Positions 1-64,000 of a stretch of 64,000 nt of DNA are shown here, in pieces. The notes below the pieces were generated by a model. It made no database searches and was not told where the DNA came from. It saw only the letters and a list, made by a program, of their open reading frames with translations. Source of the stretch: Haladaptatus sp. R4 (lineage in GTDB: Archaea > Halobacteriota > Halobacteria > Halobacteriales > Haladaptataceae); contig NZ_LWHG01000011.1 in the NCBI RefSeq assembly GCF_001625445.1, forward strand, positions 930,001-994,000, written 5' to 3'. Both the position numbers and the translations under genes were made by a program. Numbering within the stretch: position 1 is the first letter of the stretch; each line of letters starts with the position of its first letter.

Positions 1-231
1 GCCCGTGGGGGCCTCCCAGCCGTACTCCGCCAGATCGCCGGAGTAAGCACTCGCAACTGTGTTGTCGCCGTCGGGACCCATCGTGACCAGCTGTGCCCTG
101 ACATGCTGGTTGCTCTTCCGAGCGACCAGACGTGGCTTACCCGATTTCAGCAGGCGCAACCTTTGATGGTAGTCAGTCCGGACCTCACGGCGGCGGCGCA
201 TCGGCACCTTGTATCGTGGTCCAGTTGCCAT
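1..231 (-). CDS. rpl18: 50S ribosomal protein L18 (uL18), 3' end cut by window edge
   Basis: Large-subunit ribosomal protein that helps hold 5S rRNA in the central protuberance. The first 77 codons are visible, starting MATGPRYKVPMRRRREVRTD, the typical basic archaeal L18 N-terminus, and continuing through KSGKPRLVARKSNQHVRAQL. The start codon lies 2 nt after the L19e stop, so it is the next gene of the same minus-strand operon. The C-terminus lies outside the window. Identification rests on the N-terminal sequence plus canonical gene order. Confidence 0.93.
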   Translation of the reverse strand, partial: MATGPRYKVPMRRRREVRTDYHQRLRLLKSGKPRLVARKSNQHVRAQLVTMGPDGDNTVASAYSGDLAEYGWEAPTG

Positions 232-233
232 TG

Positions 234-674
234 TTAGTAGTTGTTCTCTATGTAGTTCAGCAGGTATTGCACGCTACGGAACTCCCCGCCTTTGGCCTTG
301 TCGTACAGAGCGCGGTACTGCGTCTGCGTGATTTCGCCGTCGGCACGGAGTTCGCGGAGCTTACGTCGCTGTGCGCGGATACGGTTCGTCCAATCTTCTT
401 TCGAGTTCTTGCGACCACCCTTCTTCCCCTTGCGGGTTCCGGGCCCGGTTCGGTGTCCGTAGGCGCGCTTCTCGTTGCGCTCACGGGCACGACCGCGGGA
501 GTTGGTCTTTGCGTCCTTCGACTGAATCGACCCGTCGTCGACCAGTTCGCGGATATCCTCACGGGTGATCGCGTCAGCGATGGCACCCTGTGCGTCGGGG
601 TCGAACCAAACGCGGTTCTTACCGACGTCGAGAACGTCCGATGCGAGTTTCTTCTGTGCACTCAGGTCACTCAT
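234..674 (-). CDS. rpl19e: 50S ribosomal protein L19e
   Basis: Archaeal/eukaryotic-type large-subunit protein with no bacterial counterpart, 146 aa, normal family length. It opens [18 protein letters not shown] and carries the family's very basic middle ([20 protein letters not shown], then KGKKGGRK), which binds rRNA. It overlaps the L32e stop by 8 nt and is followed after 2 nt by L18, implying translational coupling. The order L32e-L19e-L18 is the standard archaeal arrangement. Confidence 0.97.
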
Positions 675-1377
675 TGTCTACCTCCACTTCGATGTAGGTC
701 GGGTTGAGCACGCGAATGCCGTCGTCCTCGGCGACTTCCTCGATACGCTCGCGTTTGCGAGCGCCGACTTTCGAGGCGATGCGAACCGCTTCGGTGTCGC
801 CGTCCACGCCGTCGAGATCATCGACGTTGTGAACGCGAACCTCGTCGAAGCCGCTCGGGTGCTTGCCCCGAACCGCTTTCGGCGTGCGGTAGCCCGCCTC
901 GACCATGTCGCCCTTGCCCTTGATTCCCCGGCGCTGCTTGCTGAGGTTTCCGCGCGGCTTGCGCCACGACGAGGGCGTGCGCTTTTTCTTGTGGTAGTCC
1001 TGTCGATTGAACTGCGGGGTCCCGACACGTTTTCGCTGCTTGAGCAGTCGTGCCTCCTCGTCTTCGAGGTCGGGCGTCTTCTCGGTCAGCCCGCGGGGTT
1101 GCAGTTCGGTTTCGACGTCTTCGGCCGGTTCTTCCTCCTCGGCCTCCGATTCCTCTTCTTCGATCTCGGCTTCGGTCTCCTCTTCGACTTCGAGGCTTCC
1201 GACGTCCGCCTTGATACGGGCAGCGAGTGCGTTGCCGATTCCGTCGACTTCCGCGAGGTCCGATTGCTCGGCGGCTTTGATGTCCTCGACGGACTCGAAG
1301 CCTTCCTCACGAAGCGATTCGGCCTTGCTCTCGCCAACACCGCTGATGTCTTCGATCTGTTCTGGTTCGTCTGCCAT
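667..1377 (-). CDS. rpl32e: 50S ribosomal protein L32e with N-terminal helix-hairpin-helix extension
   Basis: Large-subunit protein, 236 aa, much longer than the roughly 130-aa core family. Residues about 7-58 form two helix-hairpin-helix-like repeats ([12 protein letters not shown] and [12 protein letters not shown]), followed by a Glu-rich linker (about 62-90) and then the L32e core from about 110 ([18 protein letters not shown] to the C-terminus). The HhH plus acidic-linker extension is a known haloarchaeal form of this protein; its role is not established. The gene is 3 nt downstream of L6 and overlaps L19e by 8 nt. Confidence 0.96.
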
Positions 1378-1380
1378 CTA

Positions 1381-1917
1381 TCAGGCACCTCCCGTGGACG
1401 GCTTCTCGGTAATGTAGACGCCGTCCTGGAACACGCGCGTGTCTTTGCCCGACACGCGGGTGAGTTGTTCGATGTCTGCGGCGGTCTGACCGACGTCTTC
1501 GATACTTGGGCCGCGCAGGCTCAGTTCCTCGTCGCTGACCTCGACGACGGTGTCCCCGTGGACGTTCGTTCGTCGTGGCGCTTTCTCTCCGAGGAAGTTC
1601 TCGATGACGACTTCGTCGCCCTCGGAACGGACCTGCATCGGGAAGTGAGAGTAGAAGACTTCCATCTTGTACTCCCACTCCTCGCTCACGCCGTGGACCA
1701 TGTTTCGCACGTGGCTCTCGAACGTTCCCACCGTCGCGTTCGTTTTCGCGTCGGTGACGTCGCTCTCGATGACCACTGCGTCGTCCTCGACCGTGACACT
1801 GATGTTCGGGTACCAGAGCCGTCGCGTGACGGATCCCTCCGGTCCTTCGATGGTCACGTCGAGGTGGTCTACGTCGGCGGACACCTCGTCCGGAATTTCG
1901 ATTTCTACTCGTGGCAT
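1381..1917 (-). CDS. rpl6: 50S ribosomal protein L6 (uL6)
   Basis: Large-subunit protein near the factor-binding site, 178 aa, usual archaeal length. The sequence MPRVEIEIPDEVSADVDHLD, with a later VRNMVHGVSEEWEYKMEVFY stretch, matches archaeal L6, which is two repeats of an alpha/beta fold. It is strongly acidic compared with non-halophilic homologues, as expected. It starts 2 nt before the S8 reading frame ends on its upstream side, within the spc part of the operon. Confidence 0.97.
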   Translation of the reverse strand: MPRVEIEIPDEVSADVDHLDVTIEGPEGSVTRRLWYPNISVTVEDDAVVIESDVTDAKTNATVGTFESHVRNMVHGVSEEWEYKMEVFYSHFPMQVRSEGDEVVIENFLGEKAPRRTNVHGDTVVEVSDEELSLRGPSIEDVGQTAADIEQLTRVSGKDTRVFQDGVYITEKPSTGGA

Positions 1918-1919
1918 TG

Positions 1920-2312
1920 TTAGTAGACGTATGCGATGACCTGGCCACCGATGCCCTCCTCACGGGCTTCGTAGTGGCTCATGACGCCGTGGCTGGTCGT
2001 GACGACGAGTGCCCCGTAGTCACGGGCGGGGAGGAACCGTTTCTCCCACTTCTCGAAGTCGTCCTTGCCCACCGAATAGCGGGGCTTGACCGCGCCACAT
2101 TCGTTGATAGCGCCTTTTAGTTCGACCTCGAACCGACCGGCTTTACCGTCATCGACGAAGTCGAAGCCGTCGATGTACCCGTGGTCGTAGAAGACCTCGA
2201 GCACGCTGCCGATCTCGTTCGAAGCGGGCTGTACCGTGTGGGACAGATGACCGACACCTTCGGCGTTGTCCACGCCGGAGAGTGCGTTGCTAAGGGGGTC
2301 GTTTCCTGCCAT
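1920..2312 (-). CDS. rps8: 30S ribosomal protein S8 (uS8)
   Basis: Small-subunit protein binding the central domain of 16S rRNA, 130 aa. It shows the family's ends: [20 protein letters not shown] at the start and a C-terminal [20 protein letters not shown] that carries the conserved T/S-S-x-G-V-M/L rRNA-binding signature. It sits 2 nt downstream of S14 and 2 nt upstream of L6, in the canonical S14-S8-L6 order. Confidence 0.97.
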
Positions 2313-2314
2313 TG

Positions 2315-2491
2315 TTATCGGTACTTCCTGAATCCCATGTCGCGTGCGATCTCACGGAAGCACTGTCGACACAGATTGATGTCGTACTTGCCGACCAGAC
2401 CTTGCTTTCGACCACATCGTTGGCACGTTTCCATTTGGCCAGTGCGCTTGGTCGAATGCTCGCCGGTCGCATCGTTTTCACTTTCGCTCAT
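2315..2491 (-). CDS. rps14: 30S ribosomal protein S14, zinc-binding (uS14)
   Basis: Short 58-aa small-subunit head protein. Reverse-strand translation starts [20 protein letters not shown] and ends RDMGFRKYR. Four cysteines (C23, C26, C41, C44) form the two CxxC pairs of the zinc-type S14, and the arginine-rich end ([13 protein letters not shown]) is typical. I chose the upstream ATG because it forms an ATGA overlap with the L5 stop, like most junctions here; an internal ATG at residue 20 would give the shorter form common elsewhere. Confidence 0.93.
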
Positions 2492-3006
2492 TCATCCACC
2501 TCAACGTCGAAGTTGGCCTGGAGGAACGCGAGCGCGTCCTCGGCCGTCAGTCGGTGGTTCGACGGAATCTGGCGGGTGACCTTGTCGCGCTTTGCGACGC
2601 GGTAGCCCGGCCGAACGAGGTTGACGGTCACGTCAAGCCCGTAGATTCCGACGTTCGGGTCGTACTCCTGGTTCGGGAACTCGGTGTGCTCGTTGATACC
2701 GAAGCTGAAGTTCCCGGTCTCGTCGAACTGCTTCGACGAGAGGCTCACGAGCGGGAGCGCCGTTTCGAGGAAGTCGTGTGCTTCCTCGCCACGGAGCGTC
2801 ACCTTCGCACCGATGGGGTCTCCCTGACGGATTCCGAAATCCGGCAGGGTGGACTTCGCCAGCGTGCGGACGCTCTGTTGTTCCGTCACGTCTTCGAGGA
2901 TGTCCTCGGCGTTGGCGAGTTCGCGACCACCTTCACCGACGCCCATGTGGACGACGACTTTCTCCACTTTCGGCTCTCGCATCTCGTGGAATTCGGCTTC
3001 GCTCAT
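2488..3006 (-). CDS. rpl5: 50S ribosomal protein L5 (uL5)
   Basis: 5S rRNA-binding protein of the central protuberance, 172 aa, standard archaeal length. It starts [20 protein letters not shown] with the conserved GVGEGG following, and contains [19 protein letters not shown], a hallmark of the family's middle region. It overlaps S14 and S4e by 4 nt each (ATGA), so translation is probably coupled through this part of the operon. Confidence 0.97.
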
Positions 3007-3704
3007 TCGTCATCACCCGTGAAGTTCTCGTCGATGACGACGAGGTACTCCTCGACGGTCTCGAACTCGTTCTCGTCGCCGGAAACGGCGACGGTGTTCG
3101 AACCGCTGCCGGGCGTCACCGTGATGTCGGTGACTTCGCCGATTTCGCCGGCGTGCTGCCCGCTAACGGCGGTAACGAGACTACCTTCCTCGTACGGGAA
3201 GTGGGCAAGGATTTCCTTGTCCTCCGTCCCGACGACGATGGAGTCCTTCGTGTTGTAGTCCGAATCGGACTCGACACGGAGGTTGCTGCCGTCGTGGAGA
3301 TTGAGTTGCGTTTCGCCACCGGGGACGTTCGTCTTGTCCTCGATTTTCGCCAGTCGGCCGTCCGCCGCATCCTCGTCGATGGGGGTCAGCGCGAGGCGAC
3401 CACCCTCGTCGGGGAAGACGCGGTAGTATTCGTCGCGTTCTGGGAACGCGAGGATGTCGAACATGCCGATGGGTCGCTGTTCGTCACTCACTGATTGTCC
3501 GTTCACGAGTACGGAATCTTGGTTGAGCGCGTAGCGGGCTTCCTTCTTCGAAGCGGTGTAGCCCAGCACGTCCCGCAGGATGATGAGGAGCGGGACACCG
3601 TCACGACCGTGCGGGCCGGCGCCGGCCTTCACGGTGAACGTGGCGGTCTTTCGCTCGACCGGCCAAGAGTTCGGAACGGAGAGTCGTTTCTGATGGTTGC
3701 TCAT
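3003..3704 (-). CDS. rps4e: 30S ribosomal protein S4e
   Basis: Archaeal/eukaryotic small-subunit protein, 233 aa. Order of parts: an N-terminal basic segment with [16 protein letters not shown], an S4-type RNA-binding region around residues 40-100 ([20 protein letters not shown], then [12 protein letters not shown]), a central S4e domain, and a KOW-like motif near 175-205 ([20 protein letters not shown]). It overlaps L24 and L5 by 4 nt each. The L24-S4e-L5 order is specific to archaea. Confidence 0.97.
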
Positions 3705-4057
3705 TCGGAATCACCTTCCAGACGTGCCTCACGGCGGTCGTCGGACAGGTCGAGGTCTGTTACGCGGACGTTGCTCGCGTCGAGCGGTCGCGCGACATCC
3801 TCACCGTCGGCCTTTTCGAGGACGACGTCCTCGACGCGAATGGTCGCCGACTTCAGGTCGACGTCCACGACTTCGCCTTCTTCGCCGGCGAAATCGCCGC
3901 GCATGACTTCGACCGTGTCGCCCGCGTTGACGCGGACGCTACGCTGGCCGAACTCCTCGCGGAGGTCGTCGGACAACGGCGCTTTGACCTGTTCGTGCCG
4001 CTCGTGGAGCGGTGCGCGTTCGGTCCGGTTTCGCTGTTTGCGTGGTTGTCGAGTCAT
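3701..4057 (-). CDS. rpl24: 50S ribosomal protein L24 (uL24)
   Basis: Assembly-initiating large-subunit protein, 118 aa. The KOW motif is clear at about residues 44-70 ([20 protein letters not shown]). The N-terminus ([20 protein letters not shown]) and following [16 protein letters not shown] are the usual archaeal L24 start. ATGA overlaps join it to both L14 upstream and S4e downstream. Confidence 0.97.
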
Positions 4058-4452
4058 ACTATCATCGTAGCTGTGCTTGCGATACTTCCGAACCGCTCTG
4101 CGACTTCCTGCGCGATGGGACCCTTGATCTCGGTCCCTCGCGGTTCTTCCACGTCGTCGATGACGACGGCCGCGTTGTCTTCGAATTTGACACGCGTGCC
4201 GTCGGGACGACGGATGGACTTTCGCTGTCGGATGATGACGGCTTCGAGCACCTGACGGCGCATCTCCGGCGTCCCCTTCGTGACGGACACGGTGATCTTG
4301 TCACCGATGCCTGCCTTGGGATGGCGGCTCTTCGTGCCGTGGTAGCCGGAAACGCTGATGACCTTGAGCTCGCGTGCGCCGGTGTTGTCGGCGCAGTTGA
4401 GCAGGGAGCCCTTCTCGACGCCCTGTGTCACGTCAGCCTTCAGTGCTTCCAT
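4054..4452 (-). CDS. rpl14: 50S ribosomal protein L14 (uL14)
   Basis: Large-subunit protein at the subunit interface, 132 aa, normal archaeal length. Conserved stretches include [20 protein letters not shown] and [18 protein letters not shown], followed by [20 protein letters not shown], the family signature. Its start codon overlaps the S17 stop by 1 nt; its end overlaps L24 by 4 nt. Confidence 0.98.
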
Positions 4453-4784
4453 TAGTCGTCACCCTCCTCGGTCAGGTTCTCGACGACGACGTGTGATTTC
4501 GTCTTCGAGAGCGGTCGGGTCTCTGCGATACGAACCGTGTCGCCGACTTCGAGCGACATGCATTCCGGCGCGTGGGCCGGAACGCGGGAGCGACGCTTCA
4601 TCTGCCGATCGTATTTCGGCACTGCAACGTCGTACTCTCGCTCGACGACAACGGTTTTATCCATGTCAGTGGAGGCGACTTCGCCCTCGATGATCTGTCC
4701 GCGCACGGAAAGCGTTCCGTGGAACGGGCAGTCATCGTGGGAGCAGGTCTCCTCCGGTTCTGGTACATTCAATCCTAACGCCAT
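4452..4784 (-). CDS. rps17: 30S ribosomal protein S17 (uS17)
   Basis: Small-subunit OB-fold protein, 110 aa with the chosen start [20 protein letters not shown]. The open frame extends 40 codons further upstream, but that extension is read in another frame of rnp1 and has no family resemblance. The archaeal N-terminal extension with two cysteines (C14, C19) and the core [20 protein letters not shown] and [20 protein letters not shown] are diagnostic. The start lies 10 nt inside the end of rnp1. Confidence 0.96.
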
Positions 4785-5203
4785 TTCGAATTTCCTCCAA
4801 TTTCGGTACGCAATGCGGGTCGTGAGAGCAAATTCGTGCCATCCACCGTAACGTAAGCCACGCCCTCGCCACCGTCGGAAGTGTTCCGACGTGTCTCCGA
4901 GCAAGACTCGGAGAAAAGACCAGACTGACCGGAGCGGACTCCAGCAGTTTCCGACCTCCGTTTGGACGCGGTCCCCGCTTCCTTGACGGAAGCGGCGGCT
5001 TCATCTGTGAGTTCGAATTCGAACGTCGTGCCCTGTTTTGGTACCTGCCACGACCGAGACGCGGACTCGACCGTAAGCGTGTTCATCGTCTCGGAAACGA
5101 CCCGTCCCTCGATCGATTCGAGGGATGGGTTCGTCGCCGAGGCGACTCGCACGCGGAGACCGGCGAGTTCGTGTTTCGTTATCGTCTCGGGTGTTAGTGG
5201 CAT
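4775..5203 (-). CDS. rnp1: Ribonuclease P protein component 1 (Rpp29/Rnp1) with a palindromic insertion
   Basis: Protein subunit of archaeal RNase P, which removes the 5' leader of pre-tRNA. It is 142 aa from [20 protein letters not shown]; the core [15 protein letters not shown] and [14 protein letters not shown] match Rpp29, and the C-terminal [17 protein letters not shown] is the usual end. The position between L29 and S17 is canonical. Residues about 70-113 are an Ala/Ser/Arg-rich stretch unlike the family, and the DNA encoding part of it contains two adjacent perfect hairpins, so it looks like an in-frame insertion. An upstream extension of the frame is ignored because it shadows L29. 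Confidence 0.93.
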
Positions 5204-5222
5204 GGTTATGAGGTGTGTGCGA

Positions 5223-5441
5223 TTATTCGTCGTCGTCCGACGCGTCGCCTTCCTCTTGCTGAATCGTCTTGATTCGAGCGATGGTTCGACGGAGTTCCTT
5301 GATGCGACCCGGATTCTCCGGGGCACCACCGGCCGCTTTGACCGCCTTCGCGTTGAGCAGTTCCGTCTCGATCTCTTCGAGTTCGGCACCGCGCTCGGCG
5401 GGCGTCATGTCGCGGATTTCTTCGGTGTGAAGGATGGCCAT
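5223..5441 (-). CDS. rpl29: 50S ribosomal protein L29 (uL29)
   Basis: Short helical-hairpin protein at the exit tunnel, 72 aa. It reads [20 protein letters not shown] and ends [20 protein letters not shown] plus an acidic tail, matching the L29 pattern of two antiparallel helices. It overlaps the S3 stop by 1 nt and is separated from rnp1 by 19 nt, the widest gap in this part of the operon. Confidence 0.96.
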
Positions 5442-6355
5442 TATTCTTCAGCCTCCTCCTCGGCTTCGTCGTCTTCTTCCATCTCTTCGAGGAGTTCCTC
5501 GGCTTCGGCTTCGACTTCCTCTTCGAGCTCGTCGAGTTCCTCTTCGACGGACTCGGTTTCGGACTCGTCAGCTTCCGCTTCGGACTCGTCGTCGATGACT
5601 TCCTCGACGACTTCCTCTTCGACTTCGGTCTCGCCGGGTTCCGGCGATTCCTCGTCCTCGTCGGCGCGGAGCTCTTCGAGCTCCTCGTCGCTCGGCTCTT
5701 CGATGAGGTCCGCGGCCTCGTTGGCCTCGACCGCTTCCGGAACGAGTTCCTCGGGGCTTGCGCCCTCCTCGATCTGGAAGTCGTCGGGGAGGTCCGCTCC
5801 CGGCGGGATGATCTTCACGTCGACACCGATGGTGCCGAGTTTCATCACCGCGACGCCTTGACCGTGATCGACGATGGTCTGTGCGGGTTCACCGTTGTGC
5901 TTGATGTAGCCACGGTTGAACTTCTCCACGCGCGAGCGTGCGCCGGTGACCTTGCCGGACAGGACGATCTCGGCGCCGAGTGCGCCGGAGTCCATGATTC
6001 GGTCGATGGTCGTGTGACCCGCCTTCCGGAAGTACCAACCGCGTTCGAGCGCGTTGGCGAGCCGGTCGGCGACGATACGAGCGTTCAGATCCGGTTCGTC
6101 GACCTCTTGAACGTCGATTTGCGGGTCGTCGAGGTTGAACCGCTCACCGAGCTCTCGGGTGATCTTCCGGATGTTCTTCCCGCCCTTTCCGATGACCATA
6201 CCGGGTTTTTCCGCCTTGAGGACGATCTGAGTCCCCATCGGCGTCTTGGCGACATCCATGCCGCCGTACCCTGCGCGGCCGAGTTCTTCCGCGAAGAACT
6301 CGTCTATCTGTGACCGCTGTAGGCCGTCCTGAATGAACTGATGTTCGTCTGCCAT
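5441..6355 (-). CDS. rps3: 30S ribosomal protein S3 (uS3) with long acidic tail
   Basis: Small-subunit head protein at the mRNA entry site, 304 aa. The N-terminal KH domain is at about 20-90 ([20 protein letters not shown] holds the GxxG loop), followed by the S3 C-terminal domain to about 200 ([20 protein letters not shown]). The last hundred or so residues are almost entirely Glu/Asp/Ala/Ser, a haloarchaeal-type acidic tail that is long even for the group. It overlaps L22 and L29 by 1 nt each. Confidence 0.97.
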
Positions 6356-6816
6356 TAGTTGTCGACCTCCTCAAGGATGAGTTCGACGTCAACCTCGGGC
6401 GTGTTCCACGCGCTTGCGCGGCCGAACGCACGGGGTTTTCGACCCTGCACTTCGCCGACCTTGTGGGCGGCGACGTGCTTGATCTTCATCGATTCGCCGT
6501 CGAATCCTTGGGCGTCCGCGTTGCTCACGACGTTGTCGAGCAGCGTGATGAACGCCTCGCTCGCCTTCTCCGGGTAGCGACCTGCGTCCCAGCCGTCGAT
6601 GTCCGAACGGTGACCGACGCCGCTGTTGTGCTGCTTAAACGGCACCGATCGCTCTTCGTTCACGACCTGCTGGAGGTACGCTTTCGCGTCCCCGGCGGTT
6701 TTGCCCTTGATCTCTCGGGCAATCGCCTTGCTGTGCTTGTGGCTCATGTGCTGATCCCGAAGCATCCCCTTGGCGGTGGTGTCCGGGTCGGCATCGATGC
6801 TGTAGCTGATTCCCAT
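6355..6816 (-). CDS. rpl22: 50S ribosomal protein L22 (uL22)
   Basis: Large-subunit protein whose beta-hairpin lines the exit tunnel, 153 aa. The archaeal start MGISYSIDADPDTTAKGMLR and the C-terminal hairpin region GRKPRAFGRASAWNTPEVDV are characteristic. It is 3 nt downstream of S19 and touches S3 by 1 nt, in canonical S19-L22-S3 order. Confidence 0.97.
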   Translation of the reverse strand: MGISYSIDADPDTTAKGMLRDQHMSHKHSKAIAREIKGKTAGDAKAYLQQVVNEERSVPFKQHNSGVGHRSDIDGWDAGRYPEKASEAFITLLDNVVSNADAQGFDGESMKIKHVAAHKVGEVQGRKPRAFGRASAWNTPEVDVELILEEVDN

Positions 6817-6819
6817 GGT

Positions 6820-7245
6820 TTATTTGAGTGGTACGAACTTCGAGGAACGGGTCGCACCGATTCCCGCCTGTCCGTGTTCGACCGATGTGCGGGTCAGCTG
6901 GAACTCGCCGAGATAGTGGCCCAACATTTCCGGCTCGATTCGCACGCGCTCGAAGTCGCTGCCGTTGTAGACGGCGAACGTCTTGTTCACGAACGATGGG
7001 AGCACGGGCATGTCGCGCAGGTGCGTCCGAATCGGGCTGTTCGCCGATTCTTCCTCGGTTTTGTCCTGGGCCTTGTCGAGCAGTTTCTCCTGTTCGACGG
7101 TCAACCCGCGAAGGATGCTTCGCCGCATTCGTGCGGGCAACAGTTCCGCGACTTCCTCAAGACTCATGTCCTGCAGTTCGTCGAGGTCGTAGCCGCGATA
7201 GGTGAACTCACCTTCGCGTCCTGTTCGGTATTCGTTTCCGCTCAT
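6820..7245 (-). CDS. rps19: 30S ribosomal protein S19 (uS19)
   Basis: Small-subunit head protein, 141 aa. It has the archaeal N-terminal extension ([20 protein letters not shown]) and the conserved core [20 protein letters not shown] followed by [20 protein letters not shown], which is diagnostic of S19. An ATGA overlap couples it to L2 upstream. Confidence 0.97.
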
Positions 7246-7964
7246 TTGTTACCTCCACGTCCAGTTCGCTTGGACGCGATGTCCCCGACCTTTCGTCCCG
7301 GCGGAGCGTCTCGGGAGACACTCTTCGGGCGTCCGGGGTGCTGGCGGCCACCGCCACCGAACGGGTGGTCGACGGCGTTCATCGCCACACCACGCACGTT
7401 CGGCCACTTCGTACCGCGAGCCTTCATTTTGTGATATTTGTTACCGGCTTTGACCATCGGTTTCTCCGTCCGCCCGCCACCGGCGACGACGCCGATGGTG
7501 GCACGGCACTGGGGCGAGAGTCGTCGGACTTCGCCGCTCGGGAGTTCCACGACAGCAGCCTCTCGGTCGTGCGTGATGAGGTTCGCTCCGACGCCGGATG
7601 CGCGGGCGAACTTGCCGCCGTCACCGGGCTGGCGCTCGACGTTGCACACCGGAACCCCTTCCGGGATTTCGGCGAGCGGGAGCGTGTTGCCCGGCTTGAT
7701 TTCGGCGGAAACGCCGACCTGAATCTCTTCGCCAACGCCGACGCCTTCGGGTGCGAGGACGAGTCGCTGGTCGCCGTCCTCGAACTCGATGGCTGCGACG
7801 GGTGCACTGCGGGCGGGGTCGTGTTCGATACCCACGACAGTCCCGGTGACCAAGTCGCTGTCCTCGGCGTTTTTGTGGTCCAGTTCTGCTTTGTATCGGT
7901 GCGACGGTGCGCGGAAGGTCGGTCCACCGCGTCCACGTCGCTGTCCCTGAATCCTTCGTCCCAT
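7242..7964 (-). CDS. rpl2: 50S ribosomal protein L2 (uL2)
   Basis: Essential protein close to the peptidyl transferase centre, 240 aa. It begins [20 protein letters not shown] and contains the OB and SH3-like domains; the catalytic-centre signature is near residue 200 ([20 protein letters not shown]), with the conserved histidines. It lies 2 nt after L23 and overlaps S19 by 4 nt. Confidence 0.98.
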
Positions 7965-7966
7965 TA

Positions 7967-8218
7967 TCAGAACACCCCGATTCGGGAGGCGACGTCCTGT
8001 GCGTCGTCGTCGTCCGACAACGAGACGGTCGCCTTCTTCTTCCCTTTCATGGTGACTTGGGTGTTGATCTTCTCGATGGTGACATCGTAGCGGTCCTCGA
8101 TTTCATCGCGGATTTCGGGTTTCGTCGCGTCGAGCGACACGATGAACTGGAGCTTGTTCTCGAAGTCCATCTCGTTCATCGCTTTCTCCGTAACCCACGG
8201 GTATTCGACGACGCTCAT
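7967..8218 (-). CDS. rpl23: 50S ribosomal protein L23 (uL23)
   Basis: Exit-tunnel protein and docking site for SRP, 83 aa, typical archaeal length. The sequence MSVVEYPWVTEKAMNEMDFE, then DRYDVTIEKINTQVTMKGKK, matches L23. An ATGA overlap joins it to L4 upstream. Confidence 0.97.
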   Translation of the reverse strand: MSVVEYPWVTEKAMNEMDFENKLQFIVSLDATKPEIRDEIEDRYDVTIEKINTQVTMKGKKKATVSLSDDDDAQDVASRIGVF

Positions 8219-8961
8219 CGGTCAGCCACCTCTTCGAGTGCGCTTTCGGTCCAGACGGTCAGTCGTCCTGCCTGCGTACCGGGGGCGAGGTCTTCCGTGT
8301 TGACCTCACGCGCCGTCGCAACGTCGGCACCGGCGAGGTTCCGCGCTGCGCGCGAAGGCTCCTCACTGGTGACGAAGAGGATCGACTTGGGCGTCTTGTA
8401 CTTGCGGCCACGGGTCGTCCCACGGCCAGCGCGAACCTTCTTGTTGTCCTCCGCGCGTGCGATGTCGGCGTCGATGCCGACGGCTTCGAGGAAGGAAACG
8501 ACCTCCTGAGTCTTCACGAGGTCTTCGAAGTCGTCGCTCACGACGAGGGGGAGTTCCGTGTCCTCGTCGAAGCGGTGTCCGCGCTCCGAGACGCGTTCGG
8601 CGTCCGTCGTCGCCGCGATGGCGCTTCGAACTGCCAATTTACGCTCCTTCTTGTTGATCGAGCGGGAGCGGTCCTTCTCCGCTTTCGGCGGGTGTGCGAC
8701 ACGACCGCCCACGGTGAATGGAACGCGAGCACCTCGTCCGTTCGTCTGCGGGACGTGGGCCATACCGCGGCCACTGCCCGGCGACTCGGCGGAGGTACGC
8801 ATCCCGGCGTGGGGGTCGGTACCGTAGTCCTGTTTCCGGTTTGCCTGTGCGGCGAGCACTGCTCGCTTGATGAGGTCGGTGCGGACGGTCGTTTCGAACA
8901 CGTCCGGCAGGTCGACCGTATCAGCGTCCTCGCCGTTCAGGTCACGTACTGTTGCCTGCAT
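8215..8961 (-). CDS. rpl4: 50S ribosomal protein L4 (uL4)
   Basis: Large-subunit protein with an extended loop in the exit tunnel, 248 aa. It starts MQATVRDLNGEDADTVDLPD; the loop GSGRGMAHVPQTNGRGARVP and core ADIARAEDNKKVRAGRGTTR are archaeal L4/L4e. The gene follows L3 by 3 nt. Confidence 0.97.
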   Translation of the reverse strand: MQATVRDLNGEDADTVDLPDVFETTVRTDLIKRAVLAAQANRKQDYGTDPHAGMRTSAESPGSGRGMAHVPQTNGRGARVPFTVGGRVAHPPKAEKDRSRSINKKERKLAVRSAIAATTDAERVSERGHRFDEDTELPLVVSDDFEDLVKTQEVVSFLEAVGIDADIARAEDNKKVRAGRGTTRGRKYKTPKSILFVTSEEPSRAARNLAGADVATAREVNTEDLAPGTQAGRLTVWTESALEEVADR

Positions 8962-8964
8962 GGG

Positions 8965-9981
8965 TTATCCCTGGTTGGACTCCGTACTTACGTAGCGCAC
9001 CTCGGGGTCGAGGCGCGGTTGGTCGGTCGGTCGAACGGCAGGGCGGAAGCGCACGAGGCGCTTGTTCGGGCCCGGCACCGAACCCTTGATGAGCGCGTAC
9101 GGACCATCGACCTCGCCGTAGTTGACGAAGCCACCGTCGACGGAGGCCTCGTCGTCGTCGCCGAGGGAGATGAGACGCTTGTTGAGTTCGGTACGCTGGT
9201 GGTAGCCCATCTGACCCAGCTGCGGAACCGTCGAGCGAACGCGCGACGGATTCCACGGGCCGAGGTTACCGATGCGGCGTCTCCAGCCTTGGCGGGCGTG
9301 TTTGCCCTTCCGCTTCTGGACGCCCCATCGCTTGACGGGACCCTGCGTTCCTTTACCTTTCGTGACGCCACTGGTGTCGAGGTACTCGCCTGCGCGGAAC
9401 ACGTCAGTGATGTCGTGTTCCCCGCCGTCTTCGAGTAGTTCGAGGGCGAAATCGGCGCGCTCGTCGAGGGAGCCGCCGCCGATTCGCGTTTCCATGACGT
9501 CCGGTCGTTTCTTCGGTACGTTCTTGAGGTCGCTGGGAACGGTGTGTGTGATGACCCGGAGGTCAGCCACGTCGCCTGCCTCGATGGCCGCGCGGAGGTC
9601 CTCCTCCGCGCCGTCGGCGTCGTGATTCTCCGGAACGTTGAGCGTGCGGCCGAGTTCGTCGTGGAACTCGGAACCCCACACTTCCGTCAGTGGTTTCTTC
9701 CCATACGGCGTGTCTTCGTAGGCTCGAAGAGCGACGGCGCGCATTGGGGGAGTCTCGACGATGGTGACCGGTACGGTCTCCTCCATCCCTTCGCGGGGGG
9801 AGTTTGCCTCATCGTTGACCATCACCACATGGGTCATTCCAGCCTTGTAACCCGCGAATCCCTGCAGCGACGGCTGACCGTCACTGTCGGGCCACGAGTT
9901 GAAGCGCGGAACTTCGCTCGTCGCGCGCTTTCGGGGGCCGAAGCCCAGCGAACCTTTGCGTGGTCTGCTTGTTTCTGGCAT
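8965..9981 (-). CDS. rpl3: 50S ribosomal protein L3 (uL3)
   Basis: Assembly-initiator protein reaching the peptidyl transferase centre, 338 aa, archaeal length. It starts MPETSRPRKGSLGFGPRKRA and contains DTSGVTKGKGTQGPVKRWGV and KGKHARQGWRRRIGNLGPWN, the conserved W-loop region. It is the first ribosomal gene of the operon and lies 4 nt after the SPOUT methyltransferase gene. Confidence 0.98.
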   Translation of the reverse strand: MPETSRPRKGSLGFGPRKRATSEVPRFNSWPDSDGQPSLQGFAGYKAGMTHVVMVNDEANSPREGMEETVPVTIVETPPMRAVALRAYEDTPYGKKPLTEVWGSEFHDELGRTLNVPENHDADGAEEDLRAAIEAGDVADLRVITHTVPSDLKNVPKKRPDVMETRIGGGSLDERADFALELLEDGGEHDITDVFRAGEYLDTSGVTKGKGTQGPVKRWGVQKRKGKHARQGWRRRIGNLGPWNPSRVRSTVPQLGQMGYHQRTELNKRLISLGDDDEASVDGGFVNYGEVDGPYALIKGSVPGPNKRLVRFRPAVRPTDQPRLDPEVRYVSTESNQG

Positions 9982-9985
9982 CGTA

Positions 9986-10828
9986 TCACTCGATGTTGAG
10001 GGTAAGGCAGCCGAGGGAGGCGAACATCGCTTCTTCAGTTCGCACGACCCCGCTGCCTTGGTTTGGAACCGTATTTAGCCAGAGGTCGAACCGGGCTAGG
10101 ACGCCGGATTCGACCGTGGAGATTCCTTCGGGTTCTACCCCGAACATCTCCGGCAGTCCTCGACCCGGCGAACCAAAGGCGACGGTCATTCCGTCGCGGT
10201 TGGTTCGTCTGACGACTTCGTCGAGTCGCCGAACGGAGAGCGGTTCTCCGTGACGCGACGTGCCGATTGTGACACCGGCGTCGTCGCGGTCGAGGGCCGC
10301 CGAGAGGTCCGTGCGCGTCACTGTGAGACCCGGAATGGGGTCATCCACGAGCTTCGCACGGACCGGTCTTCTCGAAGAGATCCTGACGGTAACGCGTTCC
10401 CCCTCGGCGACCGTCATGGAAGACGGTACGACGAGTGAGATCGGGTGTTGCAGTCCGCAATTGACCCGAACGCGCCCTTCAGGTCCGACCTCGGTCACGA
10501 TTCCCTGTCTTAACGACCCCGAACCTTCCGATTCGGAGCCGGTCTGTGATGGAGCGCGGAGCGGCGGTAGGACGCCTACGTACTCCAATTCGCTCTGCCT
10601 CCCGAATGCCTCCTTTCGGAGGTATGGCGGTGTGGCAGCGTACTTCAGTACGGTTTCGACGAATCCACCGCCCCACTTGTTCTCGCCTTCCACGTCGTGG
10701 AAGACGGTCAAGCGGTCCGCCCGGAATACGGTCGCCGCGCGGGCGACGTAGCCGATCTTACGAGTTGCCTCGCGTTTGTCTTCGGCTTCCCGGACGAGGG
10801 ACGATGGGACGAGTAGGTTGACGCTCAT
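9986..10828 (-). CDS. Putative SPOUT-fold RNA methyltransferase (COG2106 family), operon leader
   Basis: 280-aa protein starting MSVNLLVPSSLVREAEDKRE. Members of this archaeal family (COG2106) are predicted SPOUT-class, SAM-dependent RNA methyltransferases with an inserted OB-like domain (here about 95-150) and a C-terminal SPOUT knot; AFGSPGRGLPEMFGVEPEGI fits the SAM-binding loop region, and NTVPNQGSGVVRTEEAMFAS is the conserved C-terminus. The frame is open for 71 more codons upstream, but a TATA-like site lies inside that extension, so the internal ATG at 10828 is preferred. Linkage ahead of L3 is common in archaea and fits ribosome maturation. The exact RNA target is unknown here. Confidence 0.85.
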   Translation of the reverse strand: MSVNLLVPSSLVREAEDKREATRKIGYVARAATVFRADRLTVFHDVEGENKWGGGFVETVLKYAATPPYLRKEAFGRQSELEYVGVLPPLRAPSQTGSESEGSGSLRQGIVTEVGPEGRVRVNCGLQHPISLVVPSSMTVAEGERVTVRISSRRPVRAKLVDDPIPGLTVTRTDLSAALDRDDAGVTIGTSRHGEPLSVRRLDEVVRRTNRDGMTVAFGSPGRGLPEMFGVEPEGISTVESGVLARFDLWLNTVPNQGSGVVRTEEAMFASLGCLTLNIE

Positions 10829-10883
10829 ACCGTTACGCTTCGACGCCTCATCACTAGACTGTAGCGAAGTTTTCGTACTGACG

Positions 10884-10893
10884 GTTAAAAGAG
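10884..10893 (-). promoter_or_regulatory. TATA-like promoter of the ribosomal superoperon
   Basis: On the minus strand the sequence CTCTTTTAACC lies about 57-65 nt upstream of the SPOUT methyltransferase start. TTTTAA with a flanking purine/C context resembles a haloarchaeal TATA box and predicts a transcript start with a leader of about 30 nt. It is the only TATA-like site I see between this operon and the divergent tRNA gene. Confidence 0.45.
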
Positions 10894-10999
10894 TGCCGCT
10901 TCGGATTCGGCCGCGTGACGTATTCACACGCCCGGTATCCTCGAAATTACGAGAAAAACGGTGAGTGAATCGTTCACGGGGAGAGTCCGAACTCGCAAG

Positions 11000-11008
11000 T
11001 CTTATACT
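11000..11008 (+). promoter_or_regulatory. TATA-like promoter of tRNA-Gly copy 1
   Basis: TCTTATACT lies about 38 nt before the mature tRNA 5' end, a suitable distance for a short 5' leader. Confidence 0.45.
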
Positions 11009-11042
11009 GTAGTCGGGAATACGAAAGAGTGCAAGCAGCACT

Positions 11043-11113
11043 GCGCTGGTAGTGTAGTGGTATCACGTGACCTTGCCATGGTCACAACCTGGGTTCAAAT
11101 CCCAGCCAGCGCA
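11043..11113 (+). tRNA. tRNA-Gly (GCC), copy 1
   Basis: 71-nt cloverleaf. Acceptor stem GCGCTGG pairs with CCAGCGC and is followed by discriminator A. The anticodon stem GTGACC/GGTCAC holds loop TTGCCAT, anticodon GCC. The T-loop is TTCAAAT between CTGGG and CCCAG. No CCA is encoded, as is usual in archaea. It is identical to the second copy at 11781. A detached copy of its 3' end lies about 150 nt downstream. Confidence 0.95.
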
Positions 11114-11190
11114 CTTCTATCGGGAACAAACCGTCGAGCATCGCGTGTAGCGCGTGCTCGCATGGCGTGAGCGATGAAATCGTAGCTGGT

Positions 11191-11285
11191 GATTTGAATC
11201 CTGCAAGTCACACGCCCGGAAGCGCAACGACCGAAGGGAAGTGAGCATCCCGGACCGCCGCTCCAGTTCAAATCCCCAGCCAACG
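11191..11285 (+). repeat. tRNA-Gly-associated repeat, copy A (67-bp cassette plus tRNA 3'-end fragment)
   Basis: Positions 11191-11257 are a 67-bp cassette that recurs without mismatch at 11928-11994. It begins with an inverted T-arm-like sequence (GATTTGAATCC) and is followed by a degenerate copy of the tRNA-Gly 3' end (GTTCAAATCCCCAGCCAACG, 11266-11285). The block ends about 172 nt after the tRNA. Short reverse ORFs over it are ghosts of the repeat. Confidence 0.8.
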
Positions 11286-11388
11286 TTTCAACGACGAATC
11301 CCCATCTTCAGAAACTCGCTCGTCAGGACTTGAGTTCGGATTAGATGGTACAGAAACAGATATCAGGTACAGCTACGACCGGATAGCT

Positions 11389-11595
11389 ATGTTTGAGGAC
11401 GACTTCCGAGGAGTTGGTGATGTTCCGCTGGCGATATGGGTCGTCATGGGAATGGTAGTTGGTACCGGTCTCGGAACCACGTTCGGCGTCGTTCTGAATA
11501 ATATCGCGCTTGGACTCGCATTGGGAAGCGCGATGGGACTGGGGTTGGGGGCGGCCTTGGGTGTGGCATTTGGCGCGACGTTTGACGACGAATGA
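11389..11595 (+). CDS. Small glycine-zipper membrane protein
   Basis: 68-aa protein, MFEDDFRGVGDVPLAIWVVM at the start. Almost all of residues 13-63 is hydrophobic and Gly/Ala-rich with GxxxG spacing (MGMVVGTGLGTTFGVVLNN, then LGSAMGLGLGAALGVAFGAT), suggesting two packed transmembrane helices, with charged ends at both termini. I do not recognise a named family. It sits alone between the two tRNA-Gly genes. Composition and clean ends make it likely real, but function cannot be inferred. Confidence 0.6.
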   Translation: MFEDDFRGVGDVPLAIWVVMGMVVGTGLGTTFGVVLNNIALGLALGSAMGLGLGAALGVAFGATFDDE

Positions 11596-11725
11596 GTGTA
11601 GGTGATTGAATCGCCATTCTATTATTTTGTTTTTCGCGCGCCCACGCGTGAACCGCCACTCACACAGTACGGATCAGTCGTGTATCCTGTAGTGATGTTG
11701 ACCGTCCCACCTCGCTTGCGTAATG

Positions 11726-11735
11726 CATTTATACC
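11726..11735 (+). promoter_or_regulatory. TATA-like promoter of tRNA-Gly copy 2
   Basis: CATTTATACC lies about 50 nt before the tRNA 5' end and is a good haloarchaeal TATA-box match in otherwise GC-rich DNA. Confidence 0.45.
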
Positions 11736-11780
11736 CACGCGTGGCAAGATAGTAATGTCGCAACACGCGACGAACGAAAC

Positions 11781-11851
11781 GCGCTGGTAGTGTAGTGGTA
11801 TCACGTGACCTTGCCATGGTCACAACCTGGGTTCAAATCCCAGCCAGCGCA
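11781..11851 (+). tRNA. tRNA-Gly (GCC), copy 2
   Basis: The 71 nt are identical to the tRNA at 11043, with the same acceptor stem, anticodon GCC and T-arm. It has its own TATA-like site and a T-run (ATTTTTC) directly after the 3' end. Two further detached 3'-end copies follow at 12004 and 12130. Confidence 0.95.
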
Positions 11852-11927
11852 TTTTTCACTGACGAAACTCCGTAAGCGACGCCGCTAGGTGGCGCTGACG
11901 ACTCGCGTCAGTGAAACTAGCCACTGG

Positions 11928-12025
11928 GATTTGAATCCTGCAAGTCACACGCCCGGAAGCGCAACGACCGAAGGGAAGTGAGCATCCCGGACCGTCTTGC
12001 TCTGGTTCAAATCCCAGCCAGCGCA
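11928..12025 (+). repeat. tRNA-Gly-associated repeat, copy B (67-bp cassette plus 22-bp tRNA 3' end)
   Basis: The cassette at 11928-11994 is identical to 11191-11257. It is followed by a perfect copy of the last 22 nt of tRNA-Gly at 12004-12025. The cassette's first bases (CTGGGATTTGAA, from 11925) are an inverted copy of the T-arm, so the unit is bounded by inverted T-arm sequences. Confidence 0.85.
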
Positions 12026-12129
12026 CTTCTATCGCGAGCAAACTGGCGAGCGAGGAAATCGAATCTGTGGATTTAAATGAGACCAGTCGCATGCCCGCGC
12101 AACGAAGTGAGCAGGACCGTCTGGGCGTA

Positions 12130-12150
12130 GTTCAAATCCCAGCCAGCGCA
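12130..12150 (+). repeat. Third detached tRNA-Gly 3'-end copy (21 bp)
   Basis: This is an exact copy of the last 21 nt of tRNA-Gly, 125 nt after the previous one. It is followed by the same TTTTTC that follows tRNA copy 2, whereas copy B is followed by CTTCTATCG, the sequence after tRNA copy 1. The intervening DNA is a diverged cassette (GTCGCATGCCCGCGCAACG). Confidence 0.8.
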
Positions 12151-12291
12151 TTTTTCGAACTCACGACGACGAGCACCGCGTCGCGTGTGCTCGCCACAGT
12201 GTGCACGACGAAATCGTAGATAGCGTCACTTTCTCCGAACCGGTCGCATCTCCCACCAACCGTTTTCTACCATCGAGTTGTACGGACTCGC

Positions 12292-12741
12292 ATGCAGGGG
12301 CTACGGTGGGTGCAGATGACGGACGAAGAGCGAAACGAATTCCTCAGCAACGGCGGAACGGGTGTCATCTCGTTTTCGACATCTCCGTCCGAACCGCCGT
12401 TCTCGTTGCCGATCTCGTACGGCTACTACGCGGACACGGGAAGTCTTTACTTCCGATTCGCGTTCCCGCCGGACAGCGGAAAGGAGGCGTTGCTGGACGA
12501 CCCGATTTCGTTCGTCACGTACGAGAAGACGGACGAGGGGTATCGGAGCGTCGTCGCGAGTGGTCATCTGGAGGAGGTGGACGACCTGCCGTACGATTCG
12601 GCCGTCGCCCAACGCATGTGGGAGGTGGATATTCCGCTGGTGGACGTCTTCGAACAACCGCCCGAGGACGTGACGTTCCGTCACTTCCATCTCGATCCGG
12701 ATCGGCTGACGGGGCGGAAGGAAGTCGATTCGCAGGAGTGA
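12292..12741 (+). CDS. Pyridoxamine 5'-phosphate oxidase-like flavin-binding protein (paralogue 1)
   Basis: 149-aa split-barrel protein of the PNPOx-like superfamily, found widely in haloarchaea. Visible features are the N-terminal MTDEERNEFLSNGGTGVISF, the barrel strand PPFSLPISYGYYADTGSLYF, and SFVTYEKTDEGYRSVVASGH. Members bind FMN, F420 or haem; the ligand cannot be told here. A clear paralogue lies at 34647-35096 on the minus strand, sharing the GGTGVISF, VSYGY, VTYD/EKTDxGxRSVV and RVDIPLVDxFE blocks. An internal ATG at residue 9 is an alternative start. Confidence 0.8.
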   Translation: MQGLRWVQMTDEERNEFLSNGGTGVISFSTSPSEPPFSLPISYGYYADTGSLYFRFAFPPDSGKEALLDDPISFVTYEKTDEGYRSVVASGHLEEVDDLPYDSAVAQRMWEVDIPLVDVFEQPPEDVTFRHFHLDPDRLTGRKEVDSQE

Positions 12742-12816
12742 CACGGTCCAACGGTCACGAAACTGCCCGAAATACTCTTGGTCGAATCCGTCCTTCTGAG
12801 TAGCGAGGTGGGGAGT

Positions 12817-13455
12817 ATGAGTGACACACAAGACAAACCGACAGCGAGGATGTTTTTCACACAGAACGATATTCCGGACGACGAACGCGAGGCGCTCGTC
12901 GAACTGCTGAACGAGACGCTCGCGAATACGACCGACTTGTTGACCCAGACGAAGTACGCCCACTGGAACGTCAAGGGGCCGAACTTCTATCAGCTACACC
13001 TGCTGTTCGACGAGTTGGCCGACGTGTTGTTCGAACACGAGGACGGTATCGCGGAGCGGACGACCGCACTCGGCGGTGAGGCCCGAGGGACGGTTCGAAT
13101 GGCGGCGACGAACTCCCGTATTCCTGAGATACGAACGGACGCCGTGACCGGCTTGGAGTACGTCGAAGCGCTGGCGAACAACCTCGCGATTCACGCCTCG
13201 AACCTCCGGAGCGGCATCGATACCGCGGAATCCCTCTCCGACAAGGACACGGCCGACCTGTTCACCGAGCAGTCCCGCGAAGTGGACCAGTACCTCTGGT
13301 TCCTCGAAGCGCACCTGCAACGGGAACCGATCCAATCCGTGCCGGGGAACGGAGAGCGGGAGAGCGCACCACCGCGACGGCCCGAAGCGCCGAACTCGGA
13401 AACGCCGCATCACGAACCGCGCCGCTACGAACAGGGTTCGACGCCGACACGGTAA
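12817..13455 (+). CDS. dpsA: DNA protection protein DpsA (ferritin-like) with basic C-terminal tail
   Basis: Ferritin-like protein that oxidises and stores iron and protects DNA during oxidative or starvation stress. It is 212 aa from MSDTQDKPTARMFFTQNDIP; a GAGGTGGGG ribosome-binding site precedes this ATG, so the 13-codon upstream extension is rejected. The Dps ferroxidase signature is at about 44-80 (KYAHWNVKGPNFYQLHLLFD, then ELADVLFEHEDGIAERTTAL). After the last helix (about 172) comes an unusual 40-residue Pro/Arg/Glu-rich tail ending RRYEQGSTPTR; in other Dps proteins basic tails bind DNA. Confidence 0.93.
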   Translation: MSDTQDKPTARMFFTQNDIPDDEREALVELLNETLANTTDLLTQTKYAHWNVKGPNFYQLHLLFDELADVLFEHEDGIAERTTALGGEARGTVRMAATNSRIPEIRTDAVTGLEYVEALANNLAIHASNLRSGIDTAESLSDKDTADLFTEQSREVDQYLWFLEAHLQREPIQSVPGNGERESAPPRRPEAPNSETPHHEPRRYEQGSTPTR

Positions 13456-13550
13456 CCGCGCTCGTCGGTATTTCTCGTTTTTCGCTGTCTTCCGAATCTG
13501 ACCAGTGCTCGACCCATACGTTCAGGGGACTCGCTTCCGATGATCCAGCT

Positions 13551-13862
13551 ATGACAGTGATTGCTCTGCTGTCGGTCGCACCGGTTATCGAGGGAAGCAT
13601 GGCGAGCGAAGTAGCGAAGGCGGTCGAAGCCTTGGACGATTTCGACGTGTCCTACGAGACGAACCCCATGGGAACCGTCATCGAAGCCGATTCGGCCGCC
13701 GAACTTTTCGACGCGGCGCGTGCCGCTCACGAGGCCGTCGACGGCGACCGTGTCAGCACGGTCCTCAAAATCGACGACAAGCGGACGCGGGAGCAACGCG
13801 CACAGGAGAAAGTCGATGCCGTCGAAACCGAATTGGGACGAGCGGCGAGACGCGAGCGGTGA
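13551..13862 (+). CDS. MTH1187-family thiamine-binding protein
   Basis: 103-aa protein of the MTH1187/YkoF-like family, small ferredoxin-like domains that bind thiamine. MTVIALLSVAPVIEGSMASE at the start and YETNPMGTVIEADSAAELFD in the middle are the family's conserved blocks (the PMGT segment is typical). It has its own ATG close after a short intergenic gap and no obvious operon partner. The role in thiamine uptake or salvage is inferred from the family. Confidence 0.85.
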   Translation: MTVIALLSVAPVIEGSMASEVAKAVEALDDFDVSYETNPMGTVIEADSAAELFDAARAAHEAVDGDRVSTVLKIDDKRTREQRAQEKVDAVETELGRAARRER

Positions 13863-13925
13863 GGTCCTCGGAACAGGACTCCCCGTCTCCCGAACGTTCA
13901 AATACGGAAACGGACCCATTCCGAG

Positions 13926-14159
13926 ATGGCCGACATCGTGAACGTACCCGTCGGCCTTGCCACCATGAATTGCCAGAACTGTGGACACTCCGATTCGTTC
14001 GTTTTGCTGTTCGACCTCGCCGCCCGCGTAACGGGCGCGGAAAACACGCCGCTCGACTGGTCGTTCTGTGTCCAGTGTTCCGAATGCGGGAGTACGGACG
14101 TCGAGGGTGATCCGACGCAGTTGTTCACCCGGCTTCAGGACTCGATGACTCCCTCGTAA
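13926..14159 (+). CDS. Small zinc-ribbon-like protein
   Basis: 77-aa protein with two cysteine pairs, CQNC at residues 16-19 and CVQCSECG near 48-55, spaced for a zinc ribbon. The sequence is MADIVNVPVGLATMNCQNCG at the start. The family is unknown to me. It runs towards the 154-aa minus-strand gene and their 3' ends overlap by about 25 nt. Small CxxC proteins are abundant in haloarchaea and many act in regulation or RNA metabolism; no specific role can be given here. Confidence 0.65.
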   Translation: MADIVNVPVGLATMNCQNCGHSDSFVLLFDLAARVTGAENTPLDWSFCVQCSECGSTDVEGDPTQLFTRLQDSMTPS

Positions 14160-14599
14160 ATCTCGTCGTAAATCGCCTCGTTTGCGCTCGTCGTCTCGTC
14201 GGTCCACGTGACGAACGTCGTGGCGGTTTCCGCCGCGATGGCCGCGAACCGAGCTTCGAGGTGGGCGACACGACGTTCGTGCCAGCAGTTCACGAGCCCC
14301 GCGTGATAGCGCAGCCAAAACCCCTCGAAGTCCCGCTTGGAGAGCAACTGCTTCACGTGTTCGATGGCGTCCGGAACGGTTCGCGTGTCGAACCGCGCTC
14401 GTACTCGTCCGCTGCTCGTCGGAGTCGTGACGTACAACGGCAGGTAGGTGTGTTTCCATTCGTGCATGGCGATAGCGCCCGCATCGAACGTTGCGACGGA
14501 ATCGAAGTCGTCGAGCGGCGCGCGCCGCCCGCGGACGAGAACGCTCACGGCATCGGAATCGTGTGCTCGGCGGACCATCGCCAGTGTCGAAATAGTCAT
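14135..14599 (-). CDS. Protein of unknown function divergent from an AbrB-type gene
   Basis: 154-aa cytoplasmic protein starting MTISTLAMVRRAHDSDAVSV, with several Trp/His residues (AMHEWKHTYLPLYVTT, GFWLRYHAGLVNCWHERRVA) and no membrane segment. I do not recognise the family. It is divergent from the small AbrB-type gene at 14664, and an ATAGTCA-N4-TGACTAT inverted repeat overlaps its start codon, suggesting control by a DNA-binding protein. The arrangement is reminiscent of toxin-antitoxin or autoregulated pairs but nothing in the protein proves this. An internal ATG at residue 8 is an alternative start. Confidence 0.6.
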   Translation of the reverse strand: MTISTLAMVRRAHDSDAVSVLVRGRRAPLDDFDSVATFDAGAIAMHEWKHTYLPLYVTTPTSSGRVRARFDTRTVPDAIEHVKQLLSKRDFEGFWLRYHAGLVNCWHERRVAHLEARFAAIAAETATTFVTWTDETTSANEAIYDEIYEGVIES

Positions 14600-14609
14600 T
14601 TGTGACTAT
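14592..14609. promoter_or_regulatory. Inverted repeat ATAGTCA-N4-TGACTAT, candidate operator
   Basis: Perfect 7-bp arms with a 4-bp spacer overlap the start codon of the 154-aa gene and lie 55-72 nt before the AbrB-type gene. The spot also carries a direct repeat, GTCGAAATAG at 14586 and 14613. Position and symmetry suit autoregulation by the AbrB-type product; this is inference. Confidence 0.4.
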
Positions 14610-14663
14610 CTAGTCGAAATAGCTAAGAATCCATAACAATACCGATTGCCTTGGGGGGAGTAG

Positions 14664-14828
14664 ATGACTGAGCAGATACTCGGCACGACGACGGTGACAC
14701 AGCGATGGCGAATCAGTCTCATCAAAGCGGTTCGTGAGGAGTTCGAGGAAGCAGGTGTGGAGGTAGAGGAGGGCGACCGACTCGTGTTCAAGAAACGCGA
14801 CGGGCAGATAGTCGTCGAACCGGCGTAA
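14664..14828 (+). CDS. AbrB/SpoVT-type DNA-binding protein
   Basis: 54-aa protein translated as MTEQILGTTTVTQRWRISLI and ending GDRLVFKKRDGQIVVEPA. The swapped-hairpin SpoVT-AbrB pattern (short TTVTQRWRISLIKAVREEF segment, then EVEEGDRLVFKKRDGQIVV) is clear, and the length is typical of archaeal AbrB-type antitoxins and regulators. A GGGGGGAG ribosome-binding site precedes the ATG. No toxin gene follows; the neighbour downstream is gcvT. The divergent 154-aa gene is the only candidate partner. Confidence 0.8.
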   Translation: MTEQILGTTTVTQRWRISLIKAVREEFEEAGVEVEEGDRLVFKKRDGQIVVEPA

Positions 14829-14914
14829 AAACCGTCACCGAACTGTTCTAACACCCACCGGCAGCCCCGGGGGAGAAACCAAAACATTACTTCCTTCGCT
14901 TCGAGGGTTGGGGT

Positions 14915-16021
14915 ATGCCCCTTCGGAAACCGCCGTTGCGCGACCGACACGACGAGCGGGGCGCGACGTTTACCGAATTTGGCGGCTGGGACATGCCTGT
15001 CGAGTTCGATTCGATAACGAAAGAACACGAAAGCGTCCGGCAATCCGTCGGCATCTTCGACGTCTCTCACATGGGTGAGATAGAGGTCAGTGGACCCGAT
15101 GCCGAGCGCCTCATGCAACGATTGACGACCAACGACGTGACCCTGCTGTCTCCGGGTGACTCCCAGTATGCGATGATAACCGACGAGGACGGTATCATCA
15201 TGGACGACACCGTCGTCTATCGCCTACCGGAGGACGACGATGCGGAGTTCCTGTTCATCCCGAACGCCGGTCACGACGAACAGATGCACGACCGCTGGAA
15301 ACGGTTCCGCAACGAGTGGGACTTGGACGCGGAAATCCGCAACGCGACCGACGATTACGCGATGTACGCGGTCCAAGGACCGGATGCCGCCGATGCGGTC
15401 ATCGGTGCCGTCGACGACGACACCGCCGAATCCGTGGCCGACCTCTCGAAGTTCGAGGCGACCTACGCCACCGTCGAGGACGTTCGGTGCTGGATAGCCC
15501 GCACCGGATACACGGGCGAGGACGGATTCGAACTGATCCTTCCGTCGGACGAGGCCGAGACGGTCTGGGACGCGTTCGACTGTCAGCCCTGTGGGCTCGG
15601 CGCGCGCGACACGCTCCGAACCGAGATGGGATTCCTCCTCTCCGGGCAGGACTTCGATTACGAGAACGACCCCCGAAACCCGTACGAGGCCAAAGTAAGT
15701 TTCACGGTGAAACTCGATACCGAGTTCGTGGGACGTGACGCGCTCGAAGCGGCGAAAGAGGACGGGGTCGAGGAGACGTTCGTCGGCTTCCGACTCGTGG
15801 ACAGGGGCGTCCCTCGCCACGGGTACGACATCACCAGCACCGAGGACACCATCATCGGGACGGTTACGAGCGGGACGATGAGTCCGACGCTCGGGGAACC
15901 GATCGGGTTAGGTTACGTTCCGACCGAGTACGCCGACCCCGGAACCGTCATCCGGGTGATGGTGCGCGGACAGTCGAAGAAAGCAAAGATTGAGAGCACA
16001 CCGTTTCTGAAAGACAAATAA
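14915..16021 (+). CDS. gcvT: Aminomethyltransferase (glycine cleavage T protein)
   Basis: Transfers the methylene group from the aminomethyl-lipoyl arm of GcvH to tetrahydrofolate, releasing ammonia. 368 aa, normal length. Conserved blocks are [13 protein letters not shown] (about 27-39), [38 protein letters not shown] and [19 protein letters not shown]. Its stop overlaps the gcvH start (TAATGA), so the two are co-translated. It is the first gene of gcvT-gcvH-gcvPA-gcvPB, a complete set apart from the shared lipoamide dehydrogenase. Confidence 0.97.
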
Positions 16022-16404
16022 TGAGCTTCGAAGTACCAGAAGACCGTAAATATCTCGAATCGCACGAATGGGTAGCAGCAACCGACGGAACCGGCCGAAT
16101 CGGCATCACCGACTTCGCGCAGGACGAACTGGGCGACGTCGTCTTCGTCGAACTCCCGTCCGAAGGTGACGAACTCGAACAGAACGGCGACCTCGGCGTC
16201 GTCGAGAGCATCAAAGCGGTTTCTGACCTCTACTCGCCCGTTTCGGGCACTGTCACCGACGTGAACGAGGAGTTGGAGAACACTCCCGAACTCGTCAACG
16301 ACGACCCGTTCGGCGACGGATGGATGCTCGAAGTCGAACTGGACGACGAGAGCGAACTCGACGACCTGCTGTCCGCGGACGAGTACCGCGAGCAGATCGA
16401 GTAA
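16021..16404 (+). CDS. gcvH: Glycine cleavage system H protein
   Basis: Lipoyl carrier of the glycine cleavage complex, shuttling the aminomethyl group from P to T protein. 127 aa, usual length. The lipoylated lysine is K65 in [18 protein letters not shown]. The N-terminus [18 protein letters not shown] and [20 protein letters not shown] are standard. It starts inside the gcvT stop. The gap of about 235 nt to gcvPA makes a separate promoter for the P-protein genes possible. Confidence 0.98.
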
Positions 16405-16640
16405 CGACGGCACCACACTTCTCACCGTTTTCGTCCGACAGTAGCGACGGCACCGGTCACGACGAGTAGCACGGATGAGCGCTGCAGTGTGCAATGCGGA
16501 CGTATACCGTAGATATTTGCTCTGTCGTGCATACTTTTCCGCTTCTTTCCGCACCCAGTCGCGATAAGTGTGCAAGCTCGTGCAATACGGGCGTCGGCTT
16601 TCCTCTCATATTAAAAGGGTGGACTCCCTAGCCCGACTCA

Positions 16641-17983
16641 ATGACCGGAGGCAACGCGAGTGCGGGCAGCCCGTACGCACCGCACACGGCCGAGGAGACC
16701 GCAGCGATGCTCGACGCGGTGGGGGTCGAAAGCGAGGAGGAGCTTTTCGACATCCCCGATCCCGTCCGCTTCGACGGCGAGTTCGGCATCCAACAGCGTA
16801 CAGAGCAGGCGACACGCCGGGAACTACAACGAACCCTCGGCGAAAACCGAAACCTGACGGAGTTCTTGGGGCGCGGCCACTACAGCCACTACGTCCCCTC
16901 GTTGGTCGATCACCTCTCGGATCGGTCGGAGTTTCTGACCTCCTACACGCAGTACCAACCGGAAATCACGCAGGGGTTCCTGCAAGCGTTGTTCGAATAC
17001 CAGTCGATGCTGGTCGAGTTAACAGGTCTGGGAATCGTCAACGCCTCGATGTACGACCACGCGACGGCGCTGGCCGAATCGGCACTGCTCGCCGCCCGCG
17101 TCCGAAAGACGAGCGGCAACCGCGTCCTCGTTCCCGACTCCTTGCTTCCCGAGCGAAGGAGCGTCCTCGAAAACTACATCGATGGGCCGGGCCTCGTCGT
17201 GGACGAATACGGGACCGACGACGCGAACGTGGACGTGGATTCGCTCGCCGAGGCCATCGACGAGGACACCGTGCTCGTCTACGCGGAGAACCCGACGACG
17301 CGCGGAACCATCGAGGAGAACCTCGCGGCAATCGGCGACATCGCACACGAGAACGACGCACTGTTCTGTCTCGGTACCGACCCCGTGGCGCTCGCGCTGT
17401 TGCAGGAACCCGCCGCCGTCGGGGTGCGGACGTCGTCGTCCACGACGCCGCGACGCTCGGCCTGCCGACGAGTTACGGGATGGGTCTCGGACTGTTCGCC
17501 ACGCGCGAGGAGTTCGTCCGGCAGGTGCCGGGCCGACTCATCGGTATCAGCGAAGACGGCGATGATAACCGCGCCTACACCCTCACGCTCCAGACGCGCG
17601 AACAGCACATCCGCCGGGAGCGTGCGACCTCCAACATCTGCACGAACCAGGCGTGGGTCGCGCTCCGAACCGCGATGCACATCGGGTATCTGGGTTCGTC
17701 CGGACTGGTCGAACTGGCCGAGAAGTGCGTCACGCTGGCCGACGACCTCGCGGGGCGACTGGACGACATCAACGGCGTCCAAGCACCGGTCAACGACCGC
17801 CACCACTTCCGCGAGTTCGTCGTCCACACCGACCAACCCGCACCCCCAATCGTCGCTGATTTGGAGGAACGCGGCTTCGCCGTCCACGAAGTGAGTGAAC
17901 ACGAGATTCAGGTCTGTGTGACCGACGTGAACGAACACGCCATCGGTGAGTTCGTCACGCTGTTCGAGGAGGTGGCAAACTAA
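16641..17983 (+). pseudogene. gcvPA: Glycine dehydrogenase (decarboxylating) subunit 1, frameshifted
   Basis: N-terminal half of the split P protein, which decarboxylates glycine with PLP. The frame from [20 protein letters not shown] runs in good homology to [15 protein letters not shown] (about 17420), then family sequence continues in another frame as [20 protein letters not shown] to the end ([10 protein letters not shown]). The junction is at GTCGGGGTGCGGAC, where adding one G restores a single frame. The joined length, about 447 aa, is normal. The change matches nine similar ones in the window, so a sequencing deletion is more likely than gene death. The gcvPB start overlaps its stop. 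Confidence 0.88.
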
Positions 17984-19455
17984 TGAACTACACGCAAGCG
18001 AAGTGGGAACACGACGAGGAGGACCTGTACGAACCGCTCCTGTCCGAAAAGGACGGCAACGAGGTCGAAATCGAATCCTCGCTCCCCGACGAGTTGACCC
18101 GTGAATCCCTCGATTTGCCCGAACTGTCGGAACCCGAGTTGGCCCGCCACTACACCCGACTGTCCCAGATGAACTACGGCATCGACAGCGGGCCGTACCC
18201 GCTCGGTTCCTGCACGATGAAGTACAACCCGAAATTCACGGAGGACGTGGCGGCGCTCCCCGGCGCGAGCGTCCACCCCGACCGTTCCGAGGACAGCGTG
18301 CAGGGAACCCTCGAACTGCTCTACGGTCTCCAGGACTACCTCGCCCGGATCGGTGGGATGGACGCGGTCAGCCTCCAACCCCCCGCAGGCGCGGCGGGTG
18401 AATTCACCGGCATCCTCGTGGCGAAGGCCTTCCACGAGGCGAACGGCGAGGGTGACCAGCGCACGGAAATCATCGTCCCGGACAGCGCCCACGGAACCAA
18501 CCCGGCGAGCGCGGCGCTCGGTGGCTACGACGTGGTCGAACTCCCGAGCGCGGACGACGGCCGCGTCGATATCGAGGCACTCGAAGCCGCGACCGGCGAC
18601 AGCACCGCGCTGTTCATGCTCACCAACCCGAACACGCTCGGCCTGTTCGAGCGCGACATCGAGCAAATCGCCGAAATCGTCCACGGCGCGGGCGGCCTGC
18701 TCTACTACGACGGTGCGAACCTGAACGCGCTCCTCGGCCGTGCCCGTCCGGGAGACATGGGCTTCGACATCATGCACTACAACGTCCACAAGACGTTCGC
18801 CACCCCGCACGCGGCGGTGGTCCCGGCGCCGGACCTATCGGCGTCGGCGAAAAGTTGGCCCCGTTCCTGCCCGCCCCGCGGGTGCGGGACTGCGAGGCGC
18901 AAAGCGCCTCGAGGACGAGCGAGCGGCGAGACGCCGCGAGCAACCGAATCCGGGTACGAACGGTTCGACCCCGAACACACCATCGGCAAGGTCCACGGCT
19001 TCACGGGTAACTGGCTCGTGCTGGTCAAAGCCTACGCCTACATCGCCCGACTCGGCGACGAAGGATTGAGCGACGCCAGTGCGAAGGCCGTCCTCAACGC
19101 GAACTACCTCGGGTCGCAGATAGAGTACGAGGTGCCGTTCACGCCGTTCCACCACGAGTTCGTCGCCAGTGCGGGCGATCAGGACGCGGCGGACGTGGCG
19201 AAACGCATGCTCGATTACGGCGTTCACCCACCGACGACGAAGTGGCCCGAAATCGTCTCCGAGGCGCTGATGACCGAACCGACGGAAATCGAGAACCGGG
19301 AAACGCTGGACGAACTCGCCGAGGCGTTCAACGCCGTCGCCCGGGAGGACGACGAGGTCCTCGAAGCGGCACCCCGGAAAACGACCGCGAAGCGAATCGA
19401 TCAAGCGAGCGCCGCGCGGAACCTGCGGCTCTCGTGGCAGGCGTTGGACGAGTAA
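17983..19455 (+). CDS. gcvPB: Glycine dehydrogenase (decarboxylating) subunit 2, with local frame disturbance
   Basis: C-terminal half of the P protein; the PLP lysine is in NVHKTFATPH. The frame is open over 490 aa, but after FATPH it reads AAVVPAPDLSASAKSWPRSC instead of the glycine-rich GGGGPGAGPIGVGEKLAPFL that the same DNA gives if one G is restored at about 18810. The normal frame then resumes near SGYERFDPEHTIGKVHGFTG (about 18950). In between lies a 50-60 bp stretch with two perfect hairpins (18894-18937) that does not fit the family. So the region combines at least one base deletion with a palindromic insertion. Confidence 0.92.
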   Translation: MNYTQAKWEHDEEDLYEPLLSEKDGNEVEIESSLPDELTRESLDLPELSEPELARHYTRLSQMNYGIDSGPYPLGSCTMKYNPKFTEDVAALPGASVHPDRSEDSVQGTLELLYGLQDYLARIGGMDAVSLQPPAGAAGEFTGILVAKAFHEANGEGDQRTEIIVPDSAHGTNPASAALGGYDVVELPSADDGRVDIEALEAATGDSTALFMLTNPNTLGLFERDIEQIAEIVHGAGGLLYYDGANLNALLGRARPGDMGFDIMHYNVHKTFATPHAAVVPAPDLSASAKSWPRSCPPRGCGTARRKAPRGRASGETPRATESGYERFDPEHTIGKVHGFTGNWLVLVKAYAYIARLGDEGLSDASAKAVLNANYLGSQIEYEVPFTPFHHEFVASAGDQDAADVAKRMLDYGVHPPTTKWPEIVSEALMTEPTEIENRETLDELAEAFNAVAREDDEVLEAAPRKTTAKRIDQASAARNLRLSWQALDE

Positions 19456-19568
19456 GTCGGTTCGACGGGATGTCGCTTGCCGTTTTCGCAAGGAGGGACG
19501 TGGTTTCCGACGACTGTGGTTGCTATCAGATCACAAGATATATGATTTCATTATTCCTTCACTGATGG

Positions 19569-20081
19569 GTGAAACGAGTCCTGAAACCCCTCTGTTTAGT
19601 CCTCCTCTTGCTTCTCGCGGGCTGTAACGGTGCGACGCTCGGTTCGACGTCGACCACGGGGACGCAGACCGCCTCGACGACGTCCCCCGTGGCCACTGGA
19701 TCCACGGATCGGACGGCGACAGGCCAAACGACCTCGGTGACGACGGACCGAACGACGACGCCCACGGCGAAACCCTGTACCGTCACGAACGAATCGAGCG
19801 ACGGTGCGGCGTGGGTCGTCAAGCCGACGATGGACGGCACCAAAGTGATGCTCATGACCCAATGGAACAGGAGCGCCACCGTCACGAAACTCGATGCGAC
19901 GCTGGATGGAAAGCGGCTGTTTCGGGCGTATCCGGAACGCGACGCACCGAACGCGACCGGATGGGGACGGTACGTTGGCACCGTCCGCTCGCGGGACAAC
20001 TCCGGGTCGAACTGTACGACAACGGAACGCAAGTCGGCCGATACAACGCGTCCGTTGTCTGTGAACGATAGGGCGGACTGA
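19569..20081 (+). CDS. Threonine-rich lipoprotein, probably frameshifted near its end
   Basis: Secreted lipoprotein: a lipobox LAGC at about residues 15-19 follows the hydrophobic LCLVLLLLLAGCN, then a Thr/Ser-rich low-complexity linker (about 24-65) as in many haloarchaeal surface proteins, then a compact domain with ESSDGAAWVVKPTMDGTKVM. After RYVGTV (about 19983) the frame becomes Arg/Ser-rich, whereas the neighbouring frame reads PLAGQLRVELYDNGTQVGRY and ends at 20071. Adding one C at about 19984 joins them. The GTG start gives the signal peptide. Function unknown. Confidence 0.72.
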   Translation: MKRVLKPLCLVLLLLLAGCNGATLGSTSTTGTQTASTTSPVATGSTDRTATGQTTSVTTDRTTTPTAKPCTVTNESSDGAAWVVKPTMDGTKVMLMTQWNRSATVTKLDATLDGKRLFRAYPERDAPNATGWGRYVGTVRSRDNSGSNCTTTERKSADTTRPLSVNDRAD

Positions 20082-20114
20082 TCCGTTCGATTTCGTGAGA
20101 CGGCTTCGAGAGAG

Positions 20115-20831
20115 CTATGTGGCGTTGGTTTGCCCGAGCAGGGTGGCTTCGACTTTATGGAGGTGTTCGTGGAGCGTCGATGTGGAGATATCCAACTCGT
20201 CCGCTAACTCTCCGGCCGACGATTTCCTCGGATAGTCGTAGTATCCACGTTCGCGGGCGAGTTGAAACACTTCCAGTTGGCGTTTCGTGAGTCGATCCAC
20301 CGGGAGGCTATTCACGGTCGTCTGCCGACTCGCTTGCTTCATTCCCCTGATGTTGATTTCCGCACCCATCTCCTCACGAACTTCGTCGAACTTCACCTGA
20401 ACCGTCCGTCGGTCGTGGTTCGTCACGAGGGTCCAGTACTCCCGCCCGTCACGGATGTCTATCGGGCCGCTACACACGAACCCTCGCGACGTCAACGGTT
20501 GGCTGATCTGTTTTCTCCCATCGTGAACGACGAGCAGTTCGCGTATCGCGTTTCCCGGCGGTTGGACGGTCGTTCGCTGGAACATCGGGGCCATTTCGGA
20601 AATCGAATGTATCTGGTCCATCCCGGAAATGGCTTCGAGTGCGTCCGTAATCGTCCCCCGTTCGTCCGCGTAAATCGTGAAGAGTGTCGAAACCTCGTCC
20701 CCGGTCGCATAGATTCCGTACCCGAGAAACCCCACATCGAATCGGTCCGTGATTTGGATTTCCCAGCAGTCAGGATACCAGAGATCGATCGATACACGAA
20801 GTGCTTCGTCAGGGTTCTCGGGCACGGTCAT
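20115..20831 (-). CDS. Bacterio-opsin activator-type HTH_10 transcriptional regulator
   Basis: 238-aa regulator. The C-terminal HTH_10 domain is at about 178-230 (LTKRQLEVFQLARERGYYDY, then AGELADELDISTSTLHEHLH), the haloarchaeal bacterio-opsin activator type. The first 165 residues form the variable sensor part common to these proteins, beginning MTVPENPDEALRVSIDLWYP. It stands alone between a lipoprotein and an acyl-CoA dehydrogenase gene, so its target is unknown. Two more regulators of this type occur in the window (23781 and 33488). Confidence 0.88.
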   Translation of the reverse strand: MTVPENPDEALRVSIDLWYPDCWEIQITDRFDVGFLGYGIYATGDEVSTLFTIYADERGTITDALEAISGMDQIHSISEMAPMFQRTTVQPPGNAIRELLVVHDGRKQISQPLTSRGFVCSGPIDIRDGREYWTLVTNHDRRTVQVKFDEVREEMGAEINIRGMKQASRQTTVNSLPVDRLTKRQLEVFQLARERGYYDYPRKSSAGELADELDISTSTLHEHLHKVEATLLGQTNAT

Positions 20832-20894
20832 CCGTCGTTTTCCTCCCGTGGTCGATAGTTCCCAGTCGGAATAATCCCTCCGTCGAAGCGTCTC

Positions 20895-22034
20895 TCAGTC
20901 GCCGTGTTGCTCGAACACCGCATCGGCAAGCGTGTTCTTGTGGCCTTCGTTCGGGCCACCTGCGATGGTGAGGAGTTTCGCGTCGCGGAGATACCGCTCG
21001 ACGTGATGCTCGGTCGTGTATCCGACGCCACCGTGGAGTTGGATCGCATCGTTCGCGTTGTCCACCGCGGCCTGTGTCGCGTTGATTTTCGCCATGCTGA
21101 ACTCCCGAGTTACGTCGCGGCCGCGGTCAGCACGGTCGGCCGCTCGGAGCGTGAGCAACCGTGCGGTATCGACGCGTTCGGCCATTCTTCCGACCTCCCA
21201 CCGTACTCCCTGAAAATCACCGATGTGCTGTCCGTACTGCTCCCTGGACTTCGTGTACGATACCGTGTCTTCGAGGGCCGCACGGGCGATACCGACGCCG
21301 CGGGCGGGAACGTTCACGCCGGTCCGGATTCGACCGCGCTGGACGTACCCATTACCTTCCGCTCCGACGAGCCTGTCGGCGGGGACGCGGACATCTGAGA
21401 GCGAGACGCGTGGGGATTTGACGCTGTTTGCACCGAGCGTTTCCCACACCGTCTCGACCTCGAACTCCTCGGTCGGCACGAGGAACGCGCTGATGTCGTG
21501 CGGTGCGTCCTCGTCGGACCCGGTTTTGGCGTACGTGAGCACGTAGTCGGCGTCGAGGAAGTTCGTCACCCACTGTTTGTGGCCGTCGAGGACCCACTCG
21601 TCCCCTCGTCGTTCGGCCGTGGTTTCCATCTCCAGTTTGTTGCTGCCCGCGTTCGCCTCGCTCAGCCCAAGCGCGCCGACCGTTTCGAACGTCGCCATCT
21701 CCGGAAGGAACGTCTCGCGTTGCTCATCGGACCCGAATCGCTCGATAACCGTTGCGACGCCGAGGTGAAGCCCGAGGGTACTGGCCACCGACATGAGCGC
21801 CGCCGAAAGTTCCTCGACGACCAAAGCGAGTTCGACGAGTCCTTCGCCACGCCCCCCGTACTCTTCGGGAAGCGTCAATCCGGTCAATCGTCGAGCCCCG
21901 AGTTCGTCGAGTATTTCGCCCGGATACTCCCCCTGTCCGTCCAACCCTTTTGCCGTCGGTTTGATCTCGTTTTCCGCGAACTCGCGAACGTCCGCTCGAA
22001 GCGAGCGTTGGTCTTCCGTTAGCTCGAATCGCAT
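20895..22034 (-). CDS. Acyl-CoA dehydrogenase
   Basis: FAD-dependent enzyme that introduces the alpha-beta double bond in acyl-CoA thioesters. 379 aa, full length. It shows the three-domain pattern: an N-terminal helical part (MRFELTEDQRSLRADVREFA), a beta domain with GALGLSEANAGSNKLEMETT and HKQWVTNFLDADYVLTYAKT, and a C-terminal part with ATQAAVDNANDAIQLHGGVG and EHHVERYLRDAKLLTIAGGP, including the family's QxxGGxG-type FAD contact. The substrate chain length cannot be read from sequence. Monocistronic. Confidence 0.95.
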   Translation of the reverse strand: MRFELTEDQRSLRADVREFAENEIKPTAKGLDGQGEYPGEILDELGARRLTGLTLPEEYGGRGEGLVELALVVEELSAALMSVASTLGLHLGVATVIERFGSDEQRETFLPEMATFETVGALGLSEANAGSNKLEMETTAERRGDEWVLDGHKQWVTNFLDADYVLTYAKTGSDEDAPHDISAFLVPTEEFEVETVWETLGANSVKSPRVSLSDVRVPADRLVGAEGNGYVQRGRIRTGVNVPARGVGIARAALEDTVSYTKSREQYGQHIGDFQGVRWEVGRMAERVDTARLLTLRAADRADRGRDVTREFSMAKINATQAAVDNANDAIQLHGGVGYTTEHHVERYLRDAKLLTIAGGPNEGHKNTLADAVFEQHGD

Positions 22035-22404
22035 ATACGAATGGACGTTTCGTCGGTGGATTAAGTACAGGACCGGCTATAGCAGGTTCACCAGTCTCGG
22101 GCCGTACTTTCAGGTGGGAATTCGATCACGTGATGGGACGTTTCCCCTGGGAGAGCACTCCGCGAGAGGACGACCACTGCCACGACGGTATCCACAACGA
22201 GACCGCCCCATCGCGTACGGAGATGACCACAGTCGGAACTCCCCCGCCACAGACGACGGTTGTGGCGGGGGTGTTCGCGCTCGGAGATTCATATTTGCTA
22301 TAGCGATATCAAATTTATTGGGCCGAATCGACGGACGAACGATAGTCGAGAGAAACGTCGTCACTCGCCGTCAAACACAGTAAAATACGGAAATCGACTT
22401 CGAC
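22035..22404. other. Gene-poor interval with a strong hairpin and a possible 56-aa ORF
   Basis: This interval separates the acyl-CoA dehydrogenase start from a small zinc-protein gene. A plus-strand ORF at 22133-22303 begins MGRFPWESTPREDDHCHDGI; its third positions are GC-rich for most of its length, so it may be a small protein, but I do not recognise it. The perfect 11-bp hairpin at 22241-22271 lies inside it. AT-rich DNA follows to 22330. Confidence 0.3.
22241..22271. terminator. Perfect 11-bp hairpin CCCCCGCCACA / TGTGGCGGGGG
   Basis: Arms at 22241-22251 and 22261-22271 enclose a 9-nt loop. It may end transcripts or structure an RNA; no strong T-run follows directly, so termination is only one reading. 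Confidence 0.35.
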
Positions 22405-22572
22405 TTACGCCGACGCCGAATCGATGTCACCGTCGATGCGCACCAGCGCGTAGTCACACTCCGAGCAGTGCCACTTGGTTTTCTCGCCGAGATGCAGGTT
22501 CGTGCTCGCACAGCGCCAGAACGTCTGTTCGCTTCCACACTCGGGACACTCGTGTTGGATTTCGAGGCTCAT
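22405..22572 (-). CDS. Small zinc-finger protein of a haloarchaeal family
   Basis: 55-aa protein: MSLEIQHECPECGSEQTFWR at the start, then CAST and WHCSECDYALVRIDGDIDSA. Four cysteines in two CxxC pairs (C9/C12 and C36/C39) plus one extra make a zinc-ribbon. Very similar short proteins are common in haloarchaea, often annotated only as hypothetical. It lies 44 nt beyond the end of the DHH phosphoesterase gene, on the same strand, and upstream of nothing else, so it may be monocistronic. Confidence 0.75.
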   Translation of the reverse strand: MSLEIQHECPECGSEQTFWRCASTNLHLGEKTKWHCSECDYALVRIDGDIDSASA

Positions 22573-22616
22573 ACTCGGTATCGGTTATTGGCGAAGTTTA
22601 AGATGCTGGTTTCTCC

Positions 22617-23621
22617 TCACGCTTCGCCCCGTTCGAGATGCAGCGCGTCGAAGAATCGATGCAGCACGCGGCGCGAGGCGAACTCCACGAGGTCGTCGTC
22701 GTCGGCATCCGCGTCGGCGAACAGACCGAGCGGAATCTGCGCCCCGGCCATGTCCGCGTGTCCACCCGCGCTTCCGACGTCGCCGAACGCCTGTTGGAGG
22801 ACGTTCCCCGCGTGGACGCGGGGGTCGATGGACCGCGCGCTCATCTCGACCGATCCGTTGACGACGCCGAAGACGAGCACCGTATCCACGCCTTCGACGT
22901 TCAGCAGGTAGTCGGCGGCCTGTGCGAGCGCATCCCGCTCCGAGGTTCGACCGGCCGACGTGGCGAGGGTCGCCCCGCGCTGGACGCGGTTGCGAATCGC
23001 TTCGCCGATGGCATCCACGGTTGCCGGGGAGAACGCCGCACCGTAGAGCTCTTCGAGCAGGTCGAGGTCGGCGTGCCGACAGACGTACAGCGCGGCTTCG
23101 TACTCGTGCGGCGTGGGGTTGCGAATGAAGTCGATTCGCTCGCGGTGGAGGGCGAACAACAACGCGGACCCCAGTTGAACGTTCGCTTCGATACCGAGGT
23201 CGCGCAGATATTCGACGAGGATGCTCGCCGTCGCGCCGTAATCCTCCCGCAAATCCACGAATTCGGCCTCCGGATTCTCCGTGGCGTGGTGGTCGATGAC
23301 GATGTCCGGCTTCACGGCATCGAGTTCGGTATGCCCTGCCGGTGTGGAATGGTCGACGAACGCGACGCGGTCGAACTCCTCTGGGTCGAACGTATCGAGG
23401 TGGTCCAACTGAACGTGGAGCAGGTTGACGAAGGCTCGATTTTGCTGATGCGAAATCGCCCCTCCGTAGAAGAGTTCCACGTCCTCGACACCGTTCGACT
23501 CGGCGATGACCGAAAGCGCGAGCGCGCTTGCGATGCAGTCCGGGTCGGGGTTGTCGTGGCAGACGACCGCGAGCGAGTCGACCCCCGCGAGGTACTCGAC
23601 TAACTCCTGGACGCGGGTCAT
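22617..23621 (-). CDS. DHH-family phosphoesterase (RecJ/NrnA-like)
   Basis: Metal-dependent phosphoesterase, 334 aa from MTRVQELVEYLAGVDSLAVV; a 26-codon upstream extension is rejected because it lacks homology. The DHH domain carries HDNPDPDCIASALA (22-35), the aspartate in VAFVDHSTPAGHTE, and the DHH triplet at 110-112 (VIDHHATENP). The C-terminal DHHA1 part has the glycine-rich SAGGHADMAGAQIPLGLF. Such proteins degrade short RNA or DNA oligomers or cyclic-di-AMP-type products; the substrate here is unknown. Confidence 0.9.
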   Translation of the reverse strand: MTRVQELVEYLAGVDSLAVVCHDNPDPDCIASALALSVIAESNGVEDVELFYGGAISHQQNRAFVNLLHVQLDHLDTFDPEEFDRVAFVDHSTPAGHTELDAVKPDIVIDHHATENPEAEFVDLREDYGATASILVEYLRDLGIEANVQLGSALLFALHRERIDFIRNPTPHEYEAALYVCRHADLDLLEELYGAAFSPATVDAIGEAIRNRVQRGATLATSAGRTSERDALAQAADYLLNVEGVDTVLVFGVVNGSVEMSARSIDPRVHAGNVLQQAFGDVGSAGGHADMAGAQIPLGLFADADADDDDLVEFASRRVLHRFFDALHLERGEA

Positions 23622-23780
23622 GATAGCTGTTCGACGCGAGACAGTATCAAAGCGTGGCTGGGAATCCGGTACGCTCACGAGAAATAAACGATATACCACG
23701 ATACAAAATTTGTTGGGCGGGGATGGCCGGACGCGGAGGTCATCTCACATCTCCGTGTTCTGTGCGTACTCGGTCAAGAC

Positions 23781-24458
23781 TCACGTATTGGTGTTCAGTT
23801 CGTACTCGGTCATGACGCGACGTTCGATGCGTTGGAGACGGTCACCGATCGTTCCCGGAGTGACACCGAGACGGTCAGCGAGGGCGCGCTGGGTCGTTTC
23901 TTTCGGTACCTCGTAGTATCCTTCCCGGATTGCGAGGTCGAGTAAGTCGGCTTGCGTATCGGTCAACACGGCCGTCGATTCGCTTTTCGATTCGAGATGC
24001 CCGATTCGAGTGACCGAGGCATCCACCAAATCCGGGACGTCATCGATCGCACGCTGAAGGTTGCCGTTCGTTCCGATGACCGTGAACCTGAGTTCGGGTC
24101 CGCGGTCCGTCAAGCGGTGTTCGACCGGCCAATCGAGGACGATTTTGTTGCGGTAGAGGATGCTGAGCAGGTCATCGATCGGTCCGTCGCTCCGGTAATG
24201 AGCGTAGATGACGCCGCGTTCGTCGGTGCCCGCGATGTCGTACTGGAGTACTTCGTCGCTCGACTCCAGCAGTTCCTCAGCGACCGAAAGATCGCCGCTG
24301 ATGTCAGTTAGGCCGAAGTATTCCCCGTCCGCGACCGGACTCATGTACCGCATGGAATCGATCGAGATGGCCGACGAGCGGTCGAACCGGTCGAATACCG
24401 GGATGGATATCTCACGGGAGAGCACGAGGGTGGCGTATCGAAACGTTTCGGAGGCCAT
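23781..24458 (-). CDS. Bacterio-opsin activator-type HTH_10 regulator, divergent from cytochrome P450
   Basis: 225-aa regulator from MASETFRYATLVLSREISIP; the open frame runs 52 codons further but through the promoter region. The C-terminal HTH_10 is at about 172-222 (LTDTQADLLDLAIREGYYEV, then RALADRLGVTPGTIGDRLQR). A TATA-like TTATAAA 20-28 nt before the ATG suggests a leaderless mRNA. The P450 gene starts 84 nt away in the other direction with a palindrome between them, so this protein is a good candidate regulator of the P450; that is inference. Confidence 0.88.
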   Translation of the reverse strand: MASETFRYATLVLSREISIPVFDRFDRSSAISIDSMRYMSPVADGEYFGLTDISGDLSVAEELLESSDEVLQYDIAGTDERGVIYAHYRSDGPIDDLLSILYRNKIVLDWPVEHRLTDRGPELRFTVIGTNGNLQRAIDDVPDLVDASVTRIGHLESKSESTAVLTDTQADLLDLAIREGYYEVPKETTQRALADRLGVTPGTIGDRLQRIERRVMTEYELNTNT

Positions 24459-24487
24459 AGCGTGAAACGGTGTTGACGTTATAAATG

Positions 24488-24505
24488 ATTCTAGCATGTT
24501 AGAAT
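24488..24505. promoter_or_regulatory. 18-bp palindrome ATTCTAGCATGTTAGAAT between regulator and P450 genes
   Basis: The site is symmetric at 16 of 18 positions around a central CATG. It lies between the divergent start codons (24458 and 24542), next to the regulator's TATA-like box. This is the expected position of an operator shared by both promoters. Confidence 0.55.
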
Positions 24506-24541
24506 AAGTCCTCAATAGAGTTGCGGGCGTCCGTTCAATAG

Positions 24542-25912
24542 ATGAGCAACGAACCAGCGGTCGGTACGTTCCCACCGGGACCGTCGGGTCTCCCGGTCGT
24601 GGGCGCGGCACCACATGCGATTCTAGGCGGTCTCGATTTCCGCGAGCGGATGGCGAACGAGTACGGCGATGTCGTTCATTGGGAGGATCACCACGGGCAC
24701 GTCTATCAACTCAACCACCCCGACGATATCCAGCAGGTCCTCGTCTACAACAACACGAACTACGTGAAAGGAAATCAGTTCCAGCGCGTGCTCGGTCCCC
24801 TGACCGGAAACGGCATCCTGAACAGTGAGGGTGAGGAGTGGCGGGGGAACCGCCGCGTCATTCAACCGGCGTTCCACCCCGACCGCATCGAGGTCTACGC
24901 CGATATGATAACCGACCTCACCGATGCGTCGATCGATAACTGGCGGGACGGCGAAACCCGTTCGATCCACGACGATATGATGGAGTTGACGCTGCGCGTC
25001 GTCGCACAAGCGTTGTTCGGCGTCGACATCGACCGCTACGTCGGGGACATCGAGACGGCGGTCAACGACTTCCTTCCGGCGACCTCCAGCCTTCCGAACA
25101 TCATGCTCCCGGAGAACGTTCCGCTACCGTCGAGGTGGCGGATGGACAGGGCTCGCGAGACCCTCGACGACGTCGTCGACGAAATCATCCGGGAGAAACG
25201 CACCAACCCCGGTGAGCACGACGTCATCTCGATGCTGCTCAACGCGGACGACGAGGACGGTGGTGGTCTCTCGAAGAAACAGATCCACGACGAGGCGATC
25301 ACGCTCCTCTTTGCGGGCCACGAAACGACGGCGGTCTCGTTGACGTACACGACGTATCTCCTCGCACAGCACCCGGAAGTCGAAGCGAAACTCGTGGCGG
25401 AACTCGACGAGGTGCTCGGCGGCGAGACGCCGACGATGGCCGACCTCTCCGAACTCACGTACACGGAACAGGTGGTCAAGGAGTCGATGCGACTGCTCCC
25501 GCCGGTGCCGTTTATCACTCGCGAGGCGAAGACAACCGACGAAATCGGCAACTACCGGATCCCAGCGGGCGCGAGAGTGTTCATGAGCCAATGGGTCGTT
25601 CACCGCGACTCGCGGTGGTACGACGACCCGCTCGCGTTCCAACCCGAACGCTGGACGAAGGAGTTCCAACGGTCCCTTCCGCCGCTCGCGTACTTCCCGT
25701 TCGCGGCGGGACCGCGGCGCTGCATCGGCGACCGCTTTGCCATGCTCGAAGCACGGCTTATCCTGGCGATGCTCTATCAGAACCATCACCTCGAACTCGC
25801 CTCGGATCGGAACCTGGAGGTGATCCCGACGGTCACGTCACGACCGAAAGAGGACGTTCTGATGACGGTCCACGAACGTTCGGCGGACGAGACGGCTGAA
25901 TCGGATCGGTAG
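24542..25912 (+). CDS. Cytochrome P450
   Basis: Haem-thiolate monooxygenase, 456 aa, soluble (no N-terminal membrane anchor). Landmarks are the proline-rich start (VGTFPPGPSGLPVVGAAPH), the I-helix oxygen-binding motif AGHETTAVSLTYTTY, the K-helix ExxR in KESMRLLPPVPF, and the haem-binding loop FPFAAGPRRCIGDRFAMLEA with Cys at about 394. The sequence resembles the CYP102/CYP4-like bacterial fatty-acid or terpenoid hydroxylases, but the substrate is unknown. No ferredoxin or reductase gene is adjacent. It is divergent from an HTH_10 regulator. Confidence 0.95.
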   Translation: MSNEPAVGTFPPGPSGLPVVGAAPHAILGGLDFRERMANEYGDVVHWEDHHGHVYQLNHPDDIQQVLVYNNTNYVKGNQFQRVLGPLTGNGILNSEGEEWRGNRRVIQPAFHPDRIEVYADMITDLTDASIDNWRDGETRSIHDDMMELTLRVVAQALFGVDIDRYVGDIETAVNDFLPATSSLPNIMLPENVPLPSRWRMDRARETLDDVVDEIIREKRTNPGEHDVISMLLNADDEDGGGLSKKQIHDEAITLLFAGHETTAVSLTYTTYLLAQHPEVEAKLVAELDEVLGGETPTMADLSELTYTEQVVKESMRLLPPVPFITREAKTTDEIGNYRIPAGARVFMSQWVVHRDSRWYDDPLAFQPERWTKEFQRSLPPLAYFPFAAGPRRCIGDRFAMLEARLILAMLYQNHHLELASDRNLEVIPTVTSRPKEDVLMTVHERSADETAESDR

Positions 25913-25983
25913 GCCGGATTTTCCTCGACGCTTTGGCGGTGGTGAATGTTGGAGGTACCCGTATCGAGGCCGACGAGGACGTT

Positions 25984-27213
25984 TCAGAAATCGTTCTGGC
26001 ACGCTTGAATGACCAGCTTGGGTTCGTCGTACAGGCTGTTGACCGTGTGTTTGCCCTTCCCCCGTCCGCGTCCGCGCTGGTCCTGTTTGATGAGGTCGAG
26101 GAACTCCAGTTCAGTCAGCAAATCCCTGACGCGACGCTCCTTCAGGGGTTCCGAATCCATCTGTTCACAGATCTGTCGGTAGGAGTGTTGGACGACCTTG
26201 TTCGGAATCTTCGGTTCGTCGTCGTTGGACTGTTGGACTTGCGATGCGAGTGCAAGTAGGACGTATCGCGCGTGGGGCGGCTGTTTGGAGATGAGTTCCG
26301 AGATGCGGTTTGCGCCCTCCCGTTCCTGTGCGACGTCGACGTGGGCGTCCCGAACGAACGACTCGCGCTCTTCCTCCGCGACTTCGCCAGCGAAGCGGAG
26401 CACGTCGATCGCCTTGCGGGCGTCGCCGTGTTCCCGGGCGGCCAGTGCGGCGACCTTCGGGATGACGTCGGTTTCGAGCACGCCGTCCACGAACGCGTCG
26501 CGGCGCGATTCGAGGATTTCGCGTAGCTGTGTGGCGTCGTAGGGTGGGAAGACGTAATCGCGTTCACAGAGGCTGCTTTTGACGCGCTCGTTCAGTTCGT
26601 CCTTGTATCGGATCTTGTTCGAAATGCCGATGACGCCGAGGTTGCACGCGTCGATCTTCCCGGCCTCGCTCGCACGCGAGAGGTTCATGAGGAGGTTGTC
26701 ACCGGCAGTGTCGCCGCTCGTGTCCCCGATGCCTTCGAGTTTGTCCACCTCGTCGAGGATGATGATGGCGACGTCGTACATGCTTTCGAGGACGGTCCAC
26801 AGCCGGTTGTAGTACATCGAGGTGCTGATTCCCTGTTCGGGGATGGCCGTCCCGGTGAGGTCCTCGTCGTTGAGTTGGTCCGCGACGGATTGGACGACTT
26901 GGGTTTCAGTCGAGTCCTGTAGACAGTCAATGTACGCGAAGCCAGCGTTCACCCCGTTCTTCGATGCTCGTTGCATCATCTGTCGGCTGATGAACTTCGT
27001 GCAGAGGGATTTTCCGGTGCCGGTCTTTCCGTACAGGAAGATGTTGTTCGGGGTGTTGCCGTTGAGCGCGGGCCGGAGCGCGGTACCAAGTCGTCGCAAT
27101 TCGTCTTCACGGCCGATGATTCGGTCGCCGTCGGGGAGATGAGAGACCTGAAGGAGTTCCTTGTCGTTGAAAATAGCCGTGTCGTCTCCAAAGTAGTCCA
27201 CTGACTCGGACAT
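25984..27213 (-). CDS. orc1: Orc1/Cdc6 replication initiator
   Basis: Origin-binding AAA+ ATPase, 409 aa. Walker A GKTGTGKS at 62-69, Walker B IIILDEVDKL at about 149-158, sensor-1 region GVIGISNKIRYKDELNERVK and the C-terminal winged helix (about 320-409, YRQICEQMDSEPLKERRVRD) are all present. It is transcribed away from the repeat-rich origin, as in other haloarchaeal origins. TATTTAAAC about 30 nt upstream of the ATG predicts a leaderless transcript whose promoter abuts the first origin repeat, allowing autoregulation. Confidence 0.97.
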   Translation of the reverse strand: MSESVDYFGDDTAIFNDKELLQVSHLPDGDRIIGREDELRRLGTALRPALNGNTPNNIFLYGKTGTGKSLCTKFISRQMMQRASKNGVNAGFAYIDCLQDSTETQVVQSVADQLNDEDLTGTAIPEQGISTSMYYNRLWTVLESMYDVAIIILDEVDKLEGIGDTSGDTAGDNLLMNLSRASEAGKIDACNLGVIGISNKIRYKDELNERVKSSLCERDYVFPPYDATQLREILESRRDAFVDGVLETDVIPKVAALAAREHGDARKAIDVLRFAGEVAEEERESFVRDAHVDVAQEREGANRISELISKQPPHARYVLLALASQVQQSNDDEPKIPNKVVQHSYRQICEQMDSEPLKERRVRDLLTELEFLDLIKQDQRGRGRGKGKHTVNSLYDEPKLVIQACQNDF

Positions 27214-27237
27214 CTATGAACCCTATGTCGAGTGAGG

Positions 27238-27248
27238 GTATTTAAACA
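27238..27248 (-). promoter_or_regulatory. TATA box of orc1
   Basis: TATTTAAACAT (read on plus) is centred about 30 nt upstream of the orc1 start codon, the spacing of leaderless haloarchaeal transcripts. An origin-type repeat begins 9 nt further upstream. Confidence 0.55.
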
Positions 27249-27320
27249 TACCTCCATACTGCCGCTGTAATTATCGAGATAGGATGGTAGACGGTGTATC
27301 GAAGCTGTTTTACACCCCTC

Positions 27321-27425
27321 ATTGCCGTTGTAACGGACCGGATTGCCGCTGTAAAAGCACGGATCGTCGTCGTAAAAGAACGGACCGACACCGTACCGGG
27401 CCGGGTTGCCGCTGTAAGTTCGGCG
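27321..27425 (+). repeat. Five tandem 21-bp origin iterons
   Basis: Units start at 27321, 27342, 27363, 27384 and 27405, exactly 21 bp apart. The common core is ATTGCCGCTGTAA followed by a spacer ending ACGG or CCGG. Units 1, 2 and 5 are clear; units 3 and 4 are degenerate but keep the phase. 21 bp is two helical turns, so bound proteins would lie on one face of the DNA. Confidence 0.8.
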
Positions 27426-27452
27426 AGCTTTCGTGATAAATTCAGCGAAGTA

Positions 27453-27629
27453 GTTCGGAACGACGACGGAATCGGACCGACATCGAGAGTCGGGACGACG
27501 ACGGAATCGGACCGACATTGAGGGTCGGAATGACGACGGAATCGGACCGACATTGAGGGTCGGAATGACGACGGAATCGGAACGACACTGAGAGTCGGAA
27601 TGGTCGATGATCGGACCGACATCGGTGTT
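27453..27629 (+). repeat. Five 35-bp tandem repeats inside the origin
   Basis: Units start at 27453, 27489, 27524, 27559 and 27594. The unit is GTCGGAATGACGACGGAATC followed by GGACCGACATTGAGG. The first unit is 36 bp and the last diverges after 9 bp. The period is not a multiple of 3 and no single frame crosses it as a protein repeat, so it is not coding. Confidence 0.85.
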
Positions 27630-27851
27630 CTGGTTATCGGACTGTTCTTCGAGTGCCACGAGGTTTCTGATGCGAGGGAGGATATCGATTGGGTGGGAGT
27701 TGCATGGACACCGCGTTGCCGTTGTAAACGGGGTGAAGAGGTTCTGTTTCCCGCGAATATTGACCTTTTGTTGTGGAATTCTTTTCTCTCGACCCTGGAC
27801 TGCCGTTGTAAACGCGCGTTTCCGTCGATTGTTTGATCCGTTTGTCGGGGA

Positions 27852-27878
27852 CCCCACGTTGCCGCTGTAAGTGTGGGG
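27852..27878 (+). repeat. Origin recognition box-like element, left copy with G-run
   Basis: CCCCACGTTGCCGCTGTAAG continues as TGTGGGGG. This is the longest form of the origin motif, ending in a G-string. Its first 22 bp recur exactly inverted at 28241-28262. Confidence 0.75.
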
Positions 27879-28239
27879 GTGTGTGGTGGAGGGGAAGGGC
27901 GGGGTTTCGGGGGGACGGTTTGATCTGAAGTCCACACTGGTCCGGCAGGGACAGGCGCTGATAACACGAAAGACACTGTCTACGTACCGAGAAACGATAC
28001 TCTCTATAGGTCAAAAACGACAGCACGATTTCAGCTGTAGACAAACCGCGACCGAGTCGCTAGTTCCGGTTTGCGACTCTCTCGGGGGATTGTTGGTAAA
28101 ATAGGTATATAACCCTATTGCTTCGCCCATTGTTGTTGTTGTTCTCTTATATGACTTTTTACCATCATCATATCGTCTCTGGCCAACTCTTACAATCGGC
28201 AATTTTCCCCGTTTCCCGAAGAACACGGCCTTTAACTCC

Positions 28240-28262
28240 CACTTACAGCGGCAACGTGGGGT
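28240..28262 (-). repeat. Origin recognition box-like element, inverted right copy
   Basis: CACTTACAGCGGCAACGTGG plus GG is the exact reverse complement of the left copy at 27852. The two boxes face each other across about 360 bp that include the AT-rich segment. Confidence 0.75.
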
Positions 28263-28319
28263 CTCCGACAATATTCTCTGAATACATCAGAGGTCTACCT
28301 TGTAACGGTCTTCTTCGTA

Positions 28320-28520
28320 ACGGGTCGACACTTTCCGGTCGCTCACTCCACCACCCTCAGCCACTCTTCTCTCCTCTCTTCTCACTTCTCTCTTCTCGAC
28401 GATTTCTTCACCTTCGACCATTCCGCCACTTCCGACCATTCCGCCACTCCCGGCTACTCCGCCACTCGCGACCATCCCTCCATCCTCGATCTTACTCGAT
28501 TTTACCATCTGCCCCCGAGA
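28320..28520. repeat. Pyrimidine-rich low-complexity DNA beside the origin
   Basis: The plus strand is dominated by CTTCTCTC and repeats of CGACCATTCCGCCACT. A reverse 88-aa ORF over it is a Gly/Met/Glu-rich ghost. No gene is seen between the origin and the oxidase-fold gene ending at 28546. Confidence 0.5.
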
Positions 28521-28545
28521 CCGACTCCGTCTTCCGGCCTCACCG

Positions 28546-29034
28546 TCATCCAAATTCCCATCGAGTCGCGTCGTTCGGGTAATCGCTCCACGCGAAGACG
28601 GTTTTGGGACGAACCGTGAAAAACGGCGTTCCGTGCTGGATGCCGTACTTTCCCTGGTACGCCGTGTCGAGTCGTTCTTCGAGGTCCGTATCGGTCACAC
28701 GCTCTGCAACGCCTTCGATGATGACGACCGCTTCGCCGCTCTCTCGATGTGCGACGATACGGGAATCGGCCTGGATGTTCCGCACCCAACGTGTTCGCTC
28801 GCCACCGCCGCAGTGGAGGGCGTCATCGACCCAGACACCCCAAACCGGACGAACGTGTGGATGGCCGTCGGGCCGCGTCGTGCACAGCCAGTAGTTTTGG
28901 TCCTCCGCCATCGCATCGCGGACGAACGTCCACGAAAGCATCTCCCCTTCGTCGTCGGGAATCCCATAGCTCTCCTCGGTTACCGGTCTGCTTCGATGTG
29001 CGTCGTATTCCGAAACGTCGTTCCCCACCATCAT
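28546..29034 (-). CDS. Pyridoxamine 5'-phosphate oxidase-family protein (F420/FMN split barrel)
   Basis: Split-barrel flavin- or deazaflavin-binding protein, about 162 aa from MMVGNDVSEYDAHRSRPVTE. Barrel blocks: DQNYWLCTTRPDGHPHVRPV, GVWVDDALHCGGGERTRWVR, and GEAVVIIEGVAERVTDTDLE. The set TTRPDGHPHVRPVWGVW is typical of F420- or FMN-binding members that reduce small substrates. A start 13 codons upstream is possible. It is unrelated in detail to the two PNPOx-like paralogues at 12292 and 34647. Confidence 0.82.
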   Translation of the reverse strand: MMVGNDVSEYDAHRSRPVTEESYGIPDDEGEMLSWTFVRDAMAEDQNYWLCTTRPDGHPHVRPVWGVWVDDALHCGGGERTRWVRNIQADSRIVAHRESGEAVVIIEGVAERVTDTDLEERLDTAYQGKYGIQHGTPFFTVRPKTVFAWSDYPNDATRWEFG

Positions 29035-29155
29035 TTGAGGTACGTCACCAAGGGACAAAGAGATACGTGTCAATCGACGGTGGATTCACCAAAATAAAAA
29101 CCGCCAAACGTCCGATTAGAACGTCCTCCACTCGTTCAAAACGTCACCGGTACGT

Positions 29156-30355
29156 TCAGAACGTCCTCACGTCGCCATCGATGGCGCGTTTCGTGATGTG
29201 GGTCACGTTCGACAGTTCCTCGTCCACGAGGGCGACGATGTCGTCTTCGATGTCGCCGAGTTCGACACCATCTTCGGTGACGACGTGAGCGTCGGCGACG
29301 TGCGGTTGGTCGATGGGCCGCCCGATTTGCGAGAGCAGGCGGACCCGCATGTCGCGGATTCCGTCGACTTCCGCCACCACGGTTTCGGCGATTTCGGTGC
29401 TCAGTAGGTTGTAGATCTTCCCGATGTGGTTGACGGGGTTCTTGCCGCTGGTCGCCTCCATGCTCATCGAGCGGTTCGGCGTGATGAGACCGTTGGCACG
29501 GTTTCCACGGCCGACGGAGCCATCGTCACCCATCTCGGCGCTGGTGCCGGTCGTCGTCAGGTAGATGCTCTCGTCGTCGTCGGCGGTGTTGACGTAGACG
29601 TTCACGTCGCGGTCGGTGTACTCGTGGGCGACCTGGTGGACGTAGTCGCGTACCTCCTCGACGACGGCGTCGTACTCCTCACGGTTGTCGATGTACTTGT
29701 CCACCATCGCGGCGGCGACGGTCACGTCGATGGTGTCGCGTTCGCGCTTGCCCATGATCTTCACGTCCGGGCCGAGTTCGGGGTGATTGGCCGCGAACTC
29801 GCCGTTGAGGCGGCTTTCGGCGTTCAGGACGATCTTCTCGGTTTCGGAGAGTGGTGCGTGACCCACCCCAAAGCTCGTGTCGTTCGCCATCGGTACCGTC
29901 GCGCTCTCCTCGGAGAACACGTCTTGGAGGTCGCCGCTCCCTTCGCCGAGTTTCACGTCGATGATGACGTCGTGGCCGACTTCGAGTTCGGGGATGTTCT
30001 CGTTGAGATACTCGCGGGCGGCGTCCAGCGCGACGGTGTCGGTCGGTATTTTCGTTCCTTCGTACTCCTTGGTCGCGCGGCCGACGAGGAGGATATAGAT
30101 GGGTTCGACGAGTTCGCCGCCGCCGTACTGCGGGTTGGAACTCCCCGCGACGAGTTGCGTTTCGTCGGTGTTGTAGTGAAGGACTTTGCCGACGCGGTCG
30201 AGATAGGTCTGCGAGAGTGCGCTAGAGACCGCTTCCGCGATACCGTCACAGATAGAGTCGGGATGACCGATTCCCTTCCGCTCCACGATTTCGATATCCT
30301 GGTCTTCGACTGCCCGACGGTCGATAGGTTCCACCTGAATGTTCCGCTCAGTCAT
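29156..30355 (-). CDS. mat: Archaeal S-adenosylmethionine synthetase
   Basis: Makes SAM from methionine and ATP. 399 aa, the archaeal MAT family, which differs strongly from bacterial MetK. Conserved parts are [20 protein letters not shown] (about 24-43), [40 protein letters not shown], and [27 protein letters not shown] about 28 nt upstream of the ATG predicts a leaderless transcript. SAM from this enzyme feeds methyltransferases such as the SPOUT protein here. Confidence 0.97.
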
Positions 30356-30378
30356 TATATCGGTTTCACGGTCACGGA

Positions 30379-30388
30379 TTCTATAACT
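30379..30388 (-). promoter_or_regulatory. TATA-like promoter of the SAM synthetase gene
   Basis: On the minus strand CAAGTTATAG lies 25-33 nt upstream of the start codon, the leaderless spacing. Confidence 0.45.
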
Positions 30389-30554
30389 TGCGGAAACGCG
30401 TCTCCCCGATTTGATTACTGTTACTCATTTTCGAGTGGTGATTACCCATCCCATAGCGACTCCTTCTCTCACTCGCTTTTTCTCCACTCTTTCCTTCCCT
30501 GCACCTTCCTTCCCTGCACCTTCCCTACACCTGCTACTCATTTCCCTACACCCG

Positions 30555-31109
30555 CTACTCATCACCCGTCTTCCCTTCGAGTAGCAATCCGAGATACGAC
30601 GTTCGGATCTGCTCCTCAGGGTCCAACCCCAACTCACGAAGTACATCGTAGGCACCCACACGGGCGGATTCGACGTCGCTCTCCTCGTCCGCTTCCGTTT
30701 CGACTTCTACGAACTCCCCGAGTCCGGTTACGGCGTCGAGGCTGACGACGTAGCCGTCGAGTTCGTACCGTTCCCGCTCTTTGTGGACGGTTGCGGCCGA
30801 TTCGAATCCGAGCGCCGAGAGCAGTTCGTCCACCGTGTCACCGTTGCCGATGACGGTTTCGTGTTCCTTGCGCGTCTTCGACTCCTCCTCCACCAGCGGG
30901 CCTTTGTACGTCACGACCTCCACCGCATCGTCGTCGTCGGCTTCACGGCGAATGCGGAGCGCTTCGTCCGTCTCCGCGAAGTCACGGTGGGGCGCGTCGT
31001 AGTAGAAATCCTCCTGCGTGACCACGCCGACGGAGTGGGCATCGAGGTCGTCCAACCGTTCCCGAACCGCCGCGTGGTCGGCTCGTACCTTCACTTCGAC
31101 TTCGTACAT
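30555..31109 (-). CDS. cyaB: CYTH-domain protein (class IV adenylate cyclase/CyaB family)
   Basis: CYTH triphosphate-tunnel protein, 184 aa from MYEVEVKVRADHAAVRERLD; the ExExK signature EVEVK at residues 3-7 marks the start, so the 12-codon upstream extension is rejected. Other tunnel residues are in DEALRIRREADDDDAVEVVT, LVEEESKTRKEHETVI and GLGEFVEVETEADEESD. Members hydrolyse triphosphates or cyclise ATP; in archaea the role is uncertain, thiamine- or inorganic triphosphatase being likely. About 200 bp of pyrimidine-rich repeats separate it from the SAM synthetase gene. Confidence 0.88.
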   Translation of the reverse strand: MYEVEVKVRADHAAVRERLDDLDAHSVGVVTQEDFYYDAPHRDFAETDEALRIRREADDDDAVEVVTYKGPLVEEESKTRKEHETVIGNGDTVDELLSALGFESAATVHKERERYELDGYVVSLDAVTGLGEFVEVETEADEESDVESARVGAYDVLRELGLDPEEQIRTSYLGLLLEGKTGDE

Positions 31110-31278
31110 GGTCGGAGGGAGGAGCGGGGGGTTGAAAAGATACACGACGGACGCTCCATTCGTTCCGTTCCCCAGCCTTTCATCGTCTCAGCTCGTTCCG
31201 TTCCCCAACTTTTCTCCGTTTCCTTTCACCGTCACACCCGTTCGCGGTCCCGCCACTTTCCGTTCACCGTCACACTCG

Positions 31279-31878
31279 TCAGCGGTCCCGCCATTCCTCA
31301 CGGAGCAGGCCGTACTGTACCATATCGCGGTGTTCTCCGTCCACGAACATGTACTGACGGCGGCGACCTTCTTCCACGAAGCCGAGGGATTCGAGCAGGC
31401 CGCGGGACGCCTCGTTGAAGTCGTACGCCTCCGCACCCACGGCGGGTGTGTCGTACTTCCGGAAAACGTAGTCGAGAACGAGTGAGACGGACTCCTTCCC
31501 GTAACCGTTGCCCTGCACCGCAGGAACGAGCCAGTAGCCGATCTCGGGGCGTTTGTAGTCGGCGTCCATCACGTTCACTTGGCCGATTCGCCGCACTTCG
31601 TCCGCTTCGCCACCCCTCCTATTCTTTCCATCCTCCCCATTCTCTCTATTCTCTCCATCCTCTCCATTCTCTCTATTCTCTCCATTCACATAGACGAGGA
31701 ACCTGTCCGCACTGCCGTCCTCGTGAAGTTTCGAAACCTCGTCCCGGTTCATCACCGGATTCCCCATCGGGTAGCGGAGTTCGGGGTTCGCCAGTGCGCG
31801 CTGAACGAACGGAACGTCCTCCTCCTCGACCGTCCGAAGCGTGACCCGTTCACCGCTCGTGATTCGTGCTCCCGGCAT
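31279..31878 (-). CDS. GNAT acetyltransferase (RimJ/RimL type) with a repeat insertion
   Basis: 199-aa N-acetyltransferase. Standard blocks: ITSGERVTLRTVEEEDVPFV at the start, RPEIGYWLVPAVQGNGYGKE (acetyl-CoA-binding Q/R-x-x-G-x-G/A at about 125) and NEASRGLLESLGFVEEGRRR. Residues about 65-90 are a simple repeat of NGE/NRE/DGE units inserted where homologues have a short beta-turn; its DNA is a microsatellite of CTCTATTCTCTCCATC units. The rest is intact, so the enzyme may tolerate the loop. Confidence 0.88.
   Translation of the reverse strand: MPGARITSGERVTLRTVEEEDVPFVQRALANPELRYPMGNPVMNRDEVSKLHEDGSADRFLVYVNGENRENGEDGENRENGEDGKNRRGGEADEVRRIGQVNVMDADYKRPEIGYWLVPAVQGNGYGKESVSLVLDYVFRKYDTPAVGAEAYDFNEASRGLLESLGFVEEGRRRQYMFVDGEHRDMVQYGLLREEWRDR
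31612..31690 (-). repeat. Microsatellite-like tandem repeat inside the GNAT gene
   Basis: Plus-strand units CATCCTCTCCATTCTCTCTA and close variants repeat about three times at roughly 30-bp period. They encode Glu/Asn/Gly/Asp repeats in frame, so the tract length can change without breaking the gene. Confidence 0.7.
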
Positions 31879-31897
31879 GGATTACTCGTGGCACATA

Positions 31898-32131
31898 TTA
31901 TTCGTGGGTGAACATGCAGGTTCGGTCGTCGTCGCGGAGGATGCAGAAACGCATCGACCCGGTCGGTTGAAAACTGTGCCCCCGCTCTTCCGTGACGAAC
32001 ACCTCCGAAAACGGTTCGCCACAGACCGAACACGCCACGGAATCCCGATTTTCGAACAGGGAACTGTGTCCGGCATCTTTCTTCAATTTCAGGCGGTGGC
32101 GAATCGCGTGCTCGTCGAATCCTTCGGTCAC
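31898..32131 (-). CDS. Small conserved haloarchaeal protein with CxxC (DUF7385-like)
   Basis: 77-aa protein MTEGFDEHAIRHRLKLKKDA, with CSVCGEPFSEVFVTEERGHS and a C-terminal RFCILRDDDRTCMFTHE. It resembles short haloarchaeal proteins once labelled flagella cluster protein, now a DUF; that link is from memory and moderate. Cysteines at 34/37 could bind zinc with the later pair. Its start overlaps the stop of the GNAT gene upstream by 4 nt (ATGA), so they are one operon. Confidence 0.72.
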   Translation of the reverse strand: MTEGFDEHAIRHRLKLKKDAGHSSLFENRDSVACSVCGEPFSEVFVTEERGHSFQPTGSMRFCILRDDDRTCMFTHE

Positions 32132-32739
32132 GATTCGTCCTCCTCACGGCTCGCTTTCCACCGTTCTCGCGTGATGGTGTAGCGCTGGACGTCGTTCACT
32201 TCGTCGTCCATCGGAACCCAATTTCGAAGCAGGCAGTCGTGTTCCCCACCGAACCGTTCGACGTACTTCTCGATGGCGCGCCGGGATTTCGTGTTCCCGG
32301 CGTTGTGGCTCACCGATACGAGTTCGAGGCCGAGACGGTCGAACGCGACTTCGATGAGTGAATCAGCGCGCTCGCCGGAGTAGCCGCGTCCCCAGAACCG
32401 CTTACGGAGCCAGATACCGAGTGTCCCGGTCCGTCTCTTCCAATCGATGTGGAGACCACAGTTCCCGGCGATTTCACCCGCGCCGTCCTCACCCTCTTTC
32501 GGGCGGATGACGTAGCTCACGTCCGAGGCGTCGTCCCAGTTCTCCTCGCTCTTCGCGACGAACTCCAACGTCTCCTTCGGTGTGGAATGTGGGTCCCACG
32601 AAAGGAACTCCGTCTCCTCCTCGATTCCCTCACGGTGCGAGCAGAGCCAGTACAACTCGTCGATATCGACGTTCTCGCGGCACATCCGCTCCAGCACCAA
32701 CCGCTCGGTTTCGATGCGTTCGGGAAAGAGGTCGACCAT
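32128..32739 (-). CDS. GNAT acetyltransferase (RimJ/RimL type), tandem copy 1
   Basis: 203 aa, MVDLFPERIETERLVLERMC. The GNAT core includes EIAGNCGLHIDWKRRTGTLG and LRKRFWGRGYSGERADSLIE (acetyl-CoA loop RGYSGER) and SVSHNAGNTKSRRAIEKYVE. It is about half identical to the next gene at 32746 with no large gaps, a tandem duplication. The family acetylates ribosomal protein N-termini or small amines; the substrate here is unknown. Confidence 0.9.
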   Translation of the reverse strand: MVDLFPERIETERLVLERMCRENVDIDELYWLCSHREGIEEETEFLSWDPHSTPKETLEFVAKSEENWDDASDVSYVIRPKEGEDGAGEIAGNCGLHIDWKRRTGTLGIWLRKRFWGRGYSGERADSLIEVAFDRLGLELVSVSHNAGNTKSRRAIEKYVERFGGEHDCLLRNWVPMDDEVNDVQRYTITRERWKASREEDES

Positions 32740-32745
32740 GGCGCT

Positions 32746-33339
32746 TCACTCTCGACTCTCGGCCCACTGTTCGCGCGACACCGTGAACCGATGTGCGTCG
32801 CGAACGACGTCGCCGTCGGGGTGCCGATTCCGGAGGATGCCGTCGTACTGCCCGCCATGCGCTTCCACGTACTTCTCGATGGCGCGGCGTGACTTCTCGT
32901 TCCCCGCGAGGTGTTCGACCGCGACGAGTTCGAGATCGAGGCGGTCGAACGCGAGTTCCATCAGCACTGATGCACGTTCGCCGGAGTACCCGCGCCCCCA
33001 GAACGGCTTGCGGAGCCACAGCCCGAGACTTCCGGTTCGCGTCTCCCACTTGACGTTTAGGCCGGTGGTACCGGCGATTTCTCCCGCGCCGTCCTCGCCC
33101 TCTTTGGGTCGGATGATGTACTCCGAACCGGCCGCTTCGGCGCGGTTCTTCTCCGACATATCGATGAACTCCTTCGTCTCCTTCGGCGTCGTGTGCGGCG
33201 TCCACGAGAGATGTTCGGTGATCTCCTCGATATCGGGGGCGTCGTGTGCCGTGTGTCGGTAGAGATCGAAGGTGTCCACCCGGTCGTGTGTGATCGCCTC
33301 CAACCGGAGGCGGTCGGTTTCGAGTTCCTCGGGAAACAT
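32746..33339 (-). CDS. GNAT acetyltransferase (RimJ/RimL type), tandem copy 2
   Basis: 197 aa from MFPEELETDRLRLEAITHDR. I chose this ATG because it aligns with the start of copy 1; nine more codons are open upstream. Shared blocks with copy 1: SWDP/TPHxTPKET, YxIRPKEGEDGAGEIAG, GLWLRKPFWGRGYSGERA and KSRRAIEKYVE. It is the first gene of the three-gene run copy 2, copy 1, DUF7385-like, with 6 nt before copy 1. Confidence 0.9.
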   Translation of the reverse strand: MFPEELETDRLRLEAITHDRVDTFDLYRHTAHDAPDIEEITEHLSWTPHTTPKETKEFIDMSEKNRAEAAGSEYIIRPKEGEDGAGEIAGTTGLNVKWETRTGSLGLWLRKPFWGRGYSGERASVLMELAFDRLDLELVAVEHLAGNEKSRRAIEKYVEAHGGQYDGILRNRHPDGDVVRDAHRFTVSREQWAESRE

Positions 33340-33487
33340 ACCTCTGACGAGACAGCAGGCGGACAAAAGTTTACTGAGAGATTGTTACTGTCTGGCACGG
33401 AACTCCGGAAAGGCGACACGAGTGCTATGATGGATGTTCACTAGGGACACAGAGTGCATAATCGTGTTCCACCCGTAGCGGAATAGG

Positions 33488-34213
33488 ATGGTGAACCAAC
33501 GGTCTTCGACGGGGAGCGTCGAATTGGTTTTCTCGTTTCACGACGAGCGATGTTTCTTCGTCGCCGTGTCCGAGCGAGCGGACTGCGGACTCGTCGCTGA
33601 GGGTGCGGTTCATCGGGAGGACGGGAACATGCTCGAATTTTTCACCGTTCACGGTGCACGACCCGAGACGGTCCTCCATATCACCGATGACCTCCCATCG
33701 GTGCGCGATGCACGCGTCGTGAGTGAACACCCCGACACGACGTTGATGGAGTTCGTCGTCACTGACCCGTGTTTCACGGCGACGTTGGCGGACACCGGTG
33801 CGGTGGTGCGCGAAGCGACTGCCCAGAGAGGCCACGCTCGCATCGTCGCTGACGTCTCGCCGAACAGTGATGTCCGGCGGGTCGTAAACCGTTTTTTCGA
33901 CCGATACGAGGACGCCGAACTCCTCTCCAAACGAACGCTCGGGCGGACCATTCCCGCGCTCTCGAACCGAGCACAAAACGCACATCTCACGGCGGAGTTG
34001 ACCGACAAACAGTTGCGGGCAGTGGAAATCGCGACACGCGAAGGGTATCTGACGTGGCCGCGGGAGAGTACCGCGACGGAATGTGCAGCGAAGATGGACG
34101 TCTCACAGCCGACTTTCAGTCAACACCTCTGGACTGGATTGGGGAAGTTGCTCACTGCCATGTTCGAACCGTACGAGGGTACGGAGATGAGTGTGCCAAA
34201 TGATATCTCCTAG
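33488..34213 (+). CDS. Bacterio-opsin activator-type HTH_10 regulator
   Basis: 241 aa, MVNQRSSTGSVELVFSFHDE. The sensor part covers about 1-170; the HTH_10 is at about 176-230 (LTDKQLRAVEIATREGYLTW, then TECAAKMDVSQPTFSQHLWT). It is followed after about 100 nt by a HalOD1-type gene on the same strand, and the two may be cotranscribed. The gene upstream is divergent (GNAT copy 2). Confidence 0.85.
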   Translation: MVNQRSSTGSVELVFSFHDERCFFVAVSERADCGLVAEGAVHREDGNMLEFFTVHGARPETVLHITDDLPSVRDARVVSEHPDTTLMEFVVTDPCFTATLADTGAVVREATAQRGHARIVADVSPNSDVRRVVNRFFDRYEDAELLSKRTLGRTIPALSNRAQNAHLTAELTDKQLRAVEIATREGYLTWPRESTATECAAKMDVSQPTFSQHLWTGLGKLLTAMFEPYEGTEMSVPNDIS

Positions 34214-34317
34214 CGAACCTTTCGGGAGAGGCGACGCTGTCAGGTGGCATCGCTCCTCAGAAACGGATACGACGACCGGCACGGGATACGAGCTACCTCG
34301 GTCGGTCATTTCCAACG

Positions 34318-34581
34318 ATGCATACCACGAACTCACCCCACGAAACGACGAACGGATCGCGTTCAGGAGAGCGAATAAGCCAGCGCGTCGTGCTCGCCGT
34401 CGCGAATCGAGCGGACGTACAGGTAAACGAACTCCCACCGCTGTACGATTTCCTCGACCCCGACGCCCTCAACGCGGTCGTCAGGAGTAACGATGCCGAC
34501 CTCGAACTCTCGTTTTCGTTCGCAGGGTACCGAGTAACGGTCGAGAGTGACGGCACGGTTCAGGTCCGACAGGAAGCCTGA
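34318..34581 (+). CDS. HalOD1-type output domain protein
   Basis: 87-aa single-domain protein. The C-terminal 65 residues match the haloarchaeal HalOD1 output domain: VVLAVANRADVQVNELPPLY, DFLDPDALNAVV, and FAGYRVTVESDGTVQVRQE. HalOD1 occurs alone or fused to response-regulator receivers in haloarchaea and is thought to give a signalling output; its biochemistry is unknown. It could act with the HTH_10 regulator immediately upstream. Confidence 0.82.
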   Translation: MHTTNSPHETTNGSRSGERISQRVVLAVANRADVQVNELPPLYDFLDPDALNAVVRSNDADLELSFSFAGYRVTVESDGTVQVRQEA

Positions 34582-34646
34582 CGGACACGCTTCGAGTTTC
34601 TCACTGGTCATACGGAGCTATCGATGTCGATGGCTGCCGTCGGTCT

Positions 34647-35096
34647 CTATCCCTCCGTGAGCGCTTCCTTTCGACTGGTTATCTCCGTCGGGTGGAGGTG
34701 GAAGAACTCGAACGTCACTTCGCGCGAATCGCGTTCGAACAGGTCGACGAGCGGAATATCGACCCGTTGCACCCCCTGTACCACCTCCGAAGTGATGTCC
34801 GCTTCCGCCACCTCGTCCAACTCCCCCCTCACGACGACGCTCCGCCAGCCATCGTCCGTGTGGTCGTAGGTGACGAACGTGACCGGGCGGTCGATGACTT
34901 CGTCGCGCTCGCCGCCTTGCTCGACCGCGAGTCGGAAGTAGAAGTGGACGTCGGTCGGGTCGTAGCCGTACGACACCGGCACCGAGTACGGCGATTCGTC
35001 GATACCTATCGGAAACGAGATGACGCCCGTTCCGCCGCTGGTGAGAAATTCGTCCCGCTCTTCGTCGTCCATTCGGACGGATTCGATGTCCCCCAT
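34647..35096 (-). CDS. Pyridoxamine 5'-phosphate oxidase-like flavin-binding protein (paralogue 2)
   Basis: 149 aa, MGDIESVRMDDEERDEFLTS. Same length and domain as the gene at 12292 (paralogue 1), with shared SGGTGVISF, VSYGYDPTDVHFYFR, RPVTFVTYDHTDDGWRSVVV and RVDIPLVDLFERDSREVTF. Both belong to the split-barrel PNPOx superfamily, so this is a dispersed gene duplication in opposite orientation. The ligand is unknown. The stop lies near a HalOD1 gene running the other way. Confidence 0.8.
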   Translation of the reverse strand: MGDIESVRMDDEERDEFLTSGGTGVISFPIGIDESPYSVPVSYGYDPTDVHFYFRLAVEQGGERDEVIDRPVTFVTYDHTDDGWRSVVVRGELDEVAEADITSEVVQGVQRVDIPLVDLFERDSREVTFEFFHLHPTEITSRKEALTEG

Positions 35097-35112
35097 GGCA
35101 ACCGAAGTACGT

Positions 35113-35203
35113 CACGCTGGTCGAAAAAGGTGGGTGGTCACGCCGGTCGAAAAAGGTGGGTGGTCACGCCGGTCGAAAAAGGTGGGTGGTCACGCTGGTC
35201 GAA
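35113..35203 (+). repeat. 26-bp tandem repeat before phzF-like gene
   Basis: About 3.5 copies of CACGCTGGTCGAAAAAGGTG followed by GGTGGT, starting at 35113, 35139, 35165 and 35191. They lie in the roughly 200-bp gap between paralogue 2 (divergent) and the PhzF gene. The T/C variation (CACGCT/CACGCC) alternates between copies. Confidence 0.85.
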
Positions 35204-35294
35204 TTTCGTGGATTGTGGAACGAACAGAGGGAACACCGAGAACCGGGGGAACATCGATGGGAACCAATTTCTCCCGCCGCGGAGACGGTTACGT

Positions 35295-36182
35295 ATGGCG
35301 GACAACCGATTTCACGTGGTGGACGTGTTCGCACAGGAACAGTACGCGGGTAATCAACTCGCCGTCGTCCACGATACGGCGTCGATGGCCGGAGACGAGA
35401 TGTTGGAGATCACTCGCGAGACGAACTTCTCCGAGGCGACGTTCATCGATTCGCCGGAAACGAGGGACGGCGGATACGACGTGCGCATCTTCGACCCCGC
35501 GGAGGAGATTCCGTTCGCCGGTCACCCGACGCTCGGGACGGCGTTCGTGATCCGCGAGTTCGTCCGCGACGACTCCCCCGACGAACTCACGCTCAACCTC
35601 GGTGTCGGGCAAATCCCCGTCCACGTCGAGCGCGACGAGGACGGCAACGAATTGTTCTGGATGAACCAAGTACCACCGACGTTCGGAGAGACCGTCCCGC
35701 ACTCCCTCGCCGCGAAGGTTCTCGGTCTCGAAGCGAGCGACGTGGACGACGCGTTTCCCGTCCAGATCGTTTCGACCGGTTTGCCGACGCTCGTCGTCCC
35801 GCTTCGGTCGCTCGGTGCGGTTCGGCGGGCCGAGACGAACCACGAGCCGTACTACGAGGAGTTCATCGAACCGTACGGCGGTCACAACGTCGTCCTCTTC
35901 GCGCCGGAAGCGGAGGACGAAAACGACATCCACGCGCGAGTGTTCGCTGACTACGCTGGCATTCCGGAGGACCCCGCCACTGGGTCCTCGAACGGCTGTC
36001 TGGCGGCGTGGCTGGTCGAACACGAATACTTCGATACGAGCGAAATCGACGTTCGAGTCGAACAAGGGTACGAGATGGGCCGTCCGTCGCTCCTCCACCT
36101 CCGCGCGTCGAAAGCGGACGACGTCATCGACGTCGAGGTCGGCGGCCGAGTGATTCCGGTCGCCGAAGGACGGTTGTTGTAG
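35295..36182 (+). CDS. PhzF-family isomerase
   Basis: 295 aa from MADNRFHVVDVFAQEQYAGN; the frame is open much further upstream but only as a shadow of the oxidase-like gene. Family features: QEQYAGNQLAVVHDTASM, the catalytic-Glu segment TNFSEATFIDSPE, FDPAEEIPFAGHPTLGTAFV, and EDPATGSSNGCLAAWLVEH. PhzF-like proteins isomerise or epimerise small carboxylic acids; no phenazine genes are present, so the substrate is unknown. Confidence 0.9.
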   Translation: MADNRFHVVDVFAQEQYAGNQLAVVHDTASMAGDEMLEITRETNFSEATFIDSPETRDGGYDVRIFDPAEEIPFAGHPTLGTAFVIREFVRDDSPDELTLNLGVGQIPVHVERDEDGNELFWMNQVPPTFGETVPHSLAAKVLGLEASDVDDAFPVQIVSTGLPTLVVPLRSLGAVRRAETNHEPYYEEFIEPYGGHNVVLFAPEAEDENDIHARVFADYAGIPEDPATGSSNGCLAAWLVEHEYFDTSEIDVRVEQGYEMGRPSLLHLRASKADDVIDVEVGGRVIPVAEGRLL

Positions 36183-36317
36183 AGCCTATCGGAAAACCGT
36201 TCGAAACTGCGGTCATTTCATTCGTCCATTCGTCCGCTCGTCGTCATTTCGTGTTCGCCCGTCTGTTCGTTCGCTCGTCCGCCCGTCCGATCGCGTTATC
36301 TCGTCGTTATTTCGTCG
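36183..36317. other. Intergenic low-complexity stretch rich in CGTCCGTTCGT-type repeats
   Basis: The 135-bp gap between PhzF and arsC consists largely of variations on TCGTCCGTTCGCTCGTC and CGTCGTCATTTC. I see no gene or clear signal in it. Confidence 0.4.
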
Positions 36318-36833
36318 TCATTTCTCCGTGACTTCGTCGAACAGTTCCGCCACGCGCCGTTCGATCTCGTCCCGGATCTCACGGACTTGCTCGACGTCGT
36401 TTCCATCGGGATCGGACAGCGCCCAATCCCGCACGTCTACGTCGGTGCCGACCTCGCCGACGTCGAGCGTCGAACAGCCCATGGTCGCCACGTAGTCGCA
36501 CGTCCGGAGTTCTTCGATGGAAATCTCGCGCGGCGTACGGTCTGTGAGGTCGAATCCGACCTCGGCCATGACCTCGACCACGACGTCGTGGACGTGGTCC
36601 GCCGGGTATGTTCCGCCGGTCAACAGCTCGATTTCGTTTTCGAGGCCGCGACGCTCGACCTCGCGCTCGGCGAACGCGAGCGACATCTGGCTACGCCCCG
36701 CATTCTGGACGCACATGAAGGCGATTCGAGTGAGATTCGGTTCGGTGTCGAATTTTCGGGTGGGATCCGATTCGGTGTCGAATTTTCGAGTAGCGTCCGT
36801 TTCGGTGTCGGATCGGGTGGTTGGTTCGGTCAT
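36318..36833 (-). CDS. arsC: Arsenate reductase (low-molecular-weight phosphatase type)
   Basis: 171 aa from MTEPTTRSDTETDATRKFDT. The phosphatase loop is CVQNAGRSQMS (C-x5-R), as in thioredoxin-coupled arsenate reductases and LMW phosphatases, and AEVGFDLTDRTPREIS, then ATMGCSTLDVGE (a possible resolving Cys) follow. An N-terminal repeat (TRKFDTES, TRKFDTEP) precedes the domain and has no family counterpart. It is the last gene of arsR-acr3-arsC. Role: reduces As(V) to As(III) for export. Confidence 0.9.
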   Translation of the reverse strand: MTEPTTRSDTETDATRKFDTESDPTRKFDTEPNLTRIAFMCVQNAGRSQMSLAFAEREVERRGLENEIELLTGGTYPADHVHDVVVEVMAEVGFDLTDRTPREISIEELRTCDYVATMGCSTLDVGEVGTDVDVRDWALSDPDGNDVEQVREIRDEIERRVAELFDEVTEK

Positions 36834-36865
36834 GGTGTTAGAATCGTGATTTTCGTTCGTCGTGA

Positions 36866-37939
36866 TCAGTCGGTGGGGAGTTCGCCGGGAACGCTCGATT
36901 GGCCGTCGAAGAGTCGATGTTTGGTGGCGAGCGCGACCCGCACGAGGGCCAGCATCACCGGGACTTCGATGAGCGGGCCGACGACGGTCGCCAGCGCGAC
37001 GTTGCTCCCGATACCGAAGACGGCGACTGCGACCGCGATGGCCAACTCGAAGTTGTTCGAGGCGGCCGTGAACGCGAGGCTCACGCTTTCGGTGTAGTCG
37101 AAGCCGAGGAACGCACTGAGTCCGTACGCGACGGTCCACACCCCGACGAAGAAGACGAGCAGTGGAACCGCGATGAGCACGATTTGCCCGGGGTTCGAGA
37201 CGATGTACTCGCCCTTCAGCGCGAACATCACGACGACCGTGAACAGCAGTCCGAGCAGTCCGAGCGGACCGATTCGCGGGATGACTCGTTCGTAGTACGT
37301 TTCCCGCCCGACGGTTCGGAACGCGAGTCGTTGTGTGAGATAACCGAGTGCGAGCGGGAGACCGAGGAAGACGAGGACCATCCGTGCGATGAGTCCCATC
37401 GAGACGTGTACTGCCGTCCCCCGGAGGACGGTGAGGAAGAGGAACGCGTACGGGACGAACAGCACGATTTGGAGGAGGCTGTTGACGCCGACGCAGACCG
37501 CACACATCTCCCCGTTCCCGGCCGCGAGTTCGTTCCAGACGAGTACCATCGCGATGCAGGGCGCGATGCCGACGATGATGAGGCCGGTGACGAAGTCGGG
37601 ATAGCCGTCGAGGAAGAACACGGCGAGGCCGTACATGAAAAACGGCGCGACGAGCCAGTTGAACGCGAGCGTCAGGCCGATTTCCGCCCGCGCCGTCCGC
37701 GTCACTTCCGGAATTTTCCCGTACTCGATTTCGGCCATGATGGGGAAGATCATCACGAACAGGCCGACCGCGATGGGGAGGCTCGTCCCGTGCCACGAGA
37801 CCGCATCGAGCGCGTCGGCAACGCCGGGAACGAACTCCCCGAGGGCGACCCCGACGATCATCGCGAGTCCGATCCAGACGGTGAGGTAGCGGTCGAGGAG
37901 GGGGAGGGCGTCGCCCTCCGAAGCAAGTTCGCCGCTCAC
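36866..37939 (-). CDS. acr3: ACR3-family arsenite efflux transporter
   Basis: 357-aa membrane protein with about ten hydrophobic segments. Landmarks: IGLTLAFNWLVAPFFMYGLA, GIAPCIAMVLVWNELAAGNG (family Cys in APCIAMV), and SLAFTAASNNFELAIAVAVA (the conserved ASNNFELAIA). Exports arsenite or antimonite using the proton motive force. It overlaps the ArsR stop by 4 nt (ATGA) and is followed after about 30 nt by arsC. Confidence 0.96.
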   Translation of the reverse strand: MSGELASEGDALPLLDRYLTVWIGLAMIVGVALGEFVPGVADALDAVSWHGTSLPIAVGLFVMIFPIMAEIEYGKIPEVTRTARAEIGLTLAFNWLVAPFFMYGLAVFFLDGYPDFVTGLIIVGIAPCIAMVLVWNELAAGNGEMCAVCVGVNSLLQIVLFVPYAFLFLTVLRGTAVHVSMGLIARMVLVFLGLPLALGYLTQRLAFRTVGRETYYERVIPRIGPLGLLGLLFTVVVMFALKGEYIVSNPGQIVLIAVPLLVFFVGVWTVAYGLSAFLGFDYTESVSLAFTAASNNFELAIAVAVAVFGIGSNVALATVVGPLIEVPVMLALVRVALATKHRLFDGQSSVPGELPTD

Positions 37940-38328
37940 GCGGAACGCACCTCGCGGTCCGCCGTCGAGAATAGCTCATCGGCGAGCGACGTTGCGGCGT
38001 AGTAGCGCCAGTTTCCGTCCTTTCGACGGGCGAGGAGACCGGCATCCACGAGGTCCGAGAGGGCGTGACTGACCGCGCTCTCGCTCACGTCCACGAGGGG
38101 TTCGAGTTCGCAGACACAGAGTTCGTCGTCGGCGGCGACGAGTGCACGCGCGAGTCGATACCTCGTTTCGTTGCCGAGCACCGCGAATATCGGTCGCGTC
38201 CGGTCGTCACGAAACGCCGTCTCGGCGAGCGTTTCCAGTTCGTCGAGTCGGTGTTCGACGTCCGCGTCACAACACTCCCCGAGTTCGTCGGTGAGCAACC
38301 GTCTGATTCGAGCGTTCGTTCCGGCCAT
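37936..38328 (-). CDS. arsR: ArsR-family transcriptional regulator
   Basis: 130-aa winged-helix repressor. The metal site is ELCVCELEPL (CxC as in arsenic-responsive ArsR) with an extra Cys pair ECCD at about 18-21. The HTH is at about 75-100 (VSESAVSHALSDLVDAGLLA). A TATA-like box 25-32 nt before the ATG gives a leaderless transcript. Part of arsR-acr3-arsC; it should repress the operon until As(III) binds. The rfcL gene starts divergently 163 nt away. Confidence 0.92.
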   Translation of the reverse strand: MAGTNARIRRLLTDELGECCDADVEHRLDELETLAETAFRDDRTRPIFAVLGNETRYRLARALVAADDELCVCELEPLVDVSESAVSHALSDLVDAGLLARRKDGNWRYYAATSLADELFSTADREVRSA

Positions 38329-38349
38329 CGGGAGCTAGTTGAAAGAAGA

Positions 38350-38359
38350 TTCATATAGG
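38350..38359 (-). promoter_or_regulatory. TATA-like promoter of arsR
   Basis: Minus-strand CCTATATGAA, centred about 27 nt upstream of the arsR ATG, fits a leaderless transcript. Confidence 0.45.
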
Positions 38360-38363
38360 TGTT

Positions 38364-38384
38364 CTGAATTGAACTGTGGTTCAG
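38364..38384. promoter_or_regulatory. Dyad upstream of arsR, candidate ArsR operator
   Basis: CTGAA (38364-38368) and TTCAG (38380-38384) flank an inner GAAC-TGTG-GTTC dyad (38371-38382), giving a double inverted repeat directly upstream of the TATA box. Position suits occlusion of the basal factors by ArsR. Inferred from symmetry only. Confidence 0.5.
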
Positions 38385-38491
38385 ATAGAGTGAGTCGTCG
38401 GATGCGGCGTCGAAGGTATTTGGCCGCTCGACAGGACGAACCGGACCGTGCTCCGCAACCACTAAACGGACTACATTCCTACACTCGTTCA

Positions 38492-39961
38492 ATGGTAGAC
38501 TGGACGGAGAAGTATCGCCCGACCACGCTTTCGGAGGTCCGGGGGAACAACAAGGCCCGTGATCAACTCAAAAAGTGGGCCGATACGTGGGAGAATCACG
38601 GGGACGCCGTCATCCTCCACGGTAGCCCCGGCGTCGGGAAGACGTCGGCGGCCCACGCGCTGGCGAACGACATGGGCTGGCCGACCATCGAACTGAACGC
38701 CAGCGACCAGCGGACCGGCGACGTCGTCAAACGCATCGCGGGCGAGGCGGCGAAGAGCGGCACCCTCACCGGCGGCACGTCGGGACGACGAATCGTCATC
38801 ATGGACGAGGCGGACAACCTGACGCACAACGCCGACCGCGGCGGTTCGCGGGCCATCACGGACGTGGTGAAATCGGCGAACCAACCGCTCGTCCTCATCG
38901 CGAACGAGTTCTACGACATGTCGAACTCGCTGCGAGACGCCTGTGAAACCATCGAGTTCCGCGACGTGTCGGCCCGGAGCATCGTCCCCGCGCTTCGGGA
39001 CATCTGCCGACAGGAGGACATCGAGTACGACGACGACGCGCTCGATGCCATCGCCGAAAACGACAGCGGCGACCTGCGCTCCGCGGTGAACGACCTGCAA
39101 GCGGTCGCAACTACTGGCGGACGGTTGACGCGCGAGGACGTGGTGACGGGCGAGCGCGACACGACCAGCGGCATCTTCGACTTCCTCGACGACCTGATCA
39201 AGAAACAGGACGCCGAGGGCGCGCTGAAGGCGTCCTACGACGTGGACGAGACGCCCGATAACATGCTGAACTGGATCGAGGACAACCTGCCGAAGGATTA
39301 CGAGGGACAAGAACTCGCGGACGCCTACGGCTACATGGCCAACGCGGACCGCTGGCTCGGGCGGGTGCGGGCCACGCAGAACTACAAGTACTGGCGCTAC
39401 GCGGGCGACAACATGACCGCCGGGGTGGCCGTCGCCAGAAATGGAACGAAGGGCGGATGGACGCGCTACGGCCCGCCGAGTTACTGGCGAAAGCTCGGCA
39501 GTTCGCGCGGCAAGCGTGACACGCGGGACTACATCGCCCGGAAGATAGCCGAGGAGAGCGGCATCAGCATGAGCACGGCCCGCCGCGAAGTCATTCCGTT
39601 TCTCTCCGAGATGACTCATCACTGCAAGAACCGGGAGTTGACCGTGACGATGGCGGCGCGCTACGATTTGGAGGAAAAGCACGTCTCCTTCGTCACGGGC
39701 AGCGGGAAGACGACGAACAAGGTCGAGAAAATCGTGGCCGACGCCGAGGAACGAAAGAGCGAACTCGCCATCGAACATTCGGGTGGGGCCTTCGAGGAGT
39801 TCGCGGCGGATTCGGCGTCGGACGACGCCGAATCCGCGGATGGAGGGGCGGATACCGCGGAAGAGGCGGAAATCGAAGCGCAGGAGTCGGCGGCGGACCC
39901 CGAACCGACGGACGCTCCCGAATCCGACGACGGCCAGTCCGGACTCGGCGACTTCTTGTAG
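38492..39961 (+). CDS. rfcL: Replication factor C large subunit
   Basis: Clamp loader large subunit, 489 aa from MVDWTEKYRPTTLSEVRGNN; 51 further upstream codons are rejected because they lack homology. Walker A HGSPGVGKT at about 43-51, Walker B with MDEAD, and the acidic Glu/Asp-rich tail are present. The last eight residues, QSGLGDFL, form a PIP box that binds the PCNA clamp. It lies 12 kb from orc1 but is not in its operon. Loads PCNA at primer ends during replication and repair. Confidence 0.97.
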   Translation: MVDWTEKYRPTTLSEVRGNNKARDQLKKWADTWENHGDAVILHGSPGVGKTSAAHALANDMGWPTIELNASDQRTGDVVKRIAGEAAKSGTLTGGTSGRRIVIMDEADNLTHNADRGGSRAITDVVKSANQPLVLIANEFYDMSNSLRDACETIEFRDVSARSIVPALRDICRQEDIEYDDDALDAIAENDSGDLRSAVNDLQAVATTGGRLTREDVVTGERDTTSGIFDFLDDLIKKQDAEGALKASYDVDETPDNMLNWIEDNLPKDYEGQELADAYGYMANADRWLGRVRATQNYKYWRYAGDNMTAGVAVARNGTKGGWTRYGPPSYWRKLGSSRGKRDTRDYIARKIAEESGISMSTARREVIPFLSEMTHHCKNRELTVTMAARYDLEEKHVSFVTGSGKTTNKVEKIVADAEERKSELAIEHSGGAFEEFAADSASDDAESADGGADTAEEAEIEAQESAADPEPTDAPESDDGQSGLGDFL

Positions 39962-40123
39962 GCGGTTTCGCGTTCAGTTTCCCGGTTCCGAATTCCACTC
40001 GTCGTCCGCGGGCCTGAGCGTGATGGGGTCGTTTTCGGGAAAGATCGGACTGGGTATGACGACGACGTTCGTATTCTGGCGATGGAAAAGTACACTAGGT
40101 GGAGGATAGAATGAAACCCCGTC

Positions 40124-41838
40124 TCAGTACGGGAAGATCCGGAAGCTCCCGGGGAGGAAGAATCCGAGGGTGAGGAACAGGACCGCCGCAATGCTCGCAC
40201 AGAGGACGGCGTAGGGAATCTGTGTCCGGACGTGAACGAGGTGGTCGCTGCCGCTGGTCGAGGACGCGAGAACGGTGGTGTCGCTGATCGGCGAACTGTG
40301 GTCGCCGAAGATGCCGCCACTGAACACCGCGCCCATGACGAGCGGGAGGTTCGCGCCGGTGGTGAACGCGATGGGGATGGCGATGGGGAACATGATGCCG
40401 TAGGTGGACCACGAACTGCCGTCGGAGAAACTCACCATGCTGGTGATGAGGAATAGCGAGACAGGAACGAGTTGCGGCGGCACGCCGGAGAAGTTGTTGG
40501 TGACGAACGAGGAGATATCGAGCAGGGAGACGGCGTTCTGGATGGAACTGGCGAACATCAGAATGACCGCCGCGAGCAGGATGCCCTTGAACCCGCGCGT
40601 CATCGCCTCCGTCGCGTCCTTGTTGCTCGGGATGTCGCCTTTCACGCGGTAGAGGATGAACGCGACGACGAGCGCCGAGAACGAGGCGAGGCCGAGTTGA
40701 ACGCCGCCGATGTTGAACGACCACTTCCCGCTGCCGGGGAGAACGAGGTGATAGCCGCCGAGCGAGAACAGGGTGTTCATGTGCGGCGCTTGGATGACCG
40801 GACTCCCCCGCCAGAACATCGCGCTCAGGCCGACGATGATCATCGTCACGATGGGAATGGCGAAGTTACGCCAGTCGGGCGTTGCGGTGTCCGACATCTC
40901 GTACTCGTCTATCTCGTCGGAAATCATCGGTTCGTGGTCGTCGCCGACGACGCCGCCGCCGTTGCGCGCCCGCGACTCCTCGTCCCCCATGCCCATGATG
41001 TTGGGGACGACCTGCCACGCGACGAGTCCGGCGATGATGAGCGCGGCCCACGAATAGAAACCGAAGAAGATGCTGTTGAAGAACAGCGGCCAAATCTGAT
41101 TCGTCACGGCGTGGGCTTTGTCGCCCTGCCCTGCGACGTACTGGCTCATCCCGTCGGGGAGTTTGTCCTGTTTCTGTGCGGTGACGAGCGCCTTTCCGAT
41201 GAATCCGATGAGCGCCGCACCCCACGTCGAGTAAAAGGCGAGTCGGGCGGCGGGACTGCCAGCGGAATCGACGTAGTAGGCGAGTTTGGCCCGTGAGACA
41301 TTGTACTTGTCCGTCAGCGGGCGCATCATCGATCCGACCACCAGACAGTTGAAGTAGTCGTCGATGTGGATGATGATCCCCGCGAGGAACGCCGCCTTCT
41401 CCGCGTCAGCGGTGAATCGGTCCGTGCGGTGAGGGCTTCGAGGACGCCACGAAGCGCGCCGGACCGGATCATCAACCCGATCACCCCGCCGATGGCGAAA
41501 ATCGCCAGCAGGACGTTCTCGACGTACCACGAGTCCGAGAACATCGGCGAAGTGGCCATTATCGTCGGGACGTGTTTCAGGCCGAATATCCCGCCGAGAA
41601 CGTTTCCCGCCGTTATCGGGCCGAACGACGTATGCAAAAGCGACGTTTTCGGAATCAGGACGTCCCCCATGAAATGCTTCGGAACGCCCGCGGACCCCGG
41701 CTTCAACGCACCGTAAACCACACCGGCGCTGGCGATTCCGGCGAACAGCCCGATGATCGCGTCGCGTGAATACCACGCGAGGCTGATGGCGACCAGTGCC
41801 GGAATAACGGACCAGACGCCCGCATGAATCGTATCCAT
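40124..41838 (-). pseudogene. nhaC: Na+/H+ antiporter NhaC family, frameshifted
   Basis: Membrane antiporter. The N-terminal frame from MDTIHAGVWSVIPALVAISL to ALRGVLEALTART ends in junk after about 41419; the next frame continues as RFTADAEKAAFLAGIIIHID, VVGSMMRPLTDKYNVSRAKL and on through about ten hydrophobic segments to FFLPGSFRIFPY. Adding one C to the CC at the junction merges both into about 570 aa, normal for NhaC of this branch. Likely a sequencing deletion, since the surrounding sequence shows no decay. Function: sodium extrusion and pH control. Confidence 0.85.
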
Positions 41839-41954
41839 ACCCTTGTTCCCGACCAGCCGAATAAATGGGTTTTGGCATACCAACGGTCGGGAGGCGGGGA
41901 AATTCCGCGTCACCGTATATATCGTTACGCCCGAAGAACTAGCAGGAATACACG

Positions 41955-42464
41955 ATGACCGACTTCACCATCCGTCGGTTCGAATCGTCGGATACAGAAC
42001 GGATTCGGGAACTGCACGAGGAAGCGATGCGGGTAGAAGGAGCGTACGACGAAAACATCCCTGACACCGATCTGGAACGGGTCGAGGAGGAGTACCTCTC
42101 GGACGGCGAGTTCCTCGTCGGTCTGTTCGGCGGAAAAATCGTCGCGATGGGCGCGATACGATCCGTTTCGGAGTCGATGGCCGAACTTCACGAGACGAAA
42201 GCCACTCCGGTAGCGGAACTCAAACGGATGCGGGTGGACCCCGACCATCAGCGCCGGGGGTACGGTCAGCGGATCTACGACGCACTCGAATCGACCGCGA
42301 GAGAGCAGGGCTACCGTGAACTCGTTCTGGATACGAGCCCCACGCTGGATGGCGCACAGCGATTATACGAGGGGAACGGCTTCCAGCGCGAACGCCACGT
42401 CGAACTCGACGCGTTCGACGGATCCATCGAGTTGCTCCTCTACCGAAAACCGCTGTCGGACTAA
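41955..42464 (+). CDS. GNAT acetyltransferase
   Basis: 169 aa, MTDFTIRRFESSDTERIREL. The acetyl-CoA-binding segment is MRVDPDHQRRGYGQRIYDAL (R-R-G-Y-G), with LVLDTSPTLDGAQRLYEGNG F at the C-terminal part of the fold. Its 3' end overlaps the convergent BAAT-hydrolase gene by 4 nt. Substrate unknown. Confidence 0.88.
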   Translation: MTDFTIRRFESSDTERIRELHEEAMRVEGAYDENIPDTDLERVEEEYLSDGEFLVGLFGGKIVAMGAIRSVSESMAELHETKATPVAELKRMRVDPDHQRRGYGQRIYDALESTAREQGYRELVLDTSPTLDGAQRLYEGNGFQRERHVELDAFDGSIELLLYRKPLSD

Positions 42465-43390
42465 CGACGGCTATCGCCGTTGGGGTCGAGTCCGTTTTTC
42501 AGACAGCGAAGCACGTGATACCACGCGTCCGCCGAGGCGAACGCGTTAGTCCTGTTCGTTCCCCCGAATCGGTGTTCGCCGTCGGCCGGGTCGTTCCCGC
42601 CGAACCGATAGGGAACTCGAATCGCGTGTCCCGCGTCGGGATAGGATCGATGTTCGACCGTACACGGGTGATCGTGGCGTTCGAGTCGTTCGGCCACACG
42701 GTCGGCCAGCATCGCCGAGGGCCACACTTCGTCAGATCCCCCCGAAATCAGCGTCACCGGCCCTTCGATGTTTTCGACTTCGATGGTCGCCTCGTCCAAT
42801 CGTTCGTCAGTTGCGCCCTCGATTGCCATCGTGGACGCGTCCGGTGCGTCCTTCTCCAGTGCGTCGGTCAAGCCGTCTTGTTGTTCGGCGACGTATCGTT
42901 CGACCGGCAGATACGGAACTGGTTCACCGTCTACCGTCCATGCAGCACACTCCTCCTCGACGCCAGCCATCCACGTGGGGGCGGGGAAGGAGTAGCAACT
43001 CGGTACGTATGCGGCGACGGCACCGAGACGCTCGAAGTGGCTCGCAGCGAGCAGGGCGGCCTCACCACCGCGAGAGAACCCGACGACACCTACCTGTGTA
43101 CCGGCAGCGTTCGGCCGTTTGAGGAGCCATTCGGCGGCGTCGCGGAACCGCGAGAGGGGTATTTCGGCCAGCGCATTGGAAACTCCCGGAGCACCGAAAT
43201 AGCTCACACAAAACGCCGTGTAGCCGTGTTCGGCCAACCGTGCGGCGTAGGTTCGTTCGTACTCTCCCGCACCGCCGCTTCCGTGCAGTATCAAGACGCC
43301 GGGATGTGGTCCCGGACCGAGTCCGGAATACAACTCCCCCGTTACTCTGTCCGTTCGAATCGAGCGGCCGGAGAGGAAGGCTTCACCCAT
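42461..43390 (-). CDS. Alpha/beta hydrolase, acyl-CoA thioesterase/BAAT C-terminal type
   Basis: 309-aa alpha/beta hydrolase starting MGEAFLSGRSIRTDRVTGEL. The oxyanion/nucleophile regions are GVLILHGSGGAGEYERTYAA and VGVVGFSRGGEAALLAASHF (nucleophile Ser in G-F-S-R-G). The probable acid is in ISGGSDEVWPSAMLADRVAE and the His in YPDAGHAIRVPYRFGG, giving a full triad. This fits the BAAT C-terminal or dienelactone-hydrolase class; the acyl substrate is not predictable. Confidence 0.87.
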   Translation of the reverse strand: MGEAFLSGRSIRTDRVTGELYSGLGPGPHPGVLILHGSGGAGEYERTYAARLAEHGYTAFCVSYFGAPGVSNALAEIPLSRFRDAAEWLLKRPNAAGTQVGVVGFSRGGEAALLAASHFERLGAVAAYVPSCYSFPAPTWMAGVEEECAAWTVDGEPVPYLPVERYVAEQQDGLTDALEKDAPDASTMAIEGATDERLDEATIEVENIEGPVTLISGGSDEVWPSAMLADRVAERLERHDHPCTVEHRSYPDAGHAIRVPYRFGGNDPADGEHRFGGTNRTNAFASADAWYHVLRCLKNGLDPNGDSRR

Positions 43391-43465
43391 GCCTGTGCTG
43401 TCGTGGATCCGGGAGTATAAAATCCCTCACGAGTCATCGCCGGATCACCAACAAAAACCTACCCG

Positions 43466-44260
43466 TCAGTGAACGCGTTCGAGAAATCGCTTCGCACGCT
43501 CGGTCTCGGGATGGGCGAAGAAATCGGCGGGTTCGCCCGACTCCACGATGCGACCCTCTGACATCAGAACTACCCTGTCGCCCACTTCGCGGGCGAAGCC
43601 CATCTCGTGGGTGACGACGAGCATCGTCATCCCCTCCTCGGCTAAGTTGCGCATCACTTCGAGCACCTCGCCGACGAGTTCGGGGTCGAGCGCGCTCGTC
43701 ACCTCGTCGAACAGCATGACGTGCGGGTCCATCGCCAACGCACGGGCGATGGCGACGCGCTGTTGTTGCCCGCCCGAGAGTTGATTCGGATACTTCTCGG
43801 CTTGGTCGGCGAGGCCGACGCGGTCCAGCATGGCCTTCGCCCACTTTTCCGCTTCGTCATCCTCGAACCCCTTCACGACCATCGGGCCGAGCGCGACGTT
43901 TTCGAGCGCCGTCTTGTGCGGGAAGAGGTTGAAGCTCTGGAACACCATCCCTGTGTGCTGGCGGAGGCTGTTCACGTCCACGTCCGGGTCGGAGATGGGT
44001 TCACCTTCGAGTCTGATTTCGCCGCCCTGTATCTCCTCCAGGCGGTTCGTACACCGCAGCAGGGTCGATTTTCCGCTCCCGCTCGGCCCGATGATGACGA
44101 CCACTTCGCCGTCATCGACGGAGAGGGACACGTCCTTGAGCACGTGCAGATCGCCGAAGTACTTGTCAACGCCGTCGAACTCGACTTCAGGGACGTTCAT
44201 CGTGGTGTCCGCTCGCTCACGACTGTCCATCGCACCGTCCTCGTCCTCGGGAAGGCTCAT
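43466..44260 (-). CDS. Polar amino acid ABC transporter, ATP-binding protein
   Basis: 264 aa from [20 protein letters not shown]; 79 upstream codons belong to the permease frame. Walker [10 protein letters not shown] at 58-66, signature [19 protein letters not shown], Walker [13 protein letters not shown] and the switch His in [20 protein letters not shown] are complete. It belongs to the polar amino acid uptake (HisP/GlnQ) group. Start overlaps the permease stop by 4 nt. The order is binding protein, permease, ATPase on the minus strand. Confidence 0.95.
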
Positions 44261-45086
44261 CGTTCGGACCCCCACATCGAGCGCGACTCCAACGTCCGGA
44301 CGGTTTTGCCGAGCGGTACCGTGATGACGAGGTAGGCGACGGACACCACGACGATGGGCGTCCACGCGTCGAACGTCGCGCTGTTGACGTTCCGGAAGAC
44401 GCTGATGAGTTCCGGAATCGCCAGCACCGTCAGCAGTGACGTGTCCTTGACGAGGATGACGAGGTCGTTGCCGATGGCCGCGAGCGCGTTCCGCCACGCC
44501 TGCGGCAGGATGACGTAACGCATCGAATCGATGTACGACATGCCGAGCGACCGCGCGGCCTCCGACTGCCGCCGGAGACGGAGTTGATGCCGCCTTTGAC
44601 CGCCTCGCCGATGTAGGCGGTGTGGTTCAGCGTGAGGCCGATGATGGCCGCGGCGAAACTCCAGTTCTTGAGCGGGAACTGCCCGTTCGCCCAGAGCGCC
44701 GGAACCCCGAGGTAGACGACGAACAACTGGAACAGCAACGGCGTCCCGCGGAAGAACTCGACGTACAGCGTGGCGATCCGCTGCGTGAATCCCGTCTGCG
44801 AGACGCGTCCCAAGCCGACCAACACGCCGAAGATGAGCGCGAGGACCGAGGAGATGACGATGATTTGTAGGACGAGAATCAGCGCCTCGATGAACTGCGG
44901 TAGGATCGTGACGAGCAGTTGGTAATCGACGAACTGCGTGAGGATCAACAGCAGGAAGAACAGCACGCCGAGGGTGAAGATGCCCGCGACGGCGATGCCG
45001 AGCACTTTGACCCGGCGGTCGGTCAGCCACTTTTCTTCTCCTTCAGTCGGTTGCTCGATACCGCGTTCGGTGTATGTTTCCGCCAT
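44257..45086 (-). pseudogene. Polar amino acid ABC transporter permease, frameshifted
   Basis: Integral membrane permease. The N-terminal frame MAETYTERGIEQPTEGEEKW, with a long hydrophobic region and GRVSQTGFTQRIATLYVEFF, reaches [12 protein letters not shown] at about 44580; the C-terminal half ([20 protein letters not shown], containing the EAA-type loop, to the end) is in the neighbouring frame. Inserting one C at GGCGGC-AGTC joins them into about 277 aa. So the transporter is probably intact in the cell. About 17 nt separate it from the binding-protein gene. Confidence 0.85.
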
Positions 45087-45103
45087 GAGGACTCCTGCGG
45101 CGC

Positions 45104-45934
45104 TCAGCCGCTGGTCGTGCCTCCCGAACCGGAGGTCTGGAAGTACTTGTTGTAGAGTTTATCGTACGTCCCGTTATTTCGGATGGTCGAAAGCGCCCCG
45201 TTGACCTGCTTTCTGAGTTTGTCGTCGTTCTTCCGGAACGCGATTCCGTAGTCCTCGACGGTGAGCGTGAGGTACGGCGGTGCGTTCTTCTTTCCCTGCC
45301 GTTCGGCCGCGCCCTTCCCCTGTAACAAGGTGACTTGGTTGTTCTGCTGTGCGAACGCCTGATTGACCGTGTTGTCGTTGATGACTGCCGCGGCCTGATT
45401 GTTCCCCAGCGCGGAGAACGCGTCCGGAATCTGGTCGTAGCTGTCGATGGTGAGGTTGCCGTTGAACTGTTTTTTCAGCATCTGGGCGGCAGCCTCGCCG
45501 GTCGTCCCCTTCTGGACGGCGACCGTCTGTCCCTTCAAATCCTGTAGTTTCGTGATGCCGCTGTTTTTCAGGACGAGGACAGTCTGGTACGCCGTGAAGT
45601 ACGGGTCCGAGAAATCGACTTGCTTCGCTCGTTCCGGCGTGATGGTCATCGCGCTCATGATGACGCGGAAGTTTCCGTTGTTCAGGCTCGGGATGATGGT
45701 GTCGAAGCTCGTTTGGACGAACTCGTAGTTGTCCCCGAGTTGTTGCTTGAAAATCGCGTTTGCGATGTCCACGTCGAAGCCGATGAGCTCCCCGGTTGCG
45801 GTTCGGTATTCGAACGGTCGATACGGGATGTCGGAGCCGATTCTGATGGTGCCGCCCTGTGCGCTCGCGTTGCCCGCGAACGTCAGGCCAGCGATAGCTC
45901 CGCCGCTCCCCCTGAGAAAGGTCCGTCTGTGCAT
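45104..45934 (-). CDS. Polar amino acid ABC transporter, substrate-binding protein with Tat-type signal
   Basis: 276 aa. The start MHRRTFLRGSGGAIAGLTFA has the twin-arginine pattern RRTFLRG followed by a hydrophobic stretch, so export folded through Tat is likely, as is usual in haloarchaea. The SBP_bac_3 domain follows (about 30-270): IPYRPFEYRTATGELIGFDV, DFSDPYFTAYQTVLVLKNSG, and QTVAVQKGTTGEAAAQMLKK. The ligand is probably an amino acid. First gene of the three-gene transporter operon. Confidence 0.93.
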   Translation of the reverse strand: MHRRTFLRGSGGAIAGLTFAGNASAQGGTIRIGSDIPYRPFEYRTATGELIGFDVDIANAIFKQQLGDNYEFVQTSFDTIIPSLNNGNFRVIMSAMTITPERAKQVDFSDPYFTAYQTVLVLKNSGITKLQDLKGQTVAVQKGTTGEAAAQMLKKQFNGNLTIDSYDQIPDAFSALGNNQAAAVINDNTVNQAFAQQNNQVTLLQGKGAAERQGKKNAPPYLTLTVEDYGIAFRKNDDKLRKQVNGALSTIRNNGTYDKLYNKYFQTSGSGGTTSG

Positions 45935-46028
45935 TGTGGTTCTCCCCCGATACTACATAGTCAAACAGCGTATAGAAAGCTACTATCGGTTTCTAGCGGC
46001 GGGTCAATAAAATTTCCGCGATGATATG

Positions 46029-46508
46029 TTAGTCGTCAGACGGATATGCGCCGGGTGAATTCGTCGCGGACGTCGTGGCCCGGTCTGGTTCCTCGTAAGC
46101 CCACAGCGTCGTCGCCAACAGCGCCGCGAATATCAGCAACGCGGTGGCGTGATGGGCCACGAGGACGGCCGGACCGTAGATCAGGACGGTTGCCCCGCCG
46201 AGGAGTACCTGCACCGGGAGGACGACCAACGCGAGGGTCGCGGCGGCCCGAATACGGGTGCTCTCGTAGTATCTCCACGCGCCGATGGTGGTTCCCAGAA
46301 TGAAGAAACCGGTCACCATCGCCACGAGTCGGTGGAACCATTCGATGAAACTCGGGAACGTCTGTGGAATCAGTCCACCGTCACAGAACGGCCACTGTTG
46401 ACCACACGAGAGACCCGCACCCATCGCGGCGGTGTACACGCCGAGCAGGATGAGTACGAACGTCAGTACTGTCGTGACGGCGGCGAAACGCCGAAATCGG
46501 GTCCCCAT
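46029..46508 (-). CDS. ctaA: CtaA/COX15-like haem A synthase (half-length)
   Basis: 159-aa four-helix membrane protein: FAAVTTVLTFVLILLGVYTA, CGQQWPFCDGGLIPQ in the loop, HRLVAMVTGFFILGTTIGAW, AAATLALVVLPVQVLLGGAT and VAHHATALLIFAALLATTLW. Conserved histidines in WFHR and the VAHHATA segment fit haem binding. It is about half the bacterial length; half-size versions are known in archaea. It supplies haem A to cytochrome oxidase; no oxidase genes are adjacent. Confidence 0.8.
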   Translation of the reverse strand: MGTRFRRFAAVTTVLTFVLILLGVYTAAMGAGLSCGQQWPFCDGGLIPQTFPSFIEWFHRLVAMVTGFFILGTTIGAWRYYESTRIRAAATLALVVLPVQVLLGGATVLIYGPAVLVAHHATALLIFAALLATTLWAYEEPDRATTSATNSPGAYPSDD

Positions 46509-46932
46509 TAGTTACGCACCTCGGGTCGGTTGTCTCCTAACATACTGATCCCCTTTCTCGGGATTTGGGAAGGGTCGTACTTAGGTCTGTCCGACTTTCC
46601 CGGAGAGTGAGAGCCGAACGAAATGGAACCGGAGGACGGAGGGGGAATCGGAAGACGAGATGGATTCGGAGGGCAGGGAGGGAGAGCATCGAAAAAGGAG
46701 GGCACGTGTTGGAAAAGACGGAAGAAGTGTCGGAAAGACGGGGGTTGGTTGTGGGGACGGAGCGAGTTCAGCCGGGACCACACAGCTGTGATACCACCAG
46801 CGGGCAGGACTGGGTTGGCTTCCTCACATTTATGTAACTCAATAATAAGTTTTGTGGATAAATACTGTCGAACCGGCGGCAACAGTGGACTCAAGCAGGT
46901 GTTTGAAGGAGGCCGCTCGCAATAAGGGAACC
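46509..46932. other. Purine-rich intergenic region
   Basis: About 420 bp with no convincing gene. The first half is A/G-rich on the plus strand (GGAGGACGGAGGGGGAATCG and similar), the second more mixed, including an AT-rich stretch (AACTCAATAATAAGTTTTG at 46836) that may carry the promoter of the peptidase gene at 46933. Confidence 0.4.
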
Positions 46933-48045
46933 ATGACCAAACGAGACCGTCTCGACAGCCTCCTTGCCGAGCACGATATCGAATCCGTCTGGTTCGCGCG
47001 TCCGAACTCGTTCGCGTGGCTCACGGGCGGCGACAACGTCATCGACCGTGAGGGTGACATCGGCGTCGCCGCCGTCGGCTACGACGGCGATACGTTCCGC
47101 GTCGTCACCAATTCCATCGAAGGAACCCGCCTTCGGGACGAGGAATTCCCGGACGGGATGCCCGTCACCGAGTACCCCTGGTACGAATCGTCGTTGGCCG
47201 ACGCAGTGTCGGAGCACGCAGACACGCCCGCCGCCGCCGACTTCGACGTGCCGGGCTTCGAATCGGTCGACGCCTCGCCGCTTCGACAGCCGCTCACCGA
47301 CGAGGACGCCGACGCGTATCGGCAACTGGGCACCGAAACCGCCGCCGCAGTCGAAGCCATCTGCCGGAAGCTGGATCCGGACGATACCGAACGGGAAATC
47401 GTCTCGGCGTTCCGCGGTGCGCTCGACGCGCGCGACATCGAGACGCCCGTGGCGCTCGTCGGCGGGAGCGAACGCGCACAGCAGTATCGTCACTACACGC
47501 CGACCGAGGCGAAGTTGGGGGACTATGCACACGTCTCCGTGACGGCGGAGCGGGCGGGACTACACGCGAGTTGTACCCGCACCGTCGCGTTCGATGCGCC
47601 GGAGTGGCTGGCGGAGCGACACGAGGCGGCGGCGACGGTCGAGACGACGGCGCTCGCCGCCACACAGCGGTTTGGGACGGAAGCAGTCGAAGGAAGCGAG
47701 GGGAGTGAAGGAAGGGATGGACGGGCGAAGGACGTATTCGCGGCGATTCAGGACGCCTACGACCGCGTCGGCTATCCGGGCGAGTGGGAATACCACCACC
47801 AGGGCGGCGCGGCGGGGTACGCCGGACGTGAGTGGATCGCGACACCAACGACGGACGACGTAATTCGACTGCCGATGGCGTACGCTTGGAACCCGACGGT
47901 ACAGGGGGCAAAGAGCGAGGACACCGCCTTGGTCGACGAGGATCGGATCGAAATCCTCACGCAGACGGGCGACTGGCCGACGGAAGCCGTGACTGCGCTC
48001 GACGACGACGTGACGTTGCCGCGCCCGTCCATCCTCGAACTCTGA
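46933..48045 (+). CDS. M24-family metallopeptidase (Xaa-Pro aminopeptidase-like)
   Basis: 370 aa from MTKRDRLDSLLAEHDIESVW; 27 codons upstream in frame are rejected (no homology). The N-terminal creatinase-type domain has ESVWFARPNSFAWLTGGDNV. The C-terminal pita-bread part includes AGLHASCTRTVAF and WEYHHQGGAAGYAGREWIAT (HHQGG metal site), with LVDEDRIEILTQTGDWP near the end. The typical Asp/Glu metal ligands are not all obvious, so a non-peptidase role in this haloarchaeal subfamily is possible. Confidence 0.8.
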   Translation: MTKRDRLDSLLAEHDIESVWFARPNSFAWLTGGDNVIDREGDIGVAAVGYDGDTFRVVTNSIEGTRLRDEEFPDGMPVTEYPWYESSLADAVSEHADTPAAADFDVPGFESVDASPLRQPLTDEDADAYRQLGTETAAAVEAICRKLDPDDTEREIVSAFRGALDARDIETPVALVGGSERAQQYRHYTPTEAKLGDYAHVSVTAERAGLHASCTRTVAFDAPEWLAERHEAAATVETTALAATQRFGTEAVEGSEGSEGRDGRAKDVFAAIQDAYDRVGYPGEWEYHHQGGAAGYAGREWIATPTTDDVIRLPMAYAWNPTVQGAKSEDTALVDEDRIEILTQTGDWPTEAVTALDDDVTLPRPSILEL

Positions 48046-48119
48046 GTTCGACAAATGTCGAATGACGATTTCGACGCGGACGGATAGCTTTTTACACGCG
48101 GGTAGAAACAGTATCCGGC

Positions 48120-50375
<2,256 letters not shown>

Positions 50376-50647
50376 AAACGCGAAGAAACGAGGCGCTGAT
50401 TTTTGCGAGGAGGTTTGGTCACACGCTTTTGAGAAACTCCACGACGAGGCTGCTTTGAATCTGTTTTTTCGACAGCAGTGAGTTCGATGACATCTTCGAA
50501 AGTCCCCGCCCATTCGCGGTCGCATCGAAGTGGATGTGGGTGTGCTGAGACGACAACTACCGAGCAACAATGAATTACCGCACCGCCACCACCCACACGC
50601 CGTCCCCAACCGACTGCGTTTCTCGTCGCTAGCGCTCACTGTGATAC

Positions 50648-50788
50648 TCATCCCTCGCACGCGTTTCTCGCGCGCGCCGTGGCGGTTGATCTGTATCGGC
50701 CACCCCGTCCAACCGGGTGCGCGCGCTGGCGGGACGGGGTGGCCAGCGGTCCGGCCGTCCCGTTCCGCTGACAGCGTGCGAGGGATGA
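50648..50788. mobile_element. 141-bp element with 15-bp perfect terminal inverted repeats (MITE-like or structured RNA)
   Basis: Ends are TCATCCCTCGCACGC (50648-50662) and its exact reverse complement (50774-50788). Inside, GGCCACCCCGTCC (50698-50710) pairs perfectly with GGACGGGGTGGCC (50732-50744), and AGCGG/CCGCT flank another loop (50745-50770). It folds into a branched hairpin. No coding potential and no clear target-site duplication. A small transposon relic or a structured RNA are both possible. Confidence 0.45.
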
Positions 50789-50869
50789 CGACCGAGGACG
50801 CAGTGACGAGCGGAGGAATCGGCTGGGGAGGGTGTGGCTGTCGCGGTGCGGAGGCGGTCGGGGTGGGAT

Positions 50870-51185
50870 GAAAGGGGCCGCCCGTTCGTGTTTACGTGGT
50901 CGTCTGCGCGAGCAACTATTTTGGCCGGGCGGTGTCGCCGCGAGCGAAGCGAGGGGCGGCTCGGGAGAGCAACGCTCTCCCGGCGTGGAGAGGCCAAATA
51001 TCTCGCGTCAGCGACCGCGAACGGGCGGGGGCTTTCGGGTCTGCCTCCCAGCAACTCTAGTCACAAGAATATCAAAAAACTTCGTAGCGAGCGGGCGGGG
51101 GACTTTCGAAGTGGTCTGCTTTCCAGCAACTGTAATCGCAAAACAACAAAAATCGTCTCGTAGCGAGCGGGTGGGGGCGTTCGAA
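50870..51185. repeat. Large hairpin repeat with tandem arms, haloarchaeal intergenic type
   Basis: GAAAGGGGCCGCCCG (50870) pairs with CGGGCGGGGGCTTTCG (51022-51037); inner CTATTTTGGCC (50916) pairs with GGCCAAATA (50992). At the core is a perfect 9-bp hairpin CGGGAGAGC/GCTCTCCCG (50962-50982). The 3' arm is then repeated as GCGAGCGGGCGGGGGACTTT (51087) and TAGCGAGCGGGTGGGGGCGT (51161), about 75 bp apart. I recall similar GAAAGGGGC elements between genes in other haloarchaea but not a name for them. Confidence 0.6.
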
Positions 51186-51258
51186 GTTCGTTCACTTTTC
51201 ACAACCTATCTTCGCCGAATCCCCATCTTTACCTCTCTGAGTCCACTCACCCACAACT

Positions 51259-53404
51259 ATGACCGCACCTACCGAGCGAAATCGACTGGACGAGGAGGAA
51301 AGTCCGTACCTCCGCCAGCACGCCGACAATCCGGTGAACTGGCAACCGTGGGACGACGCCGCGCTGGAGGCAGCGAAAGAACGCAACGTCCCCATCTTCC
51401 TCTCGATTGGCTACTCGGCTTGCCACTGGTGTCACGTGATGGCCGAGGAGAGTTTCGAGGACGAGGAGGTCGCGGCGTTGCTGAACGAGAACTTCGTCCC
51501 GATCAAGGTGGACCGGGAGGAGCGCCCGGACATCGACGCGATTTACATGAGCATCTGCCAGCAGGTGACGGGCGGCGGCGGGTGGCCGCTGTCGGCGTGG
51601 CTGACGCCGGAGGGCAAGCCGTTCTACGTCGGGACGTACTTCCCGAAGCGCTCCCGGCAGGGGCGTCCGGGGTTCATCGAGTTGCTCGAAAACGTCAAAA
51701 ACACGTGGCAGGAGAACCCGGAGGAGATGAAAAATAGGGGCGAGCAGTGGACGAGCGCCATCGAGAGCGAACTGGAATCGACGCCCGACGCGGACGACGC
51801 GCCCGGCCCGGAACTGCTCTCCAGCGCGGCCTCCCAGACGGTTCGCACGCGGACCGTGAGCACGGTGGATTCGGGCAGGGAGGGCCGAAGTTCCCGCAAC
51901 CGGCGCGCATCGAGTTGCTCCTGCGCGCCTCCGACCGACTCGGCGGGGAGCAGTACCGCGACGTGGCCGTCGAAACGCTGGACGCGATGGCGAACGGGGG
52001 GATGTACGACCACGTCGGCGGCGGGTTCCACCGCTACGCGACCGACCGCAAGTGGACGGTACCGCACTTCGAGAAGATGCTGTACGACAACGCGGAACTG
52101 CCGCGCGCGTTTCTCGCGGGCTATCAACTCACGGGCGACGAACGCTACGCGCAGGTCGTCCGCGAGACGTTCGAGTTCCTCGGCCGCGAGATGCGCCACC
52201 CTGACGGTGGCTACTACAGCACGCTCGACGCCCGCGGAGCGAAAACGAGGACGGCGAGGACGTGGAGGGCGAGTTCTACGTCTGGACGCCGAGCGAGGTG
52301 TTCGAGGCGGTCAACGGCGAAAACACTGATACCGAAATCGACGCCGAGACGAGGGCCGACATCGTCTGCGAGCGCTACGGCATCTCCCGGTCGGGCAACT
52401 TCGAGGGTCGGACGGTCCTCACGTCGCGGATGGGGGTCCCCGAACTGGCCGAGAAGTACGAGTTATCCGAGGAGGAAGTCGAGGCGTTGCTCGAAGACGC
52501 TCGCCAATCGATGTTCGAGTTCCGCGAGAACCGACCCCGACCGCCGCGCGACGAGAAGATTTTGGCCGGATGGAACGGCCTGTTGATCGCCGCGCTCGCG
52601 GAGGCGGGTCTGGTCCTCGACGACCGTTACGCCGACCGCGCGGCGGAGGCGCTGGACTTCGTGCGCGAGCACCTGTGGGACGAGTCCGAAGGGAAACTGT
52701 CCCGGAGATTCAAGGACGACGATGTGGCCATCGACGGCTACCTCGAAGATTACGCGTTCCTCGCCCGCGGTGCGTTCGCGCTGTACGAGACGACCGGGAA
52801 CCCGGACCATCTCGGCTTCGCCCTCGACCTCGCGCGGGCCATCGAGCGCGAGTTCTGGGACGAGGAGCAGGGAACGCTGTATTTCACCCCCGAGAGCGGC
52901 GAGCGACTGGTCGCTCGCCCGCAGGAGCTCGCCGATCAGTCCACGCCGTCCAGCCTCGGCGTGGCGACCGACACGTTGGCCGTCCTCTCGGAGTTCGCGC
53001 CCGACGAGGCCTTCGCGGGGATTCCGGAGGCGGTCCTCGAAACGCACGCCCGAACCATCGAATCGAACCCGTTCCAGTACGCGACGCTGGCGCTCGCTGC
53101 CGACCGCAACGCGACCGGATCGCTGGAACTGACAGTCGCGGGCGACGAACTCCCCGAGGAGTGGCACGACCGACTCGCGGAGACGTATCTCCCGACGCGA
53201 ATCCTGACTCGCAGACCGCCGACCGCGGACGGCGTGGCGGAGTGGTGTGAGAAATTGGAACTGGACGAAGTGCCGCCGATTTGGGCGGATCGAAGCTCGG
53301 AGGGAGAGCCGACGCTGTACGTCTGTCGGTCGTTCACCTGCTCGCCGCCCGTAACGGACATCGACGCGGGACTGGAGTGGGCCGACGACCTCGCGCCGGA
53401 GTGA
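51259..53404 (+). pseudogene. DUF255 thioredoxin-like protein (YyaL/SSP411 family), two frameshifts
   Basis: About 715-aa protein spread over three frames. Start [20 protein letters not shown]; the thioredoxin-fold part has [20 protein letters not shown] (CxxC-type site). Frame 1 reaches about 51848 (then [20 protein letters not shown] in frame 2), frame 2 reaches about 52236 (then [20 protein letters not shown] in frame 3) and continues to the end at 53404 with NFEGRTVLTSRMGVPELAEK. Each junction is repaired by adding one G. Family members combine a thioredoxin domain with a six-hairpin glycosidase-like barrel; function unclear. Confidence 0.88.
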
Positions 53405-53448
53405 CGGTATAAAAACGGAGTCGTTATCGAAACGGAGTCGTCGCGGGA

Positions 53449-53820
53449 TCAGGCCAACGCGTCGCTCGCGAGCAGTTCGCGGGCGAGGTAGTCGGCGGCG
53501 GGGACGTCTTCTTTCTCCTCGAAGCGGGCGATTTCCTCGTCGGCGCGTTCCACCACGACCGTCGGAATGAGCGTCACGTCGTACTCCTCGGTGAGTTCGC
53601 CGTTCTTGTCGTCGTCGACCTCGTAGACGTGAATCCTGTCCTCTTCGATGCCCGCCGCGTCCAGCGCGGCGAAGAAGTCCGGGAGGCGCGACCGGCAGTC
53701 GCCACACCAGTCGGCACCCCAGACGCGATAGACGAGTTCACCGGCGCCGGATTCGAAGGCGTCTATCGTCTCGCTGTGCTCGCTCGCATCCCAGTCGGGG
53801 TTCGGTACTGTCGATTCCAT
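53449..53820 (-). CDS. Thioredoxin-family protein
   Basis: 123 aa. Active site WCGDCR at about 38-43 within VWGADWCGDCRSRLPDFFAA; the fold continues with KNGELTEEYDVTLIPTVVVE, including the cis-Pro segment TLIPTVVV. Cytoplasmic, no signal peptide. Convergent with the DUF255 gene and divergent from cysteine synthase; it could reduce the CxxC of a neighbour, but that is speculation. Confidence 0.88.
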   Translation of the reverse strand: MESTVPNPDWDASEHSETIDAFESGAGELVYRVWGADWCGDCRSRLPDFFAALDAAGIEEDRIHVYEVDDDKNGELTEEYDVTLIPTVVVERADEEIARFEEKEDVPAADYLARELLASDALA

Positions 53821-53918
53821 AGGCGAGCATGGGGGCGAACGCGAATAAGGATTCTCGCTTCCGGCACTGCCTGCCGGTGTCCAGTAGGTGTTTAGGCGTG
53901 GAATTCGTACCGTGGATC

Positions 53919-54955
53919 ATGAAATCCTCCATCCTCGACGCGGTAGGATCGCCACTCGTCCACGTCCGCTCACCCGAGGGTGCGACCGTCGCCGCGAAAC
54001 TCGAATCGTTCAACCCCGGCGGGTCCGCGAAGGACGCCCGGCGTTGGCGATGATCGAGGCCGCGGAACGCGCGGGCGAACTCCACCCCGGCGACCGAATC
54101 GTCGAACCCACCAGCGGCAACACGGGAATCGGTCTGGCCGTCGTCTGTGCGGCCCGCGGCTACGATCTGACCATCGTCATGCCTGCTTCGAAGTCGCCCG
54201 AGCGCAGACAACTGCTCAAGGCCTACGGCGCCGACCTCGAACTCGTCGATGGCAACATGGAATCCGCGAAAGCGCGCGCAGACGAACTCACGGAATCCGG
54301 CGACGCGATACAACTCGGCCAGTTCGAGAACGCGTCGAACGCGGACGCCCACTATCGAACGACGGCCGAGGAAATCATCGAGCAGGTGGATGGCCGCGAA
54401 ATCGACGCCTTCGTCGCAGGTGTGGGCACGGGCGGAACGATCACCGGAACCGCCTGGCGCCTCAAGGAGGAGTATCCGGACATGGAAGTCGTCGCCGTCG
54501 AACCCGACCGCAACCCTGTCCTCTCGACCGGCGAACCCGGCGAGGACGAGTACCAGGGGATGGGTCCGGGATTCGTGAGCGAGTTGCTCGACACGGACCT
54601 GCTCGATTCGGTCGAGCGAGTCCCGCTGGAGGACGCCGAGGACGAATGTCGCCGCCTCGCCCGCGAGGAGGGTATCCTCGTCGGCCAGTCCAGCGGTGCG
54701 GCGAGCATCGCGTCCTACCGGGTCGCCGAGCGCCTCGCCCAACCCGACCTCAACTGCCCCGAAGTCCCGGAGGAGTGGCAGGAGGCGATGGACGAAGGAA
54801 GCGAAAAAGCGAGGTCTGACGGTGGCGTCGACGACCAGTCGACGGTAGATCAGAAGGAATCTGAGCGTGGCGTCGACTACGACGACTGCCCGCTCGTCGT
54901 CACCATCTTCCCCGACAGCGGCGAACGCTATCTCTCGACCGGGATGTTCGACTGA
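53919..54955 (+). pseudogene. cysK: Cysteine synthase, frameshifted
   Basis: PLP enzyme making cysteine from O-acetylserine (or O-phosphoserine) and sulfide. The first frame is MKSSILDAVGSPLVHVRSPE to NPGGSAKDA (PLP Lys in GSAKD) and stops at about 54053; from about 54034 the homology continues in the next frame as RPALAMIEAAERAGELHPGD, with VEPTSGNTGIGLAVVCAARG and GTGGTITGTAWRLKEEYPDM. Adding one C at GAC-GCCC fixes it. Length about 345 aa, with a C-terminal extension of Ser/Asp-rich residues. Confidence 0.9.
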
Positions 54956-55192
54956 GGTATCGTCCCGCGCCACTGTCTTCTATCTACTCACCACCGACAT
55001 CGTACGCTACTGCACCGTTTTCACAAACTGAGAACGATGGTCAGCCGTTTTTAGGTCGGACCTCCTGTGTCGAACTGGGTTCGGACACGAGTGACTCATG
55101 CCTCCCAATGGTCTTGCTGACGCACCCAACTCGGTCCCCCCACATCACCCGCCCACTCCCCATCTCTAGTCGTTCTCCCGACGTTCTCCCGA
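54956..55192. other. Intergenic region with a hairpin after cysteine synthase
   Basis: No gene seen. GTGTCGAAC (55067) and GTTCGGACAC (55078-55088) can pair with one bulge, a possible transcription end. T-rich CGTTTTTAGG precedes it. Confidence 0.3.
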
Positions 55193-55666
55193 CTAATCGC
55201 TCTCCCGGGCTTCGATCAGTACCGCGACGGAGTTTTGGAGGTACCGCATTGCAGTTGCGAGGCTCATCAAGCCGTCCATTACCGCCTGTCTGCTCGCTCC
55301 GTCGGGGTAGATGCGATGCTCGAGTTGAATCGAGCGTGCATCCTTGAATTCACACGAACTCCCATCCGCGTCGAGAAACGTGTAAAACCCGGGCGTCGAT
55401 GCCAGCATCGGACCGATTCGGCCCAGAAGCTCGTTTCGCTCCTCCTCGTTTTCGATGAGCGCCCGTGTTCTCTCAGTATCGAAAGCGGTGTTGCTGACCA
55501 AGCGAACCGGGCCGAGCGTGTCCTCCTTGATGAGATGTAGCGGCAGTCGGGCGAGTCGAAGCTGAATGTTGAACTCCGTCCCCTCTTCGGTCACGTGCTG
55601 AACGTCGTTGACGACGTTCCCATCTAGCCACGCCGCGACCTGTTCTTCGCTGATTGGCCCCACCAT
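55193..55666 (-). CDS. Conserved archaeal protein of unknown function (possibly DUF2299-like)
   Basis: 157 aa from MVGPISEEQVAAWLDGNVVN, acidic, no membrane segment. Conserved-looking parts are NIQLRLARLPLHLIKEDTLG, PMLASTPGFYTFLDADGSSC and HRIYPDGASRQAVMDGLMSL. The overall look (chaperone-like alpha/beta, LVSNTAFDTER) suggests the DUF2299/YbjN-type fold, at low certainty. A start 9 codons upstream is possible but weaker. Minus strand, in line with the next gene 85 nt upstream. Confidence 0.65.
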   Translation of the reverse strand: MVGPISEEQVAAWLDGNVVNDVQHVTEEGTEFNIQLRLARLPLHLIKEDTLGPVRLVSNTAFDTERTRALIENEEERNELLGRIGPMLASTPGFYTFLDADGSSCEFKDARSIQLEHRIYPDGASRQAVMDGLMSLATAMRYLQNSVAVLIEARESD

Positions 55667-55751
55667 ACAGCACCGTCCGCCGAGAACGAGCAAAAGGGTT
55701 GTGCCGGGTAGAAGCTCAGCCGAGAACCGTGTTCGAACGGACGAGATCCGT

Positions 55752-56216
55752 CTACGAGCGGAATTCTTCTTCGGTCACGCGGACGACCACGGTGTCGTCC
55801 ACGTCGCGCAAATCGTATTCGGGGACGCCATCGACGGTTCGGGCGACGTACATCGGTTCGACGAGTTCTGCGCCGAACTCGTCCTCCACGACGCCGTACA
55901 CCTTCAGGAGCGGGTCCGTTTCGGCCGGTTCGACTTCGCGGTCGCGCACCCGAGCGGCGAGCTTTCGGGAGAGCCACTCCTCGTCGCTCACGCTCGGGTC
56001 GAGCACGAGCGCCTCGTCGACGAACCGAACCAGGTACCAGTTCAGGTCGTTCAACAGCGACGTCGCCGAGCCGACGCTGATGGTCTCCAGTTCGAGGCAG
56101 TTGCGATACGGTTCGCGGAGTTGGTAGGTCCCGAGCGCGTCGCGCGCCGTCTCCCTGGAGAACAGTTCGGCGCGCAATTCGACTTCCTCCGAACCGACGA
56201 GCAGGACACGGGTCAC
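55752..56216 (-). CDS. Haloarchaeal protein of unknown function (DUF5804-like)
   Basis: 154 aa, MTRVLLVGSEEVELRAELFS. Recognisable blocks: SRETARDALGTYQLREPYRN, GSATSLLNDLNWYLVRFVDE and LLKVYGVVEDEFGAELVEPM. I recall a haloarchaeal family of this pattern (DUF5804) but not its function. Cytoplasmic and acidic. It is followed on the same strand by the protein at 55193. Confidence 0.72.
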   Translation of the reverse strand: MTRVLLVGSEEVELRAELFSRETARDALGTYQLREPYRNCLELETISVGSATSLLNDLNWYLVRFVDEALVLDPSVSDEEWLSRKLAARVRDREVEPAETDPLLKVYGVVEDEFGAELVEPMYVARTVDGVPEYDLRDVDDTVVVRVTEEEFRS

Positions 56217-56294
56217 AGTTTTCGGTGGCAGCGGCGAACTAAAGCGATTTCGTCTTCCACCGAACCCGAAATCGAGTTTCGGTGTGGACGAATC

Positions 56295-56669
56295 TCAGGA
56301 GAGAAGGGTGGTCACGTCGGTGGACGAGACCATCCCAACGTACTCGTCATCGACGACGGGGAGGTGTTTGATTCCGTACGTGGTCATCATCGCGGCGACT
56401 TCCTCCATGTAGAGGTCGGGCGTGACCGTCTCGACATCCGTCGTCATCACATCCCCGACCGTTACTTGCGTGGGGTCCAGACCGTCAGCAGCGACTTCCA
56501 GCACGTCGGAGCTACTGATGATCGCTCGGGGGGAGGTCGTCACCACGAGCGCGCTGATTTCGTTGTCGCGCATCACTTTCGCGGCCTCGGTGATCGTCGC
56601 GTCCTTCGATACCGTCATCAGCGGCGTCGACATCATATCTCTGACTTGTTTTCTGTCGTTATTGCTCAT
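56295..56669 (-). CDS. CBS-domain pair protein
   Basis: 124 aa from MSNNDRKQVRDMMSTPLMTV. Two CBS domains: residues about 10-62 (MSTPLMTVSKDATITEAAKV) and 68-122 (VTVGDVMTTDVETVTPDLYM, ending YVGMVSSTDVTTLLS). CBS pairs bind adenosine nucleotides and sense energy state; stand-alone ones occur often in archaea. The start at MGW three codons upstream is also possible. Confidence 0.9.
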   Translation of the reverse strand: MSNNDRKQVRDMMSTPLMTVSKDATITEAAKVMRDNEISALVVTTSPRAIISSSDVLEVAADGLDPTQVTVGDVMTTDVETVTPDLYMEEVAAMMTTYGIKHLPVVDDEYVGMVSSTDVTTLLS

Positions 56670-56735
56670 CCATCCCATAGATGTGGCGAGGGACCATTGT
56701 TGTTTTGCCGCTACGAAGGGAAAGCAACGGACGAA

Positions 56736-57214
56736 ATGTCCGGGAAGGACGACGCCGAGAACGCACCCGAACTGCTCGTTCGCCCCGTGGGATACGTCGA
56801 AGACCGGGCGGTAATCCGTCGCCTCGGCGACCGGGATCTGTACCTCGGAAACCGGTTCGCGGCGCGCCCCGACTATCACGACCGGGAGTTCGATTACGTC
56901 CTCTCGGCGTCCACCGAAAGACATCCGCTGACGACACACCACCATCCGCTCATCGACGGGACGGGAAACGAGTGGTCCACGTTCGAATCGGCGGTGGATG
57001 CGCGCGCCGACTGTATCGAGCGGATGGCTCCCTACTGATTCACTGCAGGGCGGGGATTTCACGTAGTTCCACGCTCGTCGCAACCACGCTCGCCGCCGAA
57101 GAGAATCGGCGGTTTCACGACGCGCTCGCCCTCGTCCAAGAGGCCAGACCGTACGCGATGCCCAACCCCGCACTCCACGAGTTGGCGGTGGTCTACCTCG
57201 CCGCGAACCCGTAA
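56736..57214 (+). pseudogene. Dual-specificity/tyrosine protein phosphatase, frameshifted
   Basis: Starts MSGKDDAENAPELLVRPVGY. The first frame ends at ADCIERMAPY (57038) but family sequence continues in another frame as DGSLLIHCRAGISRSSTLVA, with the HC-x5-R phosphatase loop HCRAGISR, and to the end VVYLAANP. One added G at about 57023 gives an intact protein of about 159 aa. So an active Cys-based phosphatase is likely. It starts 67 nt from the divergent CBS gene. Confidence 0.82.
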
Positions 57215-57271
57215 CCGCGTCGTCGATTTCGACTGCTCGCGCCGACGTCGCTCTGCGTGCGACGGTAGCGA

Positions 57272-57757
57272 CTACAACTCTTTGGCGACCATCTCTCCCC
57301 AGTGGTCGAACCCGTGGCGCTCGTAGAACGCCCCGGCGCGGTCGTTTTCGCGGTCCACGTCGAGGACGAGGCGGTCGAGCGGGAGGTTCTGGTCGTCGGC
57401 GAGCGCGACGGCGGCGTCCATCAACTCGTCGGCGACGCCCGTTCCGCGGTGGTCCGGACGGACGAAGACCTCGTTCAGGATGGCGGCGTCCCAGATGAAC
57501 GCCAGTTCGTCCGGGAGGACGAAGACGTAGCCCGCCAGTTCGTCGCCCGCGTCGGCGACCGTCACACAGCGTCCGTCCCGATTCACGCACCACGCGACCC
57601 AATCGAGGTAGCGCTCGCGGTATTCGTCGGTCAGTTTCCCCTCGTACAGGTCGGCCTTGTTGTCGCCGCCGGTTCCGCTCCCGAGACCGAGTTCGAACGC
57701 CCGTTTCAGCGCCCAAAATTCGTCGGCGTCGCTCGGTTCGTACGGTCGAATTTCCAT
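57272..57757 (-). CDS. GNAT acetyltransferase
   Basis: 161 aa, MEIRPYEPSDADEFWALKRA. The acetyl-CoA loop is in VFVRPDHRGTGVADELMDAA (H-R-G-T-G-V), followed by LPLDRLVLDVDRENDRAGAF and YERHGFDHWGEM, the usual GNAT end. Substrate unknown. It sits in tandem orientation with the YdjM-type membrane protein upstream (24 nt). Confidence 0.9.
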   Translation of the reverse strand: MEIRPYEPSDADEFWALKRAFELGLGSGTGGDNKADLYEGKLTDEYRERYLDWVAWCVNRDGRCVTVADAGDELAGYVFVLPDELAFIWDAAILNEVFVRPDHRGTGVADELMDAAVALADDQNLPLDRLVLDVDRENDRAGAFYERHGFDHWGEMVAKEL

Positions 57758-57781
57758 ACCCCCTGTGGGTGTGATAGGGGC

Positions 57782-58393
57782 TTACTTCTTACGCGATTCC
57801 CAGATTCGAAAGCCGAGGATGCCGAAACTCATCGCGCCGAGGAGCAACTGCCGCCCGCTTCGGACGATGGGGAACATCCGCTCCTCGTTGCTCGGGTCGG
57901 GTCCCTGCGCGAGGTCGAAGCCGGTATCGTAGTGAGTCGTGTGCGTCGTTCCGTGGGTTTCCGGTTGGAGGAACGTGTCGATGATTCCGTGTTTGTTCGA
58001 GAAACTGAGCTTTCCGGAGACGCTGTAGAACTGGTCGTGGATCGGGTAAAAGACGTTCACGCCGTTCGTGAACAGATCGAGTCCGATTCCCGCGCCGACG
58101 TAGGCGACGAGTGCGACCCACGCGACACGAACGCCGTACGGTCCCCATCGCTGTTCGATTCTGTTCTCCCCGACGAGGTCGGCGAGCAGGACGATTCCGA
58201 TCGCTGTCGGGAGGAGGAGGTTGTGAAGGATCGCCCGATGTCCCCCCTGAATCCACAGTCCCAGCAGCGTGTCGAGGTCCGGAAACGCGGCGGCAGCAAG
58301 CACCACCACGGCCGCCCGCGTGTCGAAGTGTTCGGCAAGCAGCGACGTGGCGAGTAGGGCCCCCACCGCGACGTGTACCACCGTCGATGGCAT
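57782..58393 (-). CDS. Membrane-bound metal-dependent hydrolase (YdjM/DUF457 family)
   Basis: 203 aa with about five membrane segments: VAVGALLATSLLAE, AVVVLAAAAFPDLDTLLG (family H/D-rich site), ILHNLLLPTAIGIVLLADLV, and the loop HDQFYSVSGKLSFSNKHGII. YdjM homologues belong to a membrane metal-dependent hydrolase family of unknown substrate (LexA-regulated in bacteria). Several His/Asp residues (HVAVG, FPDLD, GGHRAILHN) could bind metal. Confidence 0.82.
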   Translation of the reverse strand: MPSTVVHVAVGALLATSLLAEHFDTRAAVVVLAAAAFPDLDTLLGLWIQGGHRAILHNLLLPTAIGIVLLADLVGENRIEQRWGPYGVRVAWVALVAYVGAGIGLDLFTNGVNVFYPIHDQFYSVSGKLSFSNKHGIIDTFLQPETHGTTHTTHYDTGFDLAQGPDPSNEERMFPIVRSGRQLLLGAMSFGILGFRIWESRKK

Positions 58394-58666
58394 CGGGCGA
58401 TGAACGAGCGCATCGCGGAAAGTAGTGCGGTGGGAACCGTCGCCGTAGGGGACGCATACTTTCGGATGGGAGCAGATAGGGACGGATGGATGTCGGCTGA
58501 GTGTAGCTGATTCCGCGATGGGCCTCGAAGCGCTTCCGCCTACGCCGCACTACTCGATTGTGGCGGCGTTTCGCGGCGGACGATTCTCCTTCCGCCATCT
58601 CACTTTCGACACCCGTCGAATGCTGGTTTCGATACTCTTTTCCGAAGCTCACTCTCATGCCAAAAT

Positions 58667-59374
58667 ATGACAAACGCGCGCCGGACGCTCGCCGAGCAGA
58701 TTGCGGGCGAGATAACGCTGAGTGACGACCCCGGAGCGACGCTTCGCAAGTGGCGAACCGACTTCGACGTGTCCCAGACCGCACTCGCCGACCATCTCGA
58801 CGTCTCGTCGTCGGTCATCTCCGATTACGAGAGCGGGCGGCGCGAGAATCCGGGTATCGGCGTCGTCCGCCGCACCGTCACGGCACTGCTCGACATCGAC
58901 GAACGCCGCGGCGGCGACCGTATCCGACAGTACGCCCGCGTCCTGTCGGCGGGATTCGACAGCACCATCGTCAACGATTTGCGCGAATACCCGACGAGCA
59001 TCCCGCTCGCCGACTTCTACGACGAAATCAACGCGACGGAACTCGCGTCGGGGACGACGTCGAGCATCACGGGCCACACCGTCATCGACAGTATCGAAGC
59101 CATCACCCGCCTCTCCAGCGAGGAGTTCTATCGACTGTACGGGCAGAGCACGAACCGTGCACTCGTCTTCACGAACGTCACGCGCGGGGAATCGCCGCTG
59201 GTCGCCATGCGCGTCGTCACTCCGACGCCGAACGCCGTCGTCCTCCACGGTATCGACGCGGACGAGTTGTGGGATTACGCGCCGAAGATGGCCCAACTGG
59301 ACGGCTTCTCGCTCGCCGTCACGAACTGTGAGAAGGAAACCATGTTGGACGCCATGCGCGACTTCGCCCCGTAA
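58667..59374 (+). CDS. XRE-type transcriptional regulator with C-terminal ligand domain (COG1709 type)
   Basis: 235 aa, MTNARRTLAEQIAGEITLSD. The HTH is at about 28-75: LRKWRTDFDVSQTALADHLD, then SSVISDYESGRRENPGIGVV. The rest (about 90-235) is the archaeal C-terminal domain of this family, with VFTNVTRGESPLVAMRVVTP and DYAPKMAQLDGFSLAVTNCE. The role is transcription control with an unknown signal. The gene is upstream of the 100-aa Cys protein and the proteasome pair, without being clearly in their operon. Confidence 0.87.
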   Translation: MTNARRTLAEQIAGEITLSDDPGATLRKWRTDFDVSQTALADHLDVSSSVISDYESGRRENPGIGVVRRTVTALLDIDERRGGDRIRQYARVLSAGFDSTIVNDLREYPTSIPLADFYDEINATELASGTTSSITGHTVIDSIEAITRLSSEEFYRLYGQSTNRALVFTNVTRGESPLVAMRVVTPTPNAVVLHGIDADELWDYAPKMAQLDGFSLAVTNCEKETMLDAMRDFAP

Positions 59375-59513
59375 CGAACGGTTGGATACTCTCGACTCAT
59401 CTCGGACCATTTCCGAATCATATCGAGACCGACTGTCCCTACTTCGTGACATAATAAAGGGTGGCGTGGTGAAGGCCATAATTGAACCATATCAGATGTG
59501 TCTGATTGGATTA

Positions 59514-59816
59514 ATGAGTGTGGAGAAATCACGGAACGGGGGCGACGGTTGTCGTTCGACGTGTCCGTGGTGTGCTGAAGGTATCGAGAATATGTCTAAT
59601 TCCGTCCGAATCGCGCCGCCTGACCACCGCCCGCCCGAACATCGTCCCGACGATAGGGGATGGCAACTACACACCGACTGCGCCGCCGAGTGGCGCGAGT
59701 TCGTGACCCACCTCCGAACCATCGCGGGGCGTGGCGCGTTCCGGGCGCTCGTCGAAGGACCGCTCTCGGGTGACGTCAACGACATGGTCGAATGGGAGTT
59801 ACCTGACACGAGCTAA
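59514..59816 (+). CDS. Small Cys/His-containing protein, upstream of proteasome genes
   Basis: About 100 aa, MSVEKSRNGGDGCRSTCPWC. A CRSTCPWC cluster plus a downstream HTDCAAEW suggests zinc binding; the rest is hydrophilic (RIAPPDHRPPEHRPDDRGWQ). Start uncertain; another ATG lies 6 codons upstream and the Met at MSNSVRIAPP is a third option. The family is unknown to me. Its stop codon is inside the 20-bp palindrome that precedes the proteasome beta gene. Confidence 0.55.
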   Translation: MSVEKSRNGGDGCRSTCPWCAEGIENMSNSVRIAPPDHRPPEHRPDDRGWQLHTDCAAEWREFVTHLRTIAGRGAFRALVEGPLSGDVNDMVEWELPDTS

Positions 59817-59830
59817 AATATATTTTAGCT
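59811..59830. promoter_or_regulatory. Perfect 20-bp palindrome over the proteasome promoter
   Basis: AGCTAAAATATATTTTAGCT. It includes the TATA-like centre (AAATATATTT) 35-54 nt before the beta subunit start and the TAA of the upstream gene. It may be promoter, operator and/or an AT-rich transcription end. Confidence 0.55.
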
Positions 59831-59864
59831 AACACTTTTCCGCTCTCCAGCCTTTCGTTTCACC

Positions 59865-60491
59865 ATGTCCGATACCATAGTGAAGACCGGTACGACGACG
59901 GTTGCGTTGACGACCGACGAGGGCGTCCTCCTCGCCGCGGACCGCCGGGCCAGCCTCGGCGGTCGTTTCGTCTCCAACAAGAACGTCCAGAAAGTGCAGG
60001 CCGTTCACCCGACGGCTGCGCTGACGATGGCGGGCGGCGTCGGCAGTTTGCAGGCGTTCATCCGCACGCTCCGCGCCGAAGCCTCCCTGTACGAAACGCG
60101 CCGGGATACGTCGATCGACATGGCCGCGCTCTCGACGCTCGCCGGGAACCTCCTTCGCAGCGGTCCCTACCGCGCCGACCAACCGACGCTCGGCGGCGTC
60201 GATGCGACCGGAGCGCACATCTACAGCCTCGACCCCGCGGGCGGCGTCATGGAAGACGACTACATCGCCGCCGGAAGCGGAATGCAACTGGCCTACGGTG
60301 TTCTCGAACGCGAGTACGACCCCGACCTCTCCCTCGAAGGCACACGGCGCGTCGCGGCCAACGCCGTCGAAAGCGCCGTCCAGCGCGACACCGCCAGCGG
60401 CAACGGTGTGACGATTGCCACGGTGACGAGCGACGGCGTGGAAATCGAGTCGTACGACGAGTTCGCGGAGATCACGGAGGTGGCAGCATGA
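59865..60491 (+). CDS. psmB: Proteasome beta subunit (second-type, short propeptide)
   Basis: Catalytic subunit of the 20S proteasome, 208 aa. Autocleavage is expected in VKTG-TTTVALTTDEGVLLAA, giving an N-terminal Thr nucleophile; the active-site Lys lies in AADRRASLGGRF region and the Gly/Ser cluster AAGSGMQLAYGVLE is present. Haloarchaeal PsmB usually has a propeptide of around 49 residues; here only nine precede TTT. It overlaps psmA by 4 nt. Probably a second copy in the genome. Confidence 0.9.
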   Translation: MSDTIVKTGTTTVALTTDEGVLLAADRRASLGGRFVSNKNVQKVQAVHPTAALTMAGGVGSLQAFIRTLRAEASLYETRRDTSIDMAALSTLAGNLLRSGPYRADQPTLGGVDATGAHIYSLDPAGGVMEDDYIAAGSGMQLAYGVLEREYDPDLSLEGTRRVAANAVESAVQRDTASGNGVTIATVTSDGVEIESYDEFAEITEVAA

Positions 60492-61291
60492 ACGGCGGAC
60501 AACAGCAGGCCTACGACCGCGGGACGAACATCTTCTCGCCCGACGGCCGCCTCTATCAGGTGGAGTACGCCCGCGAAGCGGTTCGTCGGGGAAGCGTCAG
60601 CGTCGGCGTCCGCGCACGGGACGGCGTCGTTCTGGCGGCCAAAAAGGCCGTCCGGTCGCCGCTGATGGAGGCGACGGCCATCGAAAAGCTTCACAAAATC
60701 GACGACCACATCGGCGTCGCCAGCGCGGGCCACGTCGCCGACGCCCGCCGACTCGTGGACTTCGGCCGCCGCCGCGCTCAGACCGACCGCCTGCGTTACG
60801 ATGAACCGATGGGAATCGATCCGTTCACCAAGGCGATGGTCGATCACGTGCAGGAGTTCACCCAACAGGGCGGCGCGCGGCCGTTCGGCGCGGCGCTGCT
60901 GATTGGCGGCGTCGAACCACGTTCGACGGATTTGTCGAGCGGGGTGACCCCGCGAGACGGTGTCGAACCGACTACCGGCGAGGACGAACCGCCCCAACCG
61001 CGGTTGTTCGAGACCGACCCGTCTGGGACGTTCTACGAGTGGCAGGCGACCGCCATCGGCGCGGAAGACGGGACGGTTCGGGAGTACCTCGAAGCCAACT
61101 ACGACCCACAGGGTTCGGTCCAGTCCGGCATCGAACTCGCGCTGTCGGCGCTCGCGGAATCCGAAGAAGGTGGCCTCTCGCCCGAGGAAGTGGACGTGGC
61201 GACGGTCGCGCCGACCTACCAGGCGCTCGGCATCGAGGAGCGTCGGGAGACGCTGGAGTCGTTGGACCTGCTGGACGAACGGGCGTCCTAA
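60488..61291 (+). CDS. psmA: Proteasome alpha subunit (divergent copy with insertion)
   Basis: Outer-ring subunit forming the gated pore, 267 aa. The N-terminal gate/YDR region is QQQAYDRGTNIFSPDGRLYQ with VEYAREAVRRGSVSVGVRAR, a diagnostic alpha signature. Between about 148 and 185 there is an insertion rich in Thr/Asp/Pro (DLSSGVTPRDGVEPTTGEDE) that ordinary archaeal alphas lack; the core continues with SGTFYEWQATAIGAEDGTVR. It is co-translated with the beta subunit (ATGA), unusual because haloarchaeal alpha and beta genes are normally apart. Confidence 0.88.
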   Translation: MNGGQQQAYDRGTNIFSPDGRLYQVEYAREAVRRGSVSVGVRARDGVVLAAKKAVRSPLMEATAIEKLHKIDDHIGVASAGHVADARRLVDFGRRRAQTDRLRYDEPMGIDPFTKAMVDHVQEFTQQGGARPFGAALLIGGVEPRSTDLSSGVTPRDGVEPTTGEDEPPQPRLFETDPSGTFYEWQATAIGAEDGTVREYLEANYDPQGSVQSGIELALSALAESEEGGLSPEEVDVATVAPTYQALGIEERRETLESLDLLDERAS

Positions 61292-61388
61292 CGGCGGTTC
61301 GAAATTCGGTTCTCGTTTTTCGGCGTGAAATGGTTACCGGACGAAGGGCTGACTGAGGATTAAGGTCGTCCGAGTAGGAGGTCTCGAT

Positions 61389-61972
61389 GTGAAATCGAAC
61401 CTCCTCGCGCTCTTGGACGAACTCCGAATCATCGGTCAGAACGGGCTTCGATATGCGGATAACCATCACGACGAACGGCGGTACGGTCGAATACTCGACC
61501 TGGTCGCGGAACACTACGGCCAAACGCTCGCGGTGAATCCGGACGACGTTCGCGAACGGTTCGCCGAGGAGGTCGGGCATATCACGCCGAAAATCGCGGC
61601 CGGTGCCGCGATTTTGACGACGACGGACGAATCCTGTTGATGAAGCGCGCCGACAGCGGTGAGTGGATGGTCCCAGGCGGGTTCCTCGACCCGGGTGAGG
61701 GTCCCGAACGGGCGGTGGTTCGCGAGACGAAAGAGGAGACGAATCTCGATGTTCGAATTCGGACGCTGGTCGGCGCACACTACCAACCAGCGACCGAACA
61801 CCACGTCAACGAAGCCGTCGGACTCGTCTACCTCTGTGAGCGCTTGGGCGGAACGCTTCGAGGGTCGGAGGAGAGTTCGGACCTCGGGTATTGGCACATC
61901 GAGGACGTTCCGGTGTGGCACCGCGATTTTCACGAGATAGCGTACGAAGCACGTGACGTGTGGCAGCAATGA
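61389..61972 (+). pseudogene. Nudix hydrolase with Nudix_N domain, frameshifted
   Basis: About 194-aa protein split in two frames. The first half MKSNLLALLDELRIIGQNGL (GTG start) is the helical Nudix N-terminal domain and reaches TPKIAAGAAIL; the next frame continues DDDGRILLMKRADSGEWMVP with the Nudix box GGFLDPGEGPERAVVRETKE ET. One added G at TTG-ACGAC joins them. Hydrolyses nucleoside diphosphates linked to another moiety; members with this N-domain often act on ADP-ribose-type substrates. Confidence 0.82.
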
Positions 61973-62030
61973 CACGAGGCGACATCGAACTCGTCGTGAG
62001 CAGGTGGTCGTCGCAGCGTTTCTTGACCTC

Positions 62031-63041
62031 TCAGGACGCGGTCTGCCCCGTTTCGCGCACCGTCACGACCTCCAGATTCGAGGCGACGAACAGCGACAGC
62101 ACGTCGCCGTCCACCGCCGTCGAAACCCGAACGCACCACGGGTCCTCCGAGACGACTGCTTCGCGCCACTCCTCGCCGACGTTCCAGACGGGGCGCTCCC
62201 GGATGTCGATGCCGTGGCGGTGGTAGAACGAGATGACCGCCGGATGCTCCAGCACCGCGAGCGTGACCGGCGAGCGAAGCCGACAGCCACAGCGCTCGCA
62301 GTCGAACTGGACCTGCGGGCGGCGGTGGTCGGCTTCGTCGTTTTCTGCATCGTGATACTCCACGTGTGCGTTCGCCGGGGCACTGCACTCCGGGCAGACG
62401 CCGTCGGCCATGAGCGACAGGCGGTGGCGGTGGTGCCGGTCGAACGCCGTCAGCAGGCCGTCGGGGTCGTGGGCGCGGTGGCCACCGGGCGGAAACGGTA
62501 ACGTGAGCGTCGGGCGTTCGCAGGCCCGGCATTCGACGACGACGTAGTTGTCCTCGCCGTGGGCTTCCAGTTCCTCTTTGCCGCAGAACGGGCACGGGTC
62601 GCCGATCCGAATCGGGTCGAAATCCACGCTATCGGTGTACGTCCCGGCGCGAATCGCCCGCGCGATTTCCCGCCCGGCGTAGGTCAAGGTGTATCCGCCG
62701 TCCGTCTTCCGGACGAAGTGCTCGGCCAACTGTCGCAGGTGGTACGAAAAGCCAGCCGTATTGTCGGCTGGCGACGCCTCGAACAGGTCCGAGAACGCCA
62801 GCGTGTCCTCGCCGTCCGCCTCGGCGTCGAGCAGCGCGCGGAGCGCGGCCATCCGAACCTCGTTGCCGAGGACGCCGAAGGCGTCCGTCGGGTCCACTTC
62901 CTCCGCGTCGGATTCGAGGACGAGTTCGGGTTCGGAATCATCTTCGAACTCGGTTTCGGCATCGAGTCCGGTATCGAGTTCGGTTTCGACTGTCTCCGGC
63001 AGTTCGTCCGCCGTCTGGGGTTCCGGCTCGGTTTCGGTCAT
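62031..63041 (-). CDS. ArsR-like winged-helix protein with zinc-ribbon C-terminal domain
   Basis: 336 aa from MTETEPEPQTADELPETVET. The first 50 residues are an acidic tail-like segment; the winged-helix is at about 55-125 (FGVLGNEVRMAALRALLDAE, LFEASPADNTAGFSYHLRQL), as in haloarchaeal ArsR-type regulators. Then four CxxC/CxC zinc sites: DPCPFCGKEE, ECRACERPTL, GVCPECSAPA and CERCGC. Probably a transcription regulator; the signal and targets are unknown. Starts further upstream in the same frame are not supported. Confidence 0.85.
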   Translation of the reverse strand: MTETEPEPQTADELPETVETELDTGLDAETEFEDDSEPELVLESDAEEVDPTDAFGVLGNEVRMAALRALLDAEADGEDTLAFSDLFEASPADNTAGFSYHLRQLAEHFVRKTDGGYTLTYAGREIARAIRAGTYTDSVDFDPIRIGDPCPFCGKEELEAHGEDNYVVVECRACERPTLTLPFPPGGHRAHDPDGLLTAFDRHHRHRLSLMADGVCPECSAPANAHVEYHDAENDEADHRRPQVQFDCERCGCRLRSPVTLAVLEHPAVISFYHRHGIDIRERPVWNVGEEWREAVVSEDPWCVRVSTAVDGDVLSLFVASNLEVVTVRETGQTAS

Positions 63042-63390
63042 TTCGTTCGGTGTGGTTTCGGGTGGATTTTCGGAGTCGGACGTGTGTCGCTTAGTTGCAC
63101 GGACGGGCGCGACTCGGATAAGTCGTCCGCTCACGGCGACTACGTGGAGGAAAACAGCAAGTGGGACGACTTCAACAGACGGTGGTTCTTCGACTGGAGA
63201 GCAGACTTCAGCGACTAGGCAGAAGGCACACCCGACGGCGGATGCTTCGCTCGCCACCGCTTCGCGTTGGCTCGCCTCCGCGCCCAACAACGATTGCAGT
63301 CGTGGTGAAGGACAGTTCGCAGAAAATAGACCCGCAGCGCAAAACGAAAATCGCCGTTCTTCCCGGCCGTCTTTGTCCTTCTCCGCCGTC
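63042..63390. other. Intergenic region without recognised gene
   Basis: About 350 bp between the ArsR-like gene and HMG-CoA synthase. The middle (63220-63300) has GCTTCGCTCGCCACCGCTTC-type haloarchaeal inverted-repeat sequence. Short ORFs crossing it have no family resemblance. Confidence 0.4.
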
Positions 63391-64000
63391 TTATTCGACG
63401 TACTCGTAGACGCGCTCGTCCATCTCGCCGCGGCCGGTGAAGACGAACTCGTCTTCTGGTTCGGTGAAGTCGTCGAGTTCGACGCGCTTGTCGTGGTTGT
63501 GCCGGTCGTGGACCTGCTCGTACTCGTCGTAGGAGAGGTTGTAGCGGTTCCGAATCTGCTCGTCGATGGAGAGTTGGTCGATTTCCTCATCCCAGCCGTC
63601 CTGGACGGTTTCGGCGTGGATTTCGGCCTGTGCGCCGCTCCCGTAGGAGCCGACGAGGAGCTTCTTGCCGACCATTTCCATGTCGTTTTCGGCGGCGTAC
63701 TGGAGCGCCGAGGCGCGGGCGATGTGGACCGACCCGGTGTACCAGTTGCCGACCTCGCGCGAGATGCGCAGCGTCGGTTCGATGGTGTTCGCGTACCACT
63801 CCTGGTACTGTTCGGTCGCCTTGAGGTCGTCCATGTACGCGCTGATGGCTTCCTCGAACTGCTCGCGGTTGTCGTAGTCCTGCTCGCGGGGTTGGTGGCC
63901 GATTTCGGCAGCGAGGTCGTCTTCGATTTCCGTGTCCCGAATCGTGTGGCGGAAGGCGAACAACCCGGCCTTGCGGACCATTCCGGGGAACGGCGTGTGG
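63391..64000 (-). CDS. hmgB: Hydroxymethylglutaryl-CoA synthase, C-terminal part (window cuts 5' end)
   Basis: Makes HMG-CoA from acetyl-CoA and acetoacetyl-CoA for archaeal isoprenoid lipids. About 203 codons of the 3' part are visible: HTPFPGMVRKAGLFAFRHTI, EVGNWYTGSVHIARASALQY, VGKKLLVGSYGSGAQAEIHA and the end GEMDERVYEYVE, which match archaeal HMG-CoA synthase. The active-site Cys and start codon lie beyond position 64000. The frame is open up to the window edge. Confidence 0.93.
   Translation of the reverse strand, partial: HTPFPGMVRKAGLFAFRHTIRDTEIEDDLAAEIGHQPREQDYDNREQFEEAISAYMDDLKATEQYQEWYANTIEPTLRISREVGNWYTGSVHIARASALQYAAENDMEMVGKKLLVGSYGSGAQAEIHAETVQDGWDEEIDQLSIDEQIRNRYNLSYDEYEQVHDRHNHDKRVELDDFTEPEDEFVFTGRGEMDERVYEYVE

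Follow-up and report, generated by a model that had tools for sequence, protein, structure and literature searches.

In the haloarchaeal genomes examined, roughly one-third to one-half of all tRNA genes carry small units at their 3' ends, each composed of a spacer, an inverted copy of the T loop, a stem-loop core and a direct copy of the tail of the adjoining tRNA. The build of these units, their clean borders, their presence or absence between species, the exchange of their cores and their conserved fold are all observed directly. We see an even chance that they constitute a family of small hairpin cassettes, non-coding and spread through the class Halobacteria, which sit at tRNA 3' ends and recombine at the T loop.

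The reference locus lies in a window of 64,000 nucleotides, the whole stretch analysed, which is part of contig C11 of a 4.9-Mb draft haloarchaeal genome (95.9% complete, 4.6% contamination); Haladaptatus sp. DYF46 belongs to the same genus. Its two tRNA-Gly(GCC) genes are identical over their full length, and the 20-nt tail TTCAAATCCCAGCCAGCGCA recurs exactly (20/20) from 12006 and from 12131 (Table 1). The initial annotation had placed three tail copies at 11266, 12004 and 12130: all three are present, but they start at 11267, 12006 and 12131, and the first is decayed, with one inserted C and substitutions toward its end. Its spacing of about 125-175 bp and its identical gene pair agree with what we find, the offsets of the three copies being 173, 174 and 125 nt. 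Shuffled flanks peak at 16/20 (300 trials), and there is no further tail match of at least 14/20 on the + strand of the 64-kb window. Two features had escaped that annotation, namely the inverted T-loop arms and a 67-nt shared core. An arm (GATTTGAA or nearly so) stands 5' of each tail copy, at 11191, 11928 and 12070, and units 1 and 2 are identical over 67 nt of arm and core (11191-11257 = 11928-11994) despite unrelated preceding spacers, which is already a sign of core exchange. Folded as RNA, the arm, core and tail of unit 2 reach -38.8 kcal/mol.

No integrase-coding gene lies between the two tRNA-Gly genes of the window, as judged by ORFs and Pfam and as the initial annotation had also noticed. 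The spacers and cores measure ~60-200 nt, no integrase or other cargo gene lies between the repeats of the window locus, and cas1 and polymerase genes are likewise absent from it. A 68-aa glycine-rich frame, probably membrane-spanning and without a Pfam match, occupies 11389-11595 (+) between the two genes. About 20 kb upstream of the locus and outside the window is an orphan array (L048, C11:920259-920430) with no tRNA gene nearby, which consists of half a hairpin, a tRNA-Gly-like tail, the spacer palindrome of unit 2 and a full hairpin; its last tail, TTCAAATCCATCGCGTCCCA, matches no tRNA tail found in the same genome.

Table 1. Layout of the tRNA-Gly(GCC) locus, in positions of the window
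Feature	Positions	Strand	Remarks
tRNA-Gly(GCC) gene 1	11043-11113	+	tail 11094-11113
Unit 1 spacer	11114-11190	+	read directly; homologous to unit 3 spacer
Unit 1 inverted T-loop arm	11191-11198	+	GATTTGAA
Unit 1 stem-loop core	11199-11266	+	second motif type (TCCTGCAAG...)
Unit 1 decayed tail copy	11267-11286	+	TTCAAATCCCCAGCCAACGT, one inserted C
tRNA-Gly(GCC) gene 2	11781-11851	+	tail 11832-11851
Unit 2 spacer	11852-11927	+	palindrome TTTCACTGAC...GTCAGTGAAA, also in orphan array L048
Unit 2 inverted T-loop arm	11928-11935	+	
Unit 2 stem-loop core	11936-12005	+	
Unit 2 closing tail copy	12006-12025	+	exact
Unit 3 spacer	12026-12069	+	
Unit 3 inverted T-loop arm	12070-12077	+	GATTTAAA
Unit 3 stem-loop core	12078-12130	+	first motif type (GAGACC...GGGCGTAG)
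Unit 3 closing tail copy	12131-12150	+	exact
Flank	12151-12210	+	TTTTTCGAACTCACGACG...; directly 3' of the second tRNA-Gly gene in Haladaptatus sp. DYF46 (L049 vs L050)

The window units, at ~125-175 bp, run from the spacer through the inverted T-loop copy and the stem-loop core to the direct tail, which extends from TTCAAAT to position 73. Family-wide, the units are non-coding and range from ~75 to 220 bp, with spacers that often begin with a T-run and contain a palindrome of their own. The consensus comprises the arm GATTYGAA, a core of the form NYAGAC...GGCGTRG and a direct tail from TTCRAATC to position 73; a second core type reads CCTGCAAG...CTTGCTCTGG. We scored stem covariation on anchored columns of 118 distinct first-type units. 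A single covariance model for all units was dropped, the MAFFT alignment yielding 0 pairs. The first core-stem position (+1) is Watson-Crick in 115/118 units with four pair types, against a shuffled mean of 50 and maximum of 63, and positions +2 and +3 in 108/118 and 116/118, respectively. Two features of first-type cores are nearly invariant, namely an A.G mismatch, present in 112/118 units, and an extra G, present in 117/118. The compensatory changes in the core stem fit a structured RNA and a folded DNA strand equally well.

Beyond the T loop, the tail matches the local tRNA at 11.3/12 positions and other tRNAs at 5.0. The inverted arm is tRNA-specific at -1 to -4 only, that is, across the T stem, and position 57 of the T loop covaries with it; hence, the basal stem is T-stem-like, with the hairpin taking the place of the T loop. 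As for the origin of the left arm, it corresponds to the complement of positions 61-65 in 37 cases, to a direct copy of T-stem positions 49-53 in 23 and to neither in 17, which leans, though not decisively, toward its being a complement of the tail rather than a copy of the T stem. An Rfam scan of the units, the RtT covariance model included, gave no family match. Elsewhere in haloarchaeal genomes, Rfam matches to L4-Archaeoglobi, a ribosomal-protein leader family named for the Archaeoglobi, occur at L074 571-670 (75 bits) and L078 827-926 on the - strand (72 bits).

Some tail copies carry a one-base insertion in the T loop, TTCACAATC for TTCAAATC, which recurs across several tRNAs and species: Arg-TCG (L024, L215), Gly-GCC (L236) and Pro-TGG (L238), as well as L051 and L076. 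It is found in none of the tRNA genes themselves that were looked at and is possibly the mark of a joining step. A different kind of array, built of short pieces of tail (CTCCGTCAGGACG) and of palindromic spacers that lack the usual T-loop arm, occurs 3' of tRNA-Arg(GCG) at L043 and L229.

When the window locus is used as a query against its own genome, the matches adjoin tRNA-Gly(TCC), Phe, Lys and Val genes. We then sought the tail of every tRNA gene in that gene's own downstream region. At least one own-tail copy is found for 20/45 tRNA genes in the Haladaptatus genome of the window, 27/49 in Haladaptatus sp. DYF46 and 14/47 in a haloarchaeal genome of another family, and for 0/42 in a non-haloarchaeal Halobacteriota genome, the sole control genome outside Halobacteria. 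When a tail is set against the downstream region of another tRNA, the match is at most 16/20 in 1880 comparisons, except for one 20/20; the thresholds of the scan miss decayed copies such as that at 11267.

A pattern that makes no reference to tRNAs (GATTYGAANYAGAC N22-52 GTTCRAATC), run over 84,980 species genomes, finds at least 120 stretches; among the matches listed, 116 are from Halobacteria of several dozen genera and 4 from bacteria, the latter in agreement with a rough estimate of ~7 chance matches. One genome was sampled per species, and counts from related genomes are not independent. Of the 125 matches listed, 112 follow a tRNA gene and share its orientation, another 3 read on the other strand, the tRNA-linked ones span 28 tRNA kinds, and the tail agrees with the tRNA at 18/20 or better in 98/112. 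The ten (10/125) with no tRNA found within 600 nt comprise the 4 bacterial stretches, two whose tRNA is cut off by a contig end (L167, L193), one whose probably intron-bearing tRNA was missed by the finder (L125), two with an integrase island between match and tRNA (L130, L176) and one with a sequence like the tail of tRNA-Arg(TCG) on the other strand (L143). Across 393 Halobacteriota genomes, the pattern occurs in 26/82 Halobacteriales and 0/311 others, and the reversed pattern in 0 of the same 393. The initial annotation had asked whether such fragments are confined to the tRNA-Gly locus; both they and the cassette occur widely at other haloarchaeal tRNAs and are clearly not unique to it.

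The number of units per tRNA gene ranges from zero to four or more. At tRNA-Gly(GCC), for which the initial annotation had suggested a comparison of copy number, congeners and members of other families have from none to several units in a row, with differing cores. Both genes for elongator tRNA-Met carry a unit in one of the two Haladaptatus genomes and none in the other; at the second of them, the flank that follows the last tail copy aligns with the flank of the empty tRNA at +0/+0 (score 142, 249 nt). Similarly, the immediate 3' flank of the second tRNA-Gly gene of DYF46 comes only after two units in the genome of the window. The units separate the tRNA from its 3' flank with clean borders, in filled and empty site pairs whose gain or loss is not polarised by an outgroup.

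The cores are further exchanged within otherwise conserved surroundings. At Val-TAC, the spacer and arm (GAGGGCGATTGGAA) are identical and the core completely different; at Leu-TAA, a different stem-loop occupies the stretch between TTCGAATTAGACC and CGTTGTTCGAATC; at Arg-TCG, partners are swapped by two spacers in what amounts to module shuffling. Lys-TTT of DYF46 has three perfect tandem units of 111 bp, and at tRNA-Val(CAC) of H. litoreus the core is inverted between the arms. Among 81 units from three genomes, the nearest core (at least 80% identity) is at a different tRNA in 33/41 cases, 20 of them within the same genome, and spacers mostly stay with their tRNA (10/16 at the same tRNA in another genome). 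It is the cores and not the tails that are shared and exchanged among different tRNA genes, the tails matching the local tRNA. A repeat spreading by recombination at tRNA genes, one of two readings offered by the initial annotation, is supported by these same cores at many tRNAs with tRNA-specific tails, and by the way species differ in whether a given tRNA has a unit.

The other of those readings, that the units are relics of viruses or islands whose cargo disappeared after integration at a tRNA 3' end, starts from the fact that archaeal integrases favour these sites: for tyrosine-recombinase islands the tRNA 3' end serves as the attachment core and is duplicated by their integration (PMC8371274), and here too the 3' end is found duplicated at the far end. 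Moreover, at two unit-bearing tRNAs an integrase frame ends beside a tail copy—a Phage_integrase (Pfam) island lies between tRNA-Ala and a hairpin unit at L130 3551-4730, and at L176 an island beside initiator tRNA-Met has an upstream frame that, by eye, ends like the L130 integrase. However, the integrase-adjacent tail copy (attR) of both islands carries no hairpin; the hairpin unit is located on the far side of that copy. Hence, islands use the same tails without the hairpin, and the units are not island scars. The position of the two islands between tRNA and units indicates instead that arrays of tail copies may offer integrases several attachment sites. Class-wide conserved core shapes common to more than 20 tRNA kinds, and the 3 integrase matches that a single query gives among ~195 tRNA-linked loci, further make scars highly improbable. 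The same is true of the viral contigs, where the pattern has 4 matches, none of them close to a tRNA; the three whose sequence was read are AT-rich and due to chance. A viral attP source of the units was rejected on these few matches, the lack of a nearby tRNA and their AT-rich, chance character. A phage collection scanned with the unit pattern gave none, and on plasmids there are 2 matches, both beside plasmid-borne tRNA genes. On plasmid NZ_CP119561.1 of Haloarcula halophila, 23 tRNA genes are clustered in ~5 kb (L204 845-5660). Another reading holds that the hairpin may be a functional RNA, co-transcribed with the tRNA and acting in its 3' processing or regulation, with the tail as part of the fold. 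The near-constant location of units 3' of a tRNA on the same strand, the covarying stem and the excess of G.T over A.C among core pairs on the tRNA-sense strand are what such an RNA would predict; yet, most of the G.T pairs counted belong to a few core families related to one another, and the sense strand folds more stably in 40/50 clusters (0.80), inside the 0.60-0.80 given by shuffled cores. Since congeners also differ at the same tRNA in unit presence, number and core type, and many tRNA genes lack units in every genome scanned, we regard such an RNA function as unlikely.

The main rival, which we regard as possible, is a purely recombinational origin without any dedicated mobility. Because all the hairpins share the T-loop sequence in both orientations, the arrays would arise by slippage during replication, by a switch of template at the palindromic T arm and by gene conversion from one tRNA hairpin to another. 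The three perfect 111-bp units at Lys-TTT of DYF46, the shuffled modules at Arg-TCG and the 67-nt identity of window units 1 and 2 are the kind of traces such processes leave, and the recurrent TTCACAATC insertion in copies, together with an arm that follows the tail complement somewhat oftener than its own T-stem strand (37 vs 23), points the same way. On the other hand, the near-invariant internal loop formed by the A.G mismatch and the extra G, like the class-wide core families, needs selection or a specific partner. At the Val-TAC exchange border, the left homology is a mutated 8-mer, GATTGGAA, which is short for homologous recombination, and the appearance of a whole unit at tRNA-Met is not slippage.

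Under the cassette reading, the core would be a mobile cassette with the T loop as its entry point. Because TTCAAAT is nearly universal in these tRNA genes, it could be used at almost any tRNA, and since the tail is duplicated the tRNA would stay intact and the element be harmless. Arrays may grow by further insertion and tandem duplication, and may lose units when tails recombine with one another. The conserved fold, with its A.G mismatch, extra G and T-stem-paired base, would then act as a recognition site on the folded strand for a putative trans-acting recombinase or transposase. Enzymes that act on folded single strands use extrahelical bases, as at integron attC sites and the ends of IS200/IS605, which the conserved mismatch and extra base of the units may be said to resemble. 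The units also show what is expected of small mobile repeats or MITE-like elements, namely non-coding, dispersed copies in each genome and filled and empty sites in relatives. Against a cassette, it counts that there is no linked enzyme gene and that the only extrachromosomal carriers are plasmids bearing tRNA genes. Furthermore, the left arm agrees with the local tRNA in its T-stem portion, so that a cassette would need to be adapted or undergo conversion once it has arrived, which would speak against a simple transposon; and the perfect 111-bp tandem units show that some of the copies stem from plain duplication. In an extended form, which we consider doubtful, tRNA genes would be cassette platforms, at which a trans-acting enzyme reads the folded T-loop hairpin and inserts or exchanges hairpin cassettes at almost any tRNA—a logic that recalls the cassette arrays of integrons or the repeat arrays of CRISPR, with tRNA tails as its basis.

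Several known systems share aspects of this organization. The rtT repeats of the E. coli tyrT locus are 178-bp repeats that hold 19 bp of the tRNA-Tyr 3' end (Rfam RtT). They too are repeats 3' of a tRNA gene, each with the end of that tRNA, but represent a single bacterial locus, whereas the units accompany a large proportion of all tRNA genes across a whole class and have cores common between tRNAs. The small mobile repeats of Haloquadratum (SMR/MITE/PATE; PMC3119063) are likewise haloarchaeal, non-coding and ~80-110 bp long, with inverted repeats or palindromes and an enigmatic mobilisation. In contrast to the units, which duplicate ~20 nt and sit at tRNAs, the SMRs have IS605-type elements as their targets and leave no target duplication (PMC3119063). 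The casposase of Aciduliprofundum boonei targets a tRNA 3' end, recognises the T-loop sequence TCAAATC and makes a target duplication (PMC6614799). This duplication parallels CRISPR spacer integration, and the targeting of the tRNA 3' end is shared with the units; however, it is of 14-15 bp and starts 8 bp after TCAAATC (PMC6614799), whereas that of the units is ~20 nt and includes the T loop, and casposons are kilobase elements with cas1, whereas the units have no gene. For casposon or Cas1-type insertion, the length and position of the duplication do not fit, and the window locus lacks a linked cas1 or polymerase gene, an absence that would still be compatible with an enzyme acting in trans. 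The tyrosine-recombinase islands, for their part, are of kilobase size with an integrase, and those at L130 and L176 end without a hairpin. In Methanopyrus kandleri, a palindrome described as species-specific, CGTTA(N)9TAACG, lies ~10 bp 3' of about half of the tRNA genes with no tail copy reported (PMC5217627), whereas the units end in one. We found no earlier description of the units in Rfam or the open-access literature searched, a scope with most subscription journals outside it that leaves novelty unproven; the hairpin units are apparently an undescribed family of tiny recombining DNA elements.

Archaeal mobile DNA docks mainly at tRNA 3' ends, and structured units that copy the tRNA tail across a whole class change the reading of haloarchaeal attachment sites, 'tRNA fragments' and islands. 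They also provide many natural cases of presence and absence, exchange and inversion from which the responsible enzyme or process might be found. If a dedicated enzyme exists, it would be an inserter of small cassettes that works at almost any tRNA gene.

Follow-up and report, generated by a model that had tools for sequence, protein, structure and literature searches.

The locus beside this orc1/cdc6 gene raises the question of what its short direct repeats are and whether their regular spacing is under selection. It lies in a stretch of 64,000 nucleotides of Haladaptatus sp. R4 (the window), in which the initial annotation described five phased 21-bp iterons at 27321-27425 and took the retained phase as a sign of selection.

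An ORB array in a predicted replication origin

Five contiguous head-to-tail 21-bp units occupy 27313-27417, upstream of orc1/cdc6 (Table 1). The gene is transcribed away from the array. Among named relatives, the closest is Haladaptatus sp. DYF46, whose Orc1 is 94% identical. Units 1, 2, and 5 match the core TGCCGYTGTAA perfectly. The unit 3 core at 27365 (CGTCGTCGTAA) clearly resembles an origin recognition box (ORB), with 0.27% of window positions reaching its score. The unit 4 core at 27386 has a marginal ORB score, within the top 3.3% of window positions, and unit 4 thus rests mainly on its position. It is found at +126, near the slot of the fourth ORB in two relatives (L009 and L010, +129/130).

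Table 1. Features of the orc1/cdc6 locus, in window positions
Feature	Positions	Strand	Details
orc1/cdc6 replication initiator, 409 aa	25984-27213	-	TIGR02928 at 2.7e-122; solved Orc1/Cdc6 relatives 2v1u, 2qby
TATA-like box (putative promoter)	27239-27246	-	TTTAAATA (read towards orc1); by sequence; ~30 bp before ATG
Promoter-proximal ORB	27250-27270	+	exact core 27260-27270; in phase, 63 bp (3 x 21) before the first core of the array
Array unit 1	27313-27333	+	CACCCCTCATTGCCGTTGTAA; full ORB with C-string (G-string on the opposite strand)
Array unit 2	27334-27354	+	CGGACCGGATTGCCGCTGTAA; perfect ORB core
Array unit 3	27355-27375	+	AAGCACGGATCGTCGTCGTAA; degenerate ORB, in phase
Array unit 4	27376-27396	+	AAGAACGGACCGACACCGTAC; strongly degenerate, barely recognisable, in phase
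Array unit 5	27397-27417	+	CGGGCCGGGTTGCCGCTGTAA; perfect ORB core
Separate 35-bp tandem array in origin region	27455-27622	+	unit TCGGAACGACGACGGAATCGGACCGACATTGAGAG; ~4.8 copies, not ORBs
Distal ORB	27707-27727	+	core 27717-27727
Distal ORB	27791-27811	+	core 27801-27811; 84 bp after the preceding ORB
Full ORB, orc1 side of AT-richer stretch	27850-27870	+	core 27860-27870, C-string
AT-richer stretch between inverted ORBs, candidate unwinding element	27964-28213		AT up to 0.62 at 28114-28163
Inverted full ORB with G-string	28243-28263	-	core 28243-28253

Tandem Repeats Finder reports a period of 21 at 27321-27384 and 27351-27395, and a repeat search gives spacings of 21, 21, and 42. The full ORB (CACCCCNCGTTGCCGCTGTAA) is 21 bp long, so the 21-bp period corresponds to boxes laid end to end. 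End-to-end ORBs are also seen in Haladaptatus halobius (L002), where the C-strings are intact. In the window, the G-string is present in the inverted pair and array unit 1 and is absent or reduced in units 2-5.

Exact cores are rare outside this region. The whole 4.9-Mb genome contains 11, and 8 of the 11 fall within this 1 kb. Both strands of 27214-28260 together hold eight exact cores, whereas 2000 shuffles gave 0.001 on average and never more than 1. The five phased units beside orc1 are therefore real, with a core density far above chance, and the two units originally called degenerate but in phase are units 3 and 4. The interval first given for the array cuts its first unit and misplaces its limits. 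The description as five units is correct as far as it goes and omits the in-phase core at 27260, the direct copies at 27717, 27801, and 27860, and the inverted copy at 28243-28253.

Haloarchaeal origins carry inverted ORBs with a G-string that flank an AT-rich stretch directly upstream of orc1/cdc6, and each initiator family has its own ORB sequence (Wu et al. 2012, PMC3528665; Wu et al. 2014, PMC3936714). The locus has all of these hallmarks: an adjacent orc1/cdc6, inverted ORBs around an AT-richer stretch, and the G-string. By sequence and setting, the repeats are the ORBs of an ordinary haloarchaeal orc1/cdc6-adjacent predicted replication origin (27250-28263). As an origin, it is another example of a type already known. 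What the window adds to the published origins is an orc1-proximal array of direct ORBs in helical register. GC skew around the origin shows a local swing at 26-32 kb only and is not decisive.

Bacterial plasmid iterons are direct repeats of 21-22 bp. The array resembles them in being composed of head-to-tail repeats near two helical turns beside an initiator gene. An iteron plasmid origin, with a Rep initiator beside the repeats, was rejected because the adjoining initiator is Orc1/Cdc6 and not an iteron-binding Rep; the origin is also of the ORB type, with inverted boxes.

The separate 35-bp array has no counterpart of comparable strength elsewhere in the genome and is not seen in the aligned relatives L009 and L010. 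It shares the stretch CGGACCGACA with part of array unit 4. The window has two further tandem arrays, at 35111-35203 (26 bp x 3.6, 97%) and 51017-51187 (75 bp x 2.3, 80%).

Box spacing among orthologous origins

Orc1 orthologs, taken at E<=1e-140, are found in 72 of the 392 genomes of the order and in 25 of 95 genera. On this distribution, membership of the universal haloarchaeal oriC1 family, whose initiator occurs in all genomes, was rejected. The intergenic DNA of every ortholog was compared in one common orientation.

Distances between consecutive boxes cluster at 21/22, 31-34, 42-46, and 63-65 bp; fewer fall at 84/85 and 104-106 bp. The two nearest relatives, with Orc1 94-95% identical, have spacings of 63-22-44 and 63-22-45, compared with 63-21-63 in the window, and the exact 5 x 21 form is thus local to the window species. 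Exact conservation of 21 bp was rejected, as relatives show 22, 44/45, 32/33, 63/64, 84/85, and 104-106 bp. The initial annotation had proposed comparing spacing in related origins and looking for the array outside this strain. Spacing does vary with respect to 21 bp, but not in phase, and the kind of array is found elsewhere even though its exact form is not.

Several layouts recur. A Natronorubrum-like group (L058-L060) and a Natrinema plasmid (L134) have boxes at 0, 22, 86, 108, and 150; G104 (genus g39) has them at 0, 21, 85, 106, and 148, and Halorussus at 0, 22, 85, and 106. The module 22-64-22-42 (or 21-64-21-42) recurs in carriers that sit in divergent parts of the Orc1 tree, and from the box offsets we infer one ancestral module. 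H. halobius and H. salinisoli keep 84/85-105/106-126/127, together with a degenerate box (9/11) at +21/22. Members of the Natrialbaceae have 63/64 followed by 32/33, often twice per origin. A 63-32-bp ORB triplet is present twice in the Natrialbaceae origins L050, L064, L074, L076, L077, L090, and L091, with one copy close to orc1 and the other farther away, in the direction of the inverted ORB.

Near orc1, boxes are 21/22, 32/33, 42-45, 63/64, 84/85, or 104-106 bp apart, with a best-fit period of 10.5-10.6. On the assumption of independent intervals, which shared ancestry violates, a scan of periods from 7 to 16 bp peaks at 10.5-10.6 with p ~0.0002, the floor of the test (genus representatives, 100 offsets; also 19 distinct architectures); when the nine unique interval values alone are used, a much stricter test, p at 10.5 is 0.007; and when every interval is pooled with one value per family, the signal is only weak (p = 0.047 at 10.5 and 0.21 across the scan), since the distal intervals carry no phase. 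A late-interval control is biased by the deliberate omission of 31-34 and 63-65 bp and is not main evidence.

The evidence least affected by shared ancestry is the contrast between length and sequence. Between genera of one family, spacers of the 63-bp interval have a mean identity of 36%, versus 80% for the adjoining ORB; for the 64-bp interval, the values are 31% and 76%. Of the 48 loci in family f8, 43 have a first interval of 63-65 bp, and the third interval of the same regions ranges from 22 to 215 bp. The 63/64-bp length recurs in families f1 and f5. Spacing is thus conserved more than sequence, as the alignment proposed with the initial annotation was meant to ask. Its reading of the repeats as Orc1 sites beside orc1 is supported. 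Its suggestion that phase is kept and spacing selected is supported for the helical register (multiples of ~10.5 bp), above all for 63/64 bp, and not for the exact 21-bp unit. Among the sequences compared, the register is largely conserved near orc1 across many genera, with spacer sequence nearly randomised.

Exceptions exist. In families f15 and f6, steps are 100-104 (once 113) and 35-37 bp, of which 35-37 and 100 bp break register. A spacing of 34 bp is also among the exceptions, and the 44/45 bp of the nearest relatives is 0.2-0.3 turn off register. One locus (L065) has 19 forward ORBs, mostly in 33-36-bp steps that drift out of the 10.5-bp register. Another (L085, G206) has an orthologous orc1/cdc6 with an upstream region that lacks a recognisable ORB of the window type.

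No 10.5-bp phasing is seen in a sister Orc family that is ~53-55% identical and has another ORB; its mean cosine is -0.17 to -0.18, and its first-to-second-box distance ranges from 46 to >200 bp. The register is therefore no general by-product of haloarchaeal box spacing, and phasing as a general haloarchaeal ORB rule was rejected. Box spacings in the sister family (L018-L033, L103-L131; ORB TTTCCRGTGA) are weakly enriched near multiples of 11.5 bp, possibly by chance; this hint (n = 27) shrank to a mean cosine of 0.33 once loci were added.

Sources of the conserved register

The array is best read as the orc1-proximal ORB module of the origin, in which register-spaced Orc1 monomers would form an ordered complex (probability roughly 0.7). 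Three other accounts of the spacing were weighed.

The strongest of these, though unlikely, is that the phase is history only. Tandem duplication of a 21-bp ORB would leave phase behind, distances of 42, 63, 84, and 105 bp would be arrays with decayed middles, and the register would not be selected. In favour of this account, the full ORB is itself 21 bp, abutting copies exist in H. halobius, and units 3 and 4 resemble decayed copies; as tandem duplication followed by point mutation also keeps phase, these degenerate units alone show no selection. Among relatives, L011 and L012 have a degenerate box at +21/22, and 63, 84, and 105 are multiples of 21. Against it, the very common 32/33-bp spacing amounts to 1.5 units. 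The 63/64-bp intervals contain no clear relic ORBs at +21/+42; of 41 offsets, the highest there is 20 (z 2.3). Moreover, the length is still 63/64 bp at 31-36% spacer identity, where neutral indels are expected. It is the comparative data, not the lone sequence, that support selection on spacing.

Control of orc1 transcription, rather than of initiation, is a less probable reason for the spacing. Here the proximal ORBs would be a phased operator beside the promoter. In almost every locus the ATG and the first ORB are separated by a near-constant 44-61 bp, with the ORB just beyond the TATA-like box, and in most clades phasing is limited to the orc1-proximal module. This would suit an operator, but the Natrialbaceae repeat the 63-32 spacing in a distal module on the inverted-ORB side, hundreds of bases away from the promoter. 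The ATG and the first ORB are also either 44-56 or 60/61 bp apart, and the module persists in both classes.

It is very improbable that the array only titrates Orc1, with box number important and spacing irrelevant: extra ORBs do restrain Haloarcula hispanica oriC2, likely by titrating Cdc6E (PMC3936714), but titration predicts no spacing constraint, and the known titration cluster lies downstream of its gene, where no ORBs were found for orc1 at the window locus (L008).

A predicted Orc1 complex and its significance

For the ordered complex, the conserved register most likely points to initiator proteins aligned on one face of the DNA. In DNA-bound structures, one Orc1/Cdc6 monomer is seen per ORB, asymmetric contacts orient the monomer, and the DNA is underwound and bent (PMC6742236). 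The Aeropyrum pernix and Sulfolobus Orc1-ORB complexes (2v1u, 2qby) are similar to the window protein in being Orc1/Cdc6 with AAA+ and winged-helix parts. They hold one oriented monomer per ORB (PMC6742236), and their relatedness to the window locus is at the protein level only.

Each ORB would accordingly be expected to bind one Orc1 monomer with a fixed polarity. Boxes 21-22 bp apart would abut, since the full ORB is ~21 bp, and boxes 32, 42-44, 63/64, 84, and 104-106 bp apart would still share one face. Contacts between monomers may be direct or depend on looping or wrapping, within an ordered and perhaps cooperative complex. Such a complex could strain the AT-rich DNA flanked by the inverted boxes and help opening and MCM loading there. 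It probably has a second role, touching the orc1 promoter and repressing orc1, given the position of the first ORB just past the orc1 TATA-like box. In the window, the stretch from third to fourth box appears to have grown by 18-19 bp relative to the nearest relatives, giving in-register 21-bp slots of which two would have decayed or never been perfect. The anatomy and its conservation are observed in the sequences; assembly, unwinding, and repression are predicted from them.

Bacterial oriC arrays of DnaA boxes are alike in working, as box positions and spacing are critical for the initiator complex (PMC6742236), and differ in using another initiator family. In archaea, genera differ in the number, orientation, sequence, and spacing of their ORBs, and direct evidence for an ordered initiator complex is composed of a few in vitro reports (PMC5333045). 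Whether ordered Orc1/Cdc6 multi-protein complexes form on archaeal origins in vivo is unsettled (PMC5333045; PMC6742236), and higher-order initiator assembly is reviewed as not a general prerequisite in archaea (PMC6742236). ORB spacing is not mentioned in the main text of PMC3528665 or PMC3936714, and none of the open-licence papers listed on ORBs and archaeal origins contains 'helical turn'. In the main texts of the open-licence papers searched, no description of a conserved helical register for this Orc family turned up, and the register is provisionally new relative to them.

A layout that keeps register, and a 63/64-bp length held despite scrambled sequence, are comparative evidence for an ordered Orc1 complex. 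More tentatively, origin function in this patchily distributed haloarchaeal Orc1 family may depend on a stereospecific multi-Orc1 complex, with ORBs in register over ~150 bp, comparable to bacterial DnaA complexes. If true, such a complex would contrast with reviews that deny a general archaeal need for higher-order assembly.
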